In this document: in pieces, positions 1 through 64,000 of the stretch | Position numbering within the stretch: position 1 is the stretch's first letter | Layout of the letters: each line of letters starts with the position of its first letter | From: Flavobacterium sedimenticola | GTDB lineage: Bacteria > Bacteroidota > Bacteroidia > Flavobacteriales > Flavobacteriaceae | Assembly (NCBI RefSeq): GCF_030053345.1 | Contig: NZ_JASGBP010000006.1 | Coordinates: 1-64,000 of the forward strand | DNA: 64,000 nt | Direction: 5' to 3' | The notes under the pieces: generated by a model | What the model was told of the DNA's origin: nothing | Databases searched by the model: none | The model's input: only the letters and a program-made list of their open reading frames with translations | Position numbers and translations under genes: made by a program

Positions 1-117
1 TGGGACGGGACATATAATGGAGTGCCGTTGCCATCAACAGATTACTGGTTTACGGTAGATTATCCGGAACAAGGAGTTATAAAACAATTTAAAGCCCATT
101 TCTCATTAAAAAGATAA
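1..117 (+). CDS. C-terminal end of a T9SS type B (gliding-motility-type) sorted protein, partial
   Basis: The first 38 codons of the window are the end of an open frame entering from the left and stopping with TAA. The peptide has WDGTYNG followed by LPSTDYWF and ends in FSLKR. This is the tail of the gliding motility-associated C-terminal domain that directs proteins through the type IX secretion system. The same WDGTYNGR-LPSTDYWF pattern ends the complete gene at 30493-32571. The PorP/SprF gene starts six bases downstream, the usual pairing of a surface adhesin with its SprF-like partner. The nature of the missing N-terminal part cannot be told from here. Confidence 0.85.
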   Translation, partial: WDGTYNGVPLPSTDYWFTVDYPEQGVIKQFKAHFSLKR

Positions 118-123
118 ATTACA

Positions 124-1122
124 ATGAATTTTAGAAAATTTTGTCTACTAGCTATACTTTTTGTATCTCAAGTTTCAAATTCCCAAGAAGGATTACCGGT
201 ATACTCTGATTACCTATCAGACAATTATTATTTGTTGCATCCTTCTATGGCTGGAGCTGCAAATTGTGCCAAACTGAGATTGACTGCCAGACAGCAGTGG
301 TTTGGTCAAGAAGACGCTCCTGCATTGCAAACATTGAGTTTCAACGGGTCGCTGGGAGAGAGATCTGGAGGAGGAGTAATTGTTTTTAATGATAAAAACG
401 GATATCATTCACAAACCGGGATGAAGTTGACGTATGCACATCACTTGATGTTTTCACGTGACCGTGTAGATTTGAATCAGCTATCTTTTGGAATGAGTGC
501 CGGTTTTGTACAAAGTAGTTTGGATGAGTCGACTTTTTATACCAATGATCCTACTTACGATCCGGTAGTATTTGGTTCCATTCAAAGAGCCTCATATTTT
601 AACATGGATATTGGTGCCTCATACAATTTTTTGGATTTTTATGTTCATGCCACTGTGAAGAATGCTCTGGCCAGTGACAGAAAGTTATATTCTGACCGTG
701 AGCCGGTTAATTTAAGACGATTTATTTTGAATGCCGGTTATACTTTTGGGGATTCGGAGAGAATACTTTGGGAGCCGTCATTTATGTTTCAATTAGTGAC
801 TCAAACACAAGAGAAAACGGTTGACTTAAATATTAAAGCATATAAAGAATTAGACTTTGGGATGTTATGGGGTGGCTTATCGTACCGCAGAAGCTTAGAC
901 GGAGCCCAGTTTATTGAAGGAAATGCGGTTGCCGATCAAAAGATGCAATACGTAACACCGATATTGGGTGTGAATTTTAAGAACTATGTGTTCTCTTATA
1001 CCTATTCTCATTTACTCGGCAATGTGAAATTTGATGCCGGTGGTTTTCACCAAATTACATTAGGAATTAATTTATTCTGTCAACCGGAGAAATACCACTG
1101 TAATTGTCCAGCGATTAATTAA
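124..1122 (+). CDS. PorP/SprF family type IX secretion system membrane protein
   Basis: A 332-residue protein with a signal peptide of about 20 residues (MNFRKFCLLAILFVSQVSNS) followed by QEGLPVYSDY, the usual start of mature PorP/SprF proteins. The rest is alternating amphipathic strands typical of an outer-membrane beta-barrel of about 14 strands. The family acts with T9SS type B cargo, holding or exporting adhesins at the cell surface; SprF is needed for SprB secretion in Flavobacterium johnsoniae. The cargo is probably the gene ending at 117, six bases upstream, so the two should be co-transcribed. A strong hairpin terminator follows. Family assignment is firm; the specific cargo is inference. 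Confidence 0.9.
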   Translation: MNFRKFCLLAILFVSQVSNSQEGLPVYSDYLSDNYYLLHPSMAGAANCAKLRLTARQQWFGQEDAPALQTLSFNGSLGERSGGGVIVFNDKNGYHSQTGMKLTYAHHLMFSRDRVDLNQLSFGMSAGFVQSSLDESTFYTNDPTYDPVVFGSIQRASYFNMDIGASYNFLDFYVHATVKNALASDRKLYSDREPVNLRRFILNAGYTFGDSERILWEPSFMFQLVTQTQEKTVDLNIKAYKELDFGMLWGGLSYRRSLDGAQFIEGNAVADQKMQYVTPILGVNFKNYVFSYTYSHLLGNVKFDAGGFHQITLGINLFCQPEKYHCNCPAIN

Positions 1123-1133
1123 TATACTATACC

Positions 1134-1162
1134 AGTCCCGATTTGTTCGGGACTCTTTTTTT
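1134..1162 (+). terminator. Rho-independent terminator after the PorP/SprF gene
   Basis: The arms AGTCCCGA (1134-1141) and TCGGGACT (1147-1154) pair perfectly around a 5-base loop and are followed by a run of T. The run ends exactly at the ATG of the next gene, so that gene must be transcribed by read-through or from a promoter inside this short interval. Confidence 0.85.
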
Positions 1163-1681
1163 ATGGTTATAAAGTCAGTAAACGGAAAGATGCCTCAAAT
1201 CCCTGAGGATTGTTATGTAGCGGAAAATGCTACTATTGTTGGTGATGTAGTAATTGGTACTTCTTGCAGCATTTGGTTTAATGCTGTAGTGCGCGGGGAT
1301 GTTCATTACATTAAAATCGGCAATAAGGTGAATATTCAAGACGGCGCGATTATTCATTGCACTTACCAAAAGCACCCAACCGTGATTGGAAATAATGTGT
1401 CAATTGGTCACAATGCGATTGTTCATGGGTGTACTATTCAGGATAATGTTTTGATTGGGATGGGCGCTATTGTAATGGACAATTGTGTGGTGGAGTCGAA
1501 TTCGATTGTAGCTGCCGGAGCAGTGGTTACGCAAAATACGGTAATAGAATCGGGGTCGATTTATGCCGGGGTTCCGGCTAAGAAAGTGAAGGCCATCAAT
1601 CAATCGGATTTTGCGGGAGAGATTGAACGGATATCTAACAACTATGTGATGTATTCAAGTTGGTTTAAAGAAGGCGAATAA
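1163..1681 (+). CDS. gamma carbonic anhydrase family protein (hexapeptide-repeat)
   Basis: A 172-residue left-handed beta-helix protein built of hexapeptide repeats, with the zinc-ligand histidine pattern of the gamma carbonic anhydrase family: H65 in IIHCTY, and H83 and H88 in GHNAIVHGC. Members are cytosolic trimers that bind zinc at subunit interfaces; some hydrate CO2, while many bacterial relatives (YrdA/PaaY type) have low or unproven activity. The start MVIKSVNGKMPQIPEDC fits the family N-terminus. The ATG directly abuts the T-run of the preceding terminator and has no Shine-Dalgarno sequence, which is common in this phylum. The family is clear; catalytic activity is not established by sequence. 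Confidence 0.9.
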   Translation: MVIKSVNGKMPQIPEDCYVAENATIVGDVVIGTSCSIWFNAVVRGDVHYIKIGNKVNIQDGAIIHCTYQKHPTVIGNNVSIGHNAIVHGCTIQDNVLIGMGAIVMDNCVVESNSIVAAGAVVTQNTVIESGSIYAGVPAKKVKAINQSDFAGEIERISNNYVMYSSWFKEGE

Positions 1682-1700
1682 AAGAAGCCGATAGCTTGGT

Positions 1701-1803
1701 TATAGCCCCGATGGCAGCGGACATCCTTTTTGTTTTATAGAGCTGTTGGTATGCGAGCAAGTCTTGCGAAACAAAAAGAGGGAAGCGGACAGCGGGAATA
1801 GGG
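1701..1803. repeat. Dispersed intergenic repeat, copy 1
   Basis: This lies between the convergent genes for carbonic anhydrase and murI. Its left end reads TAGCCCCGAT, GCAGCGGA, ATCCTTTTT; its right end begins AAAAAGAGGGAA and continues through GCGGACAGCGGG. Both ends match copies at about 14743-14848 (reverse complement) and 52720-52833. The interior differs: here CTTTTTGTTT pairs with AAACAAAAAG, so it could also act as a two-way terminator for the flanking genes. A 70-codon reading frame through it is an artefact. Confidence 0.7.
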
Positions 1804-1830
1804 TATAAAGAATTCCCGAAAGTTGGGCTT

Positions 1831-2610
1831 CTAAAAATCTTTTTGTACCACTTCGTATTTGTTTTTGAGGATATCACTCAGCACTTTTGGATTGGCATTG
1901 CTGTAAAAAATAGCCTTTCCTTTGAGCGGGTTATTGGTCAAACCCACTTTTTCTTCCAGTACTTTTTTGGTTTGTTTGGCAACGGCTTCCCCCGAATCGA
2001 TGATTTTGACACGTGGCGGTACTATTTTTTGGATTTGCGGAATGAGGTATGGGTAGTGACTGCAACCGAGTACAAGATAATCGATATTGGCGTCAATCAT
2101 AGGCTCGAGATAACGATGCAATAGCTGATTCATTTCGGGGGATTCTATCTCACCGTTTTCGATGAGCGTCACCAAGCCATGACCGATTTGTTCGATGATT
2201 TTAGTGTCCTGATATTTTTCGACGGTTTGATGGAACAGTTCACTGTTTAAAGTGCCTTGTGTGGCTAATATACCGATGGTATGACTTTGAGAGTTAAGTG
2301 CCGCCGGTTTGATGGCCGGTTCGATACCGATGAACGGAACGTCGAATTTGGCTCGGAGTTCTTTAATAGCATTAGTGGTAGCGGTGTTGCAAGCCACCAC
2401 GATGATTTTGGCATTTTGGTTGAGTAAAAACTCCGTGTTTTTGATGCTGAGCGCAATGATTTCTTCCTTTGACTTTTGTCCGTAGGGCGCGTTTTTACTG
2501 TCGGCCAAATAGATGGTGTCTTCGTGTGGCAGCAGTTCGTGAATGGCTGTCCAAATAGACGTTCCGCCTACACCGGAATCGAAAAGGCCTATGGGATTGT
2601 TATTTGTCAT
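1831..2610 (-). CDS. murI: glutamate racemase
   Basis: MurI converts L-glutamate to D-glutamate for peptidoglycan precursors in the cytoplasm. The 259-residue length is normal. The N-terminal GLFDSGVGGTSIW motif, the first catalytic cysteine in VACNTATTN (C74) and the second in LVLGCSHYP (C183) are all present. It is the last gene of the minus-strand envelope cluster, but a terminator and its own TAnnTTTG promoter box separate it from the OmpH gene. The box lies only five bases before the ATG, so the transcript may have almost no leader. Confidence 0.95.
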   Translation of the reverse strand: MTNNNPIGLFDSGVGGTSIWTAIHELLPHEDTIYLADSKNAPYGQKSKEEIIALSIKNTEFLLNQNAKIIVVACNTATTNAIKELRAKFDVPFIGIEPAIKPAALNSQSHTIGILATQGTLNSELFHQTVEKYQDTKIIEQIGHGLVTLIENGEIESPEMNQLLHRYLEPMIDANIDYLVLGCSHYPYLIPQIQKIVPPRVKIIDSGEAVAKQTKKVLEEKVGLTNNPLKGKAIFYSNANPKVLSDILKNKYEVVQKDF

Positions 2611-2615
2611 TGTAA

Positions 2616-2623
2616 CAAAAGTA
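2616..2623 (-). promoter_or_regulatory. Putative -7 box TACTTTTG for murI
   Basis: Read on the minus strand the sequence is TACTTTTG, matching the Bacteroidota -7 consensus TAnnTTTG, five bases before the murI ATG. No clear TTTG -33 element is seen at the usual spacing, so the call is tentative. Confidence 0.45.
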
Positions 2624-2662
2624 TAAAAAAACTGCTCTGCAGAAAATTCGGCAGAGCAGTTT
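2624..2662 (-). terminator. Terminator after the second OmpH gene
   Basis: A perfect inverted repeat, ACTGCTCTGC (2631-2640) with GCAGAGCAGT (2651-2660), followed on the minus strand by a T-run. It lies between the OmpH stop codon and murI. Confidence 0.85.
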
Positions 2663-2682
2663 TAACGTATCTTTTTATCAGA

Positions 2683-3183
2683 TTAGAAACCTAAGTCTTT
2701 CTTCACATCAGCAGTTAAGTCCGGACCGTCGGCTAACAATAAGTCGGCCACGTTTAACACGTATTGGTATCCTTTAGCTTTTCCTACTTTAGCGATAGAA
2801 GCTTTGATTTTTTCCATCAATGGTTTCACCAAGTCGGCTTCTTTCTTTTGCAACTCTTTTTGAGCGTTGTCTCTGTAATCTGTGATTCTTTTTACCAAGT
2901 CTTGTACTTCCGTTTGACGCGTTTGGTTTACGGCGTCACCCACAGTAGAAGCTTCTTTGTCGTATTTCTCAATTTTAGCCTGATATTCTTGAGCCATAGT
3001 TTTGTATTCTGCATCGTAAGTAGCACTCAATTTTTCTAATTGTTTTTGTGCATCTAACATCGCCGGCATTTTAGAAATAATTTCATTTACATCTACATGT
3101 GCCGTTTTAGCTTGGGCATTGATAGCTTGGTTTGCGCCTAAAAACAATACAGTAGCTATTAGTAATGATTTCAATCGTTTCAT
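2683..3183 (-). CDS. OmpH/Skp family periplasmic chaperone (second copy)
   Basis: A 166-residue protein with a signal peptide (cleavage near AINA-QA), then a KTAHVDVNEII strand and a long Lys/Glu/Gln-rich helical hairpin, the plan of Skp/OmpH. Skp is a trimeric periplasmic chaperone that carries unfolded outer-membrane proteins to the BAM complex. The gene lies 33 bases downstream of a longer paralogue and behind bamA, matching the conserved bamA-ompH-ompH order of Bacteroidota. The length is ordinary for the family. A strong terminator follows, so this is probably the end of the bamA transcript. Confidence 0.9.
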   Translation of the reverse strand: MKRLKSLLIATVLFLGANQAINAQAKTAHVDVNEIISKMPAMLDAQKQLEKLSATYDAEYKTMAQEYQAKIEKYDKEASTVGDAVNQTRQTEVQDLVKRITDYRDNAQKELQKKEADLVKPLMEKIKASIAKVGKAKGYQYVLNVADLLLADGPDLTADVKKDLGF

Positions 3184-3216
3184 TTTTAAAAGGTATTAAT
3201 TATTATTTGTTATTAT

Positions 3217-4209
3217 TTACTCGGTTTTGGGTTGGCTGCTTTTTTCCTCTTTGGCTTTTTTGGCAGCTTCTCTTTCTTCTAATATTTTTTTCTTTCTTTC
3301 TTCCAGGGCTTTTTTCTTGTCTTCAATCAGTTTGGCTCTGGCGGCAGCTTTATCCGCTTTCGGATCTGATGTTTTGGATGAATCTGACGACTTATCGTTG
3401 GTTTCAGCAGCGGGTTTATCGCCGGCCGTTTTATCGGTAGCAGGAACCGTGCCATTTTTTTTAGCTTCTTTTTCGGCGGCGGCTTGTTTGCGTTTTTCTT
3501 CTTGTTCTTTTTTGCGTGCTTCGGCAGCGGCTTTGCGATCGGCCACTAATTTGTCACGTTGTGCTTTCTTTTCTTCCAAGGCTTTTTTGCGAGCAGCAAG
3601 CGCCGGATTCTCATCCTCTACGTCTTCTTGGTATTCTTTTTTCTCTTGCTCTTTGAGTTCTTTTTTAGAAAGTTGCTCCCTTCTTTCGGCACGCGTAATG
3701 GCACGAATGACTTGGTCGCTGATGTCGTGTCTTTTGGCTGCAAATAGCATGGTCAAGTCGGAAGACTTATCGAACACATAATCGTATTTTTTTAATTCGG
3801 CTATATCTTGAACCGCATTGAATACTTGGTCTTGGATAGGTTTTACCAAAACGGCTTTTTGGGTGATAAGGTCGCCGTTAGGACCGAACTTTTTTTGTTG
3901 AAAATCTAATAATTCCGATTCTTGAAATTTAATTTCTTCTTCACGTTCATCGATTAACTCTCGGGTCAGTAAGGCTCTTTCGGTTTTTAAAGCATCTTTT
4001 AGTTTTGCAATTTCAATTTTTTTCGCTTCGATATCCTGCTTCCATCTTTGTGCTTTTTGTTCCAATTGGTTTTTAGCTTCGGTATAATCGGGTACATTTT
4101 GTAAAATATATTCCATGTCGATATAGCCTACCTTAATACCACGAGTTTGCGCATTACCTTGAAATGCTAAGGATAAAAGGAATAATGCTATTGCAAAACA
4201 TTTTTTCAT
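3217..4209 (-). CDS. OmpH/Skp family protein with long charged C-terminal extension
   Basis: The start at 4209 (MKKCFAIALFLLSLAFQGNA) gives a clean signal peptide; a longer in-frame start would add 72 residues overlapping bamA and is unlikely. Mature residues 22-180 form an OmpH domain (GYIDMEYILQNVPDY, then a helical hairpin). Residues from about 190 to 330 are a low-complexity Lys/Ala/Glu tail with predicted long helices, absent from classical Skp of about 160 residues. It sits between bamA and the shorter paralogue, spaced 34 and 33 bases, so co-expression is likely. The tail's role is unknown; it could be a coiled-coil spacer or bind peptidoglycan or anionic polymers. Confidence 0.88.
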   Translation of the reverse strand: MKKCFAIALFLLSLAFQGNAQTRGIKVGYIDMEYILQNVPDYTEAKNQLEQKAQRWKQDIEAKKIEIAKLKDALKTERALLTRELIDEREEEIKFQESELLDFQQKKFGPNGDLITQKAVLVKPIQDQVFNAVQDIAELKKYDYVFDKSSDLTMLFAAKRHDISDQVIRAITRAERREQLSKKELKEQEKKEYQEDVEDENPALAARKKALEEKKAQRDKLVADRKAAAEARKKEQEEKRKQAAAEKEAKKNGTVPATDKTAGDKPAAETNDKSSDSSKTSDPKADKAAARAKLIEDKKKALEERKKKILEEREAAKKAKEEKSSQPKTE

Positions 4210-4243
4210 ACGATTATGATTTAGAAATATGTACCAAATATAA

Positions 4244-6916
4244 TTAAAATTGTTGACCAATGATAAAATGTGTCTCCCAACCGTTAGGTTGTGTATAGCC
4301 CGGAACCGGATCGAAACCGTGAGCAAAGTCGATTCCGAGTAATCCGAAGGCCGGCATAAAGATACGGATACCAAAACCGGCAGATCGTTGTAGTACAAAC
4401 GGGTTGTATTCTCTGAATGTATCAAAAGAAGAACCGGCTTCTAGAAAGGTTAGGGCATAAATGGATGCCGCTGCTTTTAAGGTTAACGGATAACGAAGTT
4501 CTAACGAGAACTTGTTGTATACGGTGGCACCATCAATTGAAGAAAGGGATTGATTCGGATATCCTCTTAACTGTACCACTTCCCTGCCATCGAGAGAGAA
4601 ATTCGCCAATCCGTCACCGCCTACAAAGAATCTTTCAAACGGAACCAAACCGCGGCCACTGTTGTAAGCGCCCAAATAGCCAAACTCTCCTAAAGCTCGT
4701 AACACCAACGCTTTTGAAGGGCCGCCGGCCAAACGGGTATACCAATCGGCTTTGAATTTTAATTTATAGTATTCGAGCCATTTGAATTTTTCTTGATCCA
4801 CTCTTCCTCTGTCGGCAGAGGCATCCTGATAGCTGTATACTTTTTCGTAAATTCTGGAACCTGGTGTGGTTTCTTTCAGATAATCGCCCGGAGCCGGTAA
4901 TTCACCGCTGGCATTGGCTGTTATCGTGTAACCGGCATCTTCTTGGTATTTTATTTTATAGGCTTCTAAGTTTTCTAAATTGCCGTAATCGATACCGTTG
5001 AACGCAGAATACGGTAAAGTGAATTTAGCCGACAAGCTAAACTCTGAACCATACGTAGGATAGATAGGATTTACCCCTTTGTTGTTTCGGCTCAAGCCTA
5101 ATGTAAAGGCCAAGTTTCTCGAGGCACCGTCTCCAAACGTAAATAATCCGGTGTTGTAATTATTTAAGTCGTAGTACTGGAAGCTCACCGAGTTTGAAAA
5201 TACAAAGAAATCATCCGGCACCGTTAATCTTTTGGCATACCCTACCGATAAGGATGTGATGTTAAAGCTTTTGCTTCGGTCTACATTACTTGATCTTCCG
5301 GAGTACAAAAATTGTTTACTGTGTGATAACGATGTCGAGAATTGTATTGGTTTTTTTCCGCCCAACCAAGGTTCGGAGAATGACAAGCTGTAGGTTTGGA
5401 AAAACGAACTGGCTTGTAAACGAAGCGATACTTTTTGTCCGTCACCCATAGGTAAAGGTTTGTAGGCTTCTTTCTTGAACATGTTTCTGGCGGAGAAGTT
5501 GTTGAATGACAATCCGAGGGTTCCGATGAAACCGCCACCGCCGTAACCACCTTGAAGCTCAATTTGGCTGGATCCTTTTTCAACTACATTGTATTCAATA
5601 TCAACGGTTCCGGCTGCCGGATCCACGTTTTTAAATTTAGGGTCAATTGCCTCGGGGTCAAAGAAACCCAATTGTCCGATTTCTCGAATGGTTCGTACTA
5701 AATCTTCTTTGCTGTACTTTTGTCCCGGTTTGGTTCTTAATTCACGGTAAATTACACGATCGTTAGTTTTGTCGTTGCCGACTACTGTAATGTTATTGAA
5801 GTAAGCAATTGGGCCTTCCACAATTCTGATTTCAAAATCGATGGTGTCGTTAGCAGTTTTAACCTCTACCGCATTAATGTTTGAGAATAGATAACCGTTG
5901 TTTTGGTATAAATTGGTTAAATCTTCACCATCCGGTTTGGTTTTATCGGCTATTCTTTTTTCCAGCAAAACACCATTGTAGGTTTCCCCTTTTTTAATTC
6001 CGAGGATTCGTCCTAACAATTGATCGGAATACACCGAATTTCCTAAAAATTTAATGTCACCAAAGTAATATTTTCGCCCTTCTTCGACTTTGATGTTGAT
6101 AGCCAACTTTGATTTTTTAGCATTTAAAAACACCGAATCTTTAATGACCCGAGCATCGCGGTATCCTTTTTCTTTGTACTTGTCAACGATAGAAGCTAAG
6201 TCTTCCTGGTATTTATCTTTGATAAATTTGGAAGCCTTAAAGATGCGAATCGGGTTAATTTGTTTGGTGTTTTTCATGGCACCTCTCAGTTTTTTATCCG
6301 AGAATTTTTCGTTGCCCTCAAAACTTATTTTAGAAATTTTGAGTTTATCACCGCGATCGATATTCACCAACATTTTTACCTGATTGCCTTCGGTGGTATC
6401 GGGTGTAGTGGTGATGAAAACTTTGGCTTTGTAATAACCGTCTTTTTTGTATTTGTTTTCGATGTAGTTTTTGGTAGTGGTAATCAGGTTTTCGTTAACA
6501 ATTTTTCCTTTGGTCAAGGAATTGTCTTTGATTAGTGCTTCTTCTTTCGATTTTTTAATTCCCTTGAACTTCACTTCACTTAATTTCGGTAGCTCGGCAA
6601 TATCCAAATCGAGCCAAATGCTGTCTCCTTCGGTTTTGTTAACATAAAAATCAATGTTGCTGAAAAGACCCAACTTCCCCAGTTTTTTGATGGCATTACT
6701 AATTTGCTCACCGGGTACGGTTATTTCCTGTCCTTTCTCCAAACCGGTAAAAGTAACCACTGTTTGTTGATTATAACTGATTTTACCGTTTACTTTAACA
6801 TCGGCTAAAATATATTTTCTTCCTTGGTCAAAAGGTAATCTGTCCTGGGCTTGTAATTGAAAAATAGTTCCAAAAAATAAAAGGATAAGGAATATTTTTT
6901 TAGGTGTAATTTGCAC
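4244..6916 (-). CDS. bamA: outer membrane protein assembly factor BamA
   Basis: BamA inserts beta-barrel proteins into the outer membrane. The protein has a signal peptide, an N-terminal region of POTRA repeats to about residue 430 (including VKFKGIKKSKEEALI and FEGNEKFSDKKL), and a C-terminal 16-stranded barrel ending in the expected terminal phenylalanine (HFIIGQQF). I chose a GTG start at 6916, eight bases past the uppS stop, because it gives a compact signal peptide (QITPKKIFLILLFFGTIF then QLQAQ). ATG codons further upstream would lie inside uppS and prefix a charged segment to the signal. That gives 890 residues. Upstream uppS and downstream OmpH genes make one envelope operon. Confidence 0.92.
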   Translation of the reverse strand: MQITPKKIFLILLFFGTIFQLQAQDRLPFDQGRKYILADVKVNGKISYNQQTVVTFTGLEKGQEITVPGEQISNAIKKLGKLGLFSNIDFYVNKTEGDSIWLDLDIAELPKLSEVKFKGIKKSKEEALIKDNSLTKGKIVNENLITTTKNYIENKYKKDGYYKAKVFITTTPDTTEGNQVKMLVNIDRGDKLKISKISFEGNEKFSDKKLRGAMKNTKQINPIRIFKASKFIKDKYQEDLASIVDKYKEKGYRDARVIKDSVFLNAKKSKLAINIKVEEGRKYYFGDIKFLGNSVYSDQLLGRILGIKKGETYNGVLLEKRIADKTKPDGEDLTNLYQNNGYLFSNINAVEVKTANDTIDFEIRIVEGPIAYFNNITVVGNDKTNDRVIYRELRTKPGQKYSKEDLVRTIREIGQLGFFDPEAIDPKFKNVDPAAGTVDIEYNVVEKGSSQIELQGGYGGGGFIGTLGLSFNNFSARNMFKKEAYKPLPMGDGQKVSLRLQASSFFQTYSLSFSEPWLGGKKPIQFSTSLSHSKQFLYSGRSSNVDRSKSFNITSLSVGYAKRLTVPDDFFVFSNSVSFQYYDLNNYNTGLFTFGDGASRNLAFTLGLSRNNKGVNPIYPTYGSEFSLSAKFTLPYSAFNGIDYGNLENLEAYKIKYQEDAGYTITANASGELPAPGDYLKETTPGSRIYEKVYSYQDASADRGRVDQEKFKWLEYYKLKFKADWYTRLAGGPSKALVLRALGEFGYLGAYNSGRGLVPFERFFVGGDGLANFSLDGREVVQLRGYPNQSLSSIDGATVYNKFSLELRYPLTLKAAASIYALTFLEAGSSFDTFREYNPFVLQRSAGFGIRIFMPAFGLLGIDFAHGFDPVPGYTQPNGWETHFIIGQQF

Positions 6917-6923
6917 TGAAATA

Positions 6924-7664
6924 TTATTTAATCTGTTCACTTGTTTTTCCAAATCTTCGTTCTCTTTTTTGATAGCTGACAATGGCTTCATATAAATCTG
7001 CTTCTTTAAAATCGGGCCATAAAACATCGGTAAAATAAAATTCTGCATAGGCTATTTGCCATAGCAGAAAATTGCTGATGCGATGTTCACCGCTGGTTCT
7101 GATTACCAAATCTACATCGGGTAAATTGTGCGTGTAAAGATGCTGATTAATAATTGATTCATCAAGAGAGTCTGTTGAAATTATATTATTTTTAACTTTA
7201 TCACTTATAATTTTAACAGCATTTAACAATTCTTCTCTGGAGCCATAACTTAGCGCCAAAGTTAGGGTCATTCTGCTGTTGTTTTTGGTTTTTTCGATTA
7301 CGGTTAACAGTTCGTTTTTTGCTTTTTCGGGCAGCCTGTCAATATTGCCGATGCAGTTTAATCGAATGTTGTTTTTTTGAAGGGTTTCCAACTCGTTTTT
7401 CAGAGAGGAAATTAAAAGTTTCATGAGTGTATCCACTTCCAATTTGGGGCGATTCCAATTTTCGGTGGAAAAGGCATACAAAGTAAGGTTTTCGATGCCT
7501 AATTTAGCGCAGGTTTCCACGGTTATGCGTACCGATTTTGTGCCGTTTTCATGTCCGAAGGCGCGCAATAGACCTTTCTGTTTAGCCCAACGGCCATTGC
7601 CATCCATGATGATGGCTAGATGTTTGGGTAATCTGTTCGTGTCTATTTTTTCAATCAAATTCAT
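6924..7664 (-). CDS. uppS: isoprenyl transferase (undecaprenyl diphosphate synthase)
   Basis: UppS makes the C55 lipid carrier for peptidoglycan and surface polysaccharide synthesis by cis-condensing isopentenyl units onto farnesyl diphosphate. The 246-residue protein has the catalytic aspartate in IIMDGNGRWAKQ (D21), the LALSYGSREE segment, and the RTSGEHRISNFLLWQ and YAEFYFTDVLWPDF motifs near the C-terminus. It starts three bases after the DUF6089 stop and ends eight bases before the bamA start, so it is tightly coupled to outer-membrane assembly genes. Confidence 0.95.
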   Translation of the reverse strand: MNLIEKIDTNRLPKHLAIIMDGNGRWAKQKGLLRAFGHENGTKSVRITVETCAKLGIENLTLYAFSTENWNRPKLEVDTLMKLLISSLKNELETLQKNNIRLNCIGNIDRLPEKAKNELLTVIEKTKNNSRMTLTLALSYGSREELLNAVKIISDKVKNNIISTDSLDESIINQHLYTHNLPDVDLVIRTSGEHRISNFLLWQIAYAEFYFTDVLWPDFKEADLYEAIVSYQKRERRFGKTSEQIK

Positions 7665-7667
7665 TGT

Positions 7668-8354
7668 CTATTCTGCACAGTAACATGGCTTGTCGCCAAA
7701 GGTATATGTTAATGTAAAACCTGTAAACACATACCAATCTTTACTGTTTATGTTGCCAAATTGTAATGGCGCTAAATTTTCGTTTTTGGGCAAACTTCCG
7801 TCTAAGTTATCCGTAAAAGTGTAGCGAGCACCAACTTCTAATCCCAGAACAAAGTTTTTAATGACGTTGCTTTTAATGCCTACCGTCATCGGTATGGCTA
7901 AACTGCCTTCAGTGTAATCTTTTTTGGTTATTCCGTTTACGACATACAATTCGTCATAGGCAAAATAGGCCAAACCGGTATACACGTACGGCGTTACTAT
8001 TTTGTCTAATTCTTCATGCAGATTGAATTCAAAAAAATTAAATTCCATGCCTGCCGATAGTTCTTTAATATTATTTTTAAATCGGTATCCTCGTGCATAT
8101 CGTCCCGGAACTTCAGAGTCGGCATCATTGCCTGACAGGGTTGTCTGCGTGTAAGAAAATCTATACGAGTGTCGCGGACTTTTATTCCATTTATACAATA
8201 TGCCAATCGCCGGTTCATTGGGTGATATATAATTGGTTTTACCAACGTCACCTATGAAATTACTCCCTCCGAGAAAGAGCCCGATTTCATGAATTTGGGC
8301 ATTCAAAAAATTTTGAAAAATCAAACCAAAAAATAATACTAAAATCCTTTTCAT
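7668..8354 (-). CDS. DUF6089 family outer-membrane beta-barrel protein
   Basis: Starting at 8354 gives MKRILVLFFGLIFQNFLNAQ, a signal peptide, then IHEIGLFLGGSNFIGDVG; an ATG seven codons earlier would lengthen it slightly. The 228-residue protein looks like a small 8- to 10-stranded outer-membrane barrel with repeated aromatic amphipathic strands and a pair of cysteines at the end (KPCYCAE). The family and its place before uppS-bamA are conserved in Flavobacteriia. The function is unknown; context suggests a role in envelope assembly. The stop lies three bases before the uppS start. Confidence 0.82.
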   Translation of the reverse strand: MKRILVLFFGLIFQNFLNAQIHEIGLFLGGSNFIGDVGKTNYISPNEPAIGILYKWNKSPRHSYRFSYTQTTLSGNDADSEVPGRYARGYRFKNNIKELSAGMEFNFFEFNLHEELDKIVTPYVYTGLAYFAYDELYVVNGITKKDYTEGSLAIPMTVGIKSNVIKNFVLGLEVGARYTFTDNLDGSLPKNENLAPLQFGNINSKDWYVFTGFTLTYTFGDKPCYCAE

Positions 8355-8519
8355 TAAATTGAAAATAGCGTGCAAATATAATAATTATCAGTACTTATGC
8401 AGCATGAATTTCGTATTTCTGCTAAATAAAATAAAGTATTGACAATTACAGTGATTAATACTGATTACAATCTAAAACGAATTTTTTTGGGATGTAGTAT
8501 AATGTAAGGTGCTTTTTTT

Positions 8520-9401
8520 CTAATTTCTCTTGTCCTGGCCCCAAAGCAATTTGTTGCGAAGGGTTTTAAAAAAAGTTTCTTCAGGTATTTCCACCATATT
8601 TATCACAAACGGAGTTTTTTTGATTTTCAGTTCGGCATTATTGCTAATGTAGGTAATTCGGGAGTCTAAAGAAACCAAATATTGTTCTTCTCTTCCTGAA
8701 ACTTTTAATCTTATTTCAAGATTGTCGGGAACTACTAACGGACGTGCGGTTAAGTTATGAGGAGCAATGGGTGTAATAACCAAACCTTTAACATCGGGAG
8801 TTAAAATTGGGCCGCCGCAACTCAATGAGTAGCCGGTTGAGCCGGTTGGTGTAGAAATGATTAAACCGTCTGCCCAATACGAATTGAGGTATTCCTCGTT
8901 GAGATACGTTTCAATAGTTATCATCGAGGTCGTGTCTTTTCGGCTTACCGAAATTTCATTCATAGCAAACTCAATGTCTATGTCTTGGTTGTCGGGATTG
9001 ATTTCTATTCCCAATAAGCTTCTCTGTGAAATAGTGTATTTTTTTTCTAATACCACCCGGAGGAAAGATTCGATATTTTCTTTTTGCACTTTGGCTAAAA
9101 AGCCCAATCGACCCGCATTTACGCCCAGAACCGGGATGCCGGAATCTCTTACAAAAGTAACCGCCCTGAGAATGGTACCGTCGCCTCCGATACTAATTAA
9201 GATGTCAAAAGAAGCGTCTAAATCCAGGTGAGAGGAAAAGGTTTGGTACTGCTTCTCAACAATTTTTTCTTCGTGTAGTATTTTCAAAAACTTTTCTTCA
9301 ATCACTAACTCCACCTGGTTTTTATTAAAAAAAACAAAAATGTCTTTTATAATAGGTCTGGTATCGTTTTGATAGTATTGTCCGAAGATGGCGACTTTCA
9401 T
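8520..9401 (-). CDS. nadK: NAD kinase
   Basis: NadK phosphorylates NAD to NADP using ATP or polyphosphate in the cytoplasm. The 293-residue protein carries the GGDGT nucleotide motif at 72-76 (ISIGGDGTILRA), the NE dipeptide of the substrate pocket (FAMNEISVSR), and the glycine-rich TPTGSTGYSLSCGGPIL segment. It lies 54 bases downstream of the CBS-domain gene and about 165 bases upstream of DUF6089, in the same direction. That last gap has no hairpin, so the operon may continue. Confidence 0.95.
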   Translation of the reverse strand: MKVAIFGQYYQNDTRPIIKDIFVFFNKNQVELVIEEKFLKILHEEKIVEKQYQTFSSHLDLDASFDILISIGGDGTILRAVTFVRDSGIPVLGVNAGRLGFLAKVQKENIESFLRVVLEKKYTISQRSLLGIEINPDNQDIDIEFAMNEISVSRKDTTSMITIETYLNEEYLNSYWADGLIISTPTGSTGYSLSCGGPILTPDVKGLVITPIAPHNLTARPLVVPDNLEIRLKVSGREEQYLVSLDSRITYISNNAELKIKKTPFVINMVEIPEETFFKTLRNKLLWGQDKRN

Positions 9402-9455
9402 AATATGCGGCTCTAAGTTGATAACAGAATGCGTTGCAGTATACTTTGCAACCGT

Positions 9456-10115
9456 CTAGATGTTTAAATATTTGTCCAAATATTCAGAGCGCTCTTTGAG
9501 ATTATTCAGGTAATGATCTTCGTGGTGCTCAGATATGATGTCATAGTTGTAACGACGAAATGTTTGAATAATCTCATTTATACCGCCCAGTGTAGTTTTG
9601 ATGGTAATTTGTACTTTTTCTGCAGTAGCCGCTGAAACGAAAATGCCCAACAATTTGCCGTTGTTGCTTTCCACTATTTGAGCGATTTGACTCATAGAAT
9701 AGTCATTGGCCGTCTTTTCAACCACGATGATACCCCCCGTTTCTTTGAGGAACGGGGTCTCGTTTAAAAACTTAATCACATCTGTGATTTCGTAATAGCC
9801 GATGTACGTATTGTTTTCATCTAAAATAGGAACCAGATTGGCGTTATTTCGAGCAAAAACTTCTAAAACGTCCAACCAAATCATACTGGTTCTGACAAAG
9901 AAACCTTCCAGAGCGTATCGGTAATCATGAGTGGTTTTTTCGGATTCAAAAGTTTCTGCATCCACAGCCGAAATACACCCCAAATAGACCCCGTTGTCTA
10001 AAACAGGGAAATGGGAAAACGTGCTATCGGCAAAAAAGTCCTGAATGACACCCACCAGTTCAGTGCTTGAAAAAGGCTTAAAATCGTTATTAATGTATTC
10101 CGAAAGTTCTCTCAT
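9456..10115 (-). CDS. CBS domain-containing protein
   Basis: A 219-residue cytosolic protein with two CBS motifs in the N-terminal 120 residues (SHFPVLDNGVYLGCISAVDA and LVPILDENNTYIGYYEITDV). The C-terminal half resembles an ACT-like regulatory fold (GGIIVVEKTANDYSMSQIAQ). CBS pairs bind adenine nucleotides and usually regulate enzymes or channels. Here no effector domain is attached, so it may act on a partner. Its constant position before nadK in flavobacteria suggests a link to nucleotide sensing, but that is inference. Confidence 0.85.
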   Translation of the reverse strand: MRELSEYINNDFKPFSSTELVGVIQDFFADSTFSHFPVLDNGVYLGCISAVDAETFESEKTTHDYRYALEGFFVRTSMIWLDVLEVFARNNANLVPILDENNTYIGYYEITDVIKFLNETPFLKETGGIIVVEKTANDYSMSQIAQIVESNNGKLLGIFVSAATAEKVQITIKTTLGGINEIIQTFRRYNYDIISEHHEDHYLNNLKERSEYLDKYLNI

Positions 10116-10184
10116 GAATGTCGGTCTTGTTTATCGACTGCAAAATAATCAAAATTTGGGACATGAAGACGTACTTTTACTTTG

Positions 10185-10192
10185 TATTTTTG
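10185..10192 (+). promoter_or_regulatory. Putative -7 box TATTTTTG for pdxJ
   Basis: TATTTTTG matches TAnnTTTG and lies 25 bases before the pdxJ ATG in the divergent interval with the CBS gene. A TTTG stands at 10155-10158, but the 26-base spacing is longer than the usual 19-20. Confidence 0.45.
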
Positions 10193-10217
10193 TAACCGAA
10201 TTTTAAGCTGAAAAAAG

Positions 10218-10931
10218 ATGACAAAGTTAAGTGTCAATATCAATAAAATAGCTACTTTACGAAATGCCCGCGGGGGTAATGTGCCCGATTTGCTTCAAGT
10301 TGCTAAAGACATACAACGATTTGGTGCCCAAGGCATTACTATTCATCCGCGCCCGGATGAACGACACATTCGTTACCAAGATGCCCGTGATTTAAAATCG
10401 GTCGTCTACACTGAATTTAATATTGAAGGCAATCCGCAACATAATTTCATCGATTTGGTTTTGGAGTGTAGCCCTACGCAAGTGACCTTGGTGCCCGATG
10501 CGATTGGTGCCATTACGTCTTCGGCCGGTTGGGACACCATACATTTTCAAGCCTATTTAACCGAGGTAATTGCCGAATTCAAAAGAAACGGAATTCGTAC
10601 GTCTATTTTTGTTGATCCCGTTTTGGAAATGATTGAAGGGGCCAAAAAAACCGGTACCGATCGGATTGAATTGTATACCGAATCCTATGCGCACCAATAT
10701 GGTTTAGGCAACAAAGCCGGAATAGAGCCCTACATAAAAGCGGCTGTTTTGGCTAATGAGTTGGAATTAGGGATTAATGCCGGTCACGATTTAAGTTTGG
10801 AGAACATCAAGTTTTTTAAGGACAATATCCCCGGATTGTTAGAGGTTTCCATCGGACATGCCTTAATTTCCGAAGCCTTGTATTTGGGATTAGAGAATGT
10901 GGTCAATATGTACTTAAACAAACTCAAGTAA
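10218..10931 (+). CDS. pdxJ: pyridoxine 5'-phosphate synthase
   Basis: PdxJ condenses 3-amino-2-oxopropyl phosphate with 1-deoxy-D-xylulose 5-phosphate to form pyridoxine 5'-phosphate, the last ring-forming step of de novo vitamin B6 synthesis. The 237-residue TIM-barrel has [16 protein letters not shown] at the N-terminus, the phosphate/substrate segment [15 protein letters not shown], and [12 protein letters not shown] near the C-terminus. The stop codon overlaps the start of the next gene (TAATG), indicating translational coupling. Confidence 0.96.
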
Positions 10932-11692
10932 TGTTATACTCCAGAATAGAAGGTGAAGGCAAGCCACTTGTTATCATTCATGGTTTTCTCGGCATGTCCG
11001 ATAATTGGAAATCATTCGGCTCGCTTTATGCCGCCGAAGGGTTTCAAGTGCATATGCTTGATTTGCGTAACCACGGAAGAAGTTTTCATTCGGATGAATT
11101 CAGCTATGCTGTAATGGCAAAAGATGTGTTAGACTATTGTCAGAACCATCAATTGCAAAATATTAATGTCATTGGACATTCGATGGGTGGTAAGGTCGCC
11201 ATGCTCTTAGCCACTTCTTATCCAGAACTGGTTGAAAAATTAATTGTGGCGGACATTGGTCCGAAATATTACCCACCACACCATCAAGACATTTTGGCCG
11301 GGTTGAACGCCATAGACTTTGCCGGGAAGCCCGATAGGAACCAAGTAGAAGAAACCTTATATCCGTATATTCCCGATTTCGGTACACGACAATTTTTAAT
11401 GAAGAACCTTTATTGGGTTGAGCCGGGTCAGTTGGCCTTTCGATTCAATTTAAAAGTTTTTAATGCGAAAATTGAAAGTATAGGTGAAGCATTGCCGGCC
11501 GAAAATTATTTTGAGAAACCCACGATGTTTGTTCGGGGCGGTAATTCCAAATACATTTTGGACACGGATGTTCCGAGTATTAGAAAACACTTTCCCAATA
11601 TGTCGTTAGTAACCATTCCGAATGTTGGTCATTGGCTTCATGCAGAGAATCCGAAACTTTTTTTTGAGGAGACAATTACGTTTCTAAAATAA
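10931..11692 (+). CDS. alpha/beta-fold hydrolase (YbfF-like esterase)
   Basis: A 253-residue alpha/beta hydrolase with the oxyanion segment HGFLGMSDNW, the nucleophile elbow GHSMGG (S84) and the catalytic histidine in GHWLHAENP. This is closest in layout to the YbfF/PldB-type acyl esterases; no signal peptide is present, so it is cytosolic. The natural substrate is unknown. It overlaps pdxJ by one base and is followed by a shared terminator, so it forms a two-gene operon with pdxJ. Whether it helps vitamin B6 metabolism is unproven. Confidence 0.88.
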   Translation: MLYSRIEGEGKPLVIIHGFLGMSDNWKSFGSLYAAEGFQVHMLDLRNHGRSFHSDEFSYAVMAKDVLDYCQNHQLQNINVIGHSMGGKVAMLLATSYPELVEKLIVADIGPKYYPPHHQDILAGLNAIDFAGKPDRNQVEETLYPYIPDFGTRQFLMKNLYWVEPGQLAFRFNLKVFNAKIESIGEALPAENYFEKPTMFVRGGNSKYILDTDVPSIRKHFPNMSLVTIPNVGHWLHAENPKLFFEETITFLK

Positions 11693-11725
11693 AAAAACCC
11701 TTTCAATTGAAAGGGTTTTTGTTTT
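11693..11725. terminator. Bidirectional terminator between convergent genes
   Basis: AAAAACCCTTTC (11693-11704) and GAAAGGGTTTTT (11709-11720) form a 12-pair stem with loop AATT. A- and T-runs on both sides allow it to end both the pdxJ-hydrolase transcript and the convergent T9SS gene. Confidence 0.9.
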
Positions 11726-11740
11726 ATTAAGGGTTATGTA

Positions 11741-12667
11741 TTAACTCTTGATGAATTTTTTAACCACTTTTCCTGAATCTGTATCAATGTTCATGAAATA
11801 AACACCAGCGTTTAATTCAGCAACATTAACTTGAACTTCAGCCAAGTTGTTTACTTTCATCGATTTTACCACTCTACCGTTAATGTCAGTAACAGTAACA
11901 TCAGTTAAAAGAATATTGTAGTTGTTCGATACCGTTACTACGTTGCTGGCAGGATTCGGATACGTATTGAACTTTCTGGCGAAAGCTTCATTAACACCTA
12001 AATCAGCTGTAGTTACTTTAAAATCGTCCACCATAAACATATATTGGTCTAAGCCTTCATTTCTGATTCCTACTCTGATAGTTTGTCCGCTGTAGTCATC
12101 TAAAGAAAGAACTACTTCTTCCCAGTTTGGATACGGAGCTTCAGCACCCAACGCATCAAGGAACAAAATGAAATCATCACCTGAGGTTGGTGTTCCGCTT
12201 CCCACGTATACACCGATACTGTAGTCTTCTAATCCGTAAGTACTAGACATTGATTTTACCCAAACTGACAATTCATTTCCTGAACTACCAAGAGTAATAG
12301 GAGGGCTGATTAACCAATCATTGTTTGCAACATTTCCAGCTCCTGGAACAGCTGCCCAAGAAGCGGCATATTTAGAACCGGTACGAGGATCAAAATTTCT
12401 TACCTCAGCTCCTGAAGTAGCATTGGTAACCAAAGCAGTAGTTGGGTTGAAAATTTGATACGCCATAACAGCTCCGGCGTTAGCCCATGTCGGATTGTCA
12501 GCACCACCGGTATAGGTAGGTCTTAAATCTAAGTCAAGTGTAGACCAGTTACCAATACCCGTAATGATAAAATCATTGTAAGTTTCAAAACTATCCTCAA
12601 ACAATACGTTTTGAGCGCTAGCTTGTAATCCGACTGCAGATAATGCAATAAGTAATAATTTTTTCAT
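11741..12667 (-). CDS. T9SS type A sorting domain-containing secreted protein (choice-of-anchor J)
   Basis: A 308-residue protein: signal peptide (MKKLLLIALSAVGLQASAQ), a jelly-roll domain at about 20-225 of the choice-of-anchor J/cleaved-adhesin type (LFEDSFETYNDF, NDWLISPPITL, FMVDDFKV), and a C-terminal sorting domain of about 75 residues (FNTYPNPASNVVTVSN, VYFMNIDTDSGKVVKKFIKS). The tail sends it through the type IX system to the surface or medium. Anchor J domains occur in gingipain-type and other adhesins and usually bind carbohydrate or host/matrix ligands. There is no catalytic domain. It is monocistronic, with terminators on its 3' side. Confidence 0.9.
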   Translation of the reverse strand: MKKLLLIALSAVGLQASAQNVLFEDSFETYNDFIITGIGNWSTLDLDLRPTYTGGADNPTWANAGAVMAYQIFNPTTALVTNATSGAEVRNFDPRTGSKYAASWAAVPGAGNVANNDWLISPPITLGSSGNELSVWVKSMSSTYGLEDYSIGVYVGSGTPTSGDDFILFLDALGAEAPYPNWEEVVLSLDDYSGQTIRVGIRNEGLDQYMFMVDDFKVTTADLGVNEAFARKFNTYPNPASNVVTVSNNYNILLTDVTVTDINGRVVKSMKVNNLAEVQVNVAELNAGVYFMNIDTDSGKVVKKFIKS

Positions 12668-12911
12668 ACGTTTTTTTTAAATGATTAATAGTCACAAATA
12701 TATACGTATTTTTTTTATTTTTAGTAAATTTAACAGATTTCAAACAAAAAAATAAAGGAGTGATTTTGTTTTTGAGTTTGAATAACCTTGAAAATCAATC
12801 AAGTAAGTCTTTTTCTTTTTTGGGTAAAAAAACAGGAGTCGGGCCTTTTTTGTTAAAATCTTGCTCCGTATCGGTAAATGCTATAGTATTGTAATGTAAA
12901 TATTGATTGTG

Positions 12912-13259
12912 ATGAAACTACTGCTTCGATTATTGATAACAACTATTTTAGTACTTATTATATCTCATTTGATGAAAGGGGTCAGATTGGATAACGGTAT
13001 AGAAACGTCGCTTAAAGTGGCGGTGGTTTTGGCCTTGCTTAATTTTTTTGTGAAGCCTGTTTTAGTGCTTTTCACGCTGCCGGTCACATTTTTTACCTTA
13101 GGGCTATTCCTGTTGGTTATCAATACCATTATCATCTTGCTTTGCAGCTATTTTGTGAAAGATTTTCACATTGCTAGTTTTTGGACGGCTATGTTGTTCA
13201 GTATCATTTTATCGCTTTCCCAATCCTTGGTTTACCAATTCACCGGAGAAACGAAATAA
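12912..13259 (+). CDS. phage holin family IV-like small membrane protein
   Basis: The ATG at 12912 (MKLLLRLLITTILVLIISHL) is preferred over a TTG three codons earlier. The 115-residue protein has about four transmembrane helices and matches the plan of the PF04020 family (GIETSLKVAVVLALLNFFVKP). That family carries a phage-holin name but is chromosomal in most bacteria. No lysis gene or phage gene is nearby, so a phage origin is not supported. Its role in the cytoplasmic membrane is unknown. Confidence 0.8.
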   Translation: MKLLLRLLITTILVLIISHLMKGVRLDNGIETSLKVAVVLALLNFFVKPVLVLFTLPVTFFTLGLFLLVINTIIILLCSYFVKDFHIASFWTAMLFSIILSLSQSLVYQFTGETK

Positions 13260-13285
13260 ACAGGTAAAAATCAATTTAATAAAAC

Positions 13286-13316
13286 TTGGTTGGGTTGCGG
13301 AAATGTTATACTTTTG
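13286..13316 (+). promoter_or_regulatory. Promoter of tig (TTG ... TACTTTTG)
   Basis: TTG at 13286-13288 and TACTTTTG at 13309-13316 are 20 bases apart, matching the Bacteroidota sigma factor consensus TTTG-N19/20-TAnnTTTG. The ATG of tig follows 33 bases later. Confidence 0.7.
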
Positions 13317-13349
13317 CAACCCAATTTTAGTATGTAAAAAACACAAGAA

Positions 13350-14684
13350 ATGAACATCACAAGAAATAACGTAGACGCGTTAAATGCTGTAGTTACCGTT
13401 GAAGTATCAAAATCGGATTACGCTGAAAAAGTAGAAAAAGTATTAGCAGACTATAGAAAAAATGCTAGCATTCCCGGATTCAGAAAAGGAGCTGTGCCGA
13501 TGAGTCTAATCCAAAAACAATACGGAAAAGCCGTTTTGTTGGATGAAGTAAACAAATTGTTGCAAGAAAACCTTAACAACTATTTAGTTGAAGAAAAATT
13601 AGACATCTTAGGAAATCCGCTGCCTAAAGTAACCGAAGATTTCAATTGGGATGTTGAAGATTATAAATTCGAATTCGAATTAGGATTAGCACCGGAATTC
13701 AACGTGGATTTAGCCGCTAAAAACAGCTTGGTACAATACAAAATCGTAGCCGATGACAAAATGTTGAACGACCAAGTAGCGCGCATCCAAAAACAATACG
13801 GAAAGTTAATCGCTAAAGATGTAGTGGAAGCCGGAGACGATGTTTCAGGTGTTTTTGCCAACGAGGAAAAAGGCATCAACAACAGAACCACTTTGGCTAT
13901 CGACGCTTTCGCCGACAAAAAAACGCAAAAAGCATTCATCGGTAAAAAAGTAGGCGATGTAGTGACGCTGAAAACCAAAGGGTTGTTCGATGACGATCAC
14001 AAATTAATGGATTATTTAGCCGTGGGTCACGATGATGTTCACGGGTTGGATATCGAGGTAACCTTCACTATCGACGAAGTAATTGCGCACGAACCGGCTA
14101 CTCTAGACCAAGAGTTGTTCGACAAATTATTCGGACCAAAAGTGGTAACTTCGGTAGACGAGTTAAAAGCTAAAATCAAAGAAGACGCTGAAAAACAATT
14201 CGCCCAACAAGCCGATCAAAAATTCTTAAACGATGTAACCGAGTTCTTAATCGCCAACACTAAGTTCGATTTACCGGCCGAGTTTTTGAAAAAATGGATC
14301 CAAACTACCGGTGAAAACCCGTTAACTGCTGAAGAGGCTGAGGCGGAATACGCTAAATCTGAAAACGGTTTGCGTTACCAATTAATCGAAGGTAAAATCA
14401 TCACCGATAACGGGTTGCAAATTACTTTCGACGATTTAAAAGCCTACACGACTGAGCTCATCAAAAAACAAATGGCACAGTTCGGTCAAATGAACCCAAC
14501 CGACGAAGATGTGCAAGGTATCGTGGCGCGTGTGATGTCCAACCAAGACGAAGTGCGTCGTTTGTCTGAACAAGTCATGAACGAAAAAATGTTGAACTTG
14601 TTCAAAGACAAGGTAAAAGCCAAAACCAAAGAAGTAAACTACGACGAGTTCATCAAAGCCATGTACGGCGAGTTGAAACACTAA
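13350..14684 (+). CDS. tig: trigger factor
   Basis: Trigger factor is the ribosome-bound chaperone and peptidyl-prolyl isomerase that meets nascent chains. The 444-residue protein has the N-terminal ribosome-binding domain with an IPGFRKGAVPMSLIQKQYGK segment (E. coli signature GFRxGKxP in modified form), a central FKBP-like region that is divergent, and a long helical C-terminal domain. It stands before clpP and clpX as in many bacteria, but a terminator and about 250 further bases separate it from clpP. Codon choice is GC-richer than the surrounding genes, consistent with high expression. Confidence 0.95.
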   Translation: MNITRNNVDALNAVVTVEVSKSDYAEKVEKVLADYRKNASIPGFRKGAVPMSLIQKQYGKAVLLDEVNKLLQENLNNYLVEEKLDILGNPLPKVTEDFNWDVEDYKFEFELGLAPEFNVDLAAKNSLVQYKIVADDKMLNDQVARIQKQYGKLIAKDVVEAGDDVSGVFANEEKGINNRTTLAIDAFADKKTQKAFIGKKVGDVVTLKTKGLFDDDHKLMDYLAVGHDDVHGLDIEVTFTIDEVIAHEPATLDQELFDKLFGPKVVTSVDELKAKIKEDAEKQFAQQADQKFLNDVTEFLIANTKFDLPAEFLKKWIQTTGENPLTAEEAEAEYAKSENGLRYQLIEGKIITDNGLQITFDDLKAYTTELIKKQMAQFGQMNPTDEDVQGIVARVMSNQDEVRRLSEQVMNEKMLNLFKDKVKAKTKEVNYDEFIKAMYGELKH

Positions 14685-14703
14685 AAGATTATTTACTATA
14701 TTT

Positions 14704-14732
14704 GAGCGTCAAAGTAATTTGGCGCTTTTTTA
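14704..14732 (+). terminator. Terminator after tig
   Basis: GCGTCAAA (14706-14713) and TTTGGCGC (14718-14725) pair with one T-G wobble around loop GTAA, followed by a run of T. Confidence 0.75.
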
Positions 14733-14742
14733 TTAGAAGCTA

Positions 14743-14848
14743 ATCCGGCTATACGTTCCAATCTTTTTATTGTTGTCAACCTGAGCGCAGTCGAAGGGTT
14801 TTTCCAAACAATAAAAAGGATTTCCACTACTATCCGGGCTAGGGTTCC
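14743..14848. repeat. Dispersed intergenic repeat, copy 2 (inverted relative to copies 1 and 3)
   Basis: Read as the reverse complement, it has TAGCCCGGATAGTAGTGG, AAATCCTTTTT at one end and AAAAAGATTGGAACG, TAGCCGGAT at the other, matching copies at 1701 and 52720. Its interior holds CTTCGACTGCGCTCAGG next to TTGACA, which is related to CTTCGACAAGCTCAGCC in copy 3 but absent from copy 1. A 63-codon frame through the repeat is not a gene. Confidence 0.8.
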
Positions 14849-14916
14849 AACCTTAAGCGACACAATGTCATCTTTTAAAAAAGGCACAACCTTTGACTAA
14901 ATCAAAATCATAGGAA

Positions 14917-14964
14917 GTTTACGGTGAACCACTGTAAACTTTTAAACTCATAAACTTTTAAACC
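14917..14964 (+). repeat. Degenerate 8-base tandem array upstream of clpP
   Basis: Units AAACTTTT, AAACTCAT, AAACTTTT and AAACC run from 14936 to 14964, ending ten bases before the clpP ATG. GTTTAC at 14917 pairs with GTAAAC at 14934, so the region can fold. Similar arrays precede clpX, galE and pruA. Confidence 0.65.
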
Positions 14965-14974
14965 AAAATCTAAA

Positions 14975-15631
14975 ATGGACTACGGAAAGGAATTTAAAAA
15001 GTTTGCGACCAAAAAACACGGCGTAAACAGTCTGTATTACGATAAAATCGTAGCAAGCATGACACCTTATATCATCGAAGAACGCCAACTCAACATTTCG
15101 CAACTCGATGTGTTTTCGCGTTTAATGATGGACAGAATCATCTTCATGGGAACGGGTGTCGACGATTATATGGCCAACATCATCCAAGCGCAATTATTAT
15201 TCTTAGAAAGTGTTGACGCCTCTAAAGACATCCAAATTTACATCAACTCTCCGGGCGGAAGCGTGTATGCCGGTCTCGGCATTTACGATACCATGCAGTA
15301 TATCAAACCCGATGTGGCTACGATTTGTACCGGAATGGCAGCGTCTATGGGTGCCGTATTGTTGTGTGCCGGAGCGGCCGGAAAACGTTCCGCGTTACCG
15401 CATTCCAGAGTCATGATACACCAACCGTCAGGCGGCGCTCAAGGGGTAGCTTCCGATATGGAAATCAACTTAAAAGAAATGTTGAAACTGAAAGACGAAT
15501 TGTACCACATCATTTCGCATCATTCCGGCCAACCTTTCGAAAAAGTATACAAAGACTCAGAGCGCGACTATTGGATGATCGCCGATGAAGCCAAAGAGTA
15601 CGGAATGATTGATGAAGTGTTAAGAAGATAA
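14975..15631 (+). CDS. clpP: ATP-dependent Clp protease proteolytic subunit ClpP
   Basis: ClpP is the serine peptidase of the ClpXP degradation machine, a double ring of 14 subunits. The 218-residue protein has the full triad at E. coli spacing: S124 in GMAASMGAVLL, H149 in MIHQPSGG and D198 in SERDYWM. The N-terminal segment (about 25 residues before the conserved core) is longer than the processed E. coli enzyme, as usual in Flavobacteriia. clpX follows 95 bases downstream with no terminator, so the pair should be co-transcribed across the 8-base array between them. Confidence 0.97.
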   Translation: MDYGKEFKKFATKKHGVNSLYYDKIVASMTPYIIEERQLNISQLDVFSRLMMDRIIFMGTGVDDYMANIIQAQLLFLESVDASKDIQIYINSPGGSVYAGLGIYDTMQYIKPDVATICTGMAASMGAVLLCAGAAGKRSALPHSRVMIHQPSGGAQGVASDMEINLKEMLKLKDELYHIISHHSGQPFEKVYKDSERDYWMIADEAKEYGMIDEVLRR

Positions 15632-15638
15632 TATTGAG

Positions 15639-15716
15639 GCGCTAAGGCGCTAGGGTTCTGAGGTACTGAGCAATCAAAAACCTTAGAACCTTAGCACCTC
15701 AGATTCTTAGAACCTT
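15639..15716 (+). repeat. Degenerate 8-base tandem arrays forming an inverted repeat between clpP and clpX
   Basis: The left half has units GCGCTAAG, GCGCTAGG, GTTCTGAG, GTACTGAG (15639-15670). The right half has CCTTAGAA, CCTTAGCA, CCTCAGAT, TCTTAGAA, CCTT (15681-15716). The halves are roughly complementary around CAATCAAAAA and could form a long imperfect hairpin ending ten bases before the clpX ATG. Confidence 0.75.
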
Positions 15717-15726
15717 AAAAAAAATA

Positions 15727-16956
15727 ATGGCAAAACAAGTTTTAGAATGTTCCTTTTGCGGGAGGAAAAAGCCGGAGACCAATTTATTAATCGCCGGGAT
15801 TAATGCACATGTCTGTGATCGTTGTATAGAGCAGGCGCACGGCATCGTGATGGAGGAATTAAAAGGAAATGCCGTAAAACCATCGGCCGATTTGGTGTTG
15901 AAAAAACCCAAAGAAATCCGTGCGTTTCTCGACCAATACGTTATCGGGCAAGACCAAACCAAAAAAGTCATGTCGGTAGCCGTATACAACCACTACAAAC
16001 GTTTGATGCAATTGCAACATGAGGAAGATGTGGAGATTGAAAAATCCAACATCATCATGGTCGGCCAAACCGGAACCGGAAAAACCTTAGTAGCTAAAAC
16101 CATCGCGCGTATGTTAGACGTTCCGTTAGCGATTGTAGATGCCACCGTGTTAACCGAAGCCGGTTATGTGGGCGAAGACGTGGAAAGTATTTTAACCCGT
16201 TTGTTGCAAGCCGCCGATTACGATGTAGCCAAAGCGGAAAGAGGTATCGTATTTATAGACGAAATTGACAAAATTGCCCGTAAAAGCGATAATCCGTCTA
16301 TTACCCGAGATGTTTCCGGAGAAGGGGTACAACAAGCCATGTTGAAATTGCTGGAAGGCACCGTGGTAAACGTACCGCCGAAAGGGGGAAGAAAGCACCC
16401 GGACCAAAAATTCGTGGAAGTCAATACCAAAGACATTTTATTTATCGCCGGTGGTGCGTTTGACGGCATCGAGCGAATCATTTCCAAACGACTGAACCGT
16501 CAAGCCGTAGGGTATAGTACTTCAAAAAATGCGGACAGTATCGACAAAGACAATTTGTTGCAATACATCATCCCCAAAGACATCAAAGATTTTGGATTAA
16601 TTCCGGAAATCATCGGTCGTTTGCCGGTATTAACACATATGGATCCGTTAGACAAAGCCACCTTACGCGCTATTCTAACCGAACCGAAAAATGCGTTAAT
16701 TAAGCAATACGAAAAGCTATTTGCCATGGACGAAGTAGAATTCTCCATCACGAACGAAGCGTTGGATTACATAGTGGAAAAAGCGTTGGAGTACAAACTC
16801 GGTGCCCGCGGCTTGCGCTCGTTATGCGAAGCGATACTGACCGATGCGATGTACGATTTACCAAGTTCGGAGGAAAAACAACTCCACATCGATTTGGATT
16901 ATACGCACGATGCGTTGACCAAAAACTTATTGAAACGTTTAGAAATAGCGTCATAA
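15727..16956 (+). CDS. clpX: ATP-dependent Clp protease ATP-binding subunit ClpX
   Basis: ClpX unfolds tagged proteins and feeds them to ClpP. The 409-residue protein starts with the C4 zinc-binding domain ([12 protein letters not shown], then CDRC at about 36). It has Walker A GQTGTGKT at about 112-119, the substrate-gripping pore loop GYVGEDVE near 146, Walker B VFIDEIDK, the RKH loop in GGRKHPDQ near 220, and sensor-2/arginine-finger segment GARGLRSL. It lies directly behind clpP and ends at a strong terminator. Confidence 0.97.
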
Positions 16957-16985
16957 AAAAATCCCTCATATGAGGGATTTTTTTA
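16955..16985. terminator. Bidirectional terminator between clpX and the outer-membrane receptor gene
   Basis: The perfect palindrome ATCCCTCATATGAGGGAT (16961-16978) is flanked by an A-run on the left and a T-run on the right, between convergent genes. Confidence 0.9.
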
Positions 16986-17003
16986 TTTACTAATTATAAC
17001 CGA

Positions 17004-19199
17004 TTACTTCATAAAACCGCCACCCGATTGGTTTTTCTCAATGTTGATTTCGGTGTTTTCTTTTTTCAAAGACAAATCTCCAAAATTATAGGTCAACGAT
17101 ATTCGGAAGGTTCTGGTGTCCTGTTTTTGGTAAAACTTAGTTTCCAAATTGGTCGAAGAAACCAAAGCATTTACCTCGTTTTTATTGAACACATCAAAAC
17201 AATGCAAGCCGATTTTCAGGTTTTTGTTCAGGAAGTCTTTGTTGAACGAAATGTCAAACTGCTGAATCGGTTTGGTAATTTGATAGATTTCCCAAGTGCC
17301 TTTCGGTAAAATGAAATACGACATGGAGTTTTTGATATCCCAAGGCAAAATAAATTGTGCTTGTGCCGAGAAGTTCCAAATCGGTTTGTTCTCAAATGAA
17401 AAAGTATAGCCTTCCGTGGTGGTTTTGATGTAATTCACATTTAAGAAAATATAATTCATCTTATCCATGTTATTCATACGCTTTTGAAACTCTTCTTTAC
17501 CTTTAAAGAAGTAATCCAATGGCACCGGAAACGAAGCAAACAAGCTCATGGTTTTGACTTTGTCAAACTGTTGGAAAGTTTGGTTGCTTACCAATTCGCC
17601 CGGTTCGGCAGTGAAAATAAAATTGTTTCTGTCTCGAGCAATGGTATAATTTCCACCGATATTTACAAATTGAAACGCCGTCAGTTTCAACTCGAAGTTG
17701 TCAAAAAACGCCGGATCCAAAAACGGATTTCCTTGCGAGGTGTTGTATTGGTCGAAGTTGGCAAAATTATTCGGGTCCAATACATTGTAATCGGCTTGGA
17801 AAATTTTCTTGGAGTACGAAGCCGACAAGTTCATATTTTCGCTAAACTCATACAAAGCACTCGCATTCGGGAAAAAATTTGAGTTCGTAAAGTTGACTTT
17901 GGTTTCATTGCCTTCCTGAATGGCCAAACGATCTACTTTATAATCTTCAAAACGCAAACCGGCGGTCAAACTCAATTTTTTGAATTTTTTTCGCGCTTCT
18001 ACATAAAAAGCCAAGTTGGTTTCATCGTAATCAAAATCGATGACACTGTTTACGGGGGAATTCAAATTGTAAATACCTTTGTCTTCTACTTTGATATAAT
18101 TGAATTTTCCACCCGTATTTAACGAGAAATCCAACTTTTTAAACGGAATGGTAAAATCATATTTCAAATAATAATTAGCCAAATTAAAGTCGATTTTTCC
18201 ATTATAGTAGGTGGCATCGCCATTGTTTTGTCCGACAGAAGTCGTGTTGGGCGTGCGATTAAAGAAGTTGCTGTAAGCCGTGACATCAAAGGCTCTGCCT
18301 AAGGTGTCGAGTTTTGTTTTGTATTGCAAACTCAGTTCGTTTACACTATTTTTCATTTTCGATAAACCATTGTTGTAAAAATCAATTCCGGTTCCGGCCG
18401 TACGGGCTTTGCTGGTAATGCGATCGTTGCCCAAATTCAAATTATAGTTGAATAAAAGATTCGACTTTTCATTGATTTTGTAATTGGTTCCGGTTCGCCA
18501 ATAAAAATTACGATTGGTGAATTGTGCAAAATTCTTTTGAAACAAATGTTCATCCGGATCAAAAGAGGTAAAGGTTTGATCATTATTGTTTTTGCTTTCG
18601 CTGTCGATGTAGTTGTACCCAATCATGGTTTGCCAACTCAAGTCTTTCACCTTTCCGTTTAATAAAATTTGCGGACTCGGTTTTTGGTATTCATTAAAAT
18701 TGTAATTGATGTTAAAACTGGCGTTAATGCCTTTTTTACGTTTACTGCTGGTTACGATATTGATGATGGAACCGCTGGCATCGGCATCAAAAGAAGCGCC
18801 GGGATTGTAAATGAGTTCCACTTTCTCAATGGCGTTGGCCGGTAAAGTAGCCAAGTAGTTTTGCAAATCATTTCCGCTCAAGGAACTCGGAGCGCCATCA
18901 ATATAAATAGTAACGCCTTTACTGTTTAAAGTAATGGTTCCGGTGGGCGAGGTAATTACGCCGGGAATTTTTTTTACGGCTTCCAAACTACTGCCACTGT
19001 TGAGCATGGCATTGTCGCGCACACTAATGGTGGTTTTGTCGGATTCGACTTTAAGGTACTGTTTTTTGTTGCCGTAAACAGTAACTTCTTTTAATTCGTT
19101 GGGGTTTTCGGAAGCTTTGTTTTCGTCTGTTTTCGGTGCTTCCTGTGCAAAAAGCATACTCGTAAAGAGCAAGCATAAGGTAATGCTTAGTGATTTCAT
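17004..19199 (-). CDS. TonB-dependent receptor-like outer-membrane beta-barrel protein
   Basis: The start at 19199 (MKSLSITLCLLFTSMLFAQ) gives a signal peptide; an upstream start would put 18 residues before it. The 731-residue protein has a plug-like domain at about 40-140 (VTVYGNKKQYLKVESDKTT, IYIDGAPSSLSGNDLQNYL, VELIYNPGASFDADASGSI) followed by a large barrel, the layout of the PF14905 outer-membrane beta-barrel family. It ends in NQSGGGFMK, without the usual terminal aromatic residue. The substrate is unknown, and no SusD or iron-uptake gene is adjacent. Confidence 0.88.
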   Translation of the reverse strand: MKSLSITLCLLFTSMLFAQEAPKTDENKASENPNELKEVTVYGNKKQYLKVESDKTTISVRDNAMLNSGSSLEAVKKIPGVITSPTGTITLNSKGVTIYIDGAPSSLSGNDLQNYLATLPANAIEKVELIYNPGASFDADASGSIINIVTSSKRKKGINASFNINYNFNEYQKPSPQILLNGKVKDLSWQTMIGYNYIDSESKNNNDQTFTSFDPDEHLFQKNFAQFTNRNFYWRTGTNYKINEKSNLLFNYNLNLGNDRITSKARTAGTGIDFYNNGLSKMKNSVNELSLQYKTKLDTLGRAFDVTAYSNFFNRTPNTTSVGQNNGDATYYNGKIDFNLANYYLKYDFTIPFKKLDFSLNTGGKFNYIKVEDKGIYNLNSPVNSVIDFDYDETNLAFYVEARKKFKKLSLTAGLRFEDYKVDRLAIQEGNETKVNFTNSNFFPNASALYEFSENMNLSASYSKKIFQADYNVLDPNNFANFDQYNTSQGNPFLDPAFFDNFELKLTAFQFVNIGGNYTIARDRNNFIFTAEPGELVSNQTFQQFDKVKTMSLFASFPVPLDYFFKGKEEFQKRMNNMDKMNYIFLNVNYIKTTTEGYTFSFENKPIWNFSAQAQFILPWDIKNSMSYFILPKGTWEIYQITKPIQQFDISFNKDFLNKNLKIGLHCFDVFNKNEVNALVSSTNLETKFYQKQDTRTFRISLTYNFGDLSLKKENTEINIEKNQSGGGFMK

Positions 19200-19276
19200 T
19201 GGTGATTGATTGTTTGATTGATGATTGTCATGTAAGACTTTCGGAACAACCAAATGTTACACCATCAATGAAATTT

Positions 19277-19414
19277 TTAGCAAATATTTTCGGAAGGTAC
19301 AAGAATGCTTTTAGGAACTTCAATGTTGCAGCGACCCGGACCGCATCGCAATCGCTTTGGACCACAAGAAGTTAGAAAGCCGGAGAGCAAAAGTAAAATA
19401 AGCAGTTTTTTCAT
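19277..19414 (-). CDS. Small lipoprotein (45 residues)
   Basis: This short frame begins ATG AAA AAA CTG at 19414, eight bases after the GH3 stop, and ends TAA at 19277. The product begins MKKLLILLLLSGFLTSCGPK, a lipoprotein signal with lipobox L-T-S-C, so a mature tail of about 29 residues is anchored by its cysteine. The tail is basic and cysteine-containing (RLRCGPGRCNIEV). Tight spacing after GH3 suggests co-transcription. Function is unknown. The lipobox and position make it convincing despite its size. Confidence 0.72.
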   Translation of the reverse strand: MKKLLILLLLSGFLTSCGPKRLRCGPGRCNIEVPKSILVPSENIC

Positions 19415-19421
19415 TTGCGAT

Positions 19422-20954
19422 TTACAGTTTGGTATTTATATTTTGTTGCATTTGCAGCAATTGTTCTAAATAATCGCGTTGATTGGACAATCTCGGAATT
19501 TTGTGTTGTCCGCCGAGTTTGTTGTTTTCTTTGAGCCAATCGTAAAATAAATTTTCTCGGGCGACGTTAATTTTGAGTTCATTGAGCGTCATATTGTTGT
19601 AGCGTTTCGCCTCATAATCGGAATTGACCGATTGGATATTTTCGTCCAATGTTTTTTGAAATAAAGTTATGCTTTCCGGACGCTTCTTGAATTCGATCAT
19701 CCATTCGTGGGCGCCTTTTTCTTTACCGTCCATAAAAATCGGCGCTACGGTATAATCAATGACTTCACAATTCAATGCCGAACAAGTTTTCGCAATGGCG
19801 GTATCGGTGTTTTCAATCATTAATTCCTCACCAAAAACATTAATATGGTGTTTGGTTCGGCCGGAAACGCGAATGCGATACGGACTCAAAGATGTAAACC
19901 GCACGGTATCGCCTATCATATAACGCCATAAGCCGGAGTTGGTGGTAATGACCATGGCGTAATTTTTAAACAATTCCACTTCCGACAAACGCACTATTTT
20001 TTGATTTGGCGTCCCAAATGTATCCATCGGAATAAACTCATAGAAAATCCCGTAATCCAACATTAACAATAAGTCGTTGGAATAATTCAAGTCCTGAATA
20101 GCGAAGAATCCTTCCGAAGCATTGTAAATTTCATAATATTTGAAATCGGATTTCGGCAAAATCTTTTTGTACTGTTCGCGATAGGGTTCAAAACTTACGC
20201 CACCGTGAAAATACACTTCTAAATTCGGCCATAAGTCAAATAGGTTTTCTTTACCGGTTTCGGTTAAAATTCGGTTCAACAAAACCAACATCCACGAAGG
20301 CACGCCGGCAAAACTGGTCACGTTTTCGGTTTTAGTTTCGTTGATAATCGCCGTGAGTTTGCTTTCCCATTCGCTCATCAGTGAGACCTTGTTGCTGGGT
20401 GTACTGCTGAATTCGGCCCACATCGGCATGTTTTCGATTAGAATGGCCGACAAATCGCCGAAGAACGTATTGTTGTTTTCGTATATCTGCGAACTGCCGC
20501 CCAGACGCAAACTTTTGCCCAAAAACATCTCCGAATTCTCGTTGTTGTTCAAATACATGCACAACAAATCCTTACTGGCTTTGTAGTGACAGTCTTCCAG
20601 CGCTTCGCTGCTCACCGGAATGAACTTGCTCTTGGCATTGGTAGTACCGCTCGATTTGGCAAACCATTTGATGGGTGTGTTCCAAAAAATATTCTGATAG
20701 CCTTTGCGCGTTTCCTCAATCATCGGTTCTAAATCCTCGTAGGAAGAAACCGGAATGCGCTCGGCAAAAGTTTCGTAGGATTTGATACTCTCAAAATCGT
20801 ACTTTTTCCCGATAACTGTTTCGTCGCAATTCCGAATCAAATTCATCAGCAACTCTTGTTGCACTTCATTCGGATATTTTAAAAACAACTCAATTTGATG
20901 AATGCGTTGTTTTAAAACCCAGGAAGCGATAGAATTAATAATCGGAAACGGCAT
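19422..20954 (-). CDS. GH3 auxin-responsive promoter family protein
   Basis: A 510-residue protein of the GH3 family of acyl-adenylating enzymes (ANL fold). In plants these conjugate amino acids to auxin or jasmonate; the bacterial substrates are unknown. The N-terminal KSSGTTNAKSKFIPVSSE loop is the nucleotide-binding motif, followed by YNASEGFFAIQD and YRIRVSGRTKHHINVFGE, the typical hinge region. No signal peptide is present. It is probably co-transcribed with the small lipoprotein immediately downstream. Assignment to family is firm; the reaction is not. Confidence 0.9.
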   Translation of the reverse strand: MPFPIINSIASWVLKQRIHQIELFLKYPNEVQQELLMNLIRNCDETVIGKKYDFESIKSYETFAERIPVSSYEDLEPMIEETRKGYQNIFWNTPIKWFAKSSGTTNAKSKFIPVSSEALEDCHYKASKDLLCMYLNNNENSEMFLGKSLRLGGSSQIYENNNTFFGDLSAILIENMPMWAEFSSTPSNKVSLMSEWESKLTAIINETKTENVTSFAGVPSWMLVLLNRILTETGKENLFDLWPNLEVYFHGGVSFEPYREQYKKILPKSDFKYYEIYNASEGFFAIQDLNYSNDLLLMLDYGIFYEFIPMDTFGTPNQKIVRLSEVELFKNYAMVITTNSGLWRYMIGDTVRFTSLSPYRIRVSGRTKHHINVFGEELMIENTDTAIAKTCSALNCEVIDYTVAPIFMDGKEKGAHEWMIEFKKRPESITLFQKTLDENIQSVNSDYEAKRYNNMTLNELKINVARENLFYDWLKENNKLGGQHKIPRLSNQRDYLEQLLQMQQNINTKL

Positions 20955-21181
20955 GATTTAATTGAGGATTATGAATTGCAAATTAGGCATAATAATCATA
21001 GGCTAAAATAGAAAATAATTCCTAAAGTTGTAGTTTAATCTGAACTATTGCCGCAGGTCATACGAAATTTTAGTTCCTTACGAAAATAAAGCATTCTTAA
21101 CGCCATCAATAGACAAAAATTCAATCTTGAAATTTTTTAATAATAAAATTTGTATAATTGTCATTGATAAAAAAATTAAAA

Positions 21182-22729
21182 ATGAAAAAAGGTTTTCTGG
21201 TTTTATTCTGGTTTTGTTCGCTGATAACTCATTCACAAAGTAATGACTTGGCTTCTATTTCTACGGGAAAGTTTTTAGGTTTTTCTGCGCTTTTCAATGA
21301 AGAGGAAGCGCTTTTCGGATATTTAGCAATTTATTCTAAAGGAAAAGAATCTCCTACTACAGAAAAATTTGAATACGTTTATTTTGATAAAAATTTGAAT
21401 AAGGTTGCCAATAACGATTTTGTTGCTCAAAATTATATTACAAGTTTCAGAACGTATATAAATATAAAAGGAAATATTGAATTGTATCCTGTTGTTGACA
21501 GTGAAAAATATGCCAAGGCCAAAAAACAAACTATTCCAACGGTTAAATTAATTAATCTAAAAGATAATTCAATAAGTGACCTTCCGGTTTTTTCATATGA
21601 GGATGATAAATTGGTTACATTGGATGCCAATTTATCTGAAAAAGATAGAGAAGATTTTTTAAGGAAGTTTTTAAGATCAAATGATTACCTACCCAGGACA
21701 GAGGTGAACTTTCTCAAAGACGAATCTATTTTCATTTTAAAATACAAGCATGATCCATATAAAGGATTGAAATTTGATTACGGTATTATTAAATACGACA
21801 GTAATAAAAATGAATTGTGGCGGTTTGAATTTAATAAGGATAAAAAAGCTAAAATAGATCAAACAATTGATATTATATATTTTGATTCTGAGAATATTTA
21901 CTTGACGGAAAAGACAACAGTAAAAAAAGATGTCACATTTAAGTTGATAAAAATTAACTTAAAAACCGGTTTGAAAGAGATAGAAGTGCCAATCACTAAT
22001 TATTCTGAACATTCCATAAAAAGCTTGAGAATTTTTAACAACAGAGTTGATAACATTTACAATAAAAGAAAGTTTGATGACAAGATAGTATTTGTTGGAC
22101 AAATTATTGAGAGTTTGTATAGCGGAACAGATAAAGGCTGTTTCAGAATGATTATCGATAAAAAAACAAATGAAGTTCAGTTTGATAACTTGTATTATTC
22201 ACAAATACAAGGCTTTATAAATTCCAAAATTCCATCGGCAAACGCTGAAGGATACTGGTTGGTGCCAAGAGATTTTTATTTCTTCCAAGATGGAAGCATT
22301 GGGTTTATGTTTGAAAAGTTCAAAGGAGGAGGTGTTTCTGTGATGGGTATTGGAGGAAAGATTAAAACAGCAGACTTGGTCTATGTGGAGACGAATGAAA
22401 GCTTTGTGCCGAAGACAGCCAAAGTTTTTGAAAAGGATATTACTAAAGGCTTCACAAATTCAGATTATTTATTCTCACAGTATGGAAAAGAAATAGATGA
22501 TGTGGTCTTTTTTTACAAAGACTTTCAGAAAGATTCAGACGGGGAAAAGAATTGGAATTTATATATTAATACCCTTAGATCAGGAGTTATCAATAGTGAA
22601 AAAATTCCGATTTCCTCCAAAACAAATACAATCCTTCCTTATGTGGCCAAGAATGGTTATGTTCTTTTGAGGGAATTTAATAAGGACAATAAATACAATG
22701 CTATTCGGTTGGAAAAACTCAATAATTAG
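21182..22729 (+). CDS. Uncharacterised secreted protein, tandem paralogue 1
   Basis: The ATG at 21182 (MKKGFLVLFWFCSLITHSQS) is preferred over a TTG eight codons upstream. The 515-residue product has a signal peptide and no transmembrane segment or lipobox, so it is probably periplasmic or surface-exposed. I do not recognise a catalytic motif. Repeated strand-rich segments with aromatic-aspartate turns (FEYVYFDKNLNKVANNDF, KNWNLYINTL) hint at a beta-propeller-like fold. The next gene is a clear paralogue, roughly half identical at both ends (EKIPISSKTNT versus EKIPISSKENT). The DNA is visibly more AT-rich than the genes on both sides. Confidence 0.78.
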   Translation: MKKGFLVLFWFCSLITHSQSNDLASISTGKFLGFSALFNEEEALFGYLAIYSKGKESPTTEKFEYVYFDKNLNKVANNDFVAQNYITSFRTYINIKGNIELYPVVDSEKYAKAKKQTIPTVKLINLKDNSISDLPVFSYEDDKLVTLDANLSEKDREDFLRKFLRSNDYLPRTEVNFLKDESIFILKYKHDPYKGLKFDYGIIKYDSNKNELWRFEFNKDKKAKIDQTIDIIYFDSENIYLTEKTTVKKDVTFKLIKINLKTGLKEIEVPITNYSEHSIKSLRIFNNRVDNIYNKRKFDDKIVFVGQIIESLYSGTDKGCFRMIIDKKTNEVQFDNLYYSQIQGFINSKIPSANAEGYWLVPRDFYFFQDGSIGFMFEKFKGGGVSVMGIGGKIKTADLVYVETNESFVPKTAKVFEKDITKGFTNSDYLFSQYGKEIDDVVFFYKDFQKDSDGEKNWNLYINTLRSGVINSEKIPISSKTNTILPYVAKNGYVLLREFNKDNKYNAIRLEKLNN

Positions 22730-22820
22730 AGTTCAGCTTGTAAAAATCTGACACGTCAAATAATTTAGGCATATTTCGTCCATAGACATAGTGATAATTT
22801 TAAAATATTAAAGTTTCTAC

Positions 22821-24365
22821 ATGAAAAAAGTTTACGTTTTCCTTTTGCTGATTTTAAGCACCATTAATTATGGTCAAAACAAAGATTTGGCGTCGTTGTC
22901 TAACGGGTCACTTATCAACTTCAGTCCGCTGTATAATGAAAATGAGCAACTATTTGGTTATATAGTTTTGTTTGGTAAAGGAAAAATATCAGACGTAGAA
23001 CAAAAATTTGAATTTGTTTTCTTGGACAAGAATCTCAATAAAGTTGCAAACAAAGATTTTGAGGCTGAAATTTCCGTTTATAATTACAAGTTTGGGGTAA
23101 ACAATAAAAATCAAATTATTTTATATCCTGATTACAAAGATTTTTTTTCCTCAAAAAAAGAGAGGGATAGAACCATAATCGCGAAGGAGCGTTTGATTGA
23201 TTTAAAGAGCAATACAGTAACCATCTTAAATAACTATTGTTACACTGACAAACAAATTGTAGTATGTAATGAAACAACAACAGTTGGAGAAAAAAAACAA
23301 GCAGCCAAAGATTTGTCTAAAGATTTGGGGTATGCTTATTACTCAAGGGTAGAACAATTGGAGGATGATTCTTTTTTAGTGCATGAAACTAGTTCAAAGA
23401 ATAAGGGCTTTTACTTTGAAAATAAATACACGCTTTTTAGTCCTGAAAAGAAAGTAATGTGGACATATGAATTACCTAAAGACATCAAGAAAGACGACAG
23501 GGTTTACATTGAGACGATATATTTTGATAAAGAATATTGGAATTTCATAGAAACTAATATTCATAAAGACAAAGCAACATTCAAGTTTGTCCGCATTAAT
23601 TTAAAAACTGGTCAAAAACTAATAGAGGAGTATTTACCCGAATCTAAAAACAGGAGTTATTATAGTTTGTTCAGATTTGGAGGACAAAAAGGCGGTATAT
23701 ACAATAAAAAGGACTTTGATGATAAACTTATCATTATGGGGATTTTAATTGATAGTGAAGAAAAGCAAAACCGGATAGGCTTTTACAAAGTAGAAGTAGA
23801 CAAAATAAAAAATAAAATTTCAATAGTTGATATGCCATTTACAGACGCTAAGTCATTTTTACCTAAAATAAATGAAAAGGGTGTTGTTGAAAATGGTTAT
23901 AAGCTTCAGATTCGCGATCTTTTTATCTTAAAAAACGGCGAAGTTGGATTGTTGTTTGAAAAGTTCAAATACAGCTATATTCCCATGGCAGGAAGCATTC
24001 CAAAAGCCACCGATTTAATTTGCTTTTTAGCCGATGAAAAATTTAAACTCAAAGAGGTTAAGACCTTTGAGAAAGATAAGTCATTAGCGGATATTGGAGA
24101 TTATTTGTATTCATATAACATTAACGACGATAGCGGCGTTGTTTTTTATTACAAGGACAAACAAAAAAATGAAGAAGGAGATAAAAACTGGAATTTATAT
24201 ATTTCGGTTTATAAAAACGGCAAATTTTCACAAGAGAAAATTCCGATTTCCTCAAAAGAGAATACCATATTTCCATACATAGCTAAAGAGGGTTACATTC
24301 TTTTAAGAGAATACAACAAGAACTCAAAATACAATGGTATTCGATTGGAAAGATTGAATTTTTAA
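22821..24365 (+). CDS. Uncharacterised secreted protein, tandem paralogue 2
   Basis: A 514-residue protein with signal peptide MKKVYVFLLLILSTINYGQ. It aligns end to end with the preceding gene (NKDLASLSNGSLINFSPLYN, FEFVFLDKNLNKVANKDF, YILLREYNKNSKYNGIRLE), so the pair arose by duplication. The start lies 91 bases after the first copy's stop. Its stop overlaps the convergent M48 protease gene by four bases, leaving no room for a terminator. Function is unknown, and no metal or catalytic triad motif is apparent. Confidence 0.8.
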   Translation: MKKVYVFLLLILSTINYGQNKDLASLSNGSLINFSPLYNENEQLFGYIVLFGKGKISDVEQKFEFVFLDKNLNKVANKDFEAEISVYNYKFGVNNKNQIILYPDYKDFFSSKKERDRTIIAKERLIDLKSNTVTILNNYCYTDKQIVVCNETTTVGEKKQAAKDLSKDLGYAYYSRVEQLEDDSFLVHETSSKNKGFYFENKYTLFSPEKKVMWTYELPKDIKKDDRVYIETIYFDKEYWNFIETNIHKDKATFKFVRINLKTGQKLIEEYLPESKNRSYYSLFRFGGQKGGIYNKKDFDDKLIIMGILIDSEEKQNRIGFYKVEVDKIKNKISIVDMPFTDAKSFLPKINEKGVVENGYKLQIRDLFILKNGEVGLLFEKFKYSYIPMAGSIPKATDLICFLADEKFKLKEVKTFEKDKSLADIGDYLYSYNINDDSGVVFYYKDKQKNEEGDKNWNLYISVYKNGKFSQEKIPISSKENTIFPYIAKEGYILLREYNKNSKYNGIRLERLNF

Positions 24366-25687
24366 TGATTCTCCGACGAATAAAAATCAGCAATTTTTTT
24401 TATTTCATCTAAATTTAAGTTCCACATAAAACTCAGAAATAGCTGGTAACTTTCAGATTGTTCTTGAGGCGAAACTCTGTCCAAGTATCGGTTTAGGGTA
24501 TAATTCTTTCGTGCTTCATAAATCTTAGTAAAAGATTTTCCCAGCCATTCGCTAAAAAAGGCAGTATTAACTTTGTCCCTTTCCAAGTACAGTAGTGCTG
24601 CATAAATTGAAAGACCATAGTCTTCATTGAAATATAAGTTCGGGACAGTTTCCAAGTAGGCAATTTTAGCTAGTTTTTTATATAATTCCGGATTCGGATT
24701 ATAGGCTTTGGTTTCCGATTTTACCTCCGGAAATAACGATAAAATTCGGGCTATTCTGGTTTCTGTTTCAGGATGGGAAGCAATCGAATCGGTGTCGATT
24801 TTCTCTGTAAATTTAGAATAATCATAACTTGAAAAATCTTCTTTTTGAAGCCATTTTTCATTAAAAGGTTGGGTGGCTAAATCAAAGTACTTTTTATATA
24901 CGGTTTCAGATAACCCAGCCGGCTTTATCGAATCATATCGTTGCATCAACTTCATTGCAGATAAATATTCGCTCTTAGAGTAATTTGTTTTTCTGTATAA
25001 AACATAACCTAATGAGTCGGCTTGCAATTCTTGTTGTTTGGCTCTGTTCCCTTTATCATAAAGGCGTTCGCGAAAGAGCGTCAAAGCTTTATCACTAACG
25101 CTGTATTTTTCTTTTTTCAGTTCGGATATTCGTCTTTTTGTATTTTTCTCTTCTAAAAAGTCTCTTTCTTTCTTTTTTAAGCTATGCTCCAGTACTTTGT
25201 GGGCAATTTCATGAGACAAAACACCCGCAAATTGGTCTTCGTTGTCTAACCAATAAAAAAGACCAAGATTCAAAACAAAAGTTCCGTCGGTTATACAAAA
25301 AGCATTCAGAGAGTGACTCTTAGAAATTAGAATTTTAAATTTTGTGTCTTTAAGTTCAGGATTTCCTTTTTTGATTTCTTCTAAAACGTTTGAAGCGAAT
25401 TTGGTTATTTCGTCTTCGAAAATGAAGTTTCCTTTTTTGATTTGCGCTCCAAATTCCGTTGAAAACTCGGTATAAGAGTTGGAAATGTATTTGGCGAGCT
25501 TAGCATCGTATTTCGATTTTATCTCTTGGATATACCTTTCGTTGTCCGCTTTAAATTCTTTAAGAAAGGAATCCCTCTTGTCATTTTTTGTGGTGTCAAT
25601 AGGAGTGTATTTTTGCGAGTGCAAATTATATGACCAGAATACCAGAGTAATCAGAAGAAATATTATTTGGTGCTTTTTTTTAGTCAT
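24362..25687 (-). CDS. M48 family metalloprotease (secreted)
   Basis: The start at 25687 (MTKKKHQIIFLLITLVFWSY) gives a signal peptide and 441 residues; an upstream ATG would prefix 18 residues. The zinc motif HEIAH lies at 159-163 (VLSHEIAHKVLEHS), and the third ligand is probably E220 in QELQADSLGY, the ExxxD arrangement of M48 (BepA/HtpX/Ste24) peptidases. BepA-type members work in periplasmic outer-membrane quality control; there are no membrane helices here. It is convergent with the paralogue pair, overlapping it by four bases. It shares the AT-rich composition, perhaps because the three genes arrived or evolved together. Confidence 0.86.
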   Translation of the reverse strand: MTKKKHQIIFLLITLVFWSYNLHSQKYTPIDTTKNDKRDSFLKEFKADNERYIQEIKSKYDAKLAKYISNSYTEFSTEFGAQIKKGNFIFEDEITKFASNVLEEIKKGNPELKDTKFKILISKSHSLNAFCITDGTFVLNLGLFYWLDNEDQFAGVLSHEIAHKVLEHSLKKKERDFLEEKNTKRRISELKKEKYSVSDKALTLFRERLYDKGNRAKQQELQADSLGYVLYRKTNYSKSEYLSAMKLMQRYDSIKPAGLSETVYKKYFDLATQPFNEKWLQKEDFSSYDYSKFTEKIDTDSIASHPETETRIARILSLFPEVKSETKAYNPNPELYKKLAKIAYLETVPNLYFNEDYGLSIYAALLYLERDKVNTAFFSEWLGKSFTKIYEARKNYTLNRYLDRVSPQEQSESYQLFLSFMWNLNLDEIKKIADFYSSENH

Positions 25688-25744
25688 TCTACAAAACATT
25701 AATATTTTTACAATCAATTCAAAAATAATATTTTTTTCCATCCC

Positions 25745-26539
25745 ATGACTTACGAAGGCGTATTAACCAAAATGCAAACCGAATTCTCCAACCCAATTCA
25801 ATATTATTTGGTGTTTGAGAATAGTTTTTTAAGCTTGAATCAGCTGTTAGACAAATCGTTGGAAATCTCTTTTCAAGGCTATCAATGTTTGAATTGCGGT
25901 AAAAAGAAAAAGATTTTCCGCCAGGGATTTTGCTACGATTGCTTTATGAGTTCTGCGGCGGCAGGCGACTGGATTATGAAACCCGAATTGAGTACCGCGC
26001 ATTTAGACATCGAAGACCGCGATTTAGAGTATGAGAAGAAAGTCCAGTTGCAACCGCATATTGTGTATTTGGCCTTGTCGAGCGAAGTGAAAGTGGGTGT
26101 CACCCGCAAAACCCAAGTGCCCACACGTTGGATTGACCAAGGCGCGGTGCAGGCCGTTCCGATAGTAGAAGTACCGAATCGCTATTTGGCGGGGATTACC
26201 GAAGTGGCGCTCAAAAATTATTATGCCGATAAAACCAATTGGCAAAAAATGCTCAAAAACGAAGTGCCACAAATTGATTTAATGGCCGAACGATTACAAT
26301 TGGAAAACCGTATTCCAACCGAAGTACGAGAATTTTTTCATCCCAACCAAGAAGATTTGTATGAGTTGCACTATCCGGTGCTGCACTACCCAACCAAAGT
26401 CAGCAGTCTCAATTTAGACAAATCGCCCAATTTCTCCGGAAAACTCACCGGTATCAAAGGCCAATACTTACTCTTTGAAGACGGAACGGTTTTTAACGTC
26501 CGAACGTTTGAAGGTTATGTGGTGAGAATCAATATTTAA
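25745..26539 (+). CDS. DUF2797 domain-containing protein
   Basis: A 264-residue cytosolic protein with a cysteine cluster near the N-terminus (CLNCGKKKKI, then FCYDCF) that probably binds zinc. Then comes the DUF2797 core with HIVYLALSSEVKVGVTRKTQ and RWIDQGA, resembling the GIY-YIG nuclease-like fold: a tyrosine-containing strand followed by a VGVTR segment. Whether it cleaves nucleic acid is unknown. It is transcribed away from the M48 gene and ends at a bidirectional terminator. Confidence 0.85.
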   Translation: MTYEGVLTKMQTEFSNPIQYYLVFENSFLSLNQLLDKSLEISFQGYQCLNCGKKKKIFRQGFCYDCFMSSAAAGDWIMKPELSTAHLDIEDRDLEYEKKVQLQPHIVYLALSSEVKVGVTRKTQVPTRWIDQGAVQAVPIVEVPNRYLAGITEVALKNYYADKTNWQKMLKNEVPQIDLMAERLQLENRIPTEVREFFHPNQEDLYELHYPVLHYPTKVSSLNLDKSPNFSGKLTGIKGQYLLFEDGTVFNVRTFEGYVVRINI

Positions 26540-26540
26540 C

Positions 26541-26571
26541 AAAAAACCCTTTCTTTTGGAAAGGGTTTTTT
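26541..26571. terminator. Bidirectional terminator between DUF2797 and AsmA-like genes
   Basis: AAAAACCCTTTC (26542-26553) pairs with GAAAGGGTTTTT (26559-26570) between convergent genes. It is nearly the same stem as the one at 11693. Confidence 0.9.
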
Positions 26572-26572
26572 G

Positions 26573-29179
26573 TTATTGAGGTGTGTTGGTTGTCGGTTTG
26601 GGCTCCTCTTTTTTCTTTTTGTTCCAAAGCCCTTTCAACAAGTCGTTGGCTTTGGTTTTCACATCCGTTTTCACATCCGTTTTGGTGGTATCGGATTTGG
26701 GTTTGGTTGCGTTGGAGATAATTGAATTCACGGCATCTTTTCCGCCCGAAACCAATTTATCTTTTTGTTGCTTTACCAAATTATTCACCAAATTGGTGGT
26801 GGCTTGTTTGACATCGGTAGTCACTTTCGGATTGCTGAACGTACCGCCCAGAATGGCATTTATCGGAACACTCTCTACTTTTTTGGCATCGGCCGGCGAT
26901 AACTTTGCAATCAAATTGTTGGCCTCTGTGCCCAAATATTTGGCCGGCACATCCAATTTCAAATTGTAGTTCATATTTTGGTCAAAACCATGCGTTCCGC
27001 CAACGGTCACTTTGATGTCTTGGTATTTTAAATCGAATGGTTTTACGTTGACTTTTCCATTGGTAAAGGTCACCGCTGCTTTTAGATCGTTGAGGTTTAG
27101 TTTTTTCAAATCCACAAAATTCAGTTTGTCGTCCAAAGCCGTCAGCAAGGTTGAATTACTCGAATTGACAGTGGTTGAAAGCAATTGTCCCAACAAATCA
27201 CCGGATACACTATTCAATTCCGGCGTCATTTCGGTCGCATTCAAATTGCCCGATAATTTGATTTTAGAGTTCAGTTTTCCGTTAATCACGCCGGCTATCG
27301 GCGCAATTTTTTTCATCATTTCTAATTGGGTAAAGGTTTGCATGATGTCGACACCGTTCAACCCTAAATCCATATTAAATTTCGGGGTTTTTTCTTTGGT
27401 GGATACATCGCCGTTAAACGCAATCGAACCCCCGAAAATATCGGTTTTTCCGTTTTCTAATGTGGCTTTTTGGTCTTTAATGATAATCTTTCCGGACACA
27501 TTCTTCAAGACCAGGTTATCGTACAAAACGGTATTAGCTTTAGCGGTAAGCGAACAGTTTAAAAATGCCGGAATTTTCATTGGCTCCTTGGCTTTGGTCT
27601 CTTTTTGGGCATCGGCCTCGGTGGTCATAAAATCGTTAACTGCCAATTGGTTCGAGTTGAGGTTGAAGTTTCCTTTCAACTCTTGGTTCTTAAATACAAA
27701 ACCATAGAAGTTTTCCAACACACCATTTACCGCCAAATCGGTTTTTCCGGTTACGGCGTTGAATTGTTTCAGATTTACGCGACTCGGGTCGAAAGACACT
27801 AAAGCGCGACTGATTTTCATGGTTTTGCCGTTTTCATCAGTGTAATTAAAACCGGTTAAATCAATGGTTCCTGCATTTTTGATACGGGCGTAATCGCTTT
27901 TTTCTACCGATTGCATGTCGAATTCGGTTTTCACATCGGCTTTTAACACTCCGGTTAACGGTTTGTCTAATTTTACCGGATAAGCTTTAGTAACATTCGC
28001 CAAGTTGATTGTGCCTTTGAGTTCGGCATTCACCAGGGCATTTTCAGCTACGTTTTTGATATTGGCTTTGGCGTTAAACACATCTTGGTCAATTTGAAAC
28101 GATAATTTATCCAAATTCACATAGGTGTCGTTCATTACACCGGTTTCGTTGATGATTCGGGTATCAATCACAATATTCTGTACCGATTTCGGTAAGTTCG
28201 GATATTGGAACGAAGCGTTATTCGAGGCAATTTCCACATTGAATTTCGGCACCGTAGTATCGGTTAATTTGCCTTTCGCAAAACCGGTTACGGTGAAATC
28301 GCCACTGGTTTTTACGTCTTTCAAGTTGCTCGAATATTGGGCCGGAATCAACCCTAAAAAGTTTTTAAAGGAAGAAGTCGGTGTTTTAAAAGTCAAATCA
28401 TACACTTGCCCGTCTTCCGCCATTTGAATGAATCCGTCAAATTGCAACGGCAGTTCGTTGATTTTGGCTTCGTTTTTCTTGAAGGTATACCTGCTTTGGT
28501 CTAAGTCGATTCCGAGCACGGCATCTAATGAAATCGCTACGTTTTTCATGTAGTTCACTTTGTCCATGTCAAGGGAAACTTTGGTCTTGGTTTTGGTTAC
28601 CAAATCCAATTTAGAAGCGGCAAAATCACCCGTGCCTTCATGGTTGATGCTGTCCAAAACCATTTTGATTTTCGAACGTTCGTCGTAGTATTTGAATCGG
28701 AAGTTTTCCACCGAATATTCTTTGATTTTCAGCGAAAGCGGCTTGCTCTTACTGTCGTCGGCCTGCTTTTCTTCTTTCAAAGCAATATCGAAATTCCCGA
28801 TACCGTCTTTGTTGAAAATGATATTGATTAAACCGTTTTTAGTAGCAATACCATCAATTTGCATCGGTTCGTTTTCACTATTGAATAATTGTCCGATAGC
28901 CATTTTGAGATTCAACTCGTCAAAAGCCACTAGAGTATCACCGGCAAACGGCGCTTTGTTGATGATAGTCAACTTTTCGATGTTCACGCTGGCATTCGGA
29001 AAGTTTTTAAACAAACTTAAATCGGCATCGGCAAAAGCGACTTTGGCATCGACTTTTTCGTTTATGGCTTTTTCGATTTTGGCTTTGATTTGATCTTTAA
29101 AGAAATAAGGAATGGCAAAAGCGGAAACCACTAAAAGTACCAAAACAATCCCGACAATTTTTAAGATTTTCTTCAACAT
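26573..29179 (-). CDS. AsmA family protein
   Basis: An 868-residue protein with one N-terminal membrane anchor (about 7-27: IVGIVLVLLVVSAFAIPYFF) followed by a long beta-strand-rich periplasmic region with the AsmA N-terminal segment (ASVNIEKLTIINKAPFAGD) and a C-terminal AsmA_2-like part. AsmA-like proteins form lipid-conducting beta-groove bridges between inner and outer membranes or otherwise affect outer-membrane composition. The C-terminus is low complexity, rich in Lys, Thr and Pro (KSDTTKTDVKTDVK). It is a single-gene unit. The role in lipid transport is inferred from the family. Confidence 0.88.
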   Translation of the reverse strand: MLKKILKIVGIVLVLLVVSAFAIPYFFKDQIKAKIEKAINEKVDAKVAFADADLSLFKNFPNASVNIEKLTIINKAPFAGDTLVAFDELNLKMAIGQLFNSENEPMQIDGIATKNGLINIIFNKDGIGNFDIALKEEKQADDSKSKPLSLKIKEYSVENFRFKYYDERSKIKMVLDSINHEGTGDFAASKLDLVTKTKTKVSLDMDKVNYMKNVAISLDAVLGIDLDQSRYTFKKNEAKINELPLQFDGFIQMAEDGQVYDLTFKTPTSSFKNFLGLIPAQYSSNLKDVKTSGDFTVTGFAKGKLTDTTVPKFNVEIASNNASFQYPNLPKSVQNIVIDTRIINETGVMNDTYVNLDKLSFQIDQDVFNAKANIKNVAENALVNAELKGTINLANVTKAYPVKLDKPLTGVLKADVKTEFDMQSVEKSDYARIKNAGTIDLTGFNYTDENGKTMKISRALVSFDPSRVNLKQFNAVTGKTDLAVNGVLENFYGFVFKNQELKGNFNLNSNQLAVNDFMTTEADAQKETKAKEPMKIPAFLNCSLTAKANTVLYDNLVLKNVSGKIIIKDQKATLENGKTDIFGGSIAFNGDVSTKEKTPKFNMDLGLNGVDIMQTFTQLEMMKKIAPIAGVINGKLNSKIKLSGNLNATEMTPELNSVSGDLLGQLLSTTVNSSNSTLLTALDDKLNFVDLKKLNLNDLKAAVTFTNGKVNVKPFDLKYQDIKVTVGGTHGFDQNMNYNLKLDVPAKYLGTEANNLIAKLSPADAKKVESVPINAILGGTFSNPKVTTDVKQATTNLVNNLVKQQKDKLVSGGKDAVNSIISNATKPKSDTTKTDVKTDVKTKANDLLKGLWNKKKKEEPKPTTNTPQ

Positions 29180-29357
29180 AATGAGGCAGATTAAGTTACG
29201 ACTTGACTAAACAAAAATAATGCCTTTTCGGAATAAAACGGTTATTATTTAGGGAAGTTTTATGATTTGCAAACGGTATCGTTTTAGGACAAAATTTATT
29301 AACAGTAGGCTTCTTTTTGCCGTTAGTGTGAAATAGTTTTAGTTAATTTGTGCTTCT

Positions 29358-30491
29358 ATGAATAAGCAACACCAAGTCATTTTATCGTTGGGTACCAACC
29401 AAGGCAACCGACTCGAAAACATCGAGCGCTGTCTGTCGGATTTGCACAACGAAATAGGAACGATTATCCGAGTTTCCAAATTATACGAAACAGCGTCTTG
29501 GGGATTTGAAAGCGCCAAATTTTACAACTGTGCGGTGGTGATGCACACCCATAAATCGGCGCATCAATTGCTCGAGGAAGTATTGATTTTGGAGGAAGCG
29601 TTGGGGAGAGTTCGAGAAAACACGGAAGGCTATCAGCCCCGAATTATTGATATTGATGTGATTGCGTATGACGAAGAAATTATCGCATCTGAAAAGTTAC
29701 AAGTGCCGCATCCCGAAATGCAAAACCGTTTGTTTGTGTTGTTGCCCATGCGCGATTTAAACCTCGATTGGCGTCATCCCATTTTGCAAAAATACTTACA
29801 CGAATTGTTAGTGCTTTCCGAAGATAAAAGCAATTGTGTGGTCGTGCAAAATCTCGAAATACCCATTAACACCATCAAACTCGACCATTTTAATTATATC
29901 GCTATTGAGGGGAATATAGGGGCCGGAAAAACCACATTGACCAACAAGTTGGCCGAAGATTTTAACGCCAAAACGGTTTTAGAGCGTTTTGCCGACAACC
30001 CGTTTTTACCGAAATTTTACGAAGATCAAAGTCGGTATGCCTTTCCGTTGGAAATGTCCTTTTTAGCCGACCGCTACCAACAAATTTCCGATGATTTGGC
30101 GCAGTTCGATTTGTTTAAGGATTTCATAGTGGCCGATTACCATATTTTTAAGTCCTTGATTTTTGCAAAAGTGACTTTGGCTGAAGATGAATATCGGTTG
30201 TACAAAACCATGTTTGATATCATTTATAAAGAAATGCCGAAGCCCGATTTGTATATTTATTTGTATCAAAATACAGAACGGCTTTTGGAAAATATCAAAT
30301 TGCGCGGCAGAAGTTACGAGCAGGAAATCCCGGCAGAATACCTCGAACGAATCAATAATGGCTACTTAGATTACATCAAATCGCAAACCAACCTTAATGT
30401 TTTGATTATTGATGTTACTCACAGGGATTTTGTGAACCATCAGGAAGATTATGTGTATGTCTTGAACCAAATCAGGGATAAAATACAATAG
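29358..30491 (+). CDS. folK: Fused HPPK (FolK) and deoxynucleoside kinase
   Basis: A 377-residue two-domain protein. Residues 1-160 are 6-hydroxymethyl-7,8-dihydropterin pyrophosphokinase (LSLGTNQGNRLENIERC, signature YQPRIIDIDVI), which activates pterin for folate synthesis. Residues about 178-377 are a deoxynucleoside kinase of the dCK/dGK type with Walker A GNIGAGKTT, the ERFADNPFL segment and the lid LRGRSYEQEIP. The domains serve separate pathways, folate and nucleotide salvage, but the fusion is known in Bacteroidota. No frameshift or internal stop divides them. It is preceded by about 180 bases without a recognisable gene. Confidence 0.93.
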   Translation: MNKQHQVILSLGTNQGNRLENIERCLSDLHNEIGTIIRVSKLYETASWGFESAKFYNCAVVMHTHKSAHQLLEEVLILEEALGRVRENTEGYQPRIIDIDVIAYDEEIIASEKLQVPHPEMQNRLFVLLPMRDLNLDWRHPILQKYLHELLVLSEDKSNCVVVQNLEIPINTIKLDHFNYIAIEGNIGAGKTTLTNKLAEDFNAKTVLERFADNPFLPKFYEDQSRYAFPLEMSFLADRYQQISDDLAQFDLFKDFIVADYHIFKSLIFAKVTLAEDEYRLYKTMFDIIYKEMPKPDLYIYLYQNTERLLENIKLRGRSYEQEIPAEYLERINNGYLDYIKSQTNLNVLIIDVTHRDFVNHQEDYVYVLNQIRDKIQ

Positions 30492-30492
30492 C

Positions 30493-32571
30493 TTATCGCA
30501 GCATCGAGAAATGCCCTCTGATTTCGGGCGTTTCACGGTTCATTTTTGCTACAAACCAATAATCGGTAGAAGGCAACAGTCGACCGTTATAGGTTCCATC
30601 CCAAAAAAGATTCTGCTGATTCAGCACCGTGATTAGTTTGCCGAAACGATCAAAAATTTTCACTTCAGCCTCCGGAAAAAAGGAAAGTCCTTTGATAAAC
30701 CAAACATCATTTACAGCATCACCGTTCGGCGTGAAAAAGTCGGGAATAGAGACCACAATAAAGGGTTCGTCATCAGTTCCGCAACCATTTCTTTCTCTGA
30801 CATAAGCCCTATACAATCCTCCTTCATTGACCCAAAACGTATTGGAAGATTGGTAGATGATCCCGTCCAGCGAATATTCGAAATCGCCTTGTTGGGTGGT
30901 GTTTATGGTGACTTGTAAGTCGTTTACCGTAACGGAGGCAATAACCGGTTGTGTATTGTAAGCAATGGTAAAATGTTTGGTTTGGGTACAATTCCCGGGA
31001 GCCGGAGTGGTTATCTCCACCGAGTAATCCGTTAATCCCATGGTGGTAATGGTTTGAGACGTTTCTCCGGTAGACCAGAGGTAGGTCATGCCCGGATTTC
31101 CGGCGCTCAGGGTTATATTTTGACCTTCGCACAGCTGATAACTTTCATCTGAAGCATCAGGCACGGGATAAACATTGACTGCGACGGCAGCTCTGTCGGA
31201 AAGGCAATTGTTATAATTGGCTTCAGCATAAAAAACAGTGTCTTGATTGATATTAGGTACCACAAAATGAGTTCCCAAAAAAATAGGATTGGTACTGGTG
31301 GGACTATCGTACCAAAACAGTATTCCCGAGGTAGTGGCCACATCAATTACCATATAACTTTGTTCGCACATATAGTACGGAGAAGTAACGGTTAACACCG
31401 GTTTTGGGGTTACAAAGGCAGTGACCGGAACACGAGAGCTGTCATTGCATCCGGGATAACCGGCGGCGGCATAAAAAACAGTAGTGACAGCAATACTTGG
31501 TGTAGTGAAACTACTCCCTGTAGCTATAGGTGTTCCACCTGTTGGTGTGGGATACCAATTAACAATGCCCGTGTTTGAAACCGCTTGCAAGGTAACGCTG
31601 CCGGTTCCACAACGTGTCGCGGTACCGGTAGCGGTGATGGAAGTAATGGTCAGTGTTGTGCTGGTGGCGATGTGTAAAATAGGATCACCGGGCATGCCGC
31701 CATATTCTACAATATATCCTTTAGGTTGGTAACTTCCGCTGGGATCTCCGGTATTGGAAAGATCATTCCACGAACCTAAGATGCCCACGCCGGGTGCTGT
31801 AATATGGGCGTAATCTTCCCCGTTGAAGTCATTGGGTTCTCCTGAATTCCAAAAGGCAAAGTTGTTGGTAAAACCGGTAAAATTTCCGTTCCAAAAAACG
31901 GTGCCGTTTTCCGGCCCGGTCATCCATTTCCAGATGCCTTCGGTTTCACTATCACTACCGCCAATCCAACCCGCACCGGTGTTTTGTTCACCGGCAATTT
32001 GAGCTTCTTCCGGGGAGGTTAGTGTTGCCAAATAGCCCTGTAACCCGTAATAAGTACTATTTTCGGCTGCAATTTTAGCGTCGCTCCAGGTAATCCCGAG
32101 ATTTGGAATGTATAAATAATAATGCCCGTTAGACGGCAGGTAATTGGCTTGTCCTACCGTAATGGAAAAGTTTCGAATTCCCGTTGGATTGGCAGCGGTT
32201 GAAGAAAACTCAATGTCTTCGATAGCCAATTCTAATTGGGTATAGGTAGGCTGAGATGTGGTCCCGGTTAGGGTTAACGTTCCGGTAACGCTATTCCAAT
32301 TGGAAGTAACATTAGGGTGATTTCCGGTTACCGTTAAGATGTCGGCACCGGCATCGTATCCGGAGGAAATTTGAATGTAAATGGCGTCGATTCCGGCATC
32401 GTCGGGATCGGTAATGGTCATGTCGGTTACAATCTTAACAGCAGTTCCCGGACAGTAAATTTGGTTTCCGGTAGCACTAAGGTATGGAGCAACATTAGCT
32501 TGGCTCCACGAAAGGTGAAATCCAAAAACGAAGAAGACAGTTACTAAGACCCAACGGTATTTCTTTTTCAT
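30493..32571 (-). CDS. T9SS type B sorted protein with C-type lectin and Ig-like domains
   Basis: A 692-residue surface protein. After a signal peptide (to about 24) comes a strand-rich region. A C-type lectin-like domain at about 150-291 carries WIGGSD, the Ca/sugar motif EPN at 245-247 and WND at 268-270. Then come two or three Ig-like CHU-type domains at about 310-387, 388-468 and 470-540. A gliding-motility-type C-terminal domain at about 609-692 (FFTPNGDAVNDVW, WDGTYNG) ends it. It is a likely cell-surface adhesin exported by the type IX system; EPN suggests mannose-type sugar binding, by analogy with animal lectins. Unlike the cargo at position 1, it has no adjacent PorP/SprF gene. It converges on folK with one base between stops. 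Confidence 0.9.
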   Translation of the reverse strand: MKKKYRWVLVTVFFVFGFHLSWSQANVAPYLSATGNQIYCPGTAVKIVTDMTITDPDDAGIDAIYIQISSGYDAGADILTVTGNHPNVTSNWNSVTGTLTLTGTTSQPTYTQLELAIEDIEFSSTAANPTGIRNFSITVGQANYLPSNGHYYLYIPNLGITWSDAKIAAENSTYYGLQGYLATLTSPEEAQIAGEQNTGAGWIGGSDSETEGIWKWMTGPENGTVFWNGNFTGFTNNFAFWNSGEPNDFNGEDYAHITAPGVGILGSWNDLSNTGDPSGSYQPKGYIVEYGGMPGDPILHIATSTTLTITSITATGTATRCGTGSVTLQAVSNTGIVNWYPTPTGGTPIATGSSFTTPSIAVTTVFYAAAGYPGCNDSSRVPVTAFVTPKPVLTVTSPYYMCEQSYMVIDVATTSGILFWYDSPTSTNPIFLGTHFVVPNINQDTVFYAEANYNNCLSDRAAVAVNVYPVPDASDESYQLCEGQNITLSAGNPGMTYLWSTGETSQTITTMGLTDYSVEITTPAPGNCTQTKHFTIAYNTQPVIASVTVNDLQVTINTTQQGDFEYSLDGIIYQSSNTFWVNEGGLYRAYVRERNGCGTDDEPFIVVSIPDFFTPNGDAVNDVWFIKGLSFFPEAEVKIFDRFGKLITVLNQQNLFWDGTYNGRLLPSTDYWFVAKMNRETPEIRGHFSMLR

Positions 32572-32655
32572 GCGCTAAAATTACAGAAAAATAAGGTTAT
32601 TGCTTTTCTGAAAGGTCTTAAATCGATGCTAAATTAACGCAACAATGCAGCTGAG

Positions 32656-33186
32656 TTAGGGGATCATTTTATGAAATAAGTCCCAAACCACTATACCGGC
32701 ACTCACAGAGACGTTCAAAGAATGCTTGGTTCCTAATTGTGGTATTTCAATACTACCGTCGCATAGTTCAATCGCTTTTTGAGATACGCCGTATACTTCA
32801 TTTCCGAAAACCAAAGCGTATTTCTCGCCTTTCACTACTTTAAAATGTTGAAGTAAAACAGCATCTTCTACTTGTTCAATGGCCAAAACTTTGGTGTTTT
32901 CCTGCTTGAGTTTTTGAATCACTTCCGTAACTTCTTTTTGGTATTCCCAAGCTACGGTTTCTGTGGCTCCTAAGGCGGTTTTGTGGATTTCTTTGTGAGG
33001 CGGAACAGCCGTAATGCCGCATAAATATATTTTTTCTATCAAAAATGCATCTGCAGTCCTGAACACAGAACCAATATTGTGAAGACTTCGAATATCATCC
33101 AGAATTATAATTAAAGGGGTTTTCTCGGCCGTTTTGAAATCGGCTACCGATTTTCTCTCTAATTCTTTATTTTCTAGTTTACGCAT
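32656..33186 (-). CDS. SpoU/TrmH family RNA methyltransferase
   Basis: A 176-residue SPOUT methyltransferase with the three SpoU motifs: LDDIRSLHNIGSVFRTADAF (motif 1), ALVFGNEVYGVS (motif 2) and HSLNVSVSAGIVVWDLF (motif 3), which build the trefoil knot and SAM pocket. These enzymes 2'-O-methylate ribose in tRNA or rRNA. The short form without an RNA-binding extension resembles TrmL- or TrmH-like members, and the target nucleotide cannot be read from sequence. The gene stands alone between a lectin gene and a terminator on its strand. Confidence 0.9.
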   Translation of the reverse strand: MRKLENKELERKSVADFKTAEKTPLIIILDDIRSLHNIGSVFRTADAFLIEKIYLCGITAVPPHKEIHKTALGATETVAWEYQKEVTEVIQKLKQENTKVLAIEQVEDAVLLQHFKVVKGEKYALVFGNEVYGVSQKAIELCDGSIEIPQLGTKHSLNVSVSAGIVVWDLFHKMIP

Positions 33187-33261
33187 GTTGATTTAGTAAA
33201 AAGACGTTGTCGATGATGTTAAAGATGCCGTCCATTTGTTTCGGATGCCGCAAAGATATTC

Positions 33262-33292
33262 AAAAAAAAAATCCCGAGCTGACTCGGGACTT
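33262..33292 (-). terminator. Terminator after the DUF1573 gene
   Basis: CTCGGGA and TCCCGAG arms (33272-33278 and 33283-33289 on the plus strand) with loop CTGA are followed on the minus strand by a long T-run. Confidence 0.85.
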
Positions 33293-33315
33293 TTCGAATT
33301 TATAATTAAGTGTTC

Positions 33316-33780
33316 TTAACTTTTGGTAGGCTCAACTTTGTTTTCTAAAGGCAAAACAGTTCCTTTAATAGTAAGTACTTTAGTTTCCTGACCAACAGCA
33401 TTTGATTTAACGGTTACTGTTTTAGTGAAAGGTTGTCCGGCTCTTGAAGTATCATATTTCACCCCAATAACACCTTTTTCACCCGGTTGGATTGGTTTTT
33501 CAGGTTTTGTTGGAACGGTACACCCGCAAGAACCCTGAGTACTTTCAATAATTAACGGTTTATTTCCGTTGTTTACAAACACAAACTCTCTTTTTCCATC
33601 AGAATTAGCCGGAATGGTTCCGTAATCGATGGTTTCATTTTCAAATAACATTCCAGGGCCATCTACTTTTGGGGTTTCAATTTTAGCGGTTTCTTTTTTA
33701 ACGGCTTTTTTAGCTGTTTGAGCATTTGATGTAGCCACACCAAAAATAGCTAAGGCAGCAAGTACAATTATTTTTTTCAT
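33316..33780 (-). CDS. DUF1573 domain-containing secreted protein
   Basis: A 154-residue protein with a signal peptide ending near TSNAQ, then a lysine-rich linker (about 22-40), then a DUF1573 Ig/ASH-like beta domain (IDYGTIPANSDGKREFVFVN). GSCGCTVPTKP is the family's cysteine motif, followed by GVKYDTSRAGQPFTKTVTV. The domain is widespread in Bacteroidota periplasm and surface proteins; its function is unknown. It is transcribed alone, with a TAGATTTG box (33807-33814) upstream and a terminator downstream. Confidence 0.9.
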   Translation of the reverse strand: MKKIIVLAALAIFGVATSNAQTAKKAVKKETAKIETPKVDGPGMLFENETIDYGTIPANSDGKREFVFVNNGNKPLIIESTQGSCGCTVPTKPEKPIQPGEKGVIGVKYDTSRAGQPFTKTVTVKSNAVGQETKVLTIKGTVLPLENKVEPTKS

Positions 33781-33932
33781 TTTTTAAAGTTTTTAAGTTT
33801 ATAAAGCAAATCTATTTAAAATATAAAATGAGCTCTTTTTTTTTGCCTTAATATTAAATTAATTTTTTTTCAGCCGGCAATTAGGGTTAAAATATTTAAA
33901 TTCGCTTTCTCATAAATTTAATTCGAAATCCA

Positions 33933-36569
33933 TTGTCAGCCAAAGAGAATAAAGTAAAAGAAACGCCTCTAATGAAGCAGTATAACGAGATTAAAGCGAA
34001 GTATCCCGACGCTTGTCTCTTGTTTAGAGTAGGTGATTTTTATGAAACCTTTGGTGAAGATGCTATTCGTGCTTCTAAGATTTTAGGCATTGTTTTAACC
34101 AAACGAGGTGCCGGCTCTGATACCGAAACAGCATTAGCAGGATTTCCGCACCATTCTCTTAATACCTATTTGCCGAAACTGGTTAAAGCCGGTTTACGGG
34201 TGGCCATTTGCGACCAACTCGAGGATCCCAAAATGACCAAAACCATTGTAAAGCGTGGGGTGACCGAGTTGGTAACTCCGGGTGTTGCCATGAATGATGA
34301 GGTCTTACATGCTAAATCGAACAATTTCTTAGCCTCGATTTATTTTGGTAAAAGACAGTTAGGCGTGGCTTTTTTAGATGTCTCAACCGGAGAGTTTCTA
34401 ACTGCACAAGGCCAAGAAGAATATATCGACAAGCTCTTGCAAAATTTCAGTCCGAGTGAAATTTTGATTCAAAAAAACAATAAAACACAATTCAAAGAGG
34501 CTTTCGGCGAAGATTTCAATGTGTTTTATTTAGAAGATTGGGTGTATAAAGAAGATTATGCCAAAGAATCTCTTTTAAATCATTTTCAAACCAACTCGTT
34601 AAAGGGATTCGGCATCGAAGAATTACAAGACGGAATCATCGCTTCGGGTGCTATTCTCTATTATTTATCCGAAACCCAACATAACAAACTGCAACATATT
34701 GCTAACATTCAGCGGATAGCCGAAGATGCGTATGTGTGGATGGACCGTTTTACCATTCGCAATTTAGAGTTGTACCACAGTCATTCTCAAAATGCGGTAA
34801 CACTTTTAGATGTGATTGATAAAACAATTTCTCCTATGGGTTCGCGTTTACTCAAACGCTGGTTGGCGTTGCCGTTGAAAGACATAAACGCCATTAGGAG
34901 CCGGCACGACGTGGTTTCGTATTTGAAAGACCATCAGGAAGTTCTTCAAAAAATACAATACCAAATCAAACAAATTTCCGATTTGGAACGTTTGATTTCT
35001 AAAGTAGCTACCGGAAAAATTTCGCCACGCGAAGTTATTTATTTGAAAGAGTCGTTGGATGCCATTATTCCGATAAAGACTATTGCTTTGGAAAGTCCGC
35101 AAGAAGCAGTTCGCGTGATAGGAGATAATTTGCATGCTTGTGATTTGCTTCGCGAGAAAATAAAAAACATACTCAACCCGGACGCGCCCGTAGCGATTGC
35201 TAAAGGAAATGCCATAGCGCCCGGCGTTCATGCCGAACTCGACGAATTGCGCAGTATTGCCTTTTCGGGTAAAGAATATTTGGAAGGCATTGAAGCTCGG
35301 GAATCGGAACGCACCGGAATTTCATCCTTAAAGATATCCTTCAATAATGTATTCGGTTATTACATTGAGGTTCGAAATACCCATAAAGACAAGGTGCCGG
35401 CCGAATGGATTCGCAAGCAAACCTTGGTCAATGCCGAAAGGTACATTACGGAAGAACTCAAAGAGTACGAAACAAAGATTTTAGGAGCTGAAGAAAAAAT
35501 TCATCAAATCGAGAGCCATTTGTTCGAACAATTGGTGGTTTGGATTGGTACTTACATTAAGCAAGTACAACTCAATGCAACCCTGGTAGCACAATTAGAT
35601 TGCCTAACCTCTTTTGCCCAGTTGGCCATCGAGAATCAGTATGTTTGTCCGGTTTTGGATGATTCCTTTGAGTTGGAAATTACCAACGGTCGTCATCCGG
35701 TTATCGAAAAGCAGTTGCCTGTTGGTATTCCTTATGTGGCTAACGATGTTTTTTTGGATCGGGAAACCCAACAAATTATTATGATTACCGGACCCAACAT
35801 GTCGGGGAAATCGGCCATATTGCGTCAAACCGCTTTGATTGTGTTGTTGGCGCAAATGGGAAGTTTTGTGCCGGCTGAGAAAGTAAGGATGGGTGTAGTG
35901 GATAAAATTTTTACCAGAGTTGGGGCCAGTGATAATATTTCTATGGGGGAATCGACTTTTATGGTAGAGATGAATGAAACGGCTTCCATCTTAAATAATA
36001 TTTCGGAGAGAAGTTTGGTGTTATTGGATGAAATTGGTCGCGGAACCAGTACGTATGACGGTATTTCGATAGCCTGGGCGATAGCCGAATTTTTACATGA
36101 AAATCCGTCCAAACCCAAAACACTTTTTGCTACGCATTACCATGAGTTGAATGAAATGACCGAACTCTTGCCGCGCATTCAAAATTACAACGTGTCGGTA
36201 AAAGAGTTAAAAGACACCGTACTTTTCATCAGAAAGTTGGTCAAAGGCGGAAGCGCACACAGTTTCGGAATTCATGTGGCAAAAATGGCCGGGATGCCGC
36301 AAATGGTGATACAAAAGGCTCAAAAGCTTTTGAAGAAGTTGGAGAAGAATCACTCGAGTGATGCGTTAAATACTATAAAATCCACTAAGGATGGCTCGGG
36401 TCTAAAAGGCGAACAGGCGCAGCAAATGCAGCTTAGTATTTTCAGTTTAGACGACCCGTTATTGGAAGAAATCAGAGAAGATATCGTCAATCTCGATATC
36501 AATACACTAACACCCGTTGAGGCTTTGATGAAGCTCAATGAACTCAAAAGAATGTTGCTGAAAAAGTAG
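33933..36569 (+). CDS. mutS: DNA mismatch repair protein MutS
   Basis: MutS recognises base mismatches and small loops and recruits MutL. The 878-residue protein has the mismatch-reading FxE motif region ([14 protein letters not shown] at about 30-43), the clamp and lever domains, Walker A GPNMSGKS at about 620-627, and the [18 protein letters not shown] Walker B/signature segment. It ends with the C-terminal HTH and linker ([14 protein letters not shown]). The start is a TTG at 33933, supported by family alignment to [19 protein letters not shown]; the next ATG (13 codons in) would remove that conserved lead. Confidence 0.95.
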
Positions 36570-36634
36570 GCCTCATCGGTTAATTTTGCTAATCAGGGAA
36601 TTAGAATTTCATCGCGTTTTTTTTCTAAAAAAGG

Positions 36635-36665
36635 TTTGTATAATTCAATTTTAGTGTTACATTTG
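36635..36665 (+). promoter_or_regulatory. Promoter of the tRNA-Gly/tRNA-Leu unit (TTTG-N19-TACATTTG)
   Basis: TTTG at 36635-36638 and TACATTTG at 36658-36665 are exactly 19 bases apart, a full match to the Bacteroidota housekeeping promoter. Transcription should begin near 36672, about 40 bases before the tRNA-Gly. Confidence 0.85.
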
Positions 36666-36711
36666 CATCCGCAATACAGCACAAGTGTTGCAGTTCTTTA
36701 AAAAAATGCAC

Positions 36712-36784
36712 GCGAAAATAGCTCAGTTGGTAGAGCGCAACCTTGCCAAGGTTGAGGTCGCGGGTTCGAGCCCCGTTTTTCGCT
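36712..36784 (+). tRNA. tRNA-Gly (anticodon GCC)
   Basis: A 73-base cloverleaf: acceptor GCGAAAA pairs with TTTTCGC, D-arm GCTC/GAGC, anticodon stem CAACC/GGTTG with loop TTGCCAA, T-arm GCGGG/CCCGT with TTCGAGC, discriminator T. The 3' CCA is not encoded. The next tRNA starts 11 bases downstream. Confidence 0.97.
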
Positions 36785-36794
36785 CTAAACCAAT

Positions 36795-36880
36795 GCTCGA
36801 GTGGTGGAATTGGTAGACACGCTGGACTTAAAATCCAGTGAACAGTAATGTTCGTGCGGGTTCAAGTCCCGCCTTGAGTA
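36795..36880 (+). tRNA. tRNA-Leu (anticodon TAA)
   Basis: An 86-base class II tRNA: acceptor GCTCGAG pairs with CTTGAGT (with G-T wobbles), anticodon stem CTGGA/TCCAG with loop CTTAAAA, a long variable arm (GAACAGTAATGTTC), T-arm GCGGG/CCCGC with TTCAAGT, discriminator A as expected for leucine. It is co-transcribed with tRNA-Gly and CCA is not encoded. Confidence 0.96.
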
Positions 36881-36881
36881 C

Positions 36882-36914
36882 AAAAGCTTCAAACAATGTT
36901 TGGAGCTTTTTTTG
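36882..36914 (+). terminator. Terminator of the tRNA unit
   Basis: AAAAGCTTCAAAC (36882-36894) pairs with GTTTGGAGCTTTT (36898-36910), with one wobble, and is followed by T residues. Confidence 0.8.
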
Positions 36915-36937
36915 TTATAACACTTTAGTATACGCCA

Positions 36938-37285
36938 ATGGGTACCTTTGTCATCAGTAAACGCCATAATGGTTTTTATAAATTTGAATTTGTTTCTCGA
37001 AAAGGGAAGCCTGTTTTTACCAGCATCGATTACGAATTGCGCTTTGAATGTGAAGAAGCCATTGCGTTTTTCAAAGCGCATGTGGAAGCCTATCAGTTTC
37101 TGAAATTTAAAACGGCTAAAGGGAAGTGTTTTTTCAGACTCATTTATCAAGATGTTTTGTTGGCGGTAAGCAGAAAGTACTCCACCGAACTGATGTTACA
37201 GAAAGGGATTCGGGAAATTACATTATACGCGGATAAAGCAGAGATTTTAGATTTTTCCGGAGCCGATATTTTTTCCGATAATTAG
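36938..37285 (+). CDS. DUF1508 (YegP-like) protein
   Basis: A 115-residue protein with the DUF1508/YegP strand pattern: GTFVISKRHNGFYKFEFVS followed by GKPVFTSIDYEL, then a second, more divergent half (FKTAKGKCFFRLIYQDV). YegP proteins usually carry two such repeats and their role is unknown. There is no signal peptide. It stands alone between the tRNA terminator and a two-way terminator shared with the Ala-rich lipoprotein. Confidence 0.82.
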   Translation: MGTFVISKRHNGFYKFEFVSRKGKPVFTSIDYELRFECEEAIAFFKAHVEAYQFLKFKTAKGKCFFRLIYQDVLLAVSRKYSTELMLQKGIREITLYADKAEILDFSGADIFSDN

Positions 37286-37308
37286 AAGATAGGAATTACA
37301 TAAATAAA

Positions 37309-37335
37309 GAAAGCCACGCTTAGCGTGGCTTTTAA
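37309..37335. terminator. Bidirectional terminator between the DUF1508 gene and Ala-rich lipoprotein gene
   Basis: AAAGCCACGC and GCGTGGCTTTT (from 37310 to 37333) form a stem with A-rich and T-rich flanks between convergent genes. Confidence 0.8.
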
Positions 37336-37361
37336 TCTTTTTAAAAATAATTAGTTGCTAA

Positions 37362-37577
37362 TTATTTTTTTTCAGCTGGAGCAGCAGCGTCAGCAGCAGG
37401 AGCAGCAGTAGTGTCAGCAGCAGCAGCAGTAGTGTCAGCAGCTGGAGCAGCAGTAGTGTCTGCAGTAGCTTCTACAGCAGTTGTATCAGCAGCAGCAGCA
37501 TCAGTAGCCTCAGCTTGTTTACAAGATACTACTGTTAAAGCAGCAACAACAGCTAAACTTAAAAATACTTTTTTCAT
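37362..37577 (-). CDS. Alanine-rich repeat lipoprotein (71 residues)
   Basis: A short protein with signal MKKVFLSLAVVAALTVVSC and a lipobox (V-V-S-C), so it is membrane-anchored. The mature part is low complexity, built of ADTTA and APAADTTA-like repeats, and ends with EKK. The underlying DNA is a microsatellite-like run of GCAGCA/GTCAGCA units on the plus strand, so repeat number may vary between strains. The overlapping plus-strand frame is a by-product of the repeat. Function unknown. Confidence 0.85.
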   Translation of the reverse strand: MKKVFLSLAVVAALTVVSCKQAEATDAAAADTTAVEATADTTAAPAADTTAAAADTTAAPAADAAAPAEKK

Positions 37578-37726
37578 CTTACTTAATTATAAAAGGTTAA
37601 TTATTAATTCGAGGCAAAGATATAAATTTTTTTATTCGGAAAAACTTTTATTTAACTTTTTTTAAAAATCTCTATTTTGCTTCGCTTTTTTACTTTACAA
37701 GTATCGTGCCAAAACTTAAGATAAGC

Positions 37727-39874
37727 TTAATTTTTTTTCTTCGGCGCTATAATTTTCATTTCCTTAATGAGATTATCGGCTCCGGCAAATTTATCCACAA
37801 TGAATAAAACGTAGCGAATGTCAACCATAATATTGCGACAAATATCAGGCGAATAGTAGATGTCGCTCATGGTTCCTTCCCAAACACGGTCAAAATTCAA
37901 ACCAATTAAATGGCCATTGGCATCCAAAGCCGGACTCCCCGAATTACCCCCGGTGGTGTGATTGGTAGCAATAAACGCTACCGGCATTTTTCCTTTGGAA
38001 CCATATATGCCATAATCTTTGGCATTGTATAAGTCGATGAGTTTTTTGGGTACATCGAACTCATAATCCCCCGGGATGTATTTTTCCATTACACCGTCCA
38101 AGTAGGTAAACGGTTCGTATACTACAGCATCACTAGGTTTGTACCCTTTAATTTTGCCGTAGGTCACACGCAAAGTACTATTAGCATCCGGGAAAATTCG
38201 GGCCGATTTCGGACTCAACTCTAAAATGGCTTTCATGTAGGTGCGTTGGGTGGCAATATTTCTGAGGTTAATCTCATCGTATTTGGGCGCTACCGATTTT
38301 AAATAACCGTCCGCCATCGCTTTGATTACTTTAAAGCCGCTGTCTTTGTTTATTTTTTCTAAAACCGTTTTCGAATCGCCGGTGAGTAATTCTTTGATTT
38401 TATCATAGCTTACCAATTGTGACGTCGAAAAAATTTCGGAAGCCAAAGCACTCGCATCGCTGTTTTCCAAACTACTCGGCAAGAATTGTTTCGGATATTT
38501 TTTTAGGTAAATAGCAAACAATTGTTCAAATACTTTTTGATCTACAGCCGGACTAAAGTCTTTGTAAAAATCGCCCAAACCATTGATTAAATTATTTCTT
38601 CGGTCGTTAAACGATTGCTCGCCTTTCGTATTGTACAATTGTTCCAGCTGATATAACTTGTAGCCTAAGGTTAAAATTTCGGTATTGCGCAATGCAATTT
38701 CAGTGAATAAATCACGAGCCAAGGCGTATTCTCGAATTTCAGTGTAATTCTTTTCAAAATCCGACAATAGGTTGCCGTATTCGGCCTGTTTCCCTGCGGC
38801 AATCACTTTTTGTTGAAAATCTTTTTCAAATTGTTGCTTCACCGCAACCGCATTTGATTTCTTCAATCCTTTGGTTTCACCAATCCATTTTTTCCAATAG
38901 TTGGCTACGCTGGCATATTTAGAGGCATACTGAATTTTAATGGCGTTGTCTTTTCGCATGAATCCGTCCTGCACTTTCAAAGCCGCATCTCTTACTTCTA
39001 TTTTAGCCGGATTCAAATCGGTTATAATTTGATTCACCGCTACAGACGGCAAATATTCCTGGGTTCTGCCCGGATATCCCATCACCATGGTAAAGTCGTT
39101 TTCTTTTAATCCCTTAACCGAAATAGGGAAAAAATGTTTCGGTTTGTAAGGGACATTGTCTTTGGAATAGGCTGCCGGTTTGTTATTTTTATCGGCATAA
39201 ATTCGGAACAATGAAAAATCACCGGTATGGCGTGGCCACACCCAGTTGTCGGTATCAGAACCGAATTTACCAATGGAGCTCGGCGGCGCCCCCACCAATC
39301 GCACATCGCGATAGGTTTCGGTCACAAATAAAATATACTGATTTCCGTCATAAAAAGTACGAATACTGTTTTCCTGCCACGATTCTTTTGGCAAAGATTT
39401 GTTTAAAATACTGATGTTTTCCTGAATCTTTTTTTGCTTATCAGCCTCAGCGGTCATACCCGAAACACCTTCTAAAACTTTAGCTGTCACATCTTCAATG
39501 CGGACAATAAAGGTTACAAACAGGTCTTTGTTGGGTAATTCATCTTCCATTTTATACGCCCAAAAACCGTCTGTTAAATAATCGTGTTCTAGTGTGGAAT
39601 GACTCTGAATGTTGTCAAATCCGCAGTGATGGTTGGTCAGAATTAAGCCTTTATCCGAAATCACCTCGGCCGTACAGCCACCGTCAAAATGCGGTACCGC
39701 ATCTTTTAAGCTGGAGTGGTTCACGGCATAAATGTCGTCGGCACTGATTTTCATGCCCAAATTTTTCATTTCTGTTTCGTTCATTCCCTTTAACAAAGAA
39801 GGAATCCACATGCCGCCTTGTTGAGCCGATGCCTGAACAAATACAAATAAGAGGAGCGTTTTTAAAAATTTCAT
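37727..39874 (-). CDS. S46 family dipeptidyl-peptidase (DPP11-like)
   Basis: A 715-residue periplasmic serine dipeptidyl-peptidase with signal peptide MKFLKTLLLFVFVQASA. The S46 triad is visible: H83 in LTNHHCGF, D219 in HTGDFSLFR, and S645 in TGGNSGSP. R663, in LNFDRVWEG, lies exactly 18 residues after the catalytic serine. In Porphyromonas DPP11 the residue at this position (Arg673, with Ser655) gives preference for Asp or Glu at P1, while DPP7 has glycine. So a DPP11-like acidic preference is inferred. It is probably involved in peptide uptake for growth on protein. Single gene. Confidence 0.92.
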   Translation of the reverse strand: MKFLKTLLLFVFVQASAQQGGMWIPSLLKGMNETEMKNLGMKISADDIYAVNHSSLKDAVPHFDGGCTAEVISDKGLILTNHHCGFDNIQSHSTLEHDYLTDGFWAYKMEDELPNKDLFVTFIVRIEDVTAKVLEGVSGMTAEADKQKKIQENISILNKSLPKESWQENSIRTFYDGNQYILFVTETYRDVRLVGAPPSSIGKFGSDTDNWVWPRHTGDFSLFRIYADKNNKPAAYSKDNVPYKPKHFFPISVKGLKENDFTMVMGYPGRTQEYLPSVAVNQIITDLNPAKIEVRDAALKVQDGFMRKDNAIKIQYASKYASVANYWKKWIGETKGLKKSNAVAVKQQFEKDFQQKVIAAGKQAEYGNLLSDFEKNYTEIREYALARDLFTEIALRNTEILTLGYKLYQLEQLYNTKGEQSFNDRRNNLINGLGDFYKDFSPAVDQKVFEQLFAIYLKKYPKQFLPSSLENSDASALASEIFSTSQLVSYDKIKELLTGDSKTVLEKINKDSGFKVIKAMADGYLKSVAPKYDEINLRNIATQRTYMKAILELSPKSARIFPDANSTLRVTYGKIKGYKPSDAVVYEPFTYLDGVMEKYIPGDYEFDVPKKLIDLYNAKDYGIYGSKGKMPVAFIATNHTTGGNSGSPALDANGHLIGLNFDRVWEGTMSDIYYSPDICRNIMVDIRYVLFIVDKFAGADNLIKEMKIIAPKKKN

Positions 39875-39900
39875 AAGTAAAGATTTGAAGTATGTGTTTG

Positions 39901-41145
39901 TTAATTTTTGAATTCGTTACAAAGATGCTTCAGGATGATCTCTGTGGCGCCCTTGTTCATTTGGACAAAAGTACCGCAAATATGGCCTTTTTCGTGACGG
40001 ATATCGTCGTTTGCTATCAGATGATTAAAAGTATCATGCAACTCATTTTGATTTGAGATCGAAATACAACCTTCCAAATGCACCAAGGCTGTCGCTTCTG
40101 CAAAATGGGTATAATGTGGTCCAATAACAATCGGAATGCCGAAAGTAGCCGGTTCCAAAATGTTGTGAACACCCGGATGTCCGAAGCCGCCACCTACATA
40201 GGCTATATCCGCATAACTGTAAATTTTCGTCAAAATTCCGATGGTGTCGATGATGAAAACCTGAAAATCGGAGAGCTTTTGATGTTCTTTTTGAGAAAAT
40301 AAGACCGTCGGTTTTGAAAGCTGCGATTGAAGATGGGCAATTTGTTCTGCCTTGATGTTATGTGGCGCCATGATAAATTTGACATCGTGATTGGATTGAT
40401 TGATATAATTTACCAACAAACGCTCATCTTTCGGCCAAGAACTGCCAATGACTACGGTGGTCGTATTGTTTTTAAATTGCTCGATAAAATCCAGTTTATT
40501 GTCGCGATCCAATATGGAAACGACGCGGTCAAATCGGGTGTCGCCTGAGATTTTCACATTTTGATAGCCAATCGATTGCAGTAACTTTTTAGAACTTTCG
40601 TTTTGCACAAAAAAGAAATCGAACGTTTTCAGCGCGTTTCGATAGAAACTGCCGTACCATTTAAAAAAAGCTTGTTTTTCTCTGAAAATTCCCGAAATCA
40701 AATAGGTTTTGATTTGAGCCTTTCGCAATTCATGGAGGTAGTTGGGCCAATATTCGTATTTGATAAAAAAAACCAATTCGGGATGCACTATTTTCAGCCA
40801 TTGTTTGGCATTCGACGGCGTATCTAAAGGCAAATATACTGTCAGGTCAGCAACGGTATTGTTTTTTCGAACTTCAAAGCCCGAAGGCGAAAAGAAACTC
40901 AACACTATTTTGTGGTCGGGAAATTCCGTTTTTATTTTTTCCATAACCGGTAAGCCTTGCTCGTATTCACCCAAAGAAGCCGCATGAAACCAAATGGTTT
41001 TGTCTTCCGGTTTGATGTTGTTGCGCAAGGTTTGAAAAACCGTTTTTCTGCCGTTGACAAACAGTTTCATTTTCGGACTGAAAAGTGCCAAAATTTTCAC
41101 CACCTGGGCCGCCAAAAGCAACAATAGATTATAGAAAAAAAACAT
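39901..41145 (-). CDS. waaA: 3-deoxy-D-manno-octulosonic acid (Kdo) transferase
   Basis: WaaA (KdtA) adds Kdo sugars from CMP-Kdo to lipid A precursor at the cytoplasmic membrane. The 414-residue GT-B enzyme has an N-terminal hydrophobic anchor, the WFHAASLGEYEQGLP segment with the essential glutamate, SFFSPSGFEVRK, and the C-terminal YVGGGFGHPGVHNILEPATF motif. The gene is divergent from the sugar aminotransferase-galE genes, so this area serves cell-surface glycans, but no other LPS gene is close. Confidence 0.94.
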   Translation of the reverse strand: MFFFYNLLLLLAAQVVKILALFSPKMKLFVNGRKTVFQTLRNNIKPEDKTIWFHAASLGEYEQGLPVMEKIKTEFPDHKIVLSFFSPSGFEVRKNNTVADLTVYLPLDTPSNAKQWLKIVHPELVFFIKYEYWPNYLHELRKAQIKTYLISGIFREKQAFFKWYGSFYRNALKTFDFFFVQNESSKKLLQSIGYQNVKISGDTRFDRVVSILDRDNKLDFIEQFKNNTTTVVIGSSWPKDERLLVNYINQSNHDVKFIMAPHNIKAEQIAHLQSQLSKPTVLFSQKEHQKLSDFQVFIIDTIGILTKIYSYADIAYVGGGFGHPGVHNILEPATFGIPIVIGPHYTHFAEATALVHLEGCISISNQNELHDTFNHLIANDDIRHEKGHICGTFVQMNKGATEIILKHLCNEFKN

Positions 41146-41212
41146 CCTGAATAATTTGTCGCGCTAAAATACGTTTCTTTTACGGAAGATGAAATTCTAC
41201 TTCAGAATTTGT

Positions 41213-41220
41213 TACTTTTG
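41213..41220 (+). promoter_or_regulatory. Putative -7 box TACTTTTG for the aminotransferase gene
   Basis: TACTTTTG matches TAnnTTTG 20 bases before the ATG at 41241. A good -33 TTTG is not visible. Confidence 0.45.
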
Positions 41221-41240
41221 CTACGCATAATTTTGTTACT

Positions 41241-42371
41241 ATGAGAAAAATTCAAATGGTTGACTTAAAAAGTCAATACGATAAAATAAAAGACACTGTA
41301 AACGCTTCTATTCAAGAGGTTTTAGATACGACGACCTACATTAACGGGCCTTTGGTTCACGAGTTCCAAAAGAATTTGGAGCACTATTTAGATGTGAAAC
41401 ATGTGATTCCATGCGCCAACGGAACCGATGCTTTACAAATTGCCATGATGGGTTTGGATTTAAAACCCGGTGACGAAGTAATTACGGCCGATTTTACTTT
41501 TGCAGCCACGGTTGAAGTGATTGCTCTGTTGCAATTGACGCCGGTTTTAGTGGATGTTGATATCGTGAATATGAATATTTCCATCGAGGCGATTAAGAAA
41601 GCGATTACTCCAAAAACCAAAGCCATTGTACCGGTGCATTTGTTTGGCCGCGCCGCCAATATGGAAGCTATTATGGCCATTGCCAGAGAGCACAATTTAT
41701 ATGTTATTGAAGATAATGCCCAAGCCATTGGTGCCAACTGTAAATTCTCTGACGGAACTAAAAAGAAAGCCGGAACTATCGGACATGTGGCTTCCACGTC
41801 TTTCTTTCCGTCCAAAAATTTAGGTTGTTACGGCGATGGCGGAGCTATTTTTACTAATGACGATGCCTTAGCTCACAAAATACGAGGGATTGTAAACCAC
41901 GGCATGTATGTGCGCTACCATCACGATGTGGTAGGCGTGAACTCTCGCTTAGACAGTATCCAGGCCGGCGTTTTAAATGCCAAGTTACCTTTTTTGGATG
42001 AATACGGAAAAGCCCGTCAAGACGCCGCCCGCAAATATTCGGCTGCGTTTGTCGGCCACAAAAACATCATTGCACCGACTATTTGTGACCAGTGTGATTG
42101 CCATGTGTTTCACCAATACACCTTACGCATTATCGACGCGGATCGCAACGGTTTGATGGAACATTTATTGGCCAAGGGTATTCCGTGTGCTATCTATTAC
42201 CCGATTCCGTTGCATAGTCAAAAGGCCTATGCCGATTCGCGTTACAAGGAAGAAGATTTTCCGGTAACCAATCAGTTGGTTAAAGAAGTTATTTCGTTAC
42301 CGATGCACACCGAGTTAGACGACGAACAAATTCAATTTATTACCGAAAGCGTTTTAGAATATTTAAAATAG
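41241..42371 (+). CDS. DegT/DnrJ/EryC1/StrS family sugar aminotransferase
   Basis: A 376-residue PLP enzyme of the sugar 3-/4-aminotransferase family. The PLP lysine is K192 in STSFFPSKNLGCYGDGGA; ANGTDALQIAM and VIEDNAQAIGA are cofactor-site motifs. Such enzymes convert a nucleotide-activated keto-sugar to an amino sugar for LPS or other surface glycans. Full-length similarity is to WbpE-like members, but the exact sugar cannot be fixed. galE follows 74 bases downstream, so a nucleotide-sugar pathway is likely. Confidence 0.92.
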   Translation: MRKIQMVDLKSQYDKIKDTVNASIQEVLDTTTYINGPLVHEFQKNLEHYLDVKHVIPCANGTDALQIAMMGLDLKPGDEVITADFTFAATVEVIALLQLTPVLVDVDIVNMNISIEAIKKAITPKTKAIVPVHLFGRAANMEAIMAIAREHNLYVIEDNAQAIGANCKFSDGTKKKAGTIGHVASTSFFPSKNLGCYGDGGAIFTNDDALAHKIRGIVNHGMYVRYHHDVVGVNSRLDSIQAGVLNAKLPFLDEYGKARQDAARKYSAAFVGHKNIIAPTICDQCDCHVFHQYTLRIIDADRNGLMEHLLAKGIPCAIYYPIPLHSQKAYADSRYKEEDFPVTNQLVKEVISLPMHTELDDEQIQFITESVLEYLK

Positions 42372-42378
42372 TTATAGA

Positions 42379-42437
42379 CTGTAGGTTGCAAGTTATGATC
42401 AAGTTTAACACACAACCTACAACGTATAACCTACAAC
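42379..42437 (+). repeat. Degenerate 7-base tandem array between the aminotransferase and galE
   Basis: Units AACCTAC, AACGTAT, AACCTAC, AAC run from 42414 to 42437, ending eight bases before the galE ATG. GTAGGTTG at 42381-42388 pairs with CAACCTAC at 42413-42420, giving an 8-pair stem. It is the period-7 member of a group of arrays otherwise of period 8. Confidence 0.65.
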
Positions 42438-42445
42438 AAAAATAA

Positions 42446-43459
42446 ATGAAAGTACTAGTTACAGGAGGTTTAGGATTTATCGGTTCTCATACCGTAGTCG
42501 AATTACAAAATCAGGGATTTGAAGTAGTGGCTGTCGATAATTTATCCAATTCTTCTGAAACGGTAGTAGACGGAATCACCCGAATCACCGGCACAAAACC
42601 GCTGTTTGAAAATATCGACTTACGCAATAAAAGTCAGGTGCAAGAATTGTTTTTACGCCATGCCGATATGGCGGGTGTGATTCACTTTGCCGCCTCTAAA
42701 GCGGTTGGCGAAAGTGTGGAAAACCCATTGTTGTATTACGAAAACAATATCAACAGTCTGGTTTATCTTTTACAGGAAATAACTAAATTACCTCAGGCCA
42801 ATTTTATTTTCAGCTCTTCATGTACTGTTTACGGTCAAGCCGAAAAAATGCCGATAACCGAAGATGCCCCCATTCAACCGGCTGTTTCTCCCTATGGCAA
42901 CACCAAACAAATCGGAGAGGAGATTATAAAAGATACGGCCAAGGTAACTTCGTTGAATTCTATTTTACTGCGCTATTTTAACCCAATCGGTGCCCATCCT
43001 TCGGCAGAAATTGGCGAGCTTCCTTTAGGGGTTCCTCAAAACTTAGTCCCGTTTATCACTCAAACGGCGATGGGTATTCGAAAAGAGTTGTCTGTTTTTG
43101 GGAACGATTATCCAACTCCCGACGGAACCTGTATCCGCGATTATATTCATGTGGTCGATTTGGCCAAAGCTCATGTTGTGGCGCTACAACGTTTGCTGCA
43201 AAATGAGCAAACGGAAAAAGTGGAAACCTTTAATTTAGGAACCGGCAAAGGGAGCTCGGTTTTAGAAGTGATTCAGACTTTTGAAAAAGTTACGGGGCAA
43301 AAATTAGCTTACAAAATTGTCGACAGAAGACCCGGCGATGTGATTCAGGCCTATGCCAGCACCCAAAAAGCAAAACAAGTGCTAGGGTGGCAAACCGAAT
43401 TGTCCTTGGAAGATGCTCTGGCTTCTGCTTGGAAATGGGAACAAAAGGTGAGAAGCTAG
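42446..43459 (+). CDS. galE: UDP-glucose 4-epimerase
   Basis: GalE interconverts UDP-glucose and UDP-galactose (often also the N-acetyl forms) using bound NAD. The 337-residue short-chain dehydrogenase has GGLGFIGSH at 7-15, the catalytic S around 124 (IFSSSCTVYG), and Y150/K154 in SPYGNTKQIGEE. The CIRDYIHVVDLA segment is typical of the family. It probably shares a transcript with the sugar aminotransferase. Confidence 0.95.
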   Translation: MKVLVTGGLGFIGSHTVVELQNQGFEVVAVDNLSNSSETVVDGITRITGTKPLFENIDLRNKSQVQELFLRHADMAGVIHFAASKAVGESVENPLLYYENNINSLVYLLQEITKLPQANFIFSSSCTVYGQAEKMPITEDAPIQPAVSPYGNTKQIGEEIIKDTAKVTSLNSILLRYFNPIGAHPSAEIGELPLGVPQNLVPFITQTAMGIRKELSVFGNDYPTPDGTCIRDYIHVVDLAKAHVVALQRLLQNEQTEKVETFNLGTGKGSSVLEVIQTFEKVTGQKLAYKIVDRRPGDVIQAYASTQKAKQVLGWQTELSLEDALASAWKWEQKVRS

Positions 43460-43491
43460 TCGACATATTTACAATAATCCTCTTGGTGTAA

Positions 43492-44388
43492 ATGAACGGT
43501 AAACCCGATTTAAAATTGCTCTTCTGCCTCTTTGTAGTGGCAGTAGTTTGGGGTACCACCTATCTGGGCATCCGAATTGCGGTAGAAACCATGCAACCCT
43601 GGTACATTACCTCGTTTCGACAAGGATTAGCCGCTCTTATTGTTTTGGGAATTTTAGGTTACAAAAAACAATTGGCTTGGATAGGTTGGGAAAACTTTAA
43701 ACTGCAGTTCATTCCGGCCGTATTGATGATTGTGATGGCCAACGGTTTTACCACCATAGCTGAGCAAAGTGTCCCGAGCGGACTAACCTCTATTCTCAGT
43801 GCTTTATCACCGTTGGTGGTTTTCATGGGAAGCATTGTGGCCGGACAACAAAAAGCCAGTCTCAAAGGTTTTGTGGGAGTGCTGTTAGGCTTTTTAGGAG
43901 TTGTATTTATTTTCAGAGACGGGTTAGGAGATATCTTAGATCCGAATTACAAAACCGGAATCCTCTTCCTGAGTATTGCCATTTTATCCTGGTCTATCGG
44001 AACGGTATATACCAAAAGACACAACCACAAATCCAATAACATTGCGCTGAATCTGTTTTACCAGTTTTCTATCGCCGCTATCATACAATACATTTTGGCC
44101 TTAGTCATCAACCCTGATGTCGATTTCTCGGCTTGGAGCAGTCGTAGCATTGCCGCCACTTTATACCTTTCGGTTTTCGGTTCAGTGGCAGCCTTTTTTT
44201 GCTATCACTATTCCTTAAAAAAAGTGACCGCAATTCAGGTTTCGGTACTCAATTACATCAATACCGCTATTGCTGTTTTCTTGGGATGGCTCTTGTTGGA
44301 TGAAGTGATTACCTTCGATTTTATCATTGCCACTTTATTAATTATTTTGGGTGTATTCATTACCAATTATAAGAAATCCCGAACCTAA
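43492..44388 (+). CDS. EamA/DMT family transporter
   Basis: A 298-residue membrane protein with ten predicted helices in two EamA repeats (first repeat starting VVWGTTYLGIRIAVETMQP, second from about 150 with LSWSIGTVYTKRH). These drug/metabolite transporters export or import amino acids, sugars or nucleotides; the substrate is unknown here. It lies 32 bases after galE in the same direction and may be in the same transcript. A hairpin lies between it and the convergent small lipoprotein gene. Confidence 0.88.
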   Translation: MNGKPDLKLLFCLFVVAVVWGTTYLGIRIAVETMQPWYITSFRQGLAALIVLGILGYKKQLAWIGWENFKLQFIPAVLMIVMANGFTTIAEQSVPSGLTSILSALSPLVVFMGSIVAGQQKASLKGFVGVLLGFLGVVFIFRDGLGDILDPNYKTGILFLSIAILSWSIGTVYTKRHNHKSNNIALNLFYQFSIAAIIQYILALVINPDVDFSAWSSRSIAATLYLSVFGSVAAFFCYHYSLKKVTAIQVSVLNYINTAIAVFLGWLLLDEVITFDFIIATLLIILGVFITNYKKSRT

Positions 44389-44400
44389 CACAACTGCGCA

Positions 44401-44425
44401 AAAAAAATCCTCACATAGTGAGGAT
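44401..44425 (-). terminator. Terminator after the small helical lipoprotein gene
   Basis: ATCCTCAC (44407-44414) pairs with GTGAGGAT (44418-44425). On the minus strand the stem is followed by a T-run; the plus-strand side lacks one. Confidence 0.75.
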
Positions 44426-44431
44426 TCAGGG

Positions 44432-44692
44432 TTATTTGGTAACAGATTCTTTTAGCTTTTTGGCTGTTGCTTCCATTTTTTCAGCGCTTTTTATTTTGGC
44501 ACTGTCAATCGTCGCTTTGGTTTTTTCTCTCAGCGAATCCAATTTTTTTTCTGCTCTTACTTTGGCCGAATCGATGCCTTCTTTCATTTCTTCGGTAACG
44601 GCCTCTTTAGCAGCATCTAATTTTTCTTGTGTTTCATTTTTGCACGATACCAATACAGCCATTAAGGCTAAAGACAAAACAATTTTTTTCAT
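44432..44692 (-). CDS. Small helical lipoprotein (86 residues)
   Basis: A lipoprotein signal MKKIVLSLALMAVLVSC followed by 70 residues of Lys/Glu/Ala-rich amphipathic helix (EKLDAAKEAVTEEMKEGIDS, KVRAEKKLDSLREK). The heptad pattern suggests a coiled coil or apolipoprotein-like helix. Function unknown; similar YtxH-like stress proteins exist, but I cannot assign it. It begins three bases after the M23 peptidase stop, so the two are probably co-transcribed. Confidence 0.82.
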   Translation of the reverse strand: MKKIVLSLALMAVLVSCKNETQEKLDAAKEAVTEEMKEGIDSAKVRAEKKLDSLREKTKATIDSAKIKSAEKMEATAKKLKESVTK

Positions 44693-44695
44693 TTT

Positions 44696-45376
44696 TTAAG
44701 ATTTGATTTTTAATAACAAATTAGGGTCAGGACAATTCCGCAAATAGTGCGCCAAGGTTTTCGAACTGCAAACGCCGGGATAATCGCCTTGCTTGTTTTC
44801 CATATCGATGATAATTTGAAAATGCAAATGCGGCGCGTAATCACCGTTTATCGGAGGCAAACCTAAGGTAGCAATGCGCTCCCCTTTGGCGACTGCTTGC
44901 CCCGCTTTTTTGTTGTTTAAACTATCCAAACTCAAATGGCCGTACAATGTGTGAAACAAATAACCTTCGATTTCGTGTTGTAAAATAATAGTCGGACCGT
45001 AATCGCCCAGGGCATCGTTATTTTGAAAACTGTGAATCGTTCCGTCTAAAGCGGCGTAAATCGGTGCGGCCTCGTTCATCCACAAATCCAGACCAATATG
45101 GATGTTGCGCTCGTCGGTGTTTTCTTTTTTAAAAACCGTACTCCGTTCATATAAATTACGAATTTCGTTATACCCGCCAAAGGCAATTTTGGCTTGATGT
45201 TGGTCTAAATGTTGTTGAATGTAGTGCTCATAGTCTTTGGAGGCGTTCAGTTGTTGTAGGGCTAATTTTTCATTCGTAACCGATAAATCCAAAGCCACAT
45301 AATCGGTATAGTCAATGTGGTTGGCAATTACTTTAGCCGCCTGGGTTTGCCGTAACATGTCGAGGATAGCATTCAT
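44696..45376 (-). CDS. M23 family metallopeptidase
   Basis: A 226-residue protein with the lysostaphin-like M23 fold: HIGLDLW (H93, D97) and HTLYGHL (H147) as zinc ligands, and HLHFQ at 183-187. M23 enzymes usually cleave peptidoglycan crosslinks, but there is no signal peptide and the N-terminal 90 residues (about half helical) are of no known domain. It may be cytosolic, exported by another route, or active on a different substrate. A TATTTTTG box lies six bases before the ATG. The downstream small lipoprotein is in the same transcript. Confidence 0.86.
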   Translation of the reverse strand: MNAILDMLRQTQAAKVIANHIDYTDYVALDLSVTNEKLALQQLNASKDYEHYIQQHLDQHQAKIAFGGYNEIRNLYERSTVFKKENTDERNIHIGLDLWMNEAAPIYAALDGTIHSFQNNDALGDYGPTIILQHEIEGYLFHTLYGHLSLDSLNNKKAGQAVAKGERIATLGLPPINGDYAPHLHFQIIIDMENKQGDYPGVCSSKTLAHYLRNCPDPNLLLKIKS

Positions 45377-45382
45377 AGGTCA

Positions 45383-45390
45383 CAAAAATA
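45383..45390 (-). promoter_or_regulatory. Putative -7 box TATTTTTG for the M23 gene
   Basis: Read on the minus strand the sequence is TATTTTTG, six bases before the ATG, as at murI. The transcript may start at or near the start codon. No -33 element is visible at standard spacing. Confidence 0.4.
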
Positions 45391-45391
45391 G

Positions 45392-45426
45392 ACAATCCCC
45401 GCAAATCGTAGCTTCGCGAGGATTGT
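45392..45426 (-). terminator. Probable terminator after fabD
   Basis: ACAATCC and GGATTGT arms with extra C-G pairs (ACAATCCCCGC and GCGAGGATTGT on the plus strand) form a stem between fabD and the M23 gene. The following T-run is short, and the M23 -7 box overlaps it. Confidence 0.5.
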
Positions 45427-45451
45427 ATTTTATAATTATTTGGCAATGCGG

Positions 45452-46324
45452 TTAGGCCGAAATCGTTTCCACTTCGCGGTCAATTTTATTGACTAGGCCC
45501 ACCAATACTTTTCCGGGACCCACTTCCGTAAAACTGGTCGCCCCGTCTTTAATCATTTGTTGTACCGATTGTGTCCATTTTACCGGAGCAGTCAATTGGA
45601 TGATTAAATTTTTCTTGATTTCATCGGCATCCGAAACGGCGCTGGCTGTAACATTTTGGTACACCGGACAACTTGGTGTGTGGAATGTGGTTGCTTCTAT
45701 AGCTGCAGCCAATTCTTCACGAGCCGGTTCCATCATCGGCGAATGGAATGCTCCGCCAACCGGTAACAATAAAGCTCTTTTAGCGCCGGCAGCTTTCATG
45801 GCTTCACACGCGGCTTCCACGGCTTTGTACTCGCCCGAAATCACCAATTGTCCGGGACAGTTGTAATTGGCTGCTACGACAATACCGTCAATAGAAGCAC
45901 ACACGTCTTCTACAATTTCATCGTCTAAACCTAACACCGCAGCCATAGTCGAAGGGGTAATTTCACAGGCTTTTTGCATGGCCATTGCGCGTTGGGAAAC
46001 CAACTTTAAGCCGTCTTCAAACGACAAGGTACCGTTGGCCACCAAAGCCGAAAATTCTCCTAACGAGTGTCCGGCAACCATATCGGGTTGGAAATGGTCT
46101 AACGTTTTGGCCAAAATCACTGAGTGTAAAAACACGGCCGGTTGGGTTACTTTGGTTTCTTTGAGTTCATCGGCAGTGCCTTCAAACATAATATCGGTAA
46201 TTCGGAAACCCAAAATTTCGTTGGCTTGTTCAAAAAGGGCTTTGGCTACAGCCGAATTTTCATATAGGTCTTTGCCCATTCCGGTGAATTGAGCGCCTTG
46301 ACCGGGAAATACGTATGCTTTCAT
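45452..46324 (-). CDS. fabD: malonyl CoA-acyl carrier protein transacylase
   Basis: FabD transfers malonyl groups from CoA to acyl carrier protein for fatty-acid elongation. The start at 46324 (MKAYVFPGQGAQFTGMGKDL) fits the family; an earlier in-frame ATG would add 33 unrelated residues. The 290-residue protein has the nucleophile S87 in VAGHSLGEFSAL, the GQGAQ motif at 8-12 and AFHSPMM carrying the catalytic histidine. A TATTTTTG -7 box lies at 46343-46350. The gene is not next to other fab genes here. Confidence 0.96.
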   Translation of the reverse strand: MKAYVFPGQGAQFTGMGKDLYENSAVAKALFEQANEILGFRITDIMFEGTADELKETKVTQPAVFLHSVILAKTLDHFQPDMVAGHSLGEFSALVANGTLSFEDGLKLVSQRAMAMQKACEITPSTMAAVLGLDDEIVEDVCASIDGIVVAANYNCPGQLVISGEYKAVEAACEAMKAAGAKRALLLPVGGAFHSPMMEPAREELAAAIEATTFHTPSCPVYQNVTASAVSDADEIKKNLIIQLTAPVKWTQSVQQMIKDGATSFTEVGPGKVLVGLVNKIDREVETISA

Positions 46325-46442
46325 TGGAATAAAATTAGAGGACAAAAATAAGGATAACTGTCGAATAAAGAACAACTCAGGTGAAATTGTAACTTTTGGG
46401 TCTAGTATTACGTCCAATAGCAAACTTAAAAACCAAAAAACT

Positions 46443-48059
46443 ATGAAGAAGTATTTACTGGTTGTAATTCTTTTCTTTTTACTGATTTATCTGGTAATGC
46501 CCGTTCTCAACTACGGATTTTACAGTGTCAGCATCATTGTTTTAGTATTGTTGTTTTTCTTGTTCTTATTTTCTTTGGGCATCACTACTGATAAAGCCGG
46601 AAAGAAATTCATTGTGAATCATAAACCAAAAAAGTGGATACTTTTGGCAATGGCAGTCGTTCTTGGTTATATAACGGTATTGCCTTTAATCACTTCAGCC
46701 ACCTTTTTGTACACTTCCAAATATCAAAAAATGATAGGGGAAGTGAAGAGAGGTAATGAAATTTCCAAACATATTGCACCAATTTCTATGGATAAAATCA
46801 GAGTAGTTGATCAGGAGTTGGCTTATTTGTTAGGTGAAAAAATAATCGGATCGCAACCGGCTCTGGGAAGTCAGATTCAATTGGGTCGATTTTCGATTCA
46901 AAAAGTCAAGAACGAATTGTTTTGGGTAGCCCCTTTACTGCACTCGGGATTCTTCAAATGGTTTAACAACCAAGAAGGAACGCCGGGCTACGTGATGGTT
47001 TCCGCTACCAACGAACGCGATGTCAGATTGGTAGAAGCAATAGACAACAAACCGCTCAAAATAAAATACCAACCCGGTGCCTATTTCCAAAGCGATATTC
47101 ACAGGCATGTTTATTTTAACGGTTATGCTTCCATCGGTTTGGAGGATTTTGTTTTTGAAATTGATGAAAACGGAAAACCGTATTGGGTGATTTCCACTTA
47201 CCAAAAAAAAATAGGGTTTTCGGGTAAAGATGCTACCGGAGTTTTAGTAGTAGATGCCCAAACCGGAGCGATACAACAACATGCTATAGCCGATACACCG
47301 GCTTGGGTAGATCGCATTCAGCCGGCGGTAATTATAGAAGAGCAATTGAACGATTGGGGTGAACTGATTAACGGCTATTGGAATTTTTCCAACCGAGACA
47401 AATTGCAAATCACTGAAGGGTTGACTTTGGTTTACGGCAAAAATGACCGTTCGTATTGGTACACCGGATTGACTTCAGTAGGCAGTGACGAAAGCGCTGT
47501 TGGGTTTGTTTTAGTCGATACCCGAACCAAAGAAACTACTTTTTACAAACAAAGCGGAGCTACAGAATACGCCGCTCAGCAATCGGCAGAAGGAAAAGTG
47601 CAAGAGAAAGGGTATCGCGCTTCATTGCCTATTCCTTATAATATCAATAATATTCCCACTTATGTGATGACCTTGAAAGACGACGGCGGATTAGTCAAAA
47701 TGTATGCGATGGTAGCCATTAACGATTACACTATAGTGGGCGTTGGGAACTCAATGAGAGAAACCTTAACAGCTTTCAAGAGTGCCTACAACTCTTCCGG
47801 AAATAAAATTAACCCGAGTACTACGGAAGCTAAAAAAAGTATCAAATCTGTGATTACTCGAATTCAGAATGATGTGAAAAATGGCAACAGTTTTTATTAT
47901 TTCACCATCAAAGATTATCCGAGAATATTTGTGGGTTCTACCCAAGTTTCCGGAGAATTGCCTATTACAGTAGTAGGCGATAGTGTGGAAATTTCGTTTG
48001 ATATTGATGAGGAAAAAATAATCGATGTCACCCGATTTGACAACAAAGCGTACCAATAA
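46443..48059 (+). CDS. Uncharacterised membrane-anchored protein
   Basis: A 538-residue protein with two or three N-terminal transmembrane helices (about 3-22, 27-47 and 64-87), followed by a large soluble region, mostly beta-strand, presumably outside the cytoplasm. In it are GYVMVSATNERDVRLVEAI, GKDATGVLVVDAQTG and WVDRIQPAVIIEEQLNDWG. I do not recognise a family or an active-site motif. The soluble part has a possible repeated strand-turn layout (GYVMVSA, VLVVDAQ, GFVLVDTRTKE). It starts divergently from fabD and ends convergently with the FMN reductase, so it is its own unit. Confidence 0.8.
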   Translation: MKKYLLVVILFFLLIYLVMPVLNYGFYSVSIIVLVLLFFLFLFSLGITTDKAGKKFIVNHKPKKWILLAMAVVLGYITVLPLITSATFLYTSKYQKMIGEVKRGNEISKHIAPISMDKIRVVDQELAYLLGEKIIGSQPALGSQIQLGRFSIQKVKNELFWVAPLLHSGFFKWFNNQEGTPGYVMVSATNERDVRLVEAIDNKPLKIKYQPGAYFQSDIHRHVYFNGYASIGLEDFVFEIDENGKPYWVISTYQKKIGFSGKDATGVLVVDAQTGAIQQHAIADTPAWVDRIQPAVIIEEQLNDWGELINGYWNFSNRDKLQITEGLTLVYGKNDRSYWYTGLTSVGSDESAVGFVLVDTRTKETTFYKQSGATEYAAQQSAEGKVQEKGYRASLPIPYNINNIPTYVMTLKDDGGLVKMYAMVAINDYTIVGVGNSMRETLTAFKSAYNSSGNKINPSTTEAKKSIKSVITRIQNDVKNGNSFYYFTIKDYPRIFVGSTQVSGELPITVVGDSVEISFDIDEEKIIDVTRFDNKAYQ

Positions 48060-48061
48060 TC

Positions 48062-48094
48062 AAAAAGCCCTAAACAATGTTAGGGCTTTTTTTA
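48062..48094. terminator. Bidirectional terminator between the membrane-protein and FMN reductase genes
   Basis: AAAAAGCCCTAA (48062-48073) pairs with TTAGGGCTTTTT (48080-48091), with T-runs on both strands. Confidence 0.85.
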
Positions 48095-48616
48095 TAATGA
48101 GATGTTCGATATGATTTGTTTTAACGCTTCTTCCCATTCGGGAGTAACGATTTTACCGTCTTTAAAATTATCGTGAAAACTCGGCAACGAAAAACTGCCT
48201 TTTACCACGCCGCCTTGGTAGGGCATGCGTTTTACGGCGATATCCAAAACGGTACTGCCGCCGCGTGCTCCCGGCGAAGTAGCTAATAACAGCATCGGCT
48301 TTTCCTGAAAGGTTTTGCCGTTAATGCGCGACATCCAATCTAAAATGTTTTTAAAAGCCGTAGTGTAGTTGCCGTTGTTCTCGGCAAACGAAATGACTAT
48401 CAAATCTGAAGCACCGATTTTTTGGTAAAAGTCGTGCGCCAATGGCGGAATACCGCCGGCCTTTTCCCGATCTTTCGAGTAAATCGGCATTTCGTAATCG
48501 TTCAAATCCAATAATTCCACAACGGCATCGGGAAATTGCAGGGCCGCATAATGAGCCAGCTGTTTGTTAATCGAATCGCTGCTGTTGGAAGCGCCAAAGG
48601 CGAGTATTTTGATCAT
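48092..48616 (-). CDS. NADPH-dependent FMN reductase family protein
   Basis: The start at 48616 (MIKILAFGASNSSDSINK) overlaps the stop of the upstream 4Fe-4S gene as ATGA, which favours it over an earlier in-frame ATG. The 174-residue protein has the flavodoxin-like fold: GASNSSDSINKQ as FMN phosphate loop, FAENNGNYTTAFKNILDW, and TSPGARGGS near the isoalloxazine. Such enzymes reduce quinones, chromate or azo dyes using NAD(P)H. It is the last gene of a tightly packed redox cluster with 4Fe-4S, OsmC, GNAT and pirin genes. Confidence 0.9.
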   Translation of the reverse strand: MIKILAFGASNSSDSINKQLAHYAALQFPDAVVELLDLNDYEMPIYSKDREKAGGIPPLAHDFYQKIGASDLIVISFAENNGNYTTAFKNILDWMSRINGKTFQEKPMLLLATSPGARGGSTVLDIAVKRMPYQGGVVKGSFSLPSFHDNFKDGKIVTPEWEEALKQIISNISL

Positions 48617-48846
48617 GGTTTGGCATCGTTTAGGTAATACGTCAAGGCGCCCGACGGGCATTTTTTAACCGTTTCAATAATCTTTTCGGTAGTCGAATTG
48701 TCGGGATGAATCCACGGTTTTTCACGAGGTTTAAAAACCTCCGGATTGTTGCGAACGCATTCGGCGGCGTGTTGGCACAGCGCGTTTTTCCATACAATGG
48801 TTACTTCCCCATTGCTGTATTCTTTGGTTAGGTCTTTCGCATCCAT
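48613..48846 (-). CDS. Divergent 4Fe-4S mono-cluster protein (Fer4_19)
   Basis: A 77-residue protein of the divergent 4Fe-4S family: C24 and C30 in NALCQHAAECV and C63 in VKKCPSGALTYYL. These small single-cluster proteins probably carry electrons or sense oxygen/redox. It starts two bases after the OsmC stop and its stop overlaps the FMN reductase start, so the three are translated from one message. Its likely electron partner is the flavin reductase, by context only. Confidence 0.88.
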   Translation of the reverse strand: MDAKDLTKEYSNGEVTIVWKNALCQHAAECVRNNPEVFKPREKPWIHPDNSTTEKIIETVKKCPSGALTYYLNDAKP

Positions 48847-48848
48847 AA

Positions 48849-49256
48849 TTATAGTGTGGTGTTAATGGTTATTTTGTTTTTTAAAATCTTCGAAATCGGA
48901 CATTTCTCGGCAATCAAAAGCAAACGCTCTTTCTGTTTGTCAGTTACAGTATCCGGAAACGAAATCGCTCTCGAAATGGTAGTTTCCAATTCGGGATTGA
49001 GTTCCTGAGCCAAATTCAACGAAATATGAATCTCGGGAATATCCCAGCCTTTGCGGTCAATGTACATGCGTAAGGTCGACAAGGTACAACCGGCCAACGA
49101 CGCTAAAAAAGTGGAAAACGGATCGGGACCTATATTTCGGCCGCCTATATTTTCGGGTTCGTCCATCAGCAAAGTCCCGTTGCGCCACGAAATGGTGCAC
49201 AAGTATTTTTGGGTGCCGATTTTACCTTCTACATTATTTTCTAAAAGATTTGCCAT
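48849..49256 (-). CDS. OsmC family protein (peroxiredoxin-like)
   Basis: A 135-residue OsmC/Ohr-fold protein with the two conserved cysteines in LAGCTLSTLRM (about 56) and AEKCPISKIL (about 122), and the Arg region near the N-terminus that helps to reduce peroxides. Members reduce organic hydroperoxides in the cytoplasm. The gene begins 11 bases after the GNAT stop and ends two bases before the 4Fe-4S gene. Whether it is Ohr-like or the YhfA-type branch cannot be told from sequence alone. Confidence 0.9.
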   Translation of the reverse strand: MANLLENNVEGKIGTQKYLCTISWRNGTLLMDEPENIGGRNIGPDPFSTFLASLAGCTLSTLRMYIDRKGWDIPEIHISLNLAQELNPELETTISRAISFPDTVTDKQKERLLLIAEKCPISKILKNKITINTTL

Positions 49257-49267
49257 ACTCTAAATGA

Positions 49268-49552
49268 TTATAAAACGTCTCTGAATTCAGAAACTTTGTC
49301 AAAAACACTTTTGGCAAACGGGCAAAGCGGAATAATCTTGATGTGATGCTCACGAGCGTATTCTACGGCTTTGGTGACCATTTTTTTGCCAAAACCTTTG
49401 CCTTCGTTGCCCGGATTGACCTCGGTGTGGTCGATGATGATTTTATCGTCACCGGCAAAAACAAAAGTCATTAGCGCTTCTTGTTTACCATCGATTTCAA
49501 TGTAAAAAAAGCCTTTGTTGCCGTCTGTTTTTAATTGTACTGTTGCACTCAT
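49268..49552 (-). CDS. GNAT family N-acetyltransferase (YjdJ-like)
   Basis: The start at 49552 (MSATVQLKTDGNKGFFYIEI) is preferred; earlier in-frame starts run into the palindromic repeat. The 94-residue protein is the short GNAT_like (YjdJ/PF14542) type with the CoA loop VNPGNEGKGFGKKMV and the C-terminal IIPLCPFAKSVFDK. The acceptor is unknown. It lies directly before osmC in the redox cluster. Confidence 0.88.
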   Translation of the reverse strand: MSATVQLKTDGNKGFFYIEIDGKQEALMTFVFAGDDKIIIDHTEVNPGNEGKGFGKKMVTKAVEYAREHHIKIIPLCPFAKSVFDKVSEFRDVL

Positions 49553-49566
49553 AGTTTTCTTTTTAG

Positions 49567-49641
49567 TTGTCATTTCGACCAACGGGAGAAATCTCATAAC
49601 GCCGGTTGGATATTGTGATTTCTTCTCGGTCGAAATGACAA
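49567..49641. repeat. 75-base palindromic element between pirin and GNAT genes
   Basis: The outer arms TTGTCATTTCGACC (49567-49580) and GGTCGAAATGACAA (49628-49641) are perfect complements. Inner segments GGGAGAAATCTCAT and TGTGATTTCTTCTC also partly pair, so the transcript would fold into one long hairpin. It lies on the same-strand pirin-GNAT interval and resembles REP-like elements of the phylum. Confidence 0.75.
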
Positions 49642-49647
49642 GTGGGA

Positions 49648-50364
49648 TTATTGAAACATAGGAACTTCCATCAACAAGATTTCAGCATCGGAAGTGGCTT
49701 CAAACGTTACGCTTTCAAAATCAGTAATACCCAAACCATCGCGTTGGTCTAAGTCTTGTCCGTCTACGTTTACGCTTCCTTTGATGACAAATACGTAAAG
49801 GCCGTTACCTACTTTTTTACGGTTGTATTCCAACGTCACACCTTGGTCTAAATTTCCCATGTGGAACCAAGCGTCTTGGTGAATCCAAACACCGGCATCA
49901 TCAGCATTAGGCGACAAAATTTGTTGCAATTTATTATGACGGTCAGTGGTGTCTAAGGTTATTTGTTGGTAACGCGGTTCTACATTTCTGTATTTGGGGA
50001 ACACCCAAATTTGCAATAAATTGGTTCTTCGGTCGTGATTCGGATTGAATTCACTGTGTTGGATTCCGGTTCCGGCACTCATGACTTGTACATCGCCAAA
50101 TTTGATCACTTCGGTATTGCCCATGCTGTCTTTGTGCGCCAAATCGCCCTCGAGCGGAATGGTGATGATTTCCATATTGTCGTGCGGATGTGTTCCGAAG
50201 CCCATGCCACCGGCCACAATATCGTCGTTTAACACGCGCAAAACGCCAAATTGTACTCGGTCGGGATTGTAGTAACTCGCAAAACTAAACGTATGGTGCG
50301 CATCCAACCAACCATGATTGGCATGTCCTCGGGTGTCGGCTTTGTGTAAAATGGTATTTTTCAT
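49648..50364 (-). CDS. pirin family protein
   Basis: A 238-residue bicupin. The N-terminal cupin has the metal ligands in FGTHPHDNMEIITI (two His) and GTGIQHSEFN (His and Glu). Pirins bind iron and act as quercetin 2,3-dioxygenase-like enzymes or as regulators. The start at 50364 is preceded by a TAAATTTG box at 50394-50401 on the minus strand. It leads the stress-gene run GNAT-OsmC-4Fe-4S-FMN reductase, from which it is separated by a palindromic element. The real substrate is not known. Confidence 0.9.
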   Translation of the reverse strand: MKNTILHKADTRGHANHGWLDAHHTFSFASYYNPDRVQFGVLRVLNDDIVAGGMGFGTHPHDNMEIITIPLEGDLAHKDSMGNTEVIKFGDVQVMSAGTGIQHSEFNPNHDRRTNLLQIWVFPKYRNVEPRYQQITLDTTDRHNKLQQILSPNADDAGVWIHQDAWFHMGNLDQGVTLEYNRKKVGNGLYVFVIKGSVNVDGQDLDQRDGLGITDFESVTFEATSDAEILLMEVPMFQ

Positions 50365-50453
50365 GATGTATAAATTTAGTGATTATTATGATACAAATTT
50401 ACAATCAAGGATACTCTTGGGCACTTAATGTAGGTTAAGAAATATTTGAAGTT

Positions 50454-50501
50454 GCTGAGTGGCTGAGTAATTAAGCAGCTGAGTTATTTGATAATCAGTA
50501 A
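50454..50501. repeat. Degenerate 8-base tandem array between Crp/Fnr and pirin genes
   Basis: Units are GCTGAGTG, GCTGAGTA, ATTAAGCA, GCTGAGTT, ATTTGATA and ATCAGTAA. Unlike the other arrays, it lies 3' of one gene (Crp/Fnr) and 53 bases upstream of the pirin -7 box, so it is more likely a 3' element or terminator than a leader. Confidence 0.6.
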
Positions 50502-50519
50502 GATGAATGAGGATTGCGT

Positions 50520-51095
50520 TTACTTCTTCAACATTCGCGCTTTCATTTTACTAAAAAACTCAGGAGTCACGCCAATGTAAGAAGCAATTTGCTTTTGGGG
50601 TAATTTTTGAATGAGTGTGGGGTATTTTTTGCAGAATTTTTCAAAGCGTTCTTCAGCGGTTAAGCTTAAATTGTCCATCAAGCGCTCTTGGTTGGCCACT
50701 AAAGAATTCTCAATTAAGATTCTGAAAAAGCGTTCCAGTTTCGGTATTTCCAGATACAGTTGATCCTGATGGGTTTTGGAAAGGACTACTACTTCCGAAT
50801 CTTCCAAGACTTCAATAAAAAGATTGCCCGGCTTTTGTGAGAGCAAACTGTACATGTCACTAATCCACCAACCTTCGCAGGCAAAACTCAAAACGTGTTC
50901 TACGATGTTGTCGTTGATGGTAAAACTGCGAAGCAAACCCGAATTCACAAAATAGGAGTCTTGGCAAACCTGACCGGCATTTTGCAAAATGGTTTTGGCT
51001 TTTACGGTTCGGGTTTCTATTTTTGAGAGAAACAAGGTTTCTTCTTCGGGAGTCAGCACAATGTGCTTGGCGATATTTTGTAAAATCAGGCTCAT
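50520..51095 (-). CDS. Crp/Fnr family transcriptional regulator
   Basis: The start at 51095 (MSLILQNIAKHIVLTPEEE) is preferred over a start 21 codons earlier whose residues are not family-like. The 191-residue protein has an N-terminal cyclic-nucleotide-binding-like domain (RTVKAKTILQNAGQVCQDSY, AFACEGWWISDMYSLL) and a C-terminal winged helix (LPQKQIASYIGVTPEFFSKM). The conserved cAMP-binding arginine pair is not evident, so the signal may be different. It sits in the middle of the stress-gene run and is a candidate regulator for pirin and its neighbours. Confidence 0.88.
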   Translation of the reverse strand: MSLILQNIAKHIVLTPEEETLFLSKIETRTVKAKTILQNAGQVCQDSYFVNSGLLRSFTINDNIVEHVLSFACEGWWISDMYSLLSQKPGNLFIEVLEDSEVVVLSKTHQDQLYLEIPKLERFFRILIENSLVANQERLMDNLSLTAEERFEKFCKKYPTLIQKLPQKQIASYIGVTPEFFSKMKARMLKK

Positions 51096-51123
51096 GTTTT
51101 CAAAAGTACGAAAATAAGCCCTG

Positions 51124-51156
51124 AAAAAAGCGGTCTTTCTTAGGAGGAAAGACCGC
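51124..51156 (-). terminator. Terminator after DUF6370 gene
   Basis: GCGGTCTTTC (51130-51139) pairs with GAAAGACCGC (51147-51156). Read on the minus strand it is followed by a T-run, between the DUF6370 and Crp/Fnr genes. Confidence 0.85.
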
Positions 51157-51165
51157 ATTGGTTTT

Positions 51166-51513
51166 TTAGTGTTTGTGACCGTCGTGATTGTTATGATCGT
51201 CTTTTTTTAGAGGCAGTAACTTAAAACTGGAAGCTACGAATCGGTCATTTTTGATTTCACCGACCACTTCTGCTTTTCTGATGGCGGAACAAAAACCGTC
51301 TTCAGCATGGGCATCACCGTGTTTGTTGATGTCGGTTCCGTCTACGAAATAGGCTTTGCCATCAATGCGAACGGCTAAGTCACAACCGGCTTTGCCTTTC
51401 ATTCCAAATTGACATTGTCCGCAAGACGCTTCTACGACTTGAGGTTTTTTTTCTTGGGCATTTAGGGCATTGATTCCAAAAGTCAGGAGCGCCACTATTA
51501 CTAATTTTTTCAT
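51166..51513 (-). CDS. DUF6370 family secreted protein
   Basis: A 115-residue protein with signal peptide MKKLVIVALLTFGINALNAQ. The mature part has a cysteine cluster (ASCGQCQFGMKGKAGCDLAV), another cysteine in EDGFCSAIRKA, and a histidine-rich end (DDHNNHDGHKH). The His/Cys content suggests metal binding, but no function is known for the family. It starts two bases after the purT stop, so it may share purT's transcript, which is odd for a periplasmic protein. Confidence 0.8.
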   Translation of the reverse strand: MKKLVIVALLTFGINALNAQEKKPQVVEASCGQCQFGMKGKAGCDLAVRIDGKAYFVDGTDINKHGDAHAEDGFCSAIRKAEVVGEIKNDRFVASSFKLLPLKKDDHNNHDGHKH

Positions 51514-51515
51514 GA

Positions 51516-52679
51516 TTATAAATTTACGGTTACTAATTTTGCGGTTTCTTTGGCTCTTTTCACTACGTTTTCGATGGGCGTTTCTATGGTGTCGTGCGTC
51601 AATACGACGCCCATGCGACGGTAAGGTCGAGCACTCGGCTTCCCAAAGATACGAAAATCGGTTTTAGGTAAGGCCGCTATTTCGGAAATTCCGCTGTAGG
51701 TTGGATTCGTCGAATTGCCATTGGCCAAAATTACGGCACTGGCACCCGCTTTTTCCAACGTAATTTCAAAGATGGGCAAACTCAAAACGGCGCGTAAATG
51801 CAATTCAAATTCGTTGAAGTTTTGGGTGCCGGCTAAAGTGACCATTCCTGTATCGTGTGGTCTTGGGGATAGTTCTGAAAAGTAAACCCCTTCGTCCGTC
51901 AGGAAAAATTCGACTCCGAATAAACCGGCGCCGCCCAACGCTTCGGTGACTTTGCGTGCCATGTCTTGGGCTTCCCGGAGGTCTTTATCAGAAACCCGGG
52001 CCGGTTGCCAGCTTTCCTGGTAATCGCCACGCTCTTGTCGGTGACCGATGGGCGCGCAAAATAGGGTTGGGTTGTTGTTTTGCGTTACGGTGAGTAAGGT
52101 AATTTCGGAATGAAAATTGACAAAGGCTTCAACGATGACCTCGATGATGTCGCCACGCGAACCTTCCTCGGCGTATTGCCAGGCTTTTAGAATATCGGCT
52201 TCGGTTTTTATGGTCGATTGGCCTTTGCCGGAGGAACTCATCAACGGTTTTACCACGCAAGGAATGCCAACTTCTACTACTGCTTTTTGTAGTTCATCGG
52301 CTGAGGTTGCATATCTATAGTTGGCGGTACGCAAGCCTAAGTCTTTGGCCGCTAAATCGCGGATGGCTTTGCGGTTCATGGTAAAGTTGGCGGCTTTGGC
52401 AGATGGTACCACCGTGATGCCTTGTTTCTCGTACTCGTAAAAACGTTCGGTACGAATGGCTTCGATTTCGGGAACGATAAAATCCGGTTGGTGTTGGGCT
52501 ACAATGCGGTCGAGTTCGGCACCATCGAGCATGTTGATCACTTCGAAGTGGTGGGCGACTTGCATGGCAGGAGCGTTTTCGTAGCTGTCGACGGCAATCA
52601 CCGTTTGTCCGATGCGTTGGGCGGCGATTACGAATTCCTTTCCTAATTCTCCGGAACCGAGTAAGAGTATTTTTGCCAT
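51516..52679 (-). CDS. purT: formate-dependent phosphoribosylglycinamide formyltransferase
   Basis: PurT makes N-formylglycinamide ribonucleotide from GAR, formate and ATP, replacing folate-dependent PurN in purine synthesis. The 387-residue ATP-grasp protein has [17 protein letters not shown] at the N-terminus, the ATP-binding [14 protein letters not shown] loop, and [20 protein letters not shown] with metal-binding glutamates. A dispersed repeat precedes it on its 5' side. The DUF6370 gene follows after two bases. Confidence 0.95.
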
Positions 52680-52719
52680 TGTATTTTGGTTTAGTTGTTT
52701 TGTTTAAGTTGTTTTTGCG

Positions 52720-52833
52720 TTAGGGATTGCAGTGGAAATCCTTTTTTAATTTGTTTGTCATTTGGGCTTCGACAAGCTCAGCCTGACAATGGTTTGGGAT
52801 AACAAATTAAAAAAGATTGGAACGGAAAGCCCG
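52720..52833. repeat. Dispersed intergenic repeat, copy 3
   Basis: It has GATTGCAGTGG, AAATCCTTTTTT at the left and AAAAAAGATTGGAACGGAAA, GCCCG at the right, as in copies 1 and 2. The interior holds TTGTTTGTCA, GGGCTTCGACAAGCTCAGCC, TGACAA, with outer arms AATTTGTTTGTC and AACAAATT that can pair. It lies between the aminotransferase terminator and the purT start, on purT's 5' side. Confidence 0.8.
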
Positions 52834-52871
52834 ACCTGAAAGGGAACGCCCAATACCACTCCATCGTATGA

Positions 52872-52899
52872 TTAAAAAAGCCCCAAGTTTCCTTGAGGC
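52872..52899 (-). terminator. Terminator after the aspartate-family aminotransferase
   Basis: GCCCCAAG (52880-52887) pairs with CTTGAGGC (52892-52899) with one wobble; on the minus strand the stem is followed by a T-run. Confidence 0.8.
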
Positions 52900-52907
52900 G
52901 TATCGTT

Positions 52908-54092
52908 TTAAGCTAATGCTTCCTTAATTCTTTTGAACGCTTCTGTCAGTAAGGCTTCGCTGGTGGCGTAGGACAAACGGATGCAGTTCGGGTTTCCGAA
53001 AGCGTCGCCGGTTACCGTAGCTACATTGGCTTCGGAAAGCAAATACATGGAAAAATCATCGGCATTGTTGATCGTTTTTCCGCGTAAGGTTTGGCCGAAA
53101 TAGGCGGAAACATCGGGGAACAAGTAAAAAGCACCTTCGGGCACGTTGATTTTGAAGCCCGGAATTTCTTTGGCCAAAGCGACTACTAAATCTCTTCGGT
53201 TTTTGAAGGCGGATACCATGTTGTTGAGTACACTCGGGTCAGCTTCCACAGCGGTAATGGTCGCGCGTTGGGCGATAGAGTTGGCGCCGGAAGTCACTTG
53301 GCCTTGCATTTTGGTACACGCTTTGGCGATGATTTCGGGTGCGCCGATGTATCCGATTCTCCAGCCGGTCATGGCAAAGGCTTTGGCGACACCGTTTACG
53401 GTAATCGTTCTGTCGAATAAGCCCGGAATGGAAGCGATGCTGCAAAACGTTCCGGAGAAATTGATGTGTTCGTAAATTTCGTCGGAAACGATGTAAATAT
53501 TTGGGTATTTTGCCAAGACTTTCCCGAGGGCTTCGAGTTCTTGGCGGTTGTACACCGAACCGCTTGGGTTACACGGTGAACTGAACCACATCATTTTGGT
53601 TTTGGGTGTGATGGCTTTTTCCAGTTGCTCGGGTGTGATTTTGAAATCGCTTTCAACAGACGTTGGGACTTCTATCGGAACGCCGCCGGAGAGTTTGATG
53701 ATTTCGTAATACGAAACCCAATACGGAGCCGGAAGGATTACTTCGTCGCCCTCGTTTAACATGACTTGGGCCACGTTGTATAGTGATTGTTTAGCACCGG
53801 TGGAAACTACGATGTTAGCCGGTTTGTACCCGAGATTGTTGTCTCTTTTAAATTTGTGACAAATGGCTTCTTTGAGTTCTACATACCCGTCAACAGGCGT
53901 ATAAGTACTGTAGTTGTCATCGATGGCTTTTTTGGCCGCTTCTTTGATGAAATCGGGTGTATTGAAATCGGGTTCCCCTAAACTGAGGCTGATAATGTCT
54001 TTCCCTTGGGCTTTTAATTCTCTGGCCAATGCGGCCATAGCCAGGGTTTGCGATGTAGATAGATTGTTAATTCTGTCCGATAAAATAGTCAT
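52908..54092 (-). CDS. pyridoxal phosphate-dependent aminotransferase (AspC-like, class I/II)
   Basis: The start at 54092 (MTILSDRINNLSTSQTLAMA) fits family members; an ATG 17 codons upstream would cross the preceding terminator. The 394-residue fold-type I enzyme has SLGEPDFNTP at the N-terminus, SPCNPSGSVY, and the PLP lysine K237 in NGVAKAFAMTGWRIGYIG. It is an aspartate/aromatic-type aminotransferase of class Ib. The preferred amino acid cannot be read directly. It has terminators on both sides, so it is likely monocistronic. Confidence 0.92.
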   Translation of the reverse strand: MTILSDRINNLSTSQTLAMAALARELKAQGKDIISLSLGEPDFNTPDFIKEAAKKAIDDNYSTYTPVDGYVELKEAICHKFKRDNNLGYKPANIVVSTGAKQSLYNVAQVMLNEGDEVILPAPYWVSYYEIIKLSGGVPIEVPTSVESDFKITPEQLEKAITPKTKMMWFSSPCNPSGSVYNRQELEALGKVLAKYPNIYIVSDEIYEHINFSGTFCSIASIPGLFDRTITVNGVAKAFAMTGWRIGYIGAPEIIAKACTKMQGQVTSGANSIAQRATITAVEADPSVLNNMVSAFKNRRDLVVALAKEIPGFKINVPEGAFYLFPDVSAYFGQTLRGKTINNADDFSMYLLSEANVATVTGDAFGNPNCIRLSYATSEALLTEAFKRIKEALA

Positions 54093-54110
54093 GAGTGTTG
54101 TGGTGTTGTA

Positions 54111-54136
54111 AAAAAGAGACGCCGATAAAGGCGTCT
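54111..54136 (-). terminator. Terminator after the desaturase gene
   Basis: AGACGCC (54117-54123) and GGCGTCT (54130-54136) pair around loop GATAAA, followed by T residues on the minus strand. Confidence 0.8.
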
Positions 54137-54142
54137 GTTTCA

Positions 54143-55237
54143 TTAGGTTAATTGCGGATTTCTTCCCAGCTCTTTTAAGTGTTTGAAATGGGAGATGATA
54201 GCTTCACGAGTTGTTTTGAATTCGTAATACGGCAATTCACATTCTTTAGCAGTTTGCTTTACAATTTCGGCTATTTTGCCGTAGTGAATATGGCTGATAT
54301 TCGGGAAAATGTGGTGTTCAATTTGGTGGTTCAATCCGCCGGTGTAATAATTTACCAACCAGTTTTTAGGGGCAAAGTTGGCGGTAGTAAACAATTGGTG
54401 AATGGCCCAGGTATTTTCGATTTCGCCGTTTTCATCCGGAATCGGGTTATGGGTATCTTCTACTACGTGCGCCAACTGGAATACCACACTTAGGATAACT
54501 CCGGCCGTGTAATGCATTACCAAAAAGCCTAAAACAACTTTCCACCAGACAATTCCCATCACCATAGGCAATACTAACCAAATAGAGAAATAAATAATTT
54601 TAGTGATGATTAAAGTGGTCCAACGAATCACCGGTTTTTTAAATTCACCGTAAGACAAGTTTCTTTTCAAATAGCGTTTCATTTGAAGAAAATCGGTGGT
54701 AATGGCCCAGTTGAATGTTAATAAACCGTACAAGAAAACAGAATAGTAATGTTGGAATTTGTGAAAACGATACCATTTAGCGGTTTTGGAAAAACGCAAA
54801 ATTCTGCCGGCTTCCAAATCTTCATCATGACCTAAGATATTGGTGTAGGTATGGTGTAGCACATTGTGTTGCACTTGCCAGTTGTAAACGTTTCCGGCCA
54901 AGACATAGATGCTTCCGCCCATAATTTTATTTAGCCAAGACTTGCTGGAGTAGGAACCGTGATTGCCATCGTGCATTACATTCATTCCAACGCCGGCCAT
55001 TCCGATACCAATAACGATATTTAAGATGAGATAGGCCCAAAACGGCATATCCATACTCAATAGCAAGAAATACGGCGTCAGGAAAATACTGAACATTACG
55101 ATGGTTTTTACATGTAATTTCCAGTTTCCGGTTTTTTTGAGGTTATTTTCTTTGAAGTAATTGTTAACACGTGAGTTTAGGGTGCGAAAGAATTTTAAAT
55201 TGTCTTTCGTTGAAAAAGTTGGAGCTGTGGTATTCAT
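54143..55237 (-). CDS. fatty acid desaturase (acyl-CoA/lipid desaturase)
   Basis: A 364-residue integral membrane di-iron desaturase with the three histidine boxes: HDGNH at 89-93, HNVLHH at 124-129 and HQIEHH at 304-309. Four predicted helices pair around 45-115 and 205-255. Such enzymes put cis double bonds into acyl chains (front-end or delta-9/12 type) to keep membranes fluid. The N-terminus lacks a cytochrome b5 domain. A TATCTTTG box lies 22 bases upstream of the ATG. Confidence 0.93.
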   Translation of the reverse strand: MNTTAPTFSTKDNLKFFRTLNSRVNNYFKENNLKKTGNWKLHVKTIVMFSIFLTPYFLLLSMDMPFWAYLILNIVIGIGMAGVGMNVMHDGNHGSYSSKSWLNKIMGGSIYVLAGNVYNWQVQHNVLHHTYTNILGHDEDLEAGRILRFSKTAKWYRFHKFQHYYSVFLYGLLTFNWAITTDFLQMKRYLKRNLSYGEFKKPVIRWTTLIITKIIYFSIWLVLPMVMGIVWWKVVLGFLVMHYTAGVILSVVFQLAHVVEDTHNPIPDENGEIENTWAIHQLFTTANFAPKNWLVNYYTGGLNHQIEHHIFPNISHIHYGKIAEIVKQTAKECELPYYEFKTTREAIISHFKHLKELGRNPQLT

Positions 55238-55258
55238 TTGTAGTTATTCAATTTTTGC

Positions 55259-55266
55259 CAAAGATA
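55259..55266 (-). promoter_or_regulatory. Putative -7 box TATCTTTG for the desaturase gene
   Basis: Read on the minus strand, TATCTTTG matches TAnnTTTG 21-22 bases before the ATG. The surrounding DNA is very AT-rich, so chance is not excluded. Confidence 0.4.
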
Positions 55267-55344
55267 AATATTATAATTTTTTAAAGATTATAATCAAATC
55301 ATAAATATTAACCAAAAGCAGTATTTTTGTTGAAAATTCATTTT

Positions 55345-55974
55345 ATGGAAGAAATTATCAAACAATTTCCTAATCTTAGTGATAATCAGATACTACAGTT
55401 TCAAAAGTTAGAAGCATTATATCAAGATTGGAATGCCAAAATCAATGTAATTTCGAGAAAAGACATAGATGAATTGTATACCAAACATGTACTGCATTCT
55501 TTGGCGATTGCCAAAATACAGCCGTTTGAACCGGGAACTTTTGTTTTGGATGTCGGCACCGGGGGTGGTTTTCCCGGTATTCCGTTAGCCATTTTATTTC
55601 CGAAAACCCGTTTTTACTTGATTGACGTGATTGCCAAAAAGATTAAAGTCGTGCAAGCGGTGGCAGACGCATTGGGATTACAGAACGTCAAAGCCGAGCA
55701 AATGCGCGCCGAGAATGTCAAAGGCGATTTCGATTTTATTGTGAGTCGCGCTGTGACCAATATGCCCGATTTTTACAGTTGGGTGAAAGACAAAATCAAA
55801 AAACAAAACAAGCATGCCTTGAAGAACGGAATCCTGTATCTGAAAGGAGGCGATTTAACCGAAGAATTGGCTCCTTTCCCGAAAGCGAAGGAATATCCTA
55901 TAGCCGATTTCTTTTCGGATCCGTTTTTCGAAACCAAAAAAGTAGTGCATTTGCCTTTAAAGTTTACCCTATAA
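55345..55974 (+). CDS. rsmG: 16S rRNA (guanine(527)-N(7))-methyltransferase RsmG
   Basis: RsmG (GidB) methylates N7 of G527 in 16S rRNA using SAM; loss gives low-level streptomycin resistance. The ATG at 55345 (MEEIIKQFPNLSDNQILQFQ) is chosen over a TTG six codons earlier. A TATTTTTG box at 55322-55329 precedes it. The 209-residue protein has the SAM-binding VLDVGTGGGFPGIPLAIL segment and ISRKDIDELYTKHVLHSL, characteristic of the family. It ends at a terminator shared with the convergent hydrolase gene. Confidence 0.95.
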   Translation: MEEIIKQFPNLSDNQILQFQKLEALYQDWNAKINVISRKDIDELYTKHVLHSLAIAKIQPFEPGTFVLDVGTGGGFPGIPLAILFPKTRFYLIDVIAKKIKVVQAVADALGLQNVKAEQMRAENVKGDFDFIVSRAVTNMPDFYSWVKDKIKKQNKHALKNGILYLKGGDLTEELAPFPKAKEYPIADFFSDPFFETKKVVHLPLKFTL

Positions 55975-56002
55975 AAAAAGTCCCATTGTTGGGACTTTTT
56001 TA
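55972..56002. terminator. Bidirectional terminator between rsmG and the T9SS hydrolase
   Basis: AAAAGTCCCA and TGGGACTTTT pair around loop TTGT, with A- and T-runs on the two sides. Confidence 0.85.
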
Positions 56003-58300
56003 TTACGGTTTTACGATTTTTTTGGTGATGCTTCCCGATTCATTGGCAATTGTAATCAGAAAGACGCCTTTGTTGAGTGACAGCGGAATTTCATAGGTGC
56101 CGCTAAGAGTTTGGTTGGAGGCCTGATACATTACTTTTCCTAACATATCGTGTATGGTAATGTTTGCTTTGTCGATGGTATACGAGGTGTGGATGGCGAT
56201 GTTATTTTCCACCGGATTTTGAATCCATACCGATTCTAAAATCGGATTGGTGGTAGCCAAGGAGCCGTTTACAATTTCGTTGATGGCAAAAGTGACGTTA
56301 TTGCTGTTAAGCGTCACGTGGTTTTCGTTAACCGTTGGAATGGATGAAGCTACAAAGGGCGTTACCGAACTGCCGGTAACCGGTGTATACAGATTATTGG
56401 TGTTGCTGATTGCCATGGAGCTCCAAGTTGGGATGAACGTAAAATAATCGGCATTCAAATTATCAAAGAACTCCGTTAATAGCGGGTCGGTACCTAAGTC
56501 GGCTTGAAATCCGGTCATGTCAAATCTTCCGCCCGGAGCGGTGTCTAATCCGTCGGTATAGGTTGGCGCTTTTGAATTGGCCAGACTTTCAAAACCGGTA
56601 ACCCAAACGACTACAACAAATTGCTGGCCTCTGAATCGGCTAACTTGATTGGTCTGATTGGCGTAAGGCGTGAATCGTAAGTTGATGATAGCGCGCTGGG
56701 TTGATGTGATGTTGAACGTGTGATTCATGACTTCGAAATTCGGAGTATAGTTCATAGTTCCGTTGCCGGCACCATTAGAGATGGCTACATTTCTCACGGT
56801 GGTTGGGAATCCCATAGTGTTTAACTCATTTTGAAACGCATCTCTGAAATTAGGCGCACCGGTTGGAACCAAAGAAGCCGAAGCCGTATTGAACTCGAAG
56901 GCACTTCCCGAAACGAGATGACCTTCCATATGGTCGATTAACATTTGTCGGGCGGCCGGACTTTTAATCAAGCCATCTACTACGGGCTGAACGGCGGCGT
57001 TACCTACCGGTCCGTAGGCCATGTAATTAAATAAATGTTGAAATCCAATGGGTACATTGGCTCCCTGATGGGGAGAATCGAAAGAGATGTACAAGCGAGT
57101 GTCGTGGTTTAAGCTGTTCATTTCCATGTAACGCAATGCATAGCGCGAGATTAATCCGCCCATGCTCGGACCAATCACCACATTTTTTTGCGTTCCCACT
57201 TTTTGGGCATTGATTTGATTGATTAATTCGACCAAAATGAAGGCATTTCGCTGGATAAAATCGACGCCGCCATCCACCACTGTGGTTGAATTCGGTCGTG
57301 TGTATGTTGGGAAGTTTACTAAAATAATATCGAATCCCAGGGTTCTGAGATAGTCGGCTAAATTTTGACCGGTACCATAATTCAAACTGCTGTATAAAGT
57401 AGCGATGTTGCGGCTGTCTCCCGGATCAAATCCATCTACCAAAAAAACCGGTTTGTCCAAAACTCCGTCAACAGTATCGGGGAAAATTTCATATTCACCT
57501 TGACCGTAATATGCTTCCGTCTCGCCGTAACCTTGGTACGGAATGGAAGCCGTAATTGAAGTAACCACATTGGGTTGCAGGGTGGTTGTATTGTTTCTGT
57601 TGGCGACATTACCGGCAGAACCTTCTATTTGTATAACAAACGATTGCAGGACAACATCTCCGTTAGTGAAAGTAATTTTACAAGCAACAGTTTGTTTTCC
57701 GTTTTCGGTAAATTTAATTTTGAATGGACTGTTGGTAGTAACCGTTTTCCATTTTTCGTTTTCGTTGGCCTGGATGGCTATAGCCTGAATGCTTCTTTGA
57801 GTAGTATTGAAAATTAAATGGTCATTCAGGATGAAAGTAACGTGTTGACTTTTAGCTTTGGAAAGTAAAGGAGCCATCAAAGTAATGCTGTGCTTTTCCA
57901 AAGCGTTTTGGGTATTCGGTTTGACCTCAAACTGTTCGTTGCTGTTAAAAAATACATCGCCGTTTTCCATGGCTGTTTTGCTGATTTTTTCAAAATCAGT
58001 TATTAAGATACTTAATGGAATTTGTTGTTGTGCGAATCCTTTGTTAGCGGCTTCCCGGAGCGTTTCCAATTTTGGCAAGCGCTGCAAGAAATCGGCACGT
58101 TGCATCTCATGATACACCTGTAAGAAATGGCTGGACGTAATCTCTGATTTTCGCTGCTCAGTAGCGTTAGAAATGCCAAATACACGGTCGTAGAGTATTT
58201 GAGTCTCACTTTTATCTTTCAGCAAATCATAGGTTTTGTCTTGAGCGAAAGTCAAGCACGAGATAAGCAAAGAGAATAGTAGTGTAATTTTTATTTTCAT
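56003..58300 (-). CDS. T9SS type A sorted alpha/beta hydrolase-like secreted protein
   Basis: A 765-residue exported protein: signal peptide MKIKITLLFSLLISCLTFA, an N-terminal region of unknown fold to about 280, then an alpha/beta hydrolase-like part at about 285-470 with the oxyanion-region PVFLVDGFDPGD and the nucleophile elbow IGPSMGGLIS (S379). A C-terminal T9SS type A domain (about 695-765: SVWIQNPVENNIAIHTSYTI, GKVMYQASNQTLSG) follows. Lipase or esterase activity is likely but the acid and histidine partners are not pinned down. The first 280 residues match no family I know. It stands alone between terminators. Confidence 0.87.
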   Translation of the reverse strand: MKIKITLLFSLLISCLTFAQDKTYDLLKDKSETQILYDRVFGISNATEQRKSEITSSHFLQVYHEMQRADFLQRLPKLETLREAANKGFAQQQIPLSILITDFEKISKTAMENGDVFFNSNEQFEVKPNTQNALEKHSITLMAPLLSKAKSQHVTFILNDHLIFNTTQRSIQAIAIQANENEKWKTVTTNSPFKIKFTENGKQTVACKITFTNGDVVLQSFVIQIEGSAGNVANRNNTTTLQPNVVTSITASIPYQGYGETEAYYGQGEYEIFPDTVDGVLDKPVFLVDGFDPGDSRNIATLYSSLNYGTGQNLADYLRTLGFDIILVNFPTYTRPNSTTVVDGGVDFIQRNAFILVELINQINAQKVGTQKNVVIGPSMGGLISRYALRYMEMNSLNHDTRLYISFDSPHQGANVPIGFQHLFNYMAYGPVGNAAVQPVVDGLIKSPAARQMLIDHMEGHLVSGSAFEFNTASASLVPTGAPNFRDAFQNELNTMGFPTTVRNVAISNGAGNGTMNYTPNFEVMNHTFNITSTQRAIINLRFTPYANQTNQVSRFRGQQFVVVVWVTGFESLANSKAPTYTDGLDTAPGGRFDMTGFQADLGTDPLLTEFFDNLNADYFTFIPTWSSMAISNTNNLYTPVTGSSVTPFVASSIPTVNENHVTLNSNNVTFAINEIVNGSLATTNPILESVWIQNPVENNIAIHTSYTIDKANITIHDMLGKVMYQASNQTLSGTYEIPLSLNKGVFLITIANESGSITKKIVKP

Positions 58301-58360
58301 AATGGTTGGTTTGTTGGTTTTGACACCCGAATATACAAAAAATTAACAATCAACAACATA

Positions 58361-58394
58361 AAAAAAGTCCGAGTATAACCCGGACTCTTTTTTT
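58361..58394 (-). terminator. Terminator after pruA
   Basis: AGTCCG (58366-58371) pairs with CGGACT (58381-58386), with T-rich flanks on both strands. It lies between pruA and the upstream end of the hydrolase gene. Confidence 0.75.
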
Positions 58395-58412
58395 TCAGTT
58401 CTCTTTATGCAA

Positions 58413-60041
58413 TTATTCGCCTAAAAAAGGATAGCGATAATCAGCCGGAGTCACAAAAGTTTCCTTAATGGTTCTTGGGGAAACCCAACGCAACAAGTTT
58501 TGCATCGAGCCGGCTTTGTCATTCGTTCCCGAAGCTCTGGCGCCTCCAAAAGGCTGCATTCCTACTACGGCTCCGGTAGGTTTGTCGTTAATGTAAAAGT
58601 TTCCGGCGCTGTTTTGCAAGGCCAAAGCAGCTTCTTCTATGGCATAACGATCTCTGCTGAAAATGGCTCCCGTTAGCGCATATTCCGACGTTTCGTCTAC
58701 CAATTTCAGGGTTTCAGACCATTTGGAATCTTCATACACATAAACGGTTAATACCGGTCCGAATAATTCGGTTTCCATGGTGGTGTATTTCGGGTTCGAC
58801 GTTAAAATGACTGTCGGTTCTACAAAATACCCTTTGGATTTGTTATAATTACCGCCAAAAATCACTTCGGCATCAGCATCTTTTTTCGCTTGGTCAATAT
58901 ACTTGGCTAACTTATCAAAAGAGCCTTCATGGATTACGGCTGTGACAAAGTTGGAGAAATCTTCTGGACTTCCCATTTTAATAGTGGCCAGTTCTTTGCC
59001 CATTTCTTCTTTAATGGCCGGCCACAACGATTTCGGAAAATAAGCACGTGACGCTGCCGAACATTTTTGACCCTGGAATTCAAAAGCACCGCGAATGGTA
59101 TTGGCTACCACTTGTTTTACATCGGCACTCGGATGTACCATCACAAAATCTTTACCACCGGTTTCACCCACGATTCTCGGGTACGTTTTGTAGGTATGGA
59201 TATTTTCTCCGATTTTTTTCCAGATTTCTTTGAATACAAAAGTGGAACCGGTATAGTGTACTCCGGCGAAATCGGGATGCGTTAAAATGGTGTCGGTAAT
59301 CATCACAGGGTCGCCAAAAACAACATTTATGACACCATCGGGAACGCCGGCTTCTTTGAAAACATCGATAATAACTTTGGCCGAAAAAACTTGACTGTCA
59401 CTGGGTTTCCAAACAACGGTATTGCCCATTAAAGCCGCACTGGCCGGAAGGTTGGCCGCAATAGCGGTAAAGTTAAAAGGTGTAATGGCATACACAAAAC
59501 CTTCCAACGGACGATATTCAACGCGATTCCACACATCGGAAACCGATTTGGGTTGATCGCTGTAGATTTGTGTCATGAATTCAACGTTGTAGCGCAAGAA
59601 ATCGATAAGCTCACATGAGGCATCAATTTCGGCTTGGAAAATGGTTTTGGATTGTGCAATCATAGTCGCTGCGTTGATTTTTGCACGGTAAGGTCCGGCA
59701 ATTAACTCAGCGGCTTTTAAAAAGATGGCAGCTCTTTGTTCCCAGGCCATATTTGCCCATTTTTTTCGGGCTTCCAATGCAGCAGCGATGGCTTGCTCAA
59801 TATGTTTTTTTTCGGCCAAATGGTAGGTGCCAACCACATGTTGATGGTCGTGCGGAGCCGACATGTTTCGAGTATTTCCGGTGCGAATTTCTTCGCTGCC
59901 GATATAATTGGGAACATCGATGGTTTCGTTCCACATTTTTTGGTACGCTGCTAATACGGCCGCTTTTTCGGGTGAATTAGGAGCGTATGATTTTACAGGT
60001 TCATTGACCGCTTTCGGGACATGAAAAAATCCTTTTGGCAT
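58413..60041 (-). CDS. pruA: L-glutamate gamma-semialdehyde dehydrogenase
   Basis: PruA oxidises L-glutamate gamma-semialdehyde (from pyrroline-5-carboxylate) to glutamate with NAD, the last step of proline degradation. The 542-residue aldehyde dehydrogenase has E293 in VGETGGKDFVM and the catalytic C327 in EFQGQKCSAAS. The N-terminus (FFHVPKAVNEPVKSYAPNSP) is typical of the bacterial stand-alone enzyme. There is no proline dehydrogenase gene nearby. Its leader holds an 8-base array downstream of a TACTTTTG promoter box. Confidence 0.95.
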   Translation of the reverse strand: MPKGFFHVPKAVNEPVKSYAPNSPEKAAVLAAYQKMWNETIDVPNYIGSEEIRTGNTRNMSAPHDHQHVVGTYHLAEKKHIEQAIAAALEARKKWANMAWEQRAAIFLKAAELIAGPYRAKINAATMIAQSKTIFQAEIDASCELIDFLRYNVEFMTQIYSDQPKSVSDVWNRVEYRPLEGFVYAITPFNFTAIAANLPASAALMGNTVVWKPSDSQVFSAKVIIDVFKEAGVPDGVINVVFGDPVMITDTILTHPDFAGVHYTGSTFVFKEIWKKIGENIHTYKTYPRIVGETGGKDFVMVHPSADVKQVVANTIRGAFEFQGQKCSAASRAYFPKSLWPAIKEEMGKELATIKMGSPEDFSNFVTAVIHEGSFDKLAKYIDQAKKDADAEVIFGGNYNKSKGYFVEPTVILTSNPKYTTMETELFGPVLTVYVYEDSKWSETLKLVDETSEYALTGAIFSRDRYAIEEAALALQNSAGNFYINDKPTGAVVGMQPFGGARASGTNDKAGSMQNLLRWVSPRTIKETFVTPADYRYPFLGE

Positions 60042-60044
60042 ATT

Positions 60045-60093
60045 TTAGAATATTATAGTGTTAGACATCTTAGAATTTTAGATAATCAGAATC
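60045..60093 (-). repeat. Degenerate 8-base tandem array in the pruA leader
   Basis: Units on the plus strand are TTAGAATA, TTATAGTG, TTAGACAT, then (one base later) TTAGAATT, TTAGATAA and TCAGAATC. It starts four bases before the pruA ATG and lies between it and the promoter box at 60107-60114, so it should be in the 5' leader of the transcript. Confidence 0.65.
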
Positions 60094-60106
60094 TAAAAAA
60101 CTGACA

Positions 60107-60114
60107 CAAAAGTA
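60107..60114 (-). promoter_or_regulatory. Putative -7 box TACTTTTG for pruA
   Basis: TACTTTTG on the minus strand matches TAnnTTTG, 65 bases before the pruA ATG. A TTTG -33 element is not at the standard spacing. Confidence 0.5.
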
Positions 60115-60174
60115 CAAAGGAATTTCCGATTTCTTAATACGGGGAGTCAAAGATTAATTTGTAGAAACCACACT

Positions 60175-60561
60175 TTAATTTAAGGCAAACGGTGCGCTTA
60201 ACTTGAAAGTCGGCACAATTACTTTGAATGTTTTAGTAGTTGTAAAATTAATCATGTTGAAGTACCCGCTCATGGCACCGAAAGGAGAGGAGAGCAAACA
60301 GCCCGAATTGTAAGTGTGTTTTTCTCCCGGCTTGAGTACCGGTTTTTTACCGATGACTCCTTCGCCATCCACAATTTCCTTGTCGTTGAGCGAGTCGAGG
60401 ATTTCCCAATGACGGGAATTTAACTGTACGGAGTCCTTACTGTGGTTTTCAATGGTGATTTCATAACTAAAGGCAAAATGAATCTTGTAGTTCTTGAAGT
60501 AGGTGCCTTCAAAACTAGTTAAAACAGAAATTTTAATGCCTCTTGTTATTTGCGAAACCAT
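60175..60561 (-). CDS. apaG: ApaG domain protein (Co2+/Mg2+ efflux protein family)
   Basis: A 128-residue all-beta Ig-like protein of the ApaG family with FAFSYEITIENHSKDSVQLN, RHWEILDSLNDKEIVDGEGV and PVLKPGEKHTYNSGC. ApaG proteins are linked to Co2+ resistance and Mg2+ efflux in Salmonella, but the biochemical role is unproven. The gene stands between the plug-protein gene and pruA on the same strand with no clear terminator. Confidence 0.9.
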   Translation of the reverse strand: MVSQITRGIKISVLTSFEGTYFKNYKIHFAFSYEITIENHSKDSVQLNSRHWEILDSLNDKEIVDGEGVIGKKPVLKPGEKHTYNSGCLLSSPFGAMSGYFNMINFTTTKTFKVIVPTFKLSAPFALN

Positions 60562-60634
60562 GTAGTATTCATTCGATTACGTTGTCAAATTTACAAAAAA
60601 TACGAAACGGTAGGTGAATTAGATGTTAATTTTT

Positions 60635-61885
60635 CTAATTTGTAGTGTCTATCGAACTGGCAATTCCCTTACCGATGACACGATCAAATCGCTGATTGTT
60701 TTCGCGGTAGTACACCAAAGCAAAGTAATTGTTTTCTGTTTGGTGGAAATTACCGTCAATGGCATTTTCTTCGTCTATTTTTCCGTTAGCATCGGCAATG
60801 ACGTATTGGTAATTGGTAAATCCTTGTTTGATCATGAGGGCTTTCTCGTACACCCCTTTTTCGGCATTGTACTCCATTTTATTTTCCTCGCCAAGGGCAT
60901 AATTATTAAACATACCGTTGACATAAATTGATTTTTTACCATAATAATTCGGTGCCGAAAGCGTAAAGAAAACCCAAGCATAATCGGCTTCAATCTCATT
61001 GTTTTGCGCACTGATGTTTTTGACGATGAAATTGCCGTTAATGTCAGGATAGTAAGTGTACGGCATATTCGCTCTGGCTTCGTTTCGATACAAATGTGCA
61101 TTGTAAATTCCACCGTTAGAATCGATACGCGCTATAGTATTATTGGCTGCCCGGATGTCTTTGTTTTCAAAAAATAAAAATTCGTTTCCGGCCCAGAATT
61201 GGGTTTCGGCATCGTACTTATAAATCAAATCGTTACCAATGGTATACTGCGGTTTGATGTTGGTAATGGCATTGTCGAATTTGCCGTTTTGCAACAATAG
61301 TACTTTGACATTTTGTAGTGGACTTTGAAAGTTAATGGTGGCCGATTTAATGGCAAAATCCAAATTGTGTTTTTGGTTTACTACCGCTAAGTTTCGCGTT
61401 CTTCTGACTTGCATCGGAACCGATACTAACTCTTCATACAAGATAAATTTTCTCGTGAAAACCACTTCTTTGTCATCATTTAAAATTTTAATCACATAAT
61501 TACCGCTCACTCTGAACTGGGTGAATCGATTGGGAAATGAAACCCTATAATGCGAATACAATTGCAGGGTAGTTAATGAGTTGGTATAATCTTGAATTCT
61601 TTGATCATCAAAACCGTTAATGTATTCTTGCTTCACTAATTGCGAAGGTTGCCAATTGTAATCGCAGTGGGTAATGGTGTAAAAATAATTCGCTTCGTTG
61701 CCATACAAATCATCAAATTGCAATTGGAAACTGTCGCCTAATCGAAAAATCGGAATCGTATTTTGTCCGTTCTGAACAAAACTGATTGTTTTAATATTGT
61801 AAGGAGGAACAATTTCTTTTTCTACTTGAGAAAAAGATACAAAGGAAAAGAGTGCTAAACAAAGGGTAAATATTCTTTTAATCAT
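60635..61885 (-). CDS. type IX secretion system plug protein (DUF5103)
   Basis: A 416-residue protein with signal peptide MIKRIFTLCLALFSFVSFSQ. The N-terminal half has YNIKTISFVQNGQNTIPIFR and the middle has a TITHCDYNWQPSQLVKQEYI segment, both characteristic of the PF17116 plug domain. This protein caps the SprA translocon channel on the periplasmic side of the outer membrane in the structurally studied Flavobacterium T9SS. So the window encodes a core T9SS component as well as several cargo proteins. It follows apaG by direction but is separated by 70 bases. Confidence 0.9.
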   Translation of the reverse strand: MIKRIFTLCLALFSFVSFSQVEKEIVPPYNIKTISFVQNGQNTIPIFRLGDSFQLQFDDLYGNEANYFYTITHCDYNWQPSQLVKQEYINGFDDQRIQDYTNSLTTLQLYSHYRVSFPNRFTQFRVSGNYVIKILNDDKEVVFTRKFILYEELVSVPMQVRRTRNLAVVNQKHNLDFAIKSATINFQSPLQNVKVLLLQNGKFDNAITNIKPQYTIGNDLIYKYDAETQFWAGNEFLFFENKDIRAANNTIARIDSNGGIYNAHLYRNEARANMPYTYYPDINGNFIVKNISAQNNEIEADYAWVFFTLSAPNYYGKKSIYVNGMFNNYALGEENKMEYNAEKGVYEKALMIKQGFTNYQYVIADANGKIDEENAIDGNFHQTENNYFALVYYRENNQRFDRVIGKGIASSIDTTN

Positions 61886-61950
61886 AGCATATAGTTGAGA
61901 ATAGTAAAGATACTAATTATTCTGAACCAAGATTATGCCAAAAGCAATAA

Positions 61951-62721
61951 TTATTTGAAACAAACCGGAATAATTTCACCTTTAGCCAAGCAGTATTTTT
62001 CTACTAACTCGGGAGCAATTTTGTGGGTATAATCTTCCTCAACTACTTTAAACCCGATACTTCTCAATTTGTCGAAATAATCTCTGCCGTATACGCGAAC
62101 GTGATCGTATTGCCCGAAGATTTTTGCCCGCTCTTTTTGGTCGGTGATACTGTCATCCGAAAAAGTTACCGCTCTCGACAAGTCTTGCGGAATTTGGAAA
62201 ATTCCCATACCGCCGGGTTTCAACACGCGGTACAATTCCTTCATGGCTTTGGTGTCATCCGGAATGTGTTCCAATACGTGGTTGCACAAAATAATATCGT
62301 ATTGGTTGTCTTCAAAAGGCAAGTTGCAAATGTCGGCTTTTACATCGGCCAGCGGTGAAAGCAGGTCGGTTGTAGTATATTCGATGTTGGGTTGCTTTTT
62401 GAAACGTTTGTAAAATTCTTGTTCCGGAGCAAAGTGCAATACTTTCTTTTTTTCTTTAGCCGTAAAAAAATCGGTTTCATTTTGCAAATACAACCATAAC
62501 AAACGGTGTCTTTCTAAGGAAAGCGTGCTGGGAGACAACACATTGTTCCTTTGGGTTCCGTAACCGTAAGGCAGAAACATGCGAAAGCTTTTGCCGTCAA
62601 TCGGATCGGTGAAACGATTGCCTTTCAGCAAAAAAGCCAATATCGGCCGTACCACAATACTCAATCGTATTAGTATTGGTCGCGGGATAGTATTAAGGAT
62701 GAATTTGAACAGTTTTTTCAT
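61951..62721 (-). CDS. class I SAM-dependent methyltransferase
   Basis: A 256-residue protein with a basic, hydrophobic N-terminal segment (about 1-34) and a Methyltransf_11 core at about 100-190 (VLHFAPEQEFYKRFKK, ADICNLPFEDNQYDIILCNH, LKPGGMGIFQIP). The substrate is unknown. The N-terminal hydrophobic patch could tether it to the membrane. Its ATG overlaps the stop of map by one base (TAATG), so the two are translationally coupled. Confidence 0.86.
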   Translation of the reverse strand: MKKLFKFILNTIPRPILIRLSIVVRPILAFLLKGNRFTDPIDGKSFRMFLPYGYGTQRNNVLSPSTLSLERHRLLWLYLQNETDFFTAKEKKKVLHFAPEQEFYKRFKKQPNIEYTTTDLLSPLADVKADICNLPFEDNQYDIILCNHVLEHIPDDTKAMKELYRVLKPGGMGIFQIPQDLSRAVTFSDDSITDQKERAKIFGQYDHVRVYGRDYFDKLRSIGFKVVEEDYTHKIAPELVEKYCLAKGEIIPVCFK

Positions 62722-63539
62722 TAGAGTGCTAAAGGTTTTTGACGAAATTCGTCTTCTTCATTACTTTCGATACCTAAAGCTTTGTAGATGTACGCAAAGG
62801 TCGAAAGCAATTCCGGCTTACCATTTACCAAGGCTACATTGTGTTCAAAATGGGCACTTGGTTTTTTGTCGGCAGTTACTATGGTCCAACCATCTTTCAA
62901 GGTTTTGATGTTGCGACTTCCCATGTTAATCATCGGTTCGATGGCGACCACCATGCCTTCTATAAACAATTTGCCGCGCCCTTTTTTACCGTAATTCGGC
63001 ATTTCTGGGGCTTCGTGCATCACGCGTCCTAAACCGTGTCCGACTAATTCTCGCACTACACCGTAGCCATGCGCTTCGGTGTATTTTTGAATAGCATTCC
63101 CTACATCTTCCACGCGATTCCCGATTTTAAATTCGCGAATGCCCACATACAAGCTTTCTTTGGTAACCTGCAATAATTTTTTAGTCGCCGGTACTACTTC
63201 ACCGATTTCAAATGTATAGGCGTGATCCCCATAGAATTCGTTTTTCAAAACACCGCAATCTACCGAAACGATATCGCCTTCTTCAATCGGACGATTGGTG
63301 GGTAACCCATGAACTACCTGCTCGTTTACACTGGTCAGCAAGGTTGACGGACAACCGTACAGTCCTAAAAATCCCGGAACCGCCTGGTGGTCACGGATAA
63401 ATTGTTCGGCTAATTTGTCGAGATGTAACGTTGTAACTCCCGGTTTTATTTCGGTGGCTATCATGCCCAGGGTTTTGGAAACCAGTAAGGCACTTTCGCG
63501 CATCAATTCAATTTCTTCTGCGGTTTTTTGAATAATCAT
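62721..63539 (-). CDS. map: type I methionyl aminopeptidase
   Basis: Map removes N-terminal methionine from nascent proteins. The 272-residue protein has all metal ligands: D94 in VSVDCGVL, D105 in FYGDHAYTF, H168 in GHGLGRVMHE, E201 in AIEPM and E232 in HFEHNVAL, with H79 in VVHGLP as the substrate histidine. The length and order are standard. It is followed, with a one-base overlap, by a methyltransferase gene of unknown role. Confidence 0.96.
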   Translation of the reverse strand: MIIQKTAEEIELMRESALLVSKTLGMIATEIKPGVTTLHLDKLAEQFIRDHQAVPGFLGLYGCPSTLLTSVNEQVVHGLPTNRPIEEGDIVSVDCGVLKNEFYGDHAYTFEIGEVVPATKKLLQVTKESLYVGIREFKIGNRVEDVGNAIQKYTEAHGYGVVRELVGHGLGRVMHEAPEMPNYGKKGRGKLFIEGMVVAIEPMINMGSRNIKTLKDGWTIVTADKKPSAHFEHNVALVNGKPELLSTFAYIYKALGIESNEEDEFRQKPLAL

Positions 63540-63612
63540 CTGCTGTAATTTAACATTTGCATCGGGTTTGTCGCCGTGAATGCGGTTGCAAAAGTAATTA
63601 TTTTACGCTTAT

Positions 63613-64000
63613 TTATTCAGGATTGGCCATGATTTTAAACAGCTTGGCATTCGAATCGAAGTAGCGGTTTTCGATTTGCAGTTTCGATAATTGGGCAGAA
63701 ACCAAGTTGTTTTCTCGTGCATTGATTAAGAAAATAGAGCTTTCTCCAAACGAAAACAACCGTTCTTCCGACGTCAGCATCGTACTGTAATCTACGACCA
63801 AATTGTCTATCAATTGTTTTTGTTTTTCCAACGAATTGATTTCGGTTTGTTGCGCTTTAATTTTGTTTTTTAACGAAACACGCTCCAAATCCAAATCGAA
63901 TTTTACGTCTTGTACCTTGAACTTAGCCAATTGCAAACTACCGCGCTCTTTTCTTAAAAACAGCGGGAAGTAAAAGTTGACGCCGACTTTATAATCTTGC
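63613..64000 (-). CDS. TolC family outer-membrane efflux protein, partial (C-terminal end)
   Basis: The frame runs off the right end of the window with no start in view; the stop codon is at 63613. The readable peptide includes VGVNFYFPLFLRKERG and long helical stretches with KIKAQQTEINSLEKQKQLID, followed by LFSFGESSIFLINARENNLV, the layout of the second helical hairpin of TolC-family channels. It would form the outer-membrane duct of an efflux or secretion pump. The partner genes lie outside the window. Confidence 0.85.
   Translation of the reverse strand, partial: QDYKVGVNFYFPLFLRKERGSLQLAKFKVQDVKFDLDLERVSLKNKIKAQQTEINSLEKQKQLIDNLVVDYSTMLTSEERLFSFGESSIFLINARENNLVSAQLSKLQIENRYFDSNAKLFKIMANPE

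Follow-up and report, generated by a model that had tools for sequence, protein, structure and literature searches.

An exported M48 protease gene and its tandem partner genes for DUF6770-related, predicted beta-propeller proteins in Flavobacterium sedimenticola

Two tandem genes for secreted paralogues converge on a gene for a secreted M48 protease in an AT-rich patch of the Flavobacterium sedimenticola genome, and the locus raises the question of what the paralogues and the protease have to do with each other. An earlier note on this DNA had proposed that the three genes form a species-variable accessory module in which the protease may act on or quality-control the paralogues. The features considered here, all within the window (the whole stretch of DNA analyzed, 64,000 nucleotides), are as follows.

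21182–22729, plus strand: P0001, exported DUF6770-related protein of 515 residues, first tandem paralogue
22821–24365, plus strand: P0002, exported DUF6770-related protein of 514 residues, second tandem paralogue, predicted beta-propeller with probably eight blades
22890–23072, plus strand: blade 1 of P0002 (residues 24–84), within the conserved sector
24090–24362, plus strand: blades 7 and 8 of P0002 (residues 424–514), conserved sector with the C-terminal strand IRLE(K/R)(L/I)N
24362–25687, minus strand: P0003, exported M48 metalloprotease of 441 residues, convergent with P0002
25199–25213, minus strand: HEIAH zinc-binding motif of P0003, residues 159–163 (from the protease alignment)
25016–25030, minus strand: third zinc ligand region of P0003, E220 to D224 (from the protease alignment)
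24755–24775, minus strand: HPX4R regulatory plug of P0003 (from the alignment; its meaning as a plug from PMC7950410, in part)
21021–25744, no strand: approximate extent of the insertion that separates the GH3 gene from the DUF2797 gene, both ancestral
19422–20954, minus strand: GH3-family gene, left flank, outside the module
25745–26539, plus strand: DUF2797 gene, right flank, outside the module

The locus as an insertion

The coordinates agree with the description of side-by-side secreted paralogues converging on the M48 gene, with the stop regions of P0002 and P0003 sharing 4 bp (24362–24365). The length of 515 residues first given for both paralogues holds for P0001, and P0002 has 514. P0003 contains 441 residues counted from the start used in the earlier note, and another in-frame ATG is present at 25741. 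The three genes (GC 0.301 for P0001, 0.306 for P0002 and 0.333 for the M48 gene) are indeed more AT-rich than their neighbors, as had been claimed: the median of 13 flanking open reading frames of at least 150 residues is 0.406, and the lowest value among them is 0.368. At 33 of 33 loci, the module is AT-richer than the flanks on either side of it. Promoter and terminator scans yielded numbers near chance.

The GH3 and DUF2797 genes are directly adjacent in all 29 other genomes examined, in a survey that obtained the junction loci for 30 of the 43 genomes with a match. By this comparison, the module is an insertion between the two genes. A search for target-site repeats at the insertion gave only two 8-base matches and nothing longer. 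The location of the module differs between genomes, and in some pairs it has apparently been replaced as a block. A viral or plasmid origin was rejected, with no relatives in the viral contigs, plasmid records or phage records searched, and so was a role as a defense system, for which a single PADLOC match (P0003, 15.5 bits) was not convincing.

Sequence and predicted structure of the two components

P0003 matches the Peptidase M48 family (PF01435) with 58 bits against a cut-off of 20.3. Residues H159, E160 and H163 of the HEIAH motif, E220, A223 and D224 of the third-ligand region, and H305, P306 and R311 of the plug are each invariant in 33 of 33 aligned proteases. In BepA, the HPX4R plug occupies the active site (PMC7950410, in part). 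Taken with its AlphaFold2 model, P0003 is predicted to be a BepA-like M48 protease with an intact active site and a regulatory plug. The nearest solved structure to the model is BepA (Z 19.1, rmsd 3.5, 198 residues), followed by 3C37 (Z 17.0, 25% identity over 193 residues). P0003 thus has in common with BepA (YfgC), the E. coli beta-barrel assembly-enhancing protease (6AIT, 6SAR), the M48 core, HEXXH, the third-ligand Glu, the HPX4R plug and export. It differs in lacking a clear TPR domain, in a C-terminal helical part of its own, for which TPR-like matches are scattered and reach a Z of only about 5–6, and in being paired with a propeller gene; the third ligand and the plug His are also 84 residues apart, compared to 44 in BepA (BepA numbering from PMC7950410, in part). 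Furthermore, P0003 fell far short of the NCBIfam equivalog model for BepA (NF052400, 30.9 bits, cut-off 570) and of the LoiP model (NF052399, 31.2 bits, cut-off 365). LoiP is a lipoprotein according to the name of that model; the first 28 residues of P0003 from start 25687 contain no cysteine, and a glutamine follows the putative signal peptide (by eye). The protein behind 3C37, the stand-alone M48 protease Q74D82 of Geobacter sulfurreducens, has a catalytic-core fold like that of P0003 but consists of the protease domain only (PMC7950410, in part). The FP0506 elastase of Flavobacterium psychrophilum is likewise an exported metalloprotease of variable presence, and 3C37 is the structure closest to it as well; unlike P0003, it is a 296-residue predicted lipoprotein with ExxA, encoded after the trp operon, and its description mentions no partner propeller (PMC6414381, in part).

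The AlphaFold2 model of P0002 (pLDDT 87.1, pTM 0.82) confidently predicts a beta-propeller of antiparallel blades of about four strands each, arranged in a ring, with probably eight blades as read from the strand list. The structure prediction that the earlier note had suggested as a test for this fold was thus positive. A sequence search for a known structure of the propeller found none. The best structural matches of the model are mostly proteins that we recognize as propellers, headed by a bacterial DPP4 (Z 11.0, rmsd 10.0, 351 residues). Dipeptidyl peptidase 4 combines a beta-propeller with a serine hydrolase in one chain, where the propeller serves the peptidase; the match of P0002 to DPP4 and other propeller peptidases is generic to propellers.

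P0001 and P0002 are 38% identical over 523 columns. As had been noticed, identity is higher at both ends: it reaches 56% in blade 1, 51% in blade 7 and 69% in blade 8, versus 22–38% in blades 2–6. The same pattern was found in two propeller alignments, where blades 1, 7 and 8 are more conserved than blades 2–6 (0.499 vs 0.359 in alignment A1, p 4e-10; 0.786 vs 0.593 in A4, p 6e-17). The structure alignments covered 57 propellers and 45 proteases. The three blades form one contiguous sector of the ring and blades 2–6 are variable. The conservation of blades 8 and 1 could mirror ring closure only; blade 7 taken alone is conserved too.

The statement that no known domain is evident in the pair needs a small correction. 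Both paralogues score only just below the cut-off of 27 bits for Pfam DUF6770 (PF20559), with 26.8 and 24.2 bits, and exceed it with 29.3 and 27.1 bits when all matched pieces per frame are summed in the genome profile search; the best match lies in the C-terminal part of the Pfam family for both proteins. The paralogues are homologous to DUF6770 members over the cut-off: a single profile unites P0001 and P0002 with 34 proteins from 32 further loci, all aligning along their length, and the majority of these loci exceed the Pfam cut-off. In A4, 47 of the 57 propeller rows match DUF6770 at E up to 0.001. The paralogues belong with this uncharacterized family, whose Pfam entry gives no function; the literature collection searched contained no paper naming it.

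Both components carry predicted signal peptides and very probably act in the periplasm or at the outer membrane. Gln19 is invariant in 36 DUF6770 proteins and Gln25 nearly so in 33 proteases, such that both follow the Q-rule of Bacteroidetes signal peptidase I, a Gln directly after the signal peptide (PMC5837995, in part), with the cleavage site judged by eye. The type IX C-terminal sorting domain (TIGR04183, TIGR04131) gave no match in P0001–P0003 at E up to 1, nor, at E up to 0.001, in any of the 57 propellers aligned in A4, and a reading as type IX secretion cargo was rejected on this ground.

Pairing of protease and propeller across genomes

Full-length M48 and DUF6770 proteins are both encoded in 32 of the 299 Flavobacterium genomes searched, which contain 33 adjacent pairs; no full-length M48 protease of this type was found without a propeller among the 299, a sample in which DUF6770 genes lacking M48 could be missed with the Pfam model, which is weak for the window's group. 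Among 395 Bacteroidota genomes, all ten with the full-length M48 also match DUF6770; for two of these (G344 and G373) the match is below the Pfam cut-off and full-length with our own profile. The 299-genome searches were taken as one sample, as were both 395-genome searches, and the rows displayed agree. Six genomes were left out of the module counts, four with a DUF6770 match under the Pfam cut-off (G103, G113, G454 and G895) and two weak in the A1 search (G367 and G463); in the five examined for M48 (G103, G113, G454, G367 and G895), the matches are partial only. The patchy distribution, the insertion and the presence of both components in all 32 genomes strongly support the proposal of a species-variable accessory module.

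At the level of loci, M48 lies within 1 kb of DUF6770 at 78 of the 80 named loci, which are the best 80 of 161 confirmed. L234 was counted as linked with its DUF6770 gene split over two open frames; at two loci (L239 and L240), DUF6770 is at a contig end, with no M48 on the available DNA. Surroundings were inspected for the window and for 18 of the 25 genomes of the order with a match; G327, G408, G432, G496, G564 and G463 were left aside, and for G327 the profile searches place M48 beside DUF6770. In one draft genome, G925, the two genes lie on separate contigs and far from the contig ends; its DUF6770 scores above the Pfam cut-off, has no M48 next to it and is treated as an exception. The outcome that the earlier note had named as refuting its proposal, with the genes together in no relative, is clearly excluded.

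Trees of 66 proteases and 76 propellers were restricted to proteins over 380 residues, from the Flavobacterium loci, 7 of the 20 loci L154–L173 and 29 of the 80 named loci. The relative orientation of the two genes requires as few as three changes on the M48 tree, with the genes still together. In the window's group they are mostly convergent and so do not form one transcription unit; distances within the two families correlate only moderately there (r 0.55). The comparisons show that the protease and propeller families are inherited as a unit. Since they are paired in nearly every relative examined, it is very probable that the two proteins cooperate in the cell envelope.

Two propellers accompany a single protease in the window, in G280 and G269, and in several Chryseobacterium; no module with two proteases was seen in the loci examined, and tandem duplication affects the propellers only. 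Selection was analyzed in 9 chosen of 40 flank-sharing pairs and in 11 chosen Chryseobacterium pairs. Pairs without saturation show a low dN/dS, and the residues of the active site and the plug do not vary. Of the two partners, the propeller shows the lower dN/dS in all 11 Chryseobacterium pairs and an identity equal to or higher than that of the protease in 10; thus, the protease is the less constrained part.

How the two components may cooperate

The protease may act on the paralogues or control their quality; the reverse arrangement, in which the propeller serves the protease as its recognition partner, is about equally compatible with the data. Our best explanation, proposed tentatively, is a two-component exported module in which the propeller docks on the M48 protease and aims it. 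Such a module would combine a single M48 zinc protease with at least one DUF6770 beta-propeller, all of them exported. The contiguous sector of blades 7, 8 and 1 would dock on the protease, and the variation of blades 2–6 would serve to bind a ligand, in the envelope or outside the cell, that differs from species to species. Once engaged, the propeller would displace the plug and present targets; propellers in tandem, like those of the window, would then be alternative recognition subunits that share one protease. The full version of this proposal, an undescribed Bacteroidota envelope protease system in which a plugged M48 protease is aimed by exchangeable propellers through a common docking sector 7-8-1 with variable blades 2–6, is rather unlikely to hold in every part; if it did, duplication or transfer of a propeller gene would alter the targets of the protease. 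A propeller-enzyme partnership in the same phylum is provided by PorZ, which has two beta-propellers, binds glycan and works with the PorU sortase (PMC8545088, in part). PorU is not an M48 protease, however, and PorZ carries a type IX C-terminal domain, for which P0001–P0003 and the 57 propellers gave no match.

The closest rival, which we consider a real though doubtful possibility, reverses the roles. The M48 protease would be a dedicated BepA-like maturation or quality-control factor that binds the terminal strands of an unclosed propeller, aids closure and degrades failures, and the propeller would be the working part. BepA and 3C37 are the nearest solved relatives of the protease model, and BepA is both chaperone-like and proteolytic on a beta-barrel client, acting via its edge strand (PMC8423444, in part). 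Conservation in the propeller falls on the blades at its two ends, and the protease is the less constrained partner in the 11 Chryseobacterium pairs. However, P0003 is far from the BepA and LoiP models, and terminal-blade conservation also fits docking without chaperoning. The functions of M48 proteases are poorly understood even in E. coli (PMC7950410, in part). Because the pairing is strict, each of the two families now has a partner that can be tested, in many species of Chryseobacterium and some of Flavobacterium. Should the propeller direct the protease, the pair would be an exported counterpart of adaptor-guided proteolysis; should the protease work for the propeller instead, it would be an assembly factor of the BepA kind, dedicated to the propeller and linked to it genetically.

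A dedicated role of the propeller in inhibiting the protease or conferring immunity to it, as in a toxin-antitoxin-like or protease-inhibitor pair, is improbable. The strict pairing, the patchy distribution and the insertion between genes that adjoin elsewhere would suit such a role, but purifying selection on both genes is strong and pairs with unsaturated dS give no hint of an arms race, extra tandem copies are of the propeller only, and the searches of defense models and of phage, plasmid and viral sequences described above gave it no support. Least probable is that the two genes are functionally unrelated and linked only by travel on the same transferred segment: insertion, varying location and block replacement are compatible with mere hitchhiking, but it is disfavored because in G925 the genes co-occur on different contigs, they stayed paired through orientation changes, and no other family recurs in the flanks of more than 8 of the 35 loci of the Flavobacterium set.

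The same limit of 8 of 35 loci led to the rejection of a third partner gene. The closely related Chryseobacterium set shares neighbors (at up to 72 of 99 loci) and so is uninformative on hitchhiking. Its class II tRNA synthetase gene, found at 72 of 99 loci in the Chryseobacterium-rich set and presumably glyS, is read as marking the ancestral location, not as a partner. PF00144 serine hydrolases are also found at 72 of 99 loci, in a grouping that lumps different hydrolases.

Gene layout, protein families and predicted folds

The three-gene layout proposed in the earlier note was recovered in full, including coordinates, strands and the convergent 4-bp overlap:

21182-22729, + strand: P0001, DUF6770-related, tandem paralogue
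22821-24365, + strand: P0002, DUF6770-related, tandem paralogue
24362-25687, - strand: P0003, M48 protease, convergent with P0002 (4-bp overlap)

P0001 and P0002 share 38% identity over their full length, and both match the C-terminal part of DUF6770 (26.8 and 24.2 bits, respectively), just below the Pfam cut-off of 27; DUF6770 is matched by 47 of the 57 rows of a larger propeller alignment (A4). No solved structure for either protein was found by sequence search. The check for a beta-propeller by structure prediction, suggested in the earlier note, was positive when run on P0002: the AlphaFold2 model (57 sequences; pLDDT 87.1, pTM 0.82) is nearly all beta, and can be read as a predicted ring of eight blades closed by the meeting of the chain ends. 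Structure searches with this model (Foldseek, VIA-align) gave no close match; the best matches are, as we take them to be, mostly beta-propellers. Comparison with bacterial DPP4 gave a Z of 11.0 with an rmsd of 10.0, and with eIF3b a Z of 10.2 with an rmsd of 5.5.

P0003 scores 58 bits as an M48 protease, and its predicted model (pLDDT 87.9) fits best to BepA (Z 19.1, rmsd 3.5, 198 residues), followed by 3C37 (Z 17.0). By NCBIfam, P0003 is neither BepA (30.9 of 570 bits) nor LoiP (31.2 of 365 bits). Residues H159, E160, H163, E220, H305, P306 and R311 are unchanged in all 33 module proteases; H246, at the counterpart position in BepA, is described as part of a plug occupying the active site and as required for regulated function (PMC7950410). 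The DUF6770 and protease families alike have a conserved glutamine where the signal peptide ends, a feature described for most substrates of signal peptidase I in Bacteroidetes (PMC5837995). A search of P0001-P0003 and of the A4 propeller rows for a type IX sorting domain found none.

The three genes are indeed richer in AT than their neighbours, with a GC content of 0.301, 0.306 and 0.333 versus a flank median of 0.406, and the dip at 21-26 kb is also present in the sliding profile. In 33 of 33 loci, the protease and propeller genes are AT-richer than their own flank median by about 0.06 GC; the average GC3 shift is small (0.05 and 0.04 for the two module genes), but in the window it reaches about 0.16 for the propellers and 0.14 for the protease. 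Therefore, AT-richness stems in part from the module proteins themselves, and in the window it also points to a segment that is foreign or unadapted. Elsewhere in the window, HPPK is fused with a deoxynucleoside kinase in a single gene (29358-30491), a family that G295, the sister genome, also has at this position, and an outer-membrane beta-barrel gene (OMP_b-brl_3, 17004-19253) has no counterpart at the corresponding place in G295.

Pairing of protease and propeller across genomes

P0003 has 33 full-length relatives (E below 1e-30, followed by a gap down to short M48 matches at 3e-11) in 32 of the 299 genomes of the genus. These are the same 32 genomes that carry the DUF6770 module, and the genes are adjacent in all 33 copies; the probability of this overlap by chance, with kinship ignored, is about 1e-43. 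DUF6770 matches occur in 34 of the 299 genomes, including weak matches without the module in G103 and G113. Since strongly diverged DUF6770 genes may escape the Pfam model in this count, the absence of a lone propeller is less sure than that of a lone full-length protease.

At order level, our own DUF6770 profile (A1) matched in 25 of 296 genomes, and in family f5 the M48 gene adjoins DUF6770 in all 14 fetched loci, 13 convergent and one (L167) on the same strand. Among 395 Bacteroidota genomes, 10 have the full-length protease, each with a DUF6770 match; G344 and G373, with DUF6770 below the Pfam cut-off, were counted as full-length from the order-level A1 search. Two further genomes of this set, G454 and G895, have nothing beyond weak DUF6770 matches, and four have only partial M48 matches (E up to 1e-20). 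In Chryseobacterium, the genus of G396, DUF6770 is present in 60 of 98 genomes. For named loci (the best 80 of 161, mostly Chryseobacterium), M48 lies within 1 kb of DUF6770 in 78; the other two, L239 and L240, belong to a single metagenome bin, begin at contig ends and have no M48 in view. That bin, Pmx449_bin11, has three DUF6770 genes across three contigs (with L235) and one M48 seen.

The genome G925 contains a DUF6770 gene (33 bits, above the cut-off) without an M48 neighbour, and a full-length module-type M48 gene on a separate contig without DUF6770 beside it. Because it keeps both genes unlinked, this one draft genome argues for dependence rather than hitchhiking. The pairing itself is held with high confidence. 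Two irregular loci were also observed. The contig of L225, filed under the betaproteobacterial name Limnohabitans, has a Chryseobacterium-type module and is probably a binning error; in Chryseobacterium gregarium (L234), DUF6770 is split between open frames of 67 and 418 aa beside an intact M48 frame, and may be either broken or affected by a sequencing error.

DUF6770 was not named in any paper found in the literature search, and none of the papers found on M48 with Flavobacterium, Chryseobacterium or beta-propellers deals with such a pair, judged by title and abstract opening. The closest Flavobacterium case found, the FP0506 elastase, is described as a predicted lipoprotein and is shorter than P0003 (PMC6414381). 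Both components fall in known broad families; the paired system appears undescribed so far within the literature searched.

Orientation, insertion site and divergence

The M48 tree contains two large groups, of 32 (I) and 34 (II) rows. Group I takes in the window, G295 and G095, Chryseobacterium with its relatives, and a number of marine and other metagenome loci; its genes converge in every row but L248 and L235. In group II, which contains most Flavobacterium loci, M48 precedes DUF6770 on the same strand. Three orientation changes are required on this tree. The propeller tree likewise unites the group I rows, and across 59 single-copy loci the M48 and propeller distances correlate (r 0.87; 0.55 in group I, 0.88 in group II).

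Module flanks vary widely among Flavobacterium loci. In 29 of 29 other genomes examined, the genes flanking the window module, GH3 and DUF2797, are directly adjacent and divergent, with 41 to 299 bp between them; five of these genomes have a module elsewhere. The window module is an insertion between them, spanning about 21021 to 25744, and target-site repeats there do not exceed 8 bases. At this junction G295 also carries the module, with one propeller and an extra amidase gene (Amidase_3, L105:5800-6411).

A class II tRNA synthetase gene, presumably glyS, lies beside or near the module in L100 (Pfam tRNA-synt_2b and HGTP_anticodon), L095, L089, L097, L099, L101 and L103, and in 72 of 99 further loci (L154-L172 and L174-L253). 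This neighbourhood may be the ancestral module site, since it is found in both orientation groups; G103 looks like the empty site of such copies. PF00144 serine hydrolases, among them L156:8642-9799 and L249:8110-9213, adjoin the module in Chryseobacterium and two marine loci, but are not the same hydrolase.

Between the window and G295, the median identity of 10 flanking families is 85.5%, compared to 50% for M48 and 41 and 39% for the propellers. Module-gene dN/dS is 0.006 to 0.155 for pairs with computable dS (saturated in several pairs, including window-G295); thus, the module is maintained. For L078 and L082, dS is 0.5-0.95 in the flanks, 2.55 for M48 and saturated for the propeller, which suggests that a diverged copy replaced the block, and not that the proteins evolved fast.

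Propeller duplication and possible roles

Duplication within modules affects propellers, not proteases (window, G280, G269, G344, G540, L189, L192, L208 and L251, the last on a contig equal in length to that of G344); G218 contains two complete modules. In both paralogue and orthologue comparisons, conservation tends to lie in blades 1, 7 and 8, with divergence in blades 2-6. Identities for blades 1-8 are 56, 25, 22, 38, 24, 38, 51 and 69% between the window paralogues, and 44, 23, 30, 20, 21, 19, 62 and 75% between those of Chryseobacterium L189. The split is less clean in the G280 and G269 paralogues (blade 6, 71-75%), and blade 7 is just 21% identical between the two diverged copies in the separate modules of G218. 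Column conservation follows the same split (p 4e-10 in A1, 6e-17 in A4), as it does for blade 7 alone (p 2e-4 and 2e-9).

Blades 7, 8 and 1 adjoin in the predicted ring and could form a constant docking sector, with blades 2-6 as a putative variable ligand sector. We tentatively propose that the propeller brings targets to the protease; PorZ, described as a glycan-binding propeller protein acting with the PorU sortase, offers a precedent from the same phylum (PMC8545088). That the protease instead matures or checks the propeller is a somewhat less likely alternative, whose analogue is BepA, described as maturing or checking a beta-barrel client via its edge strand (PMC8423444).
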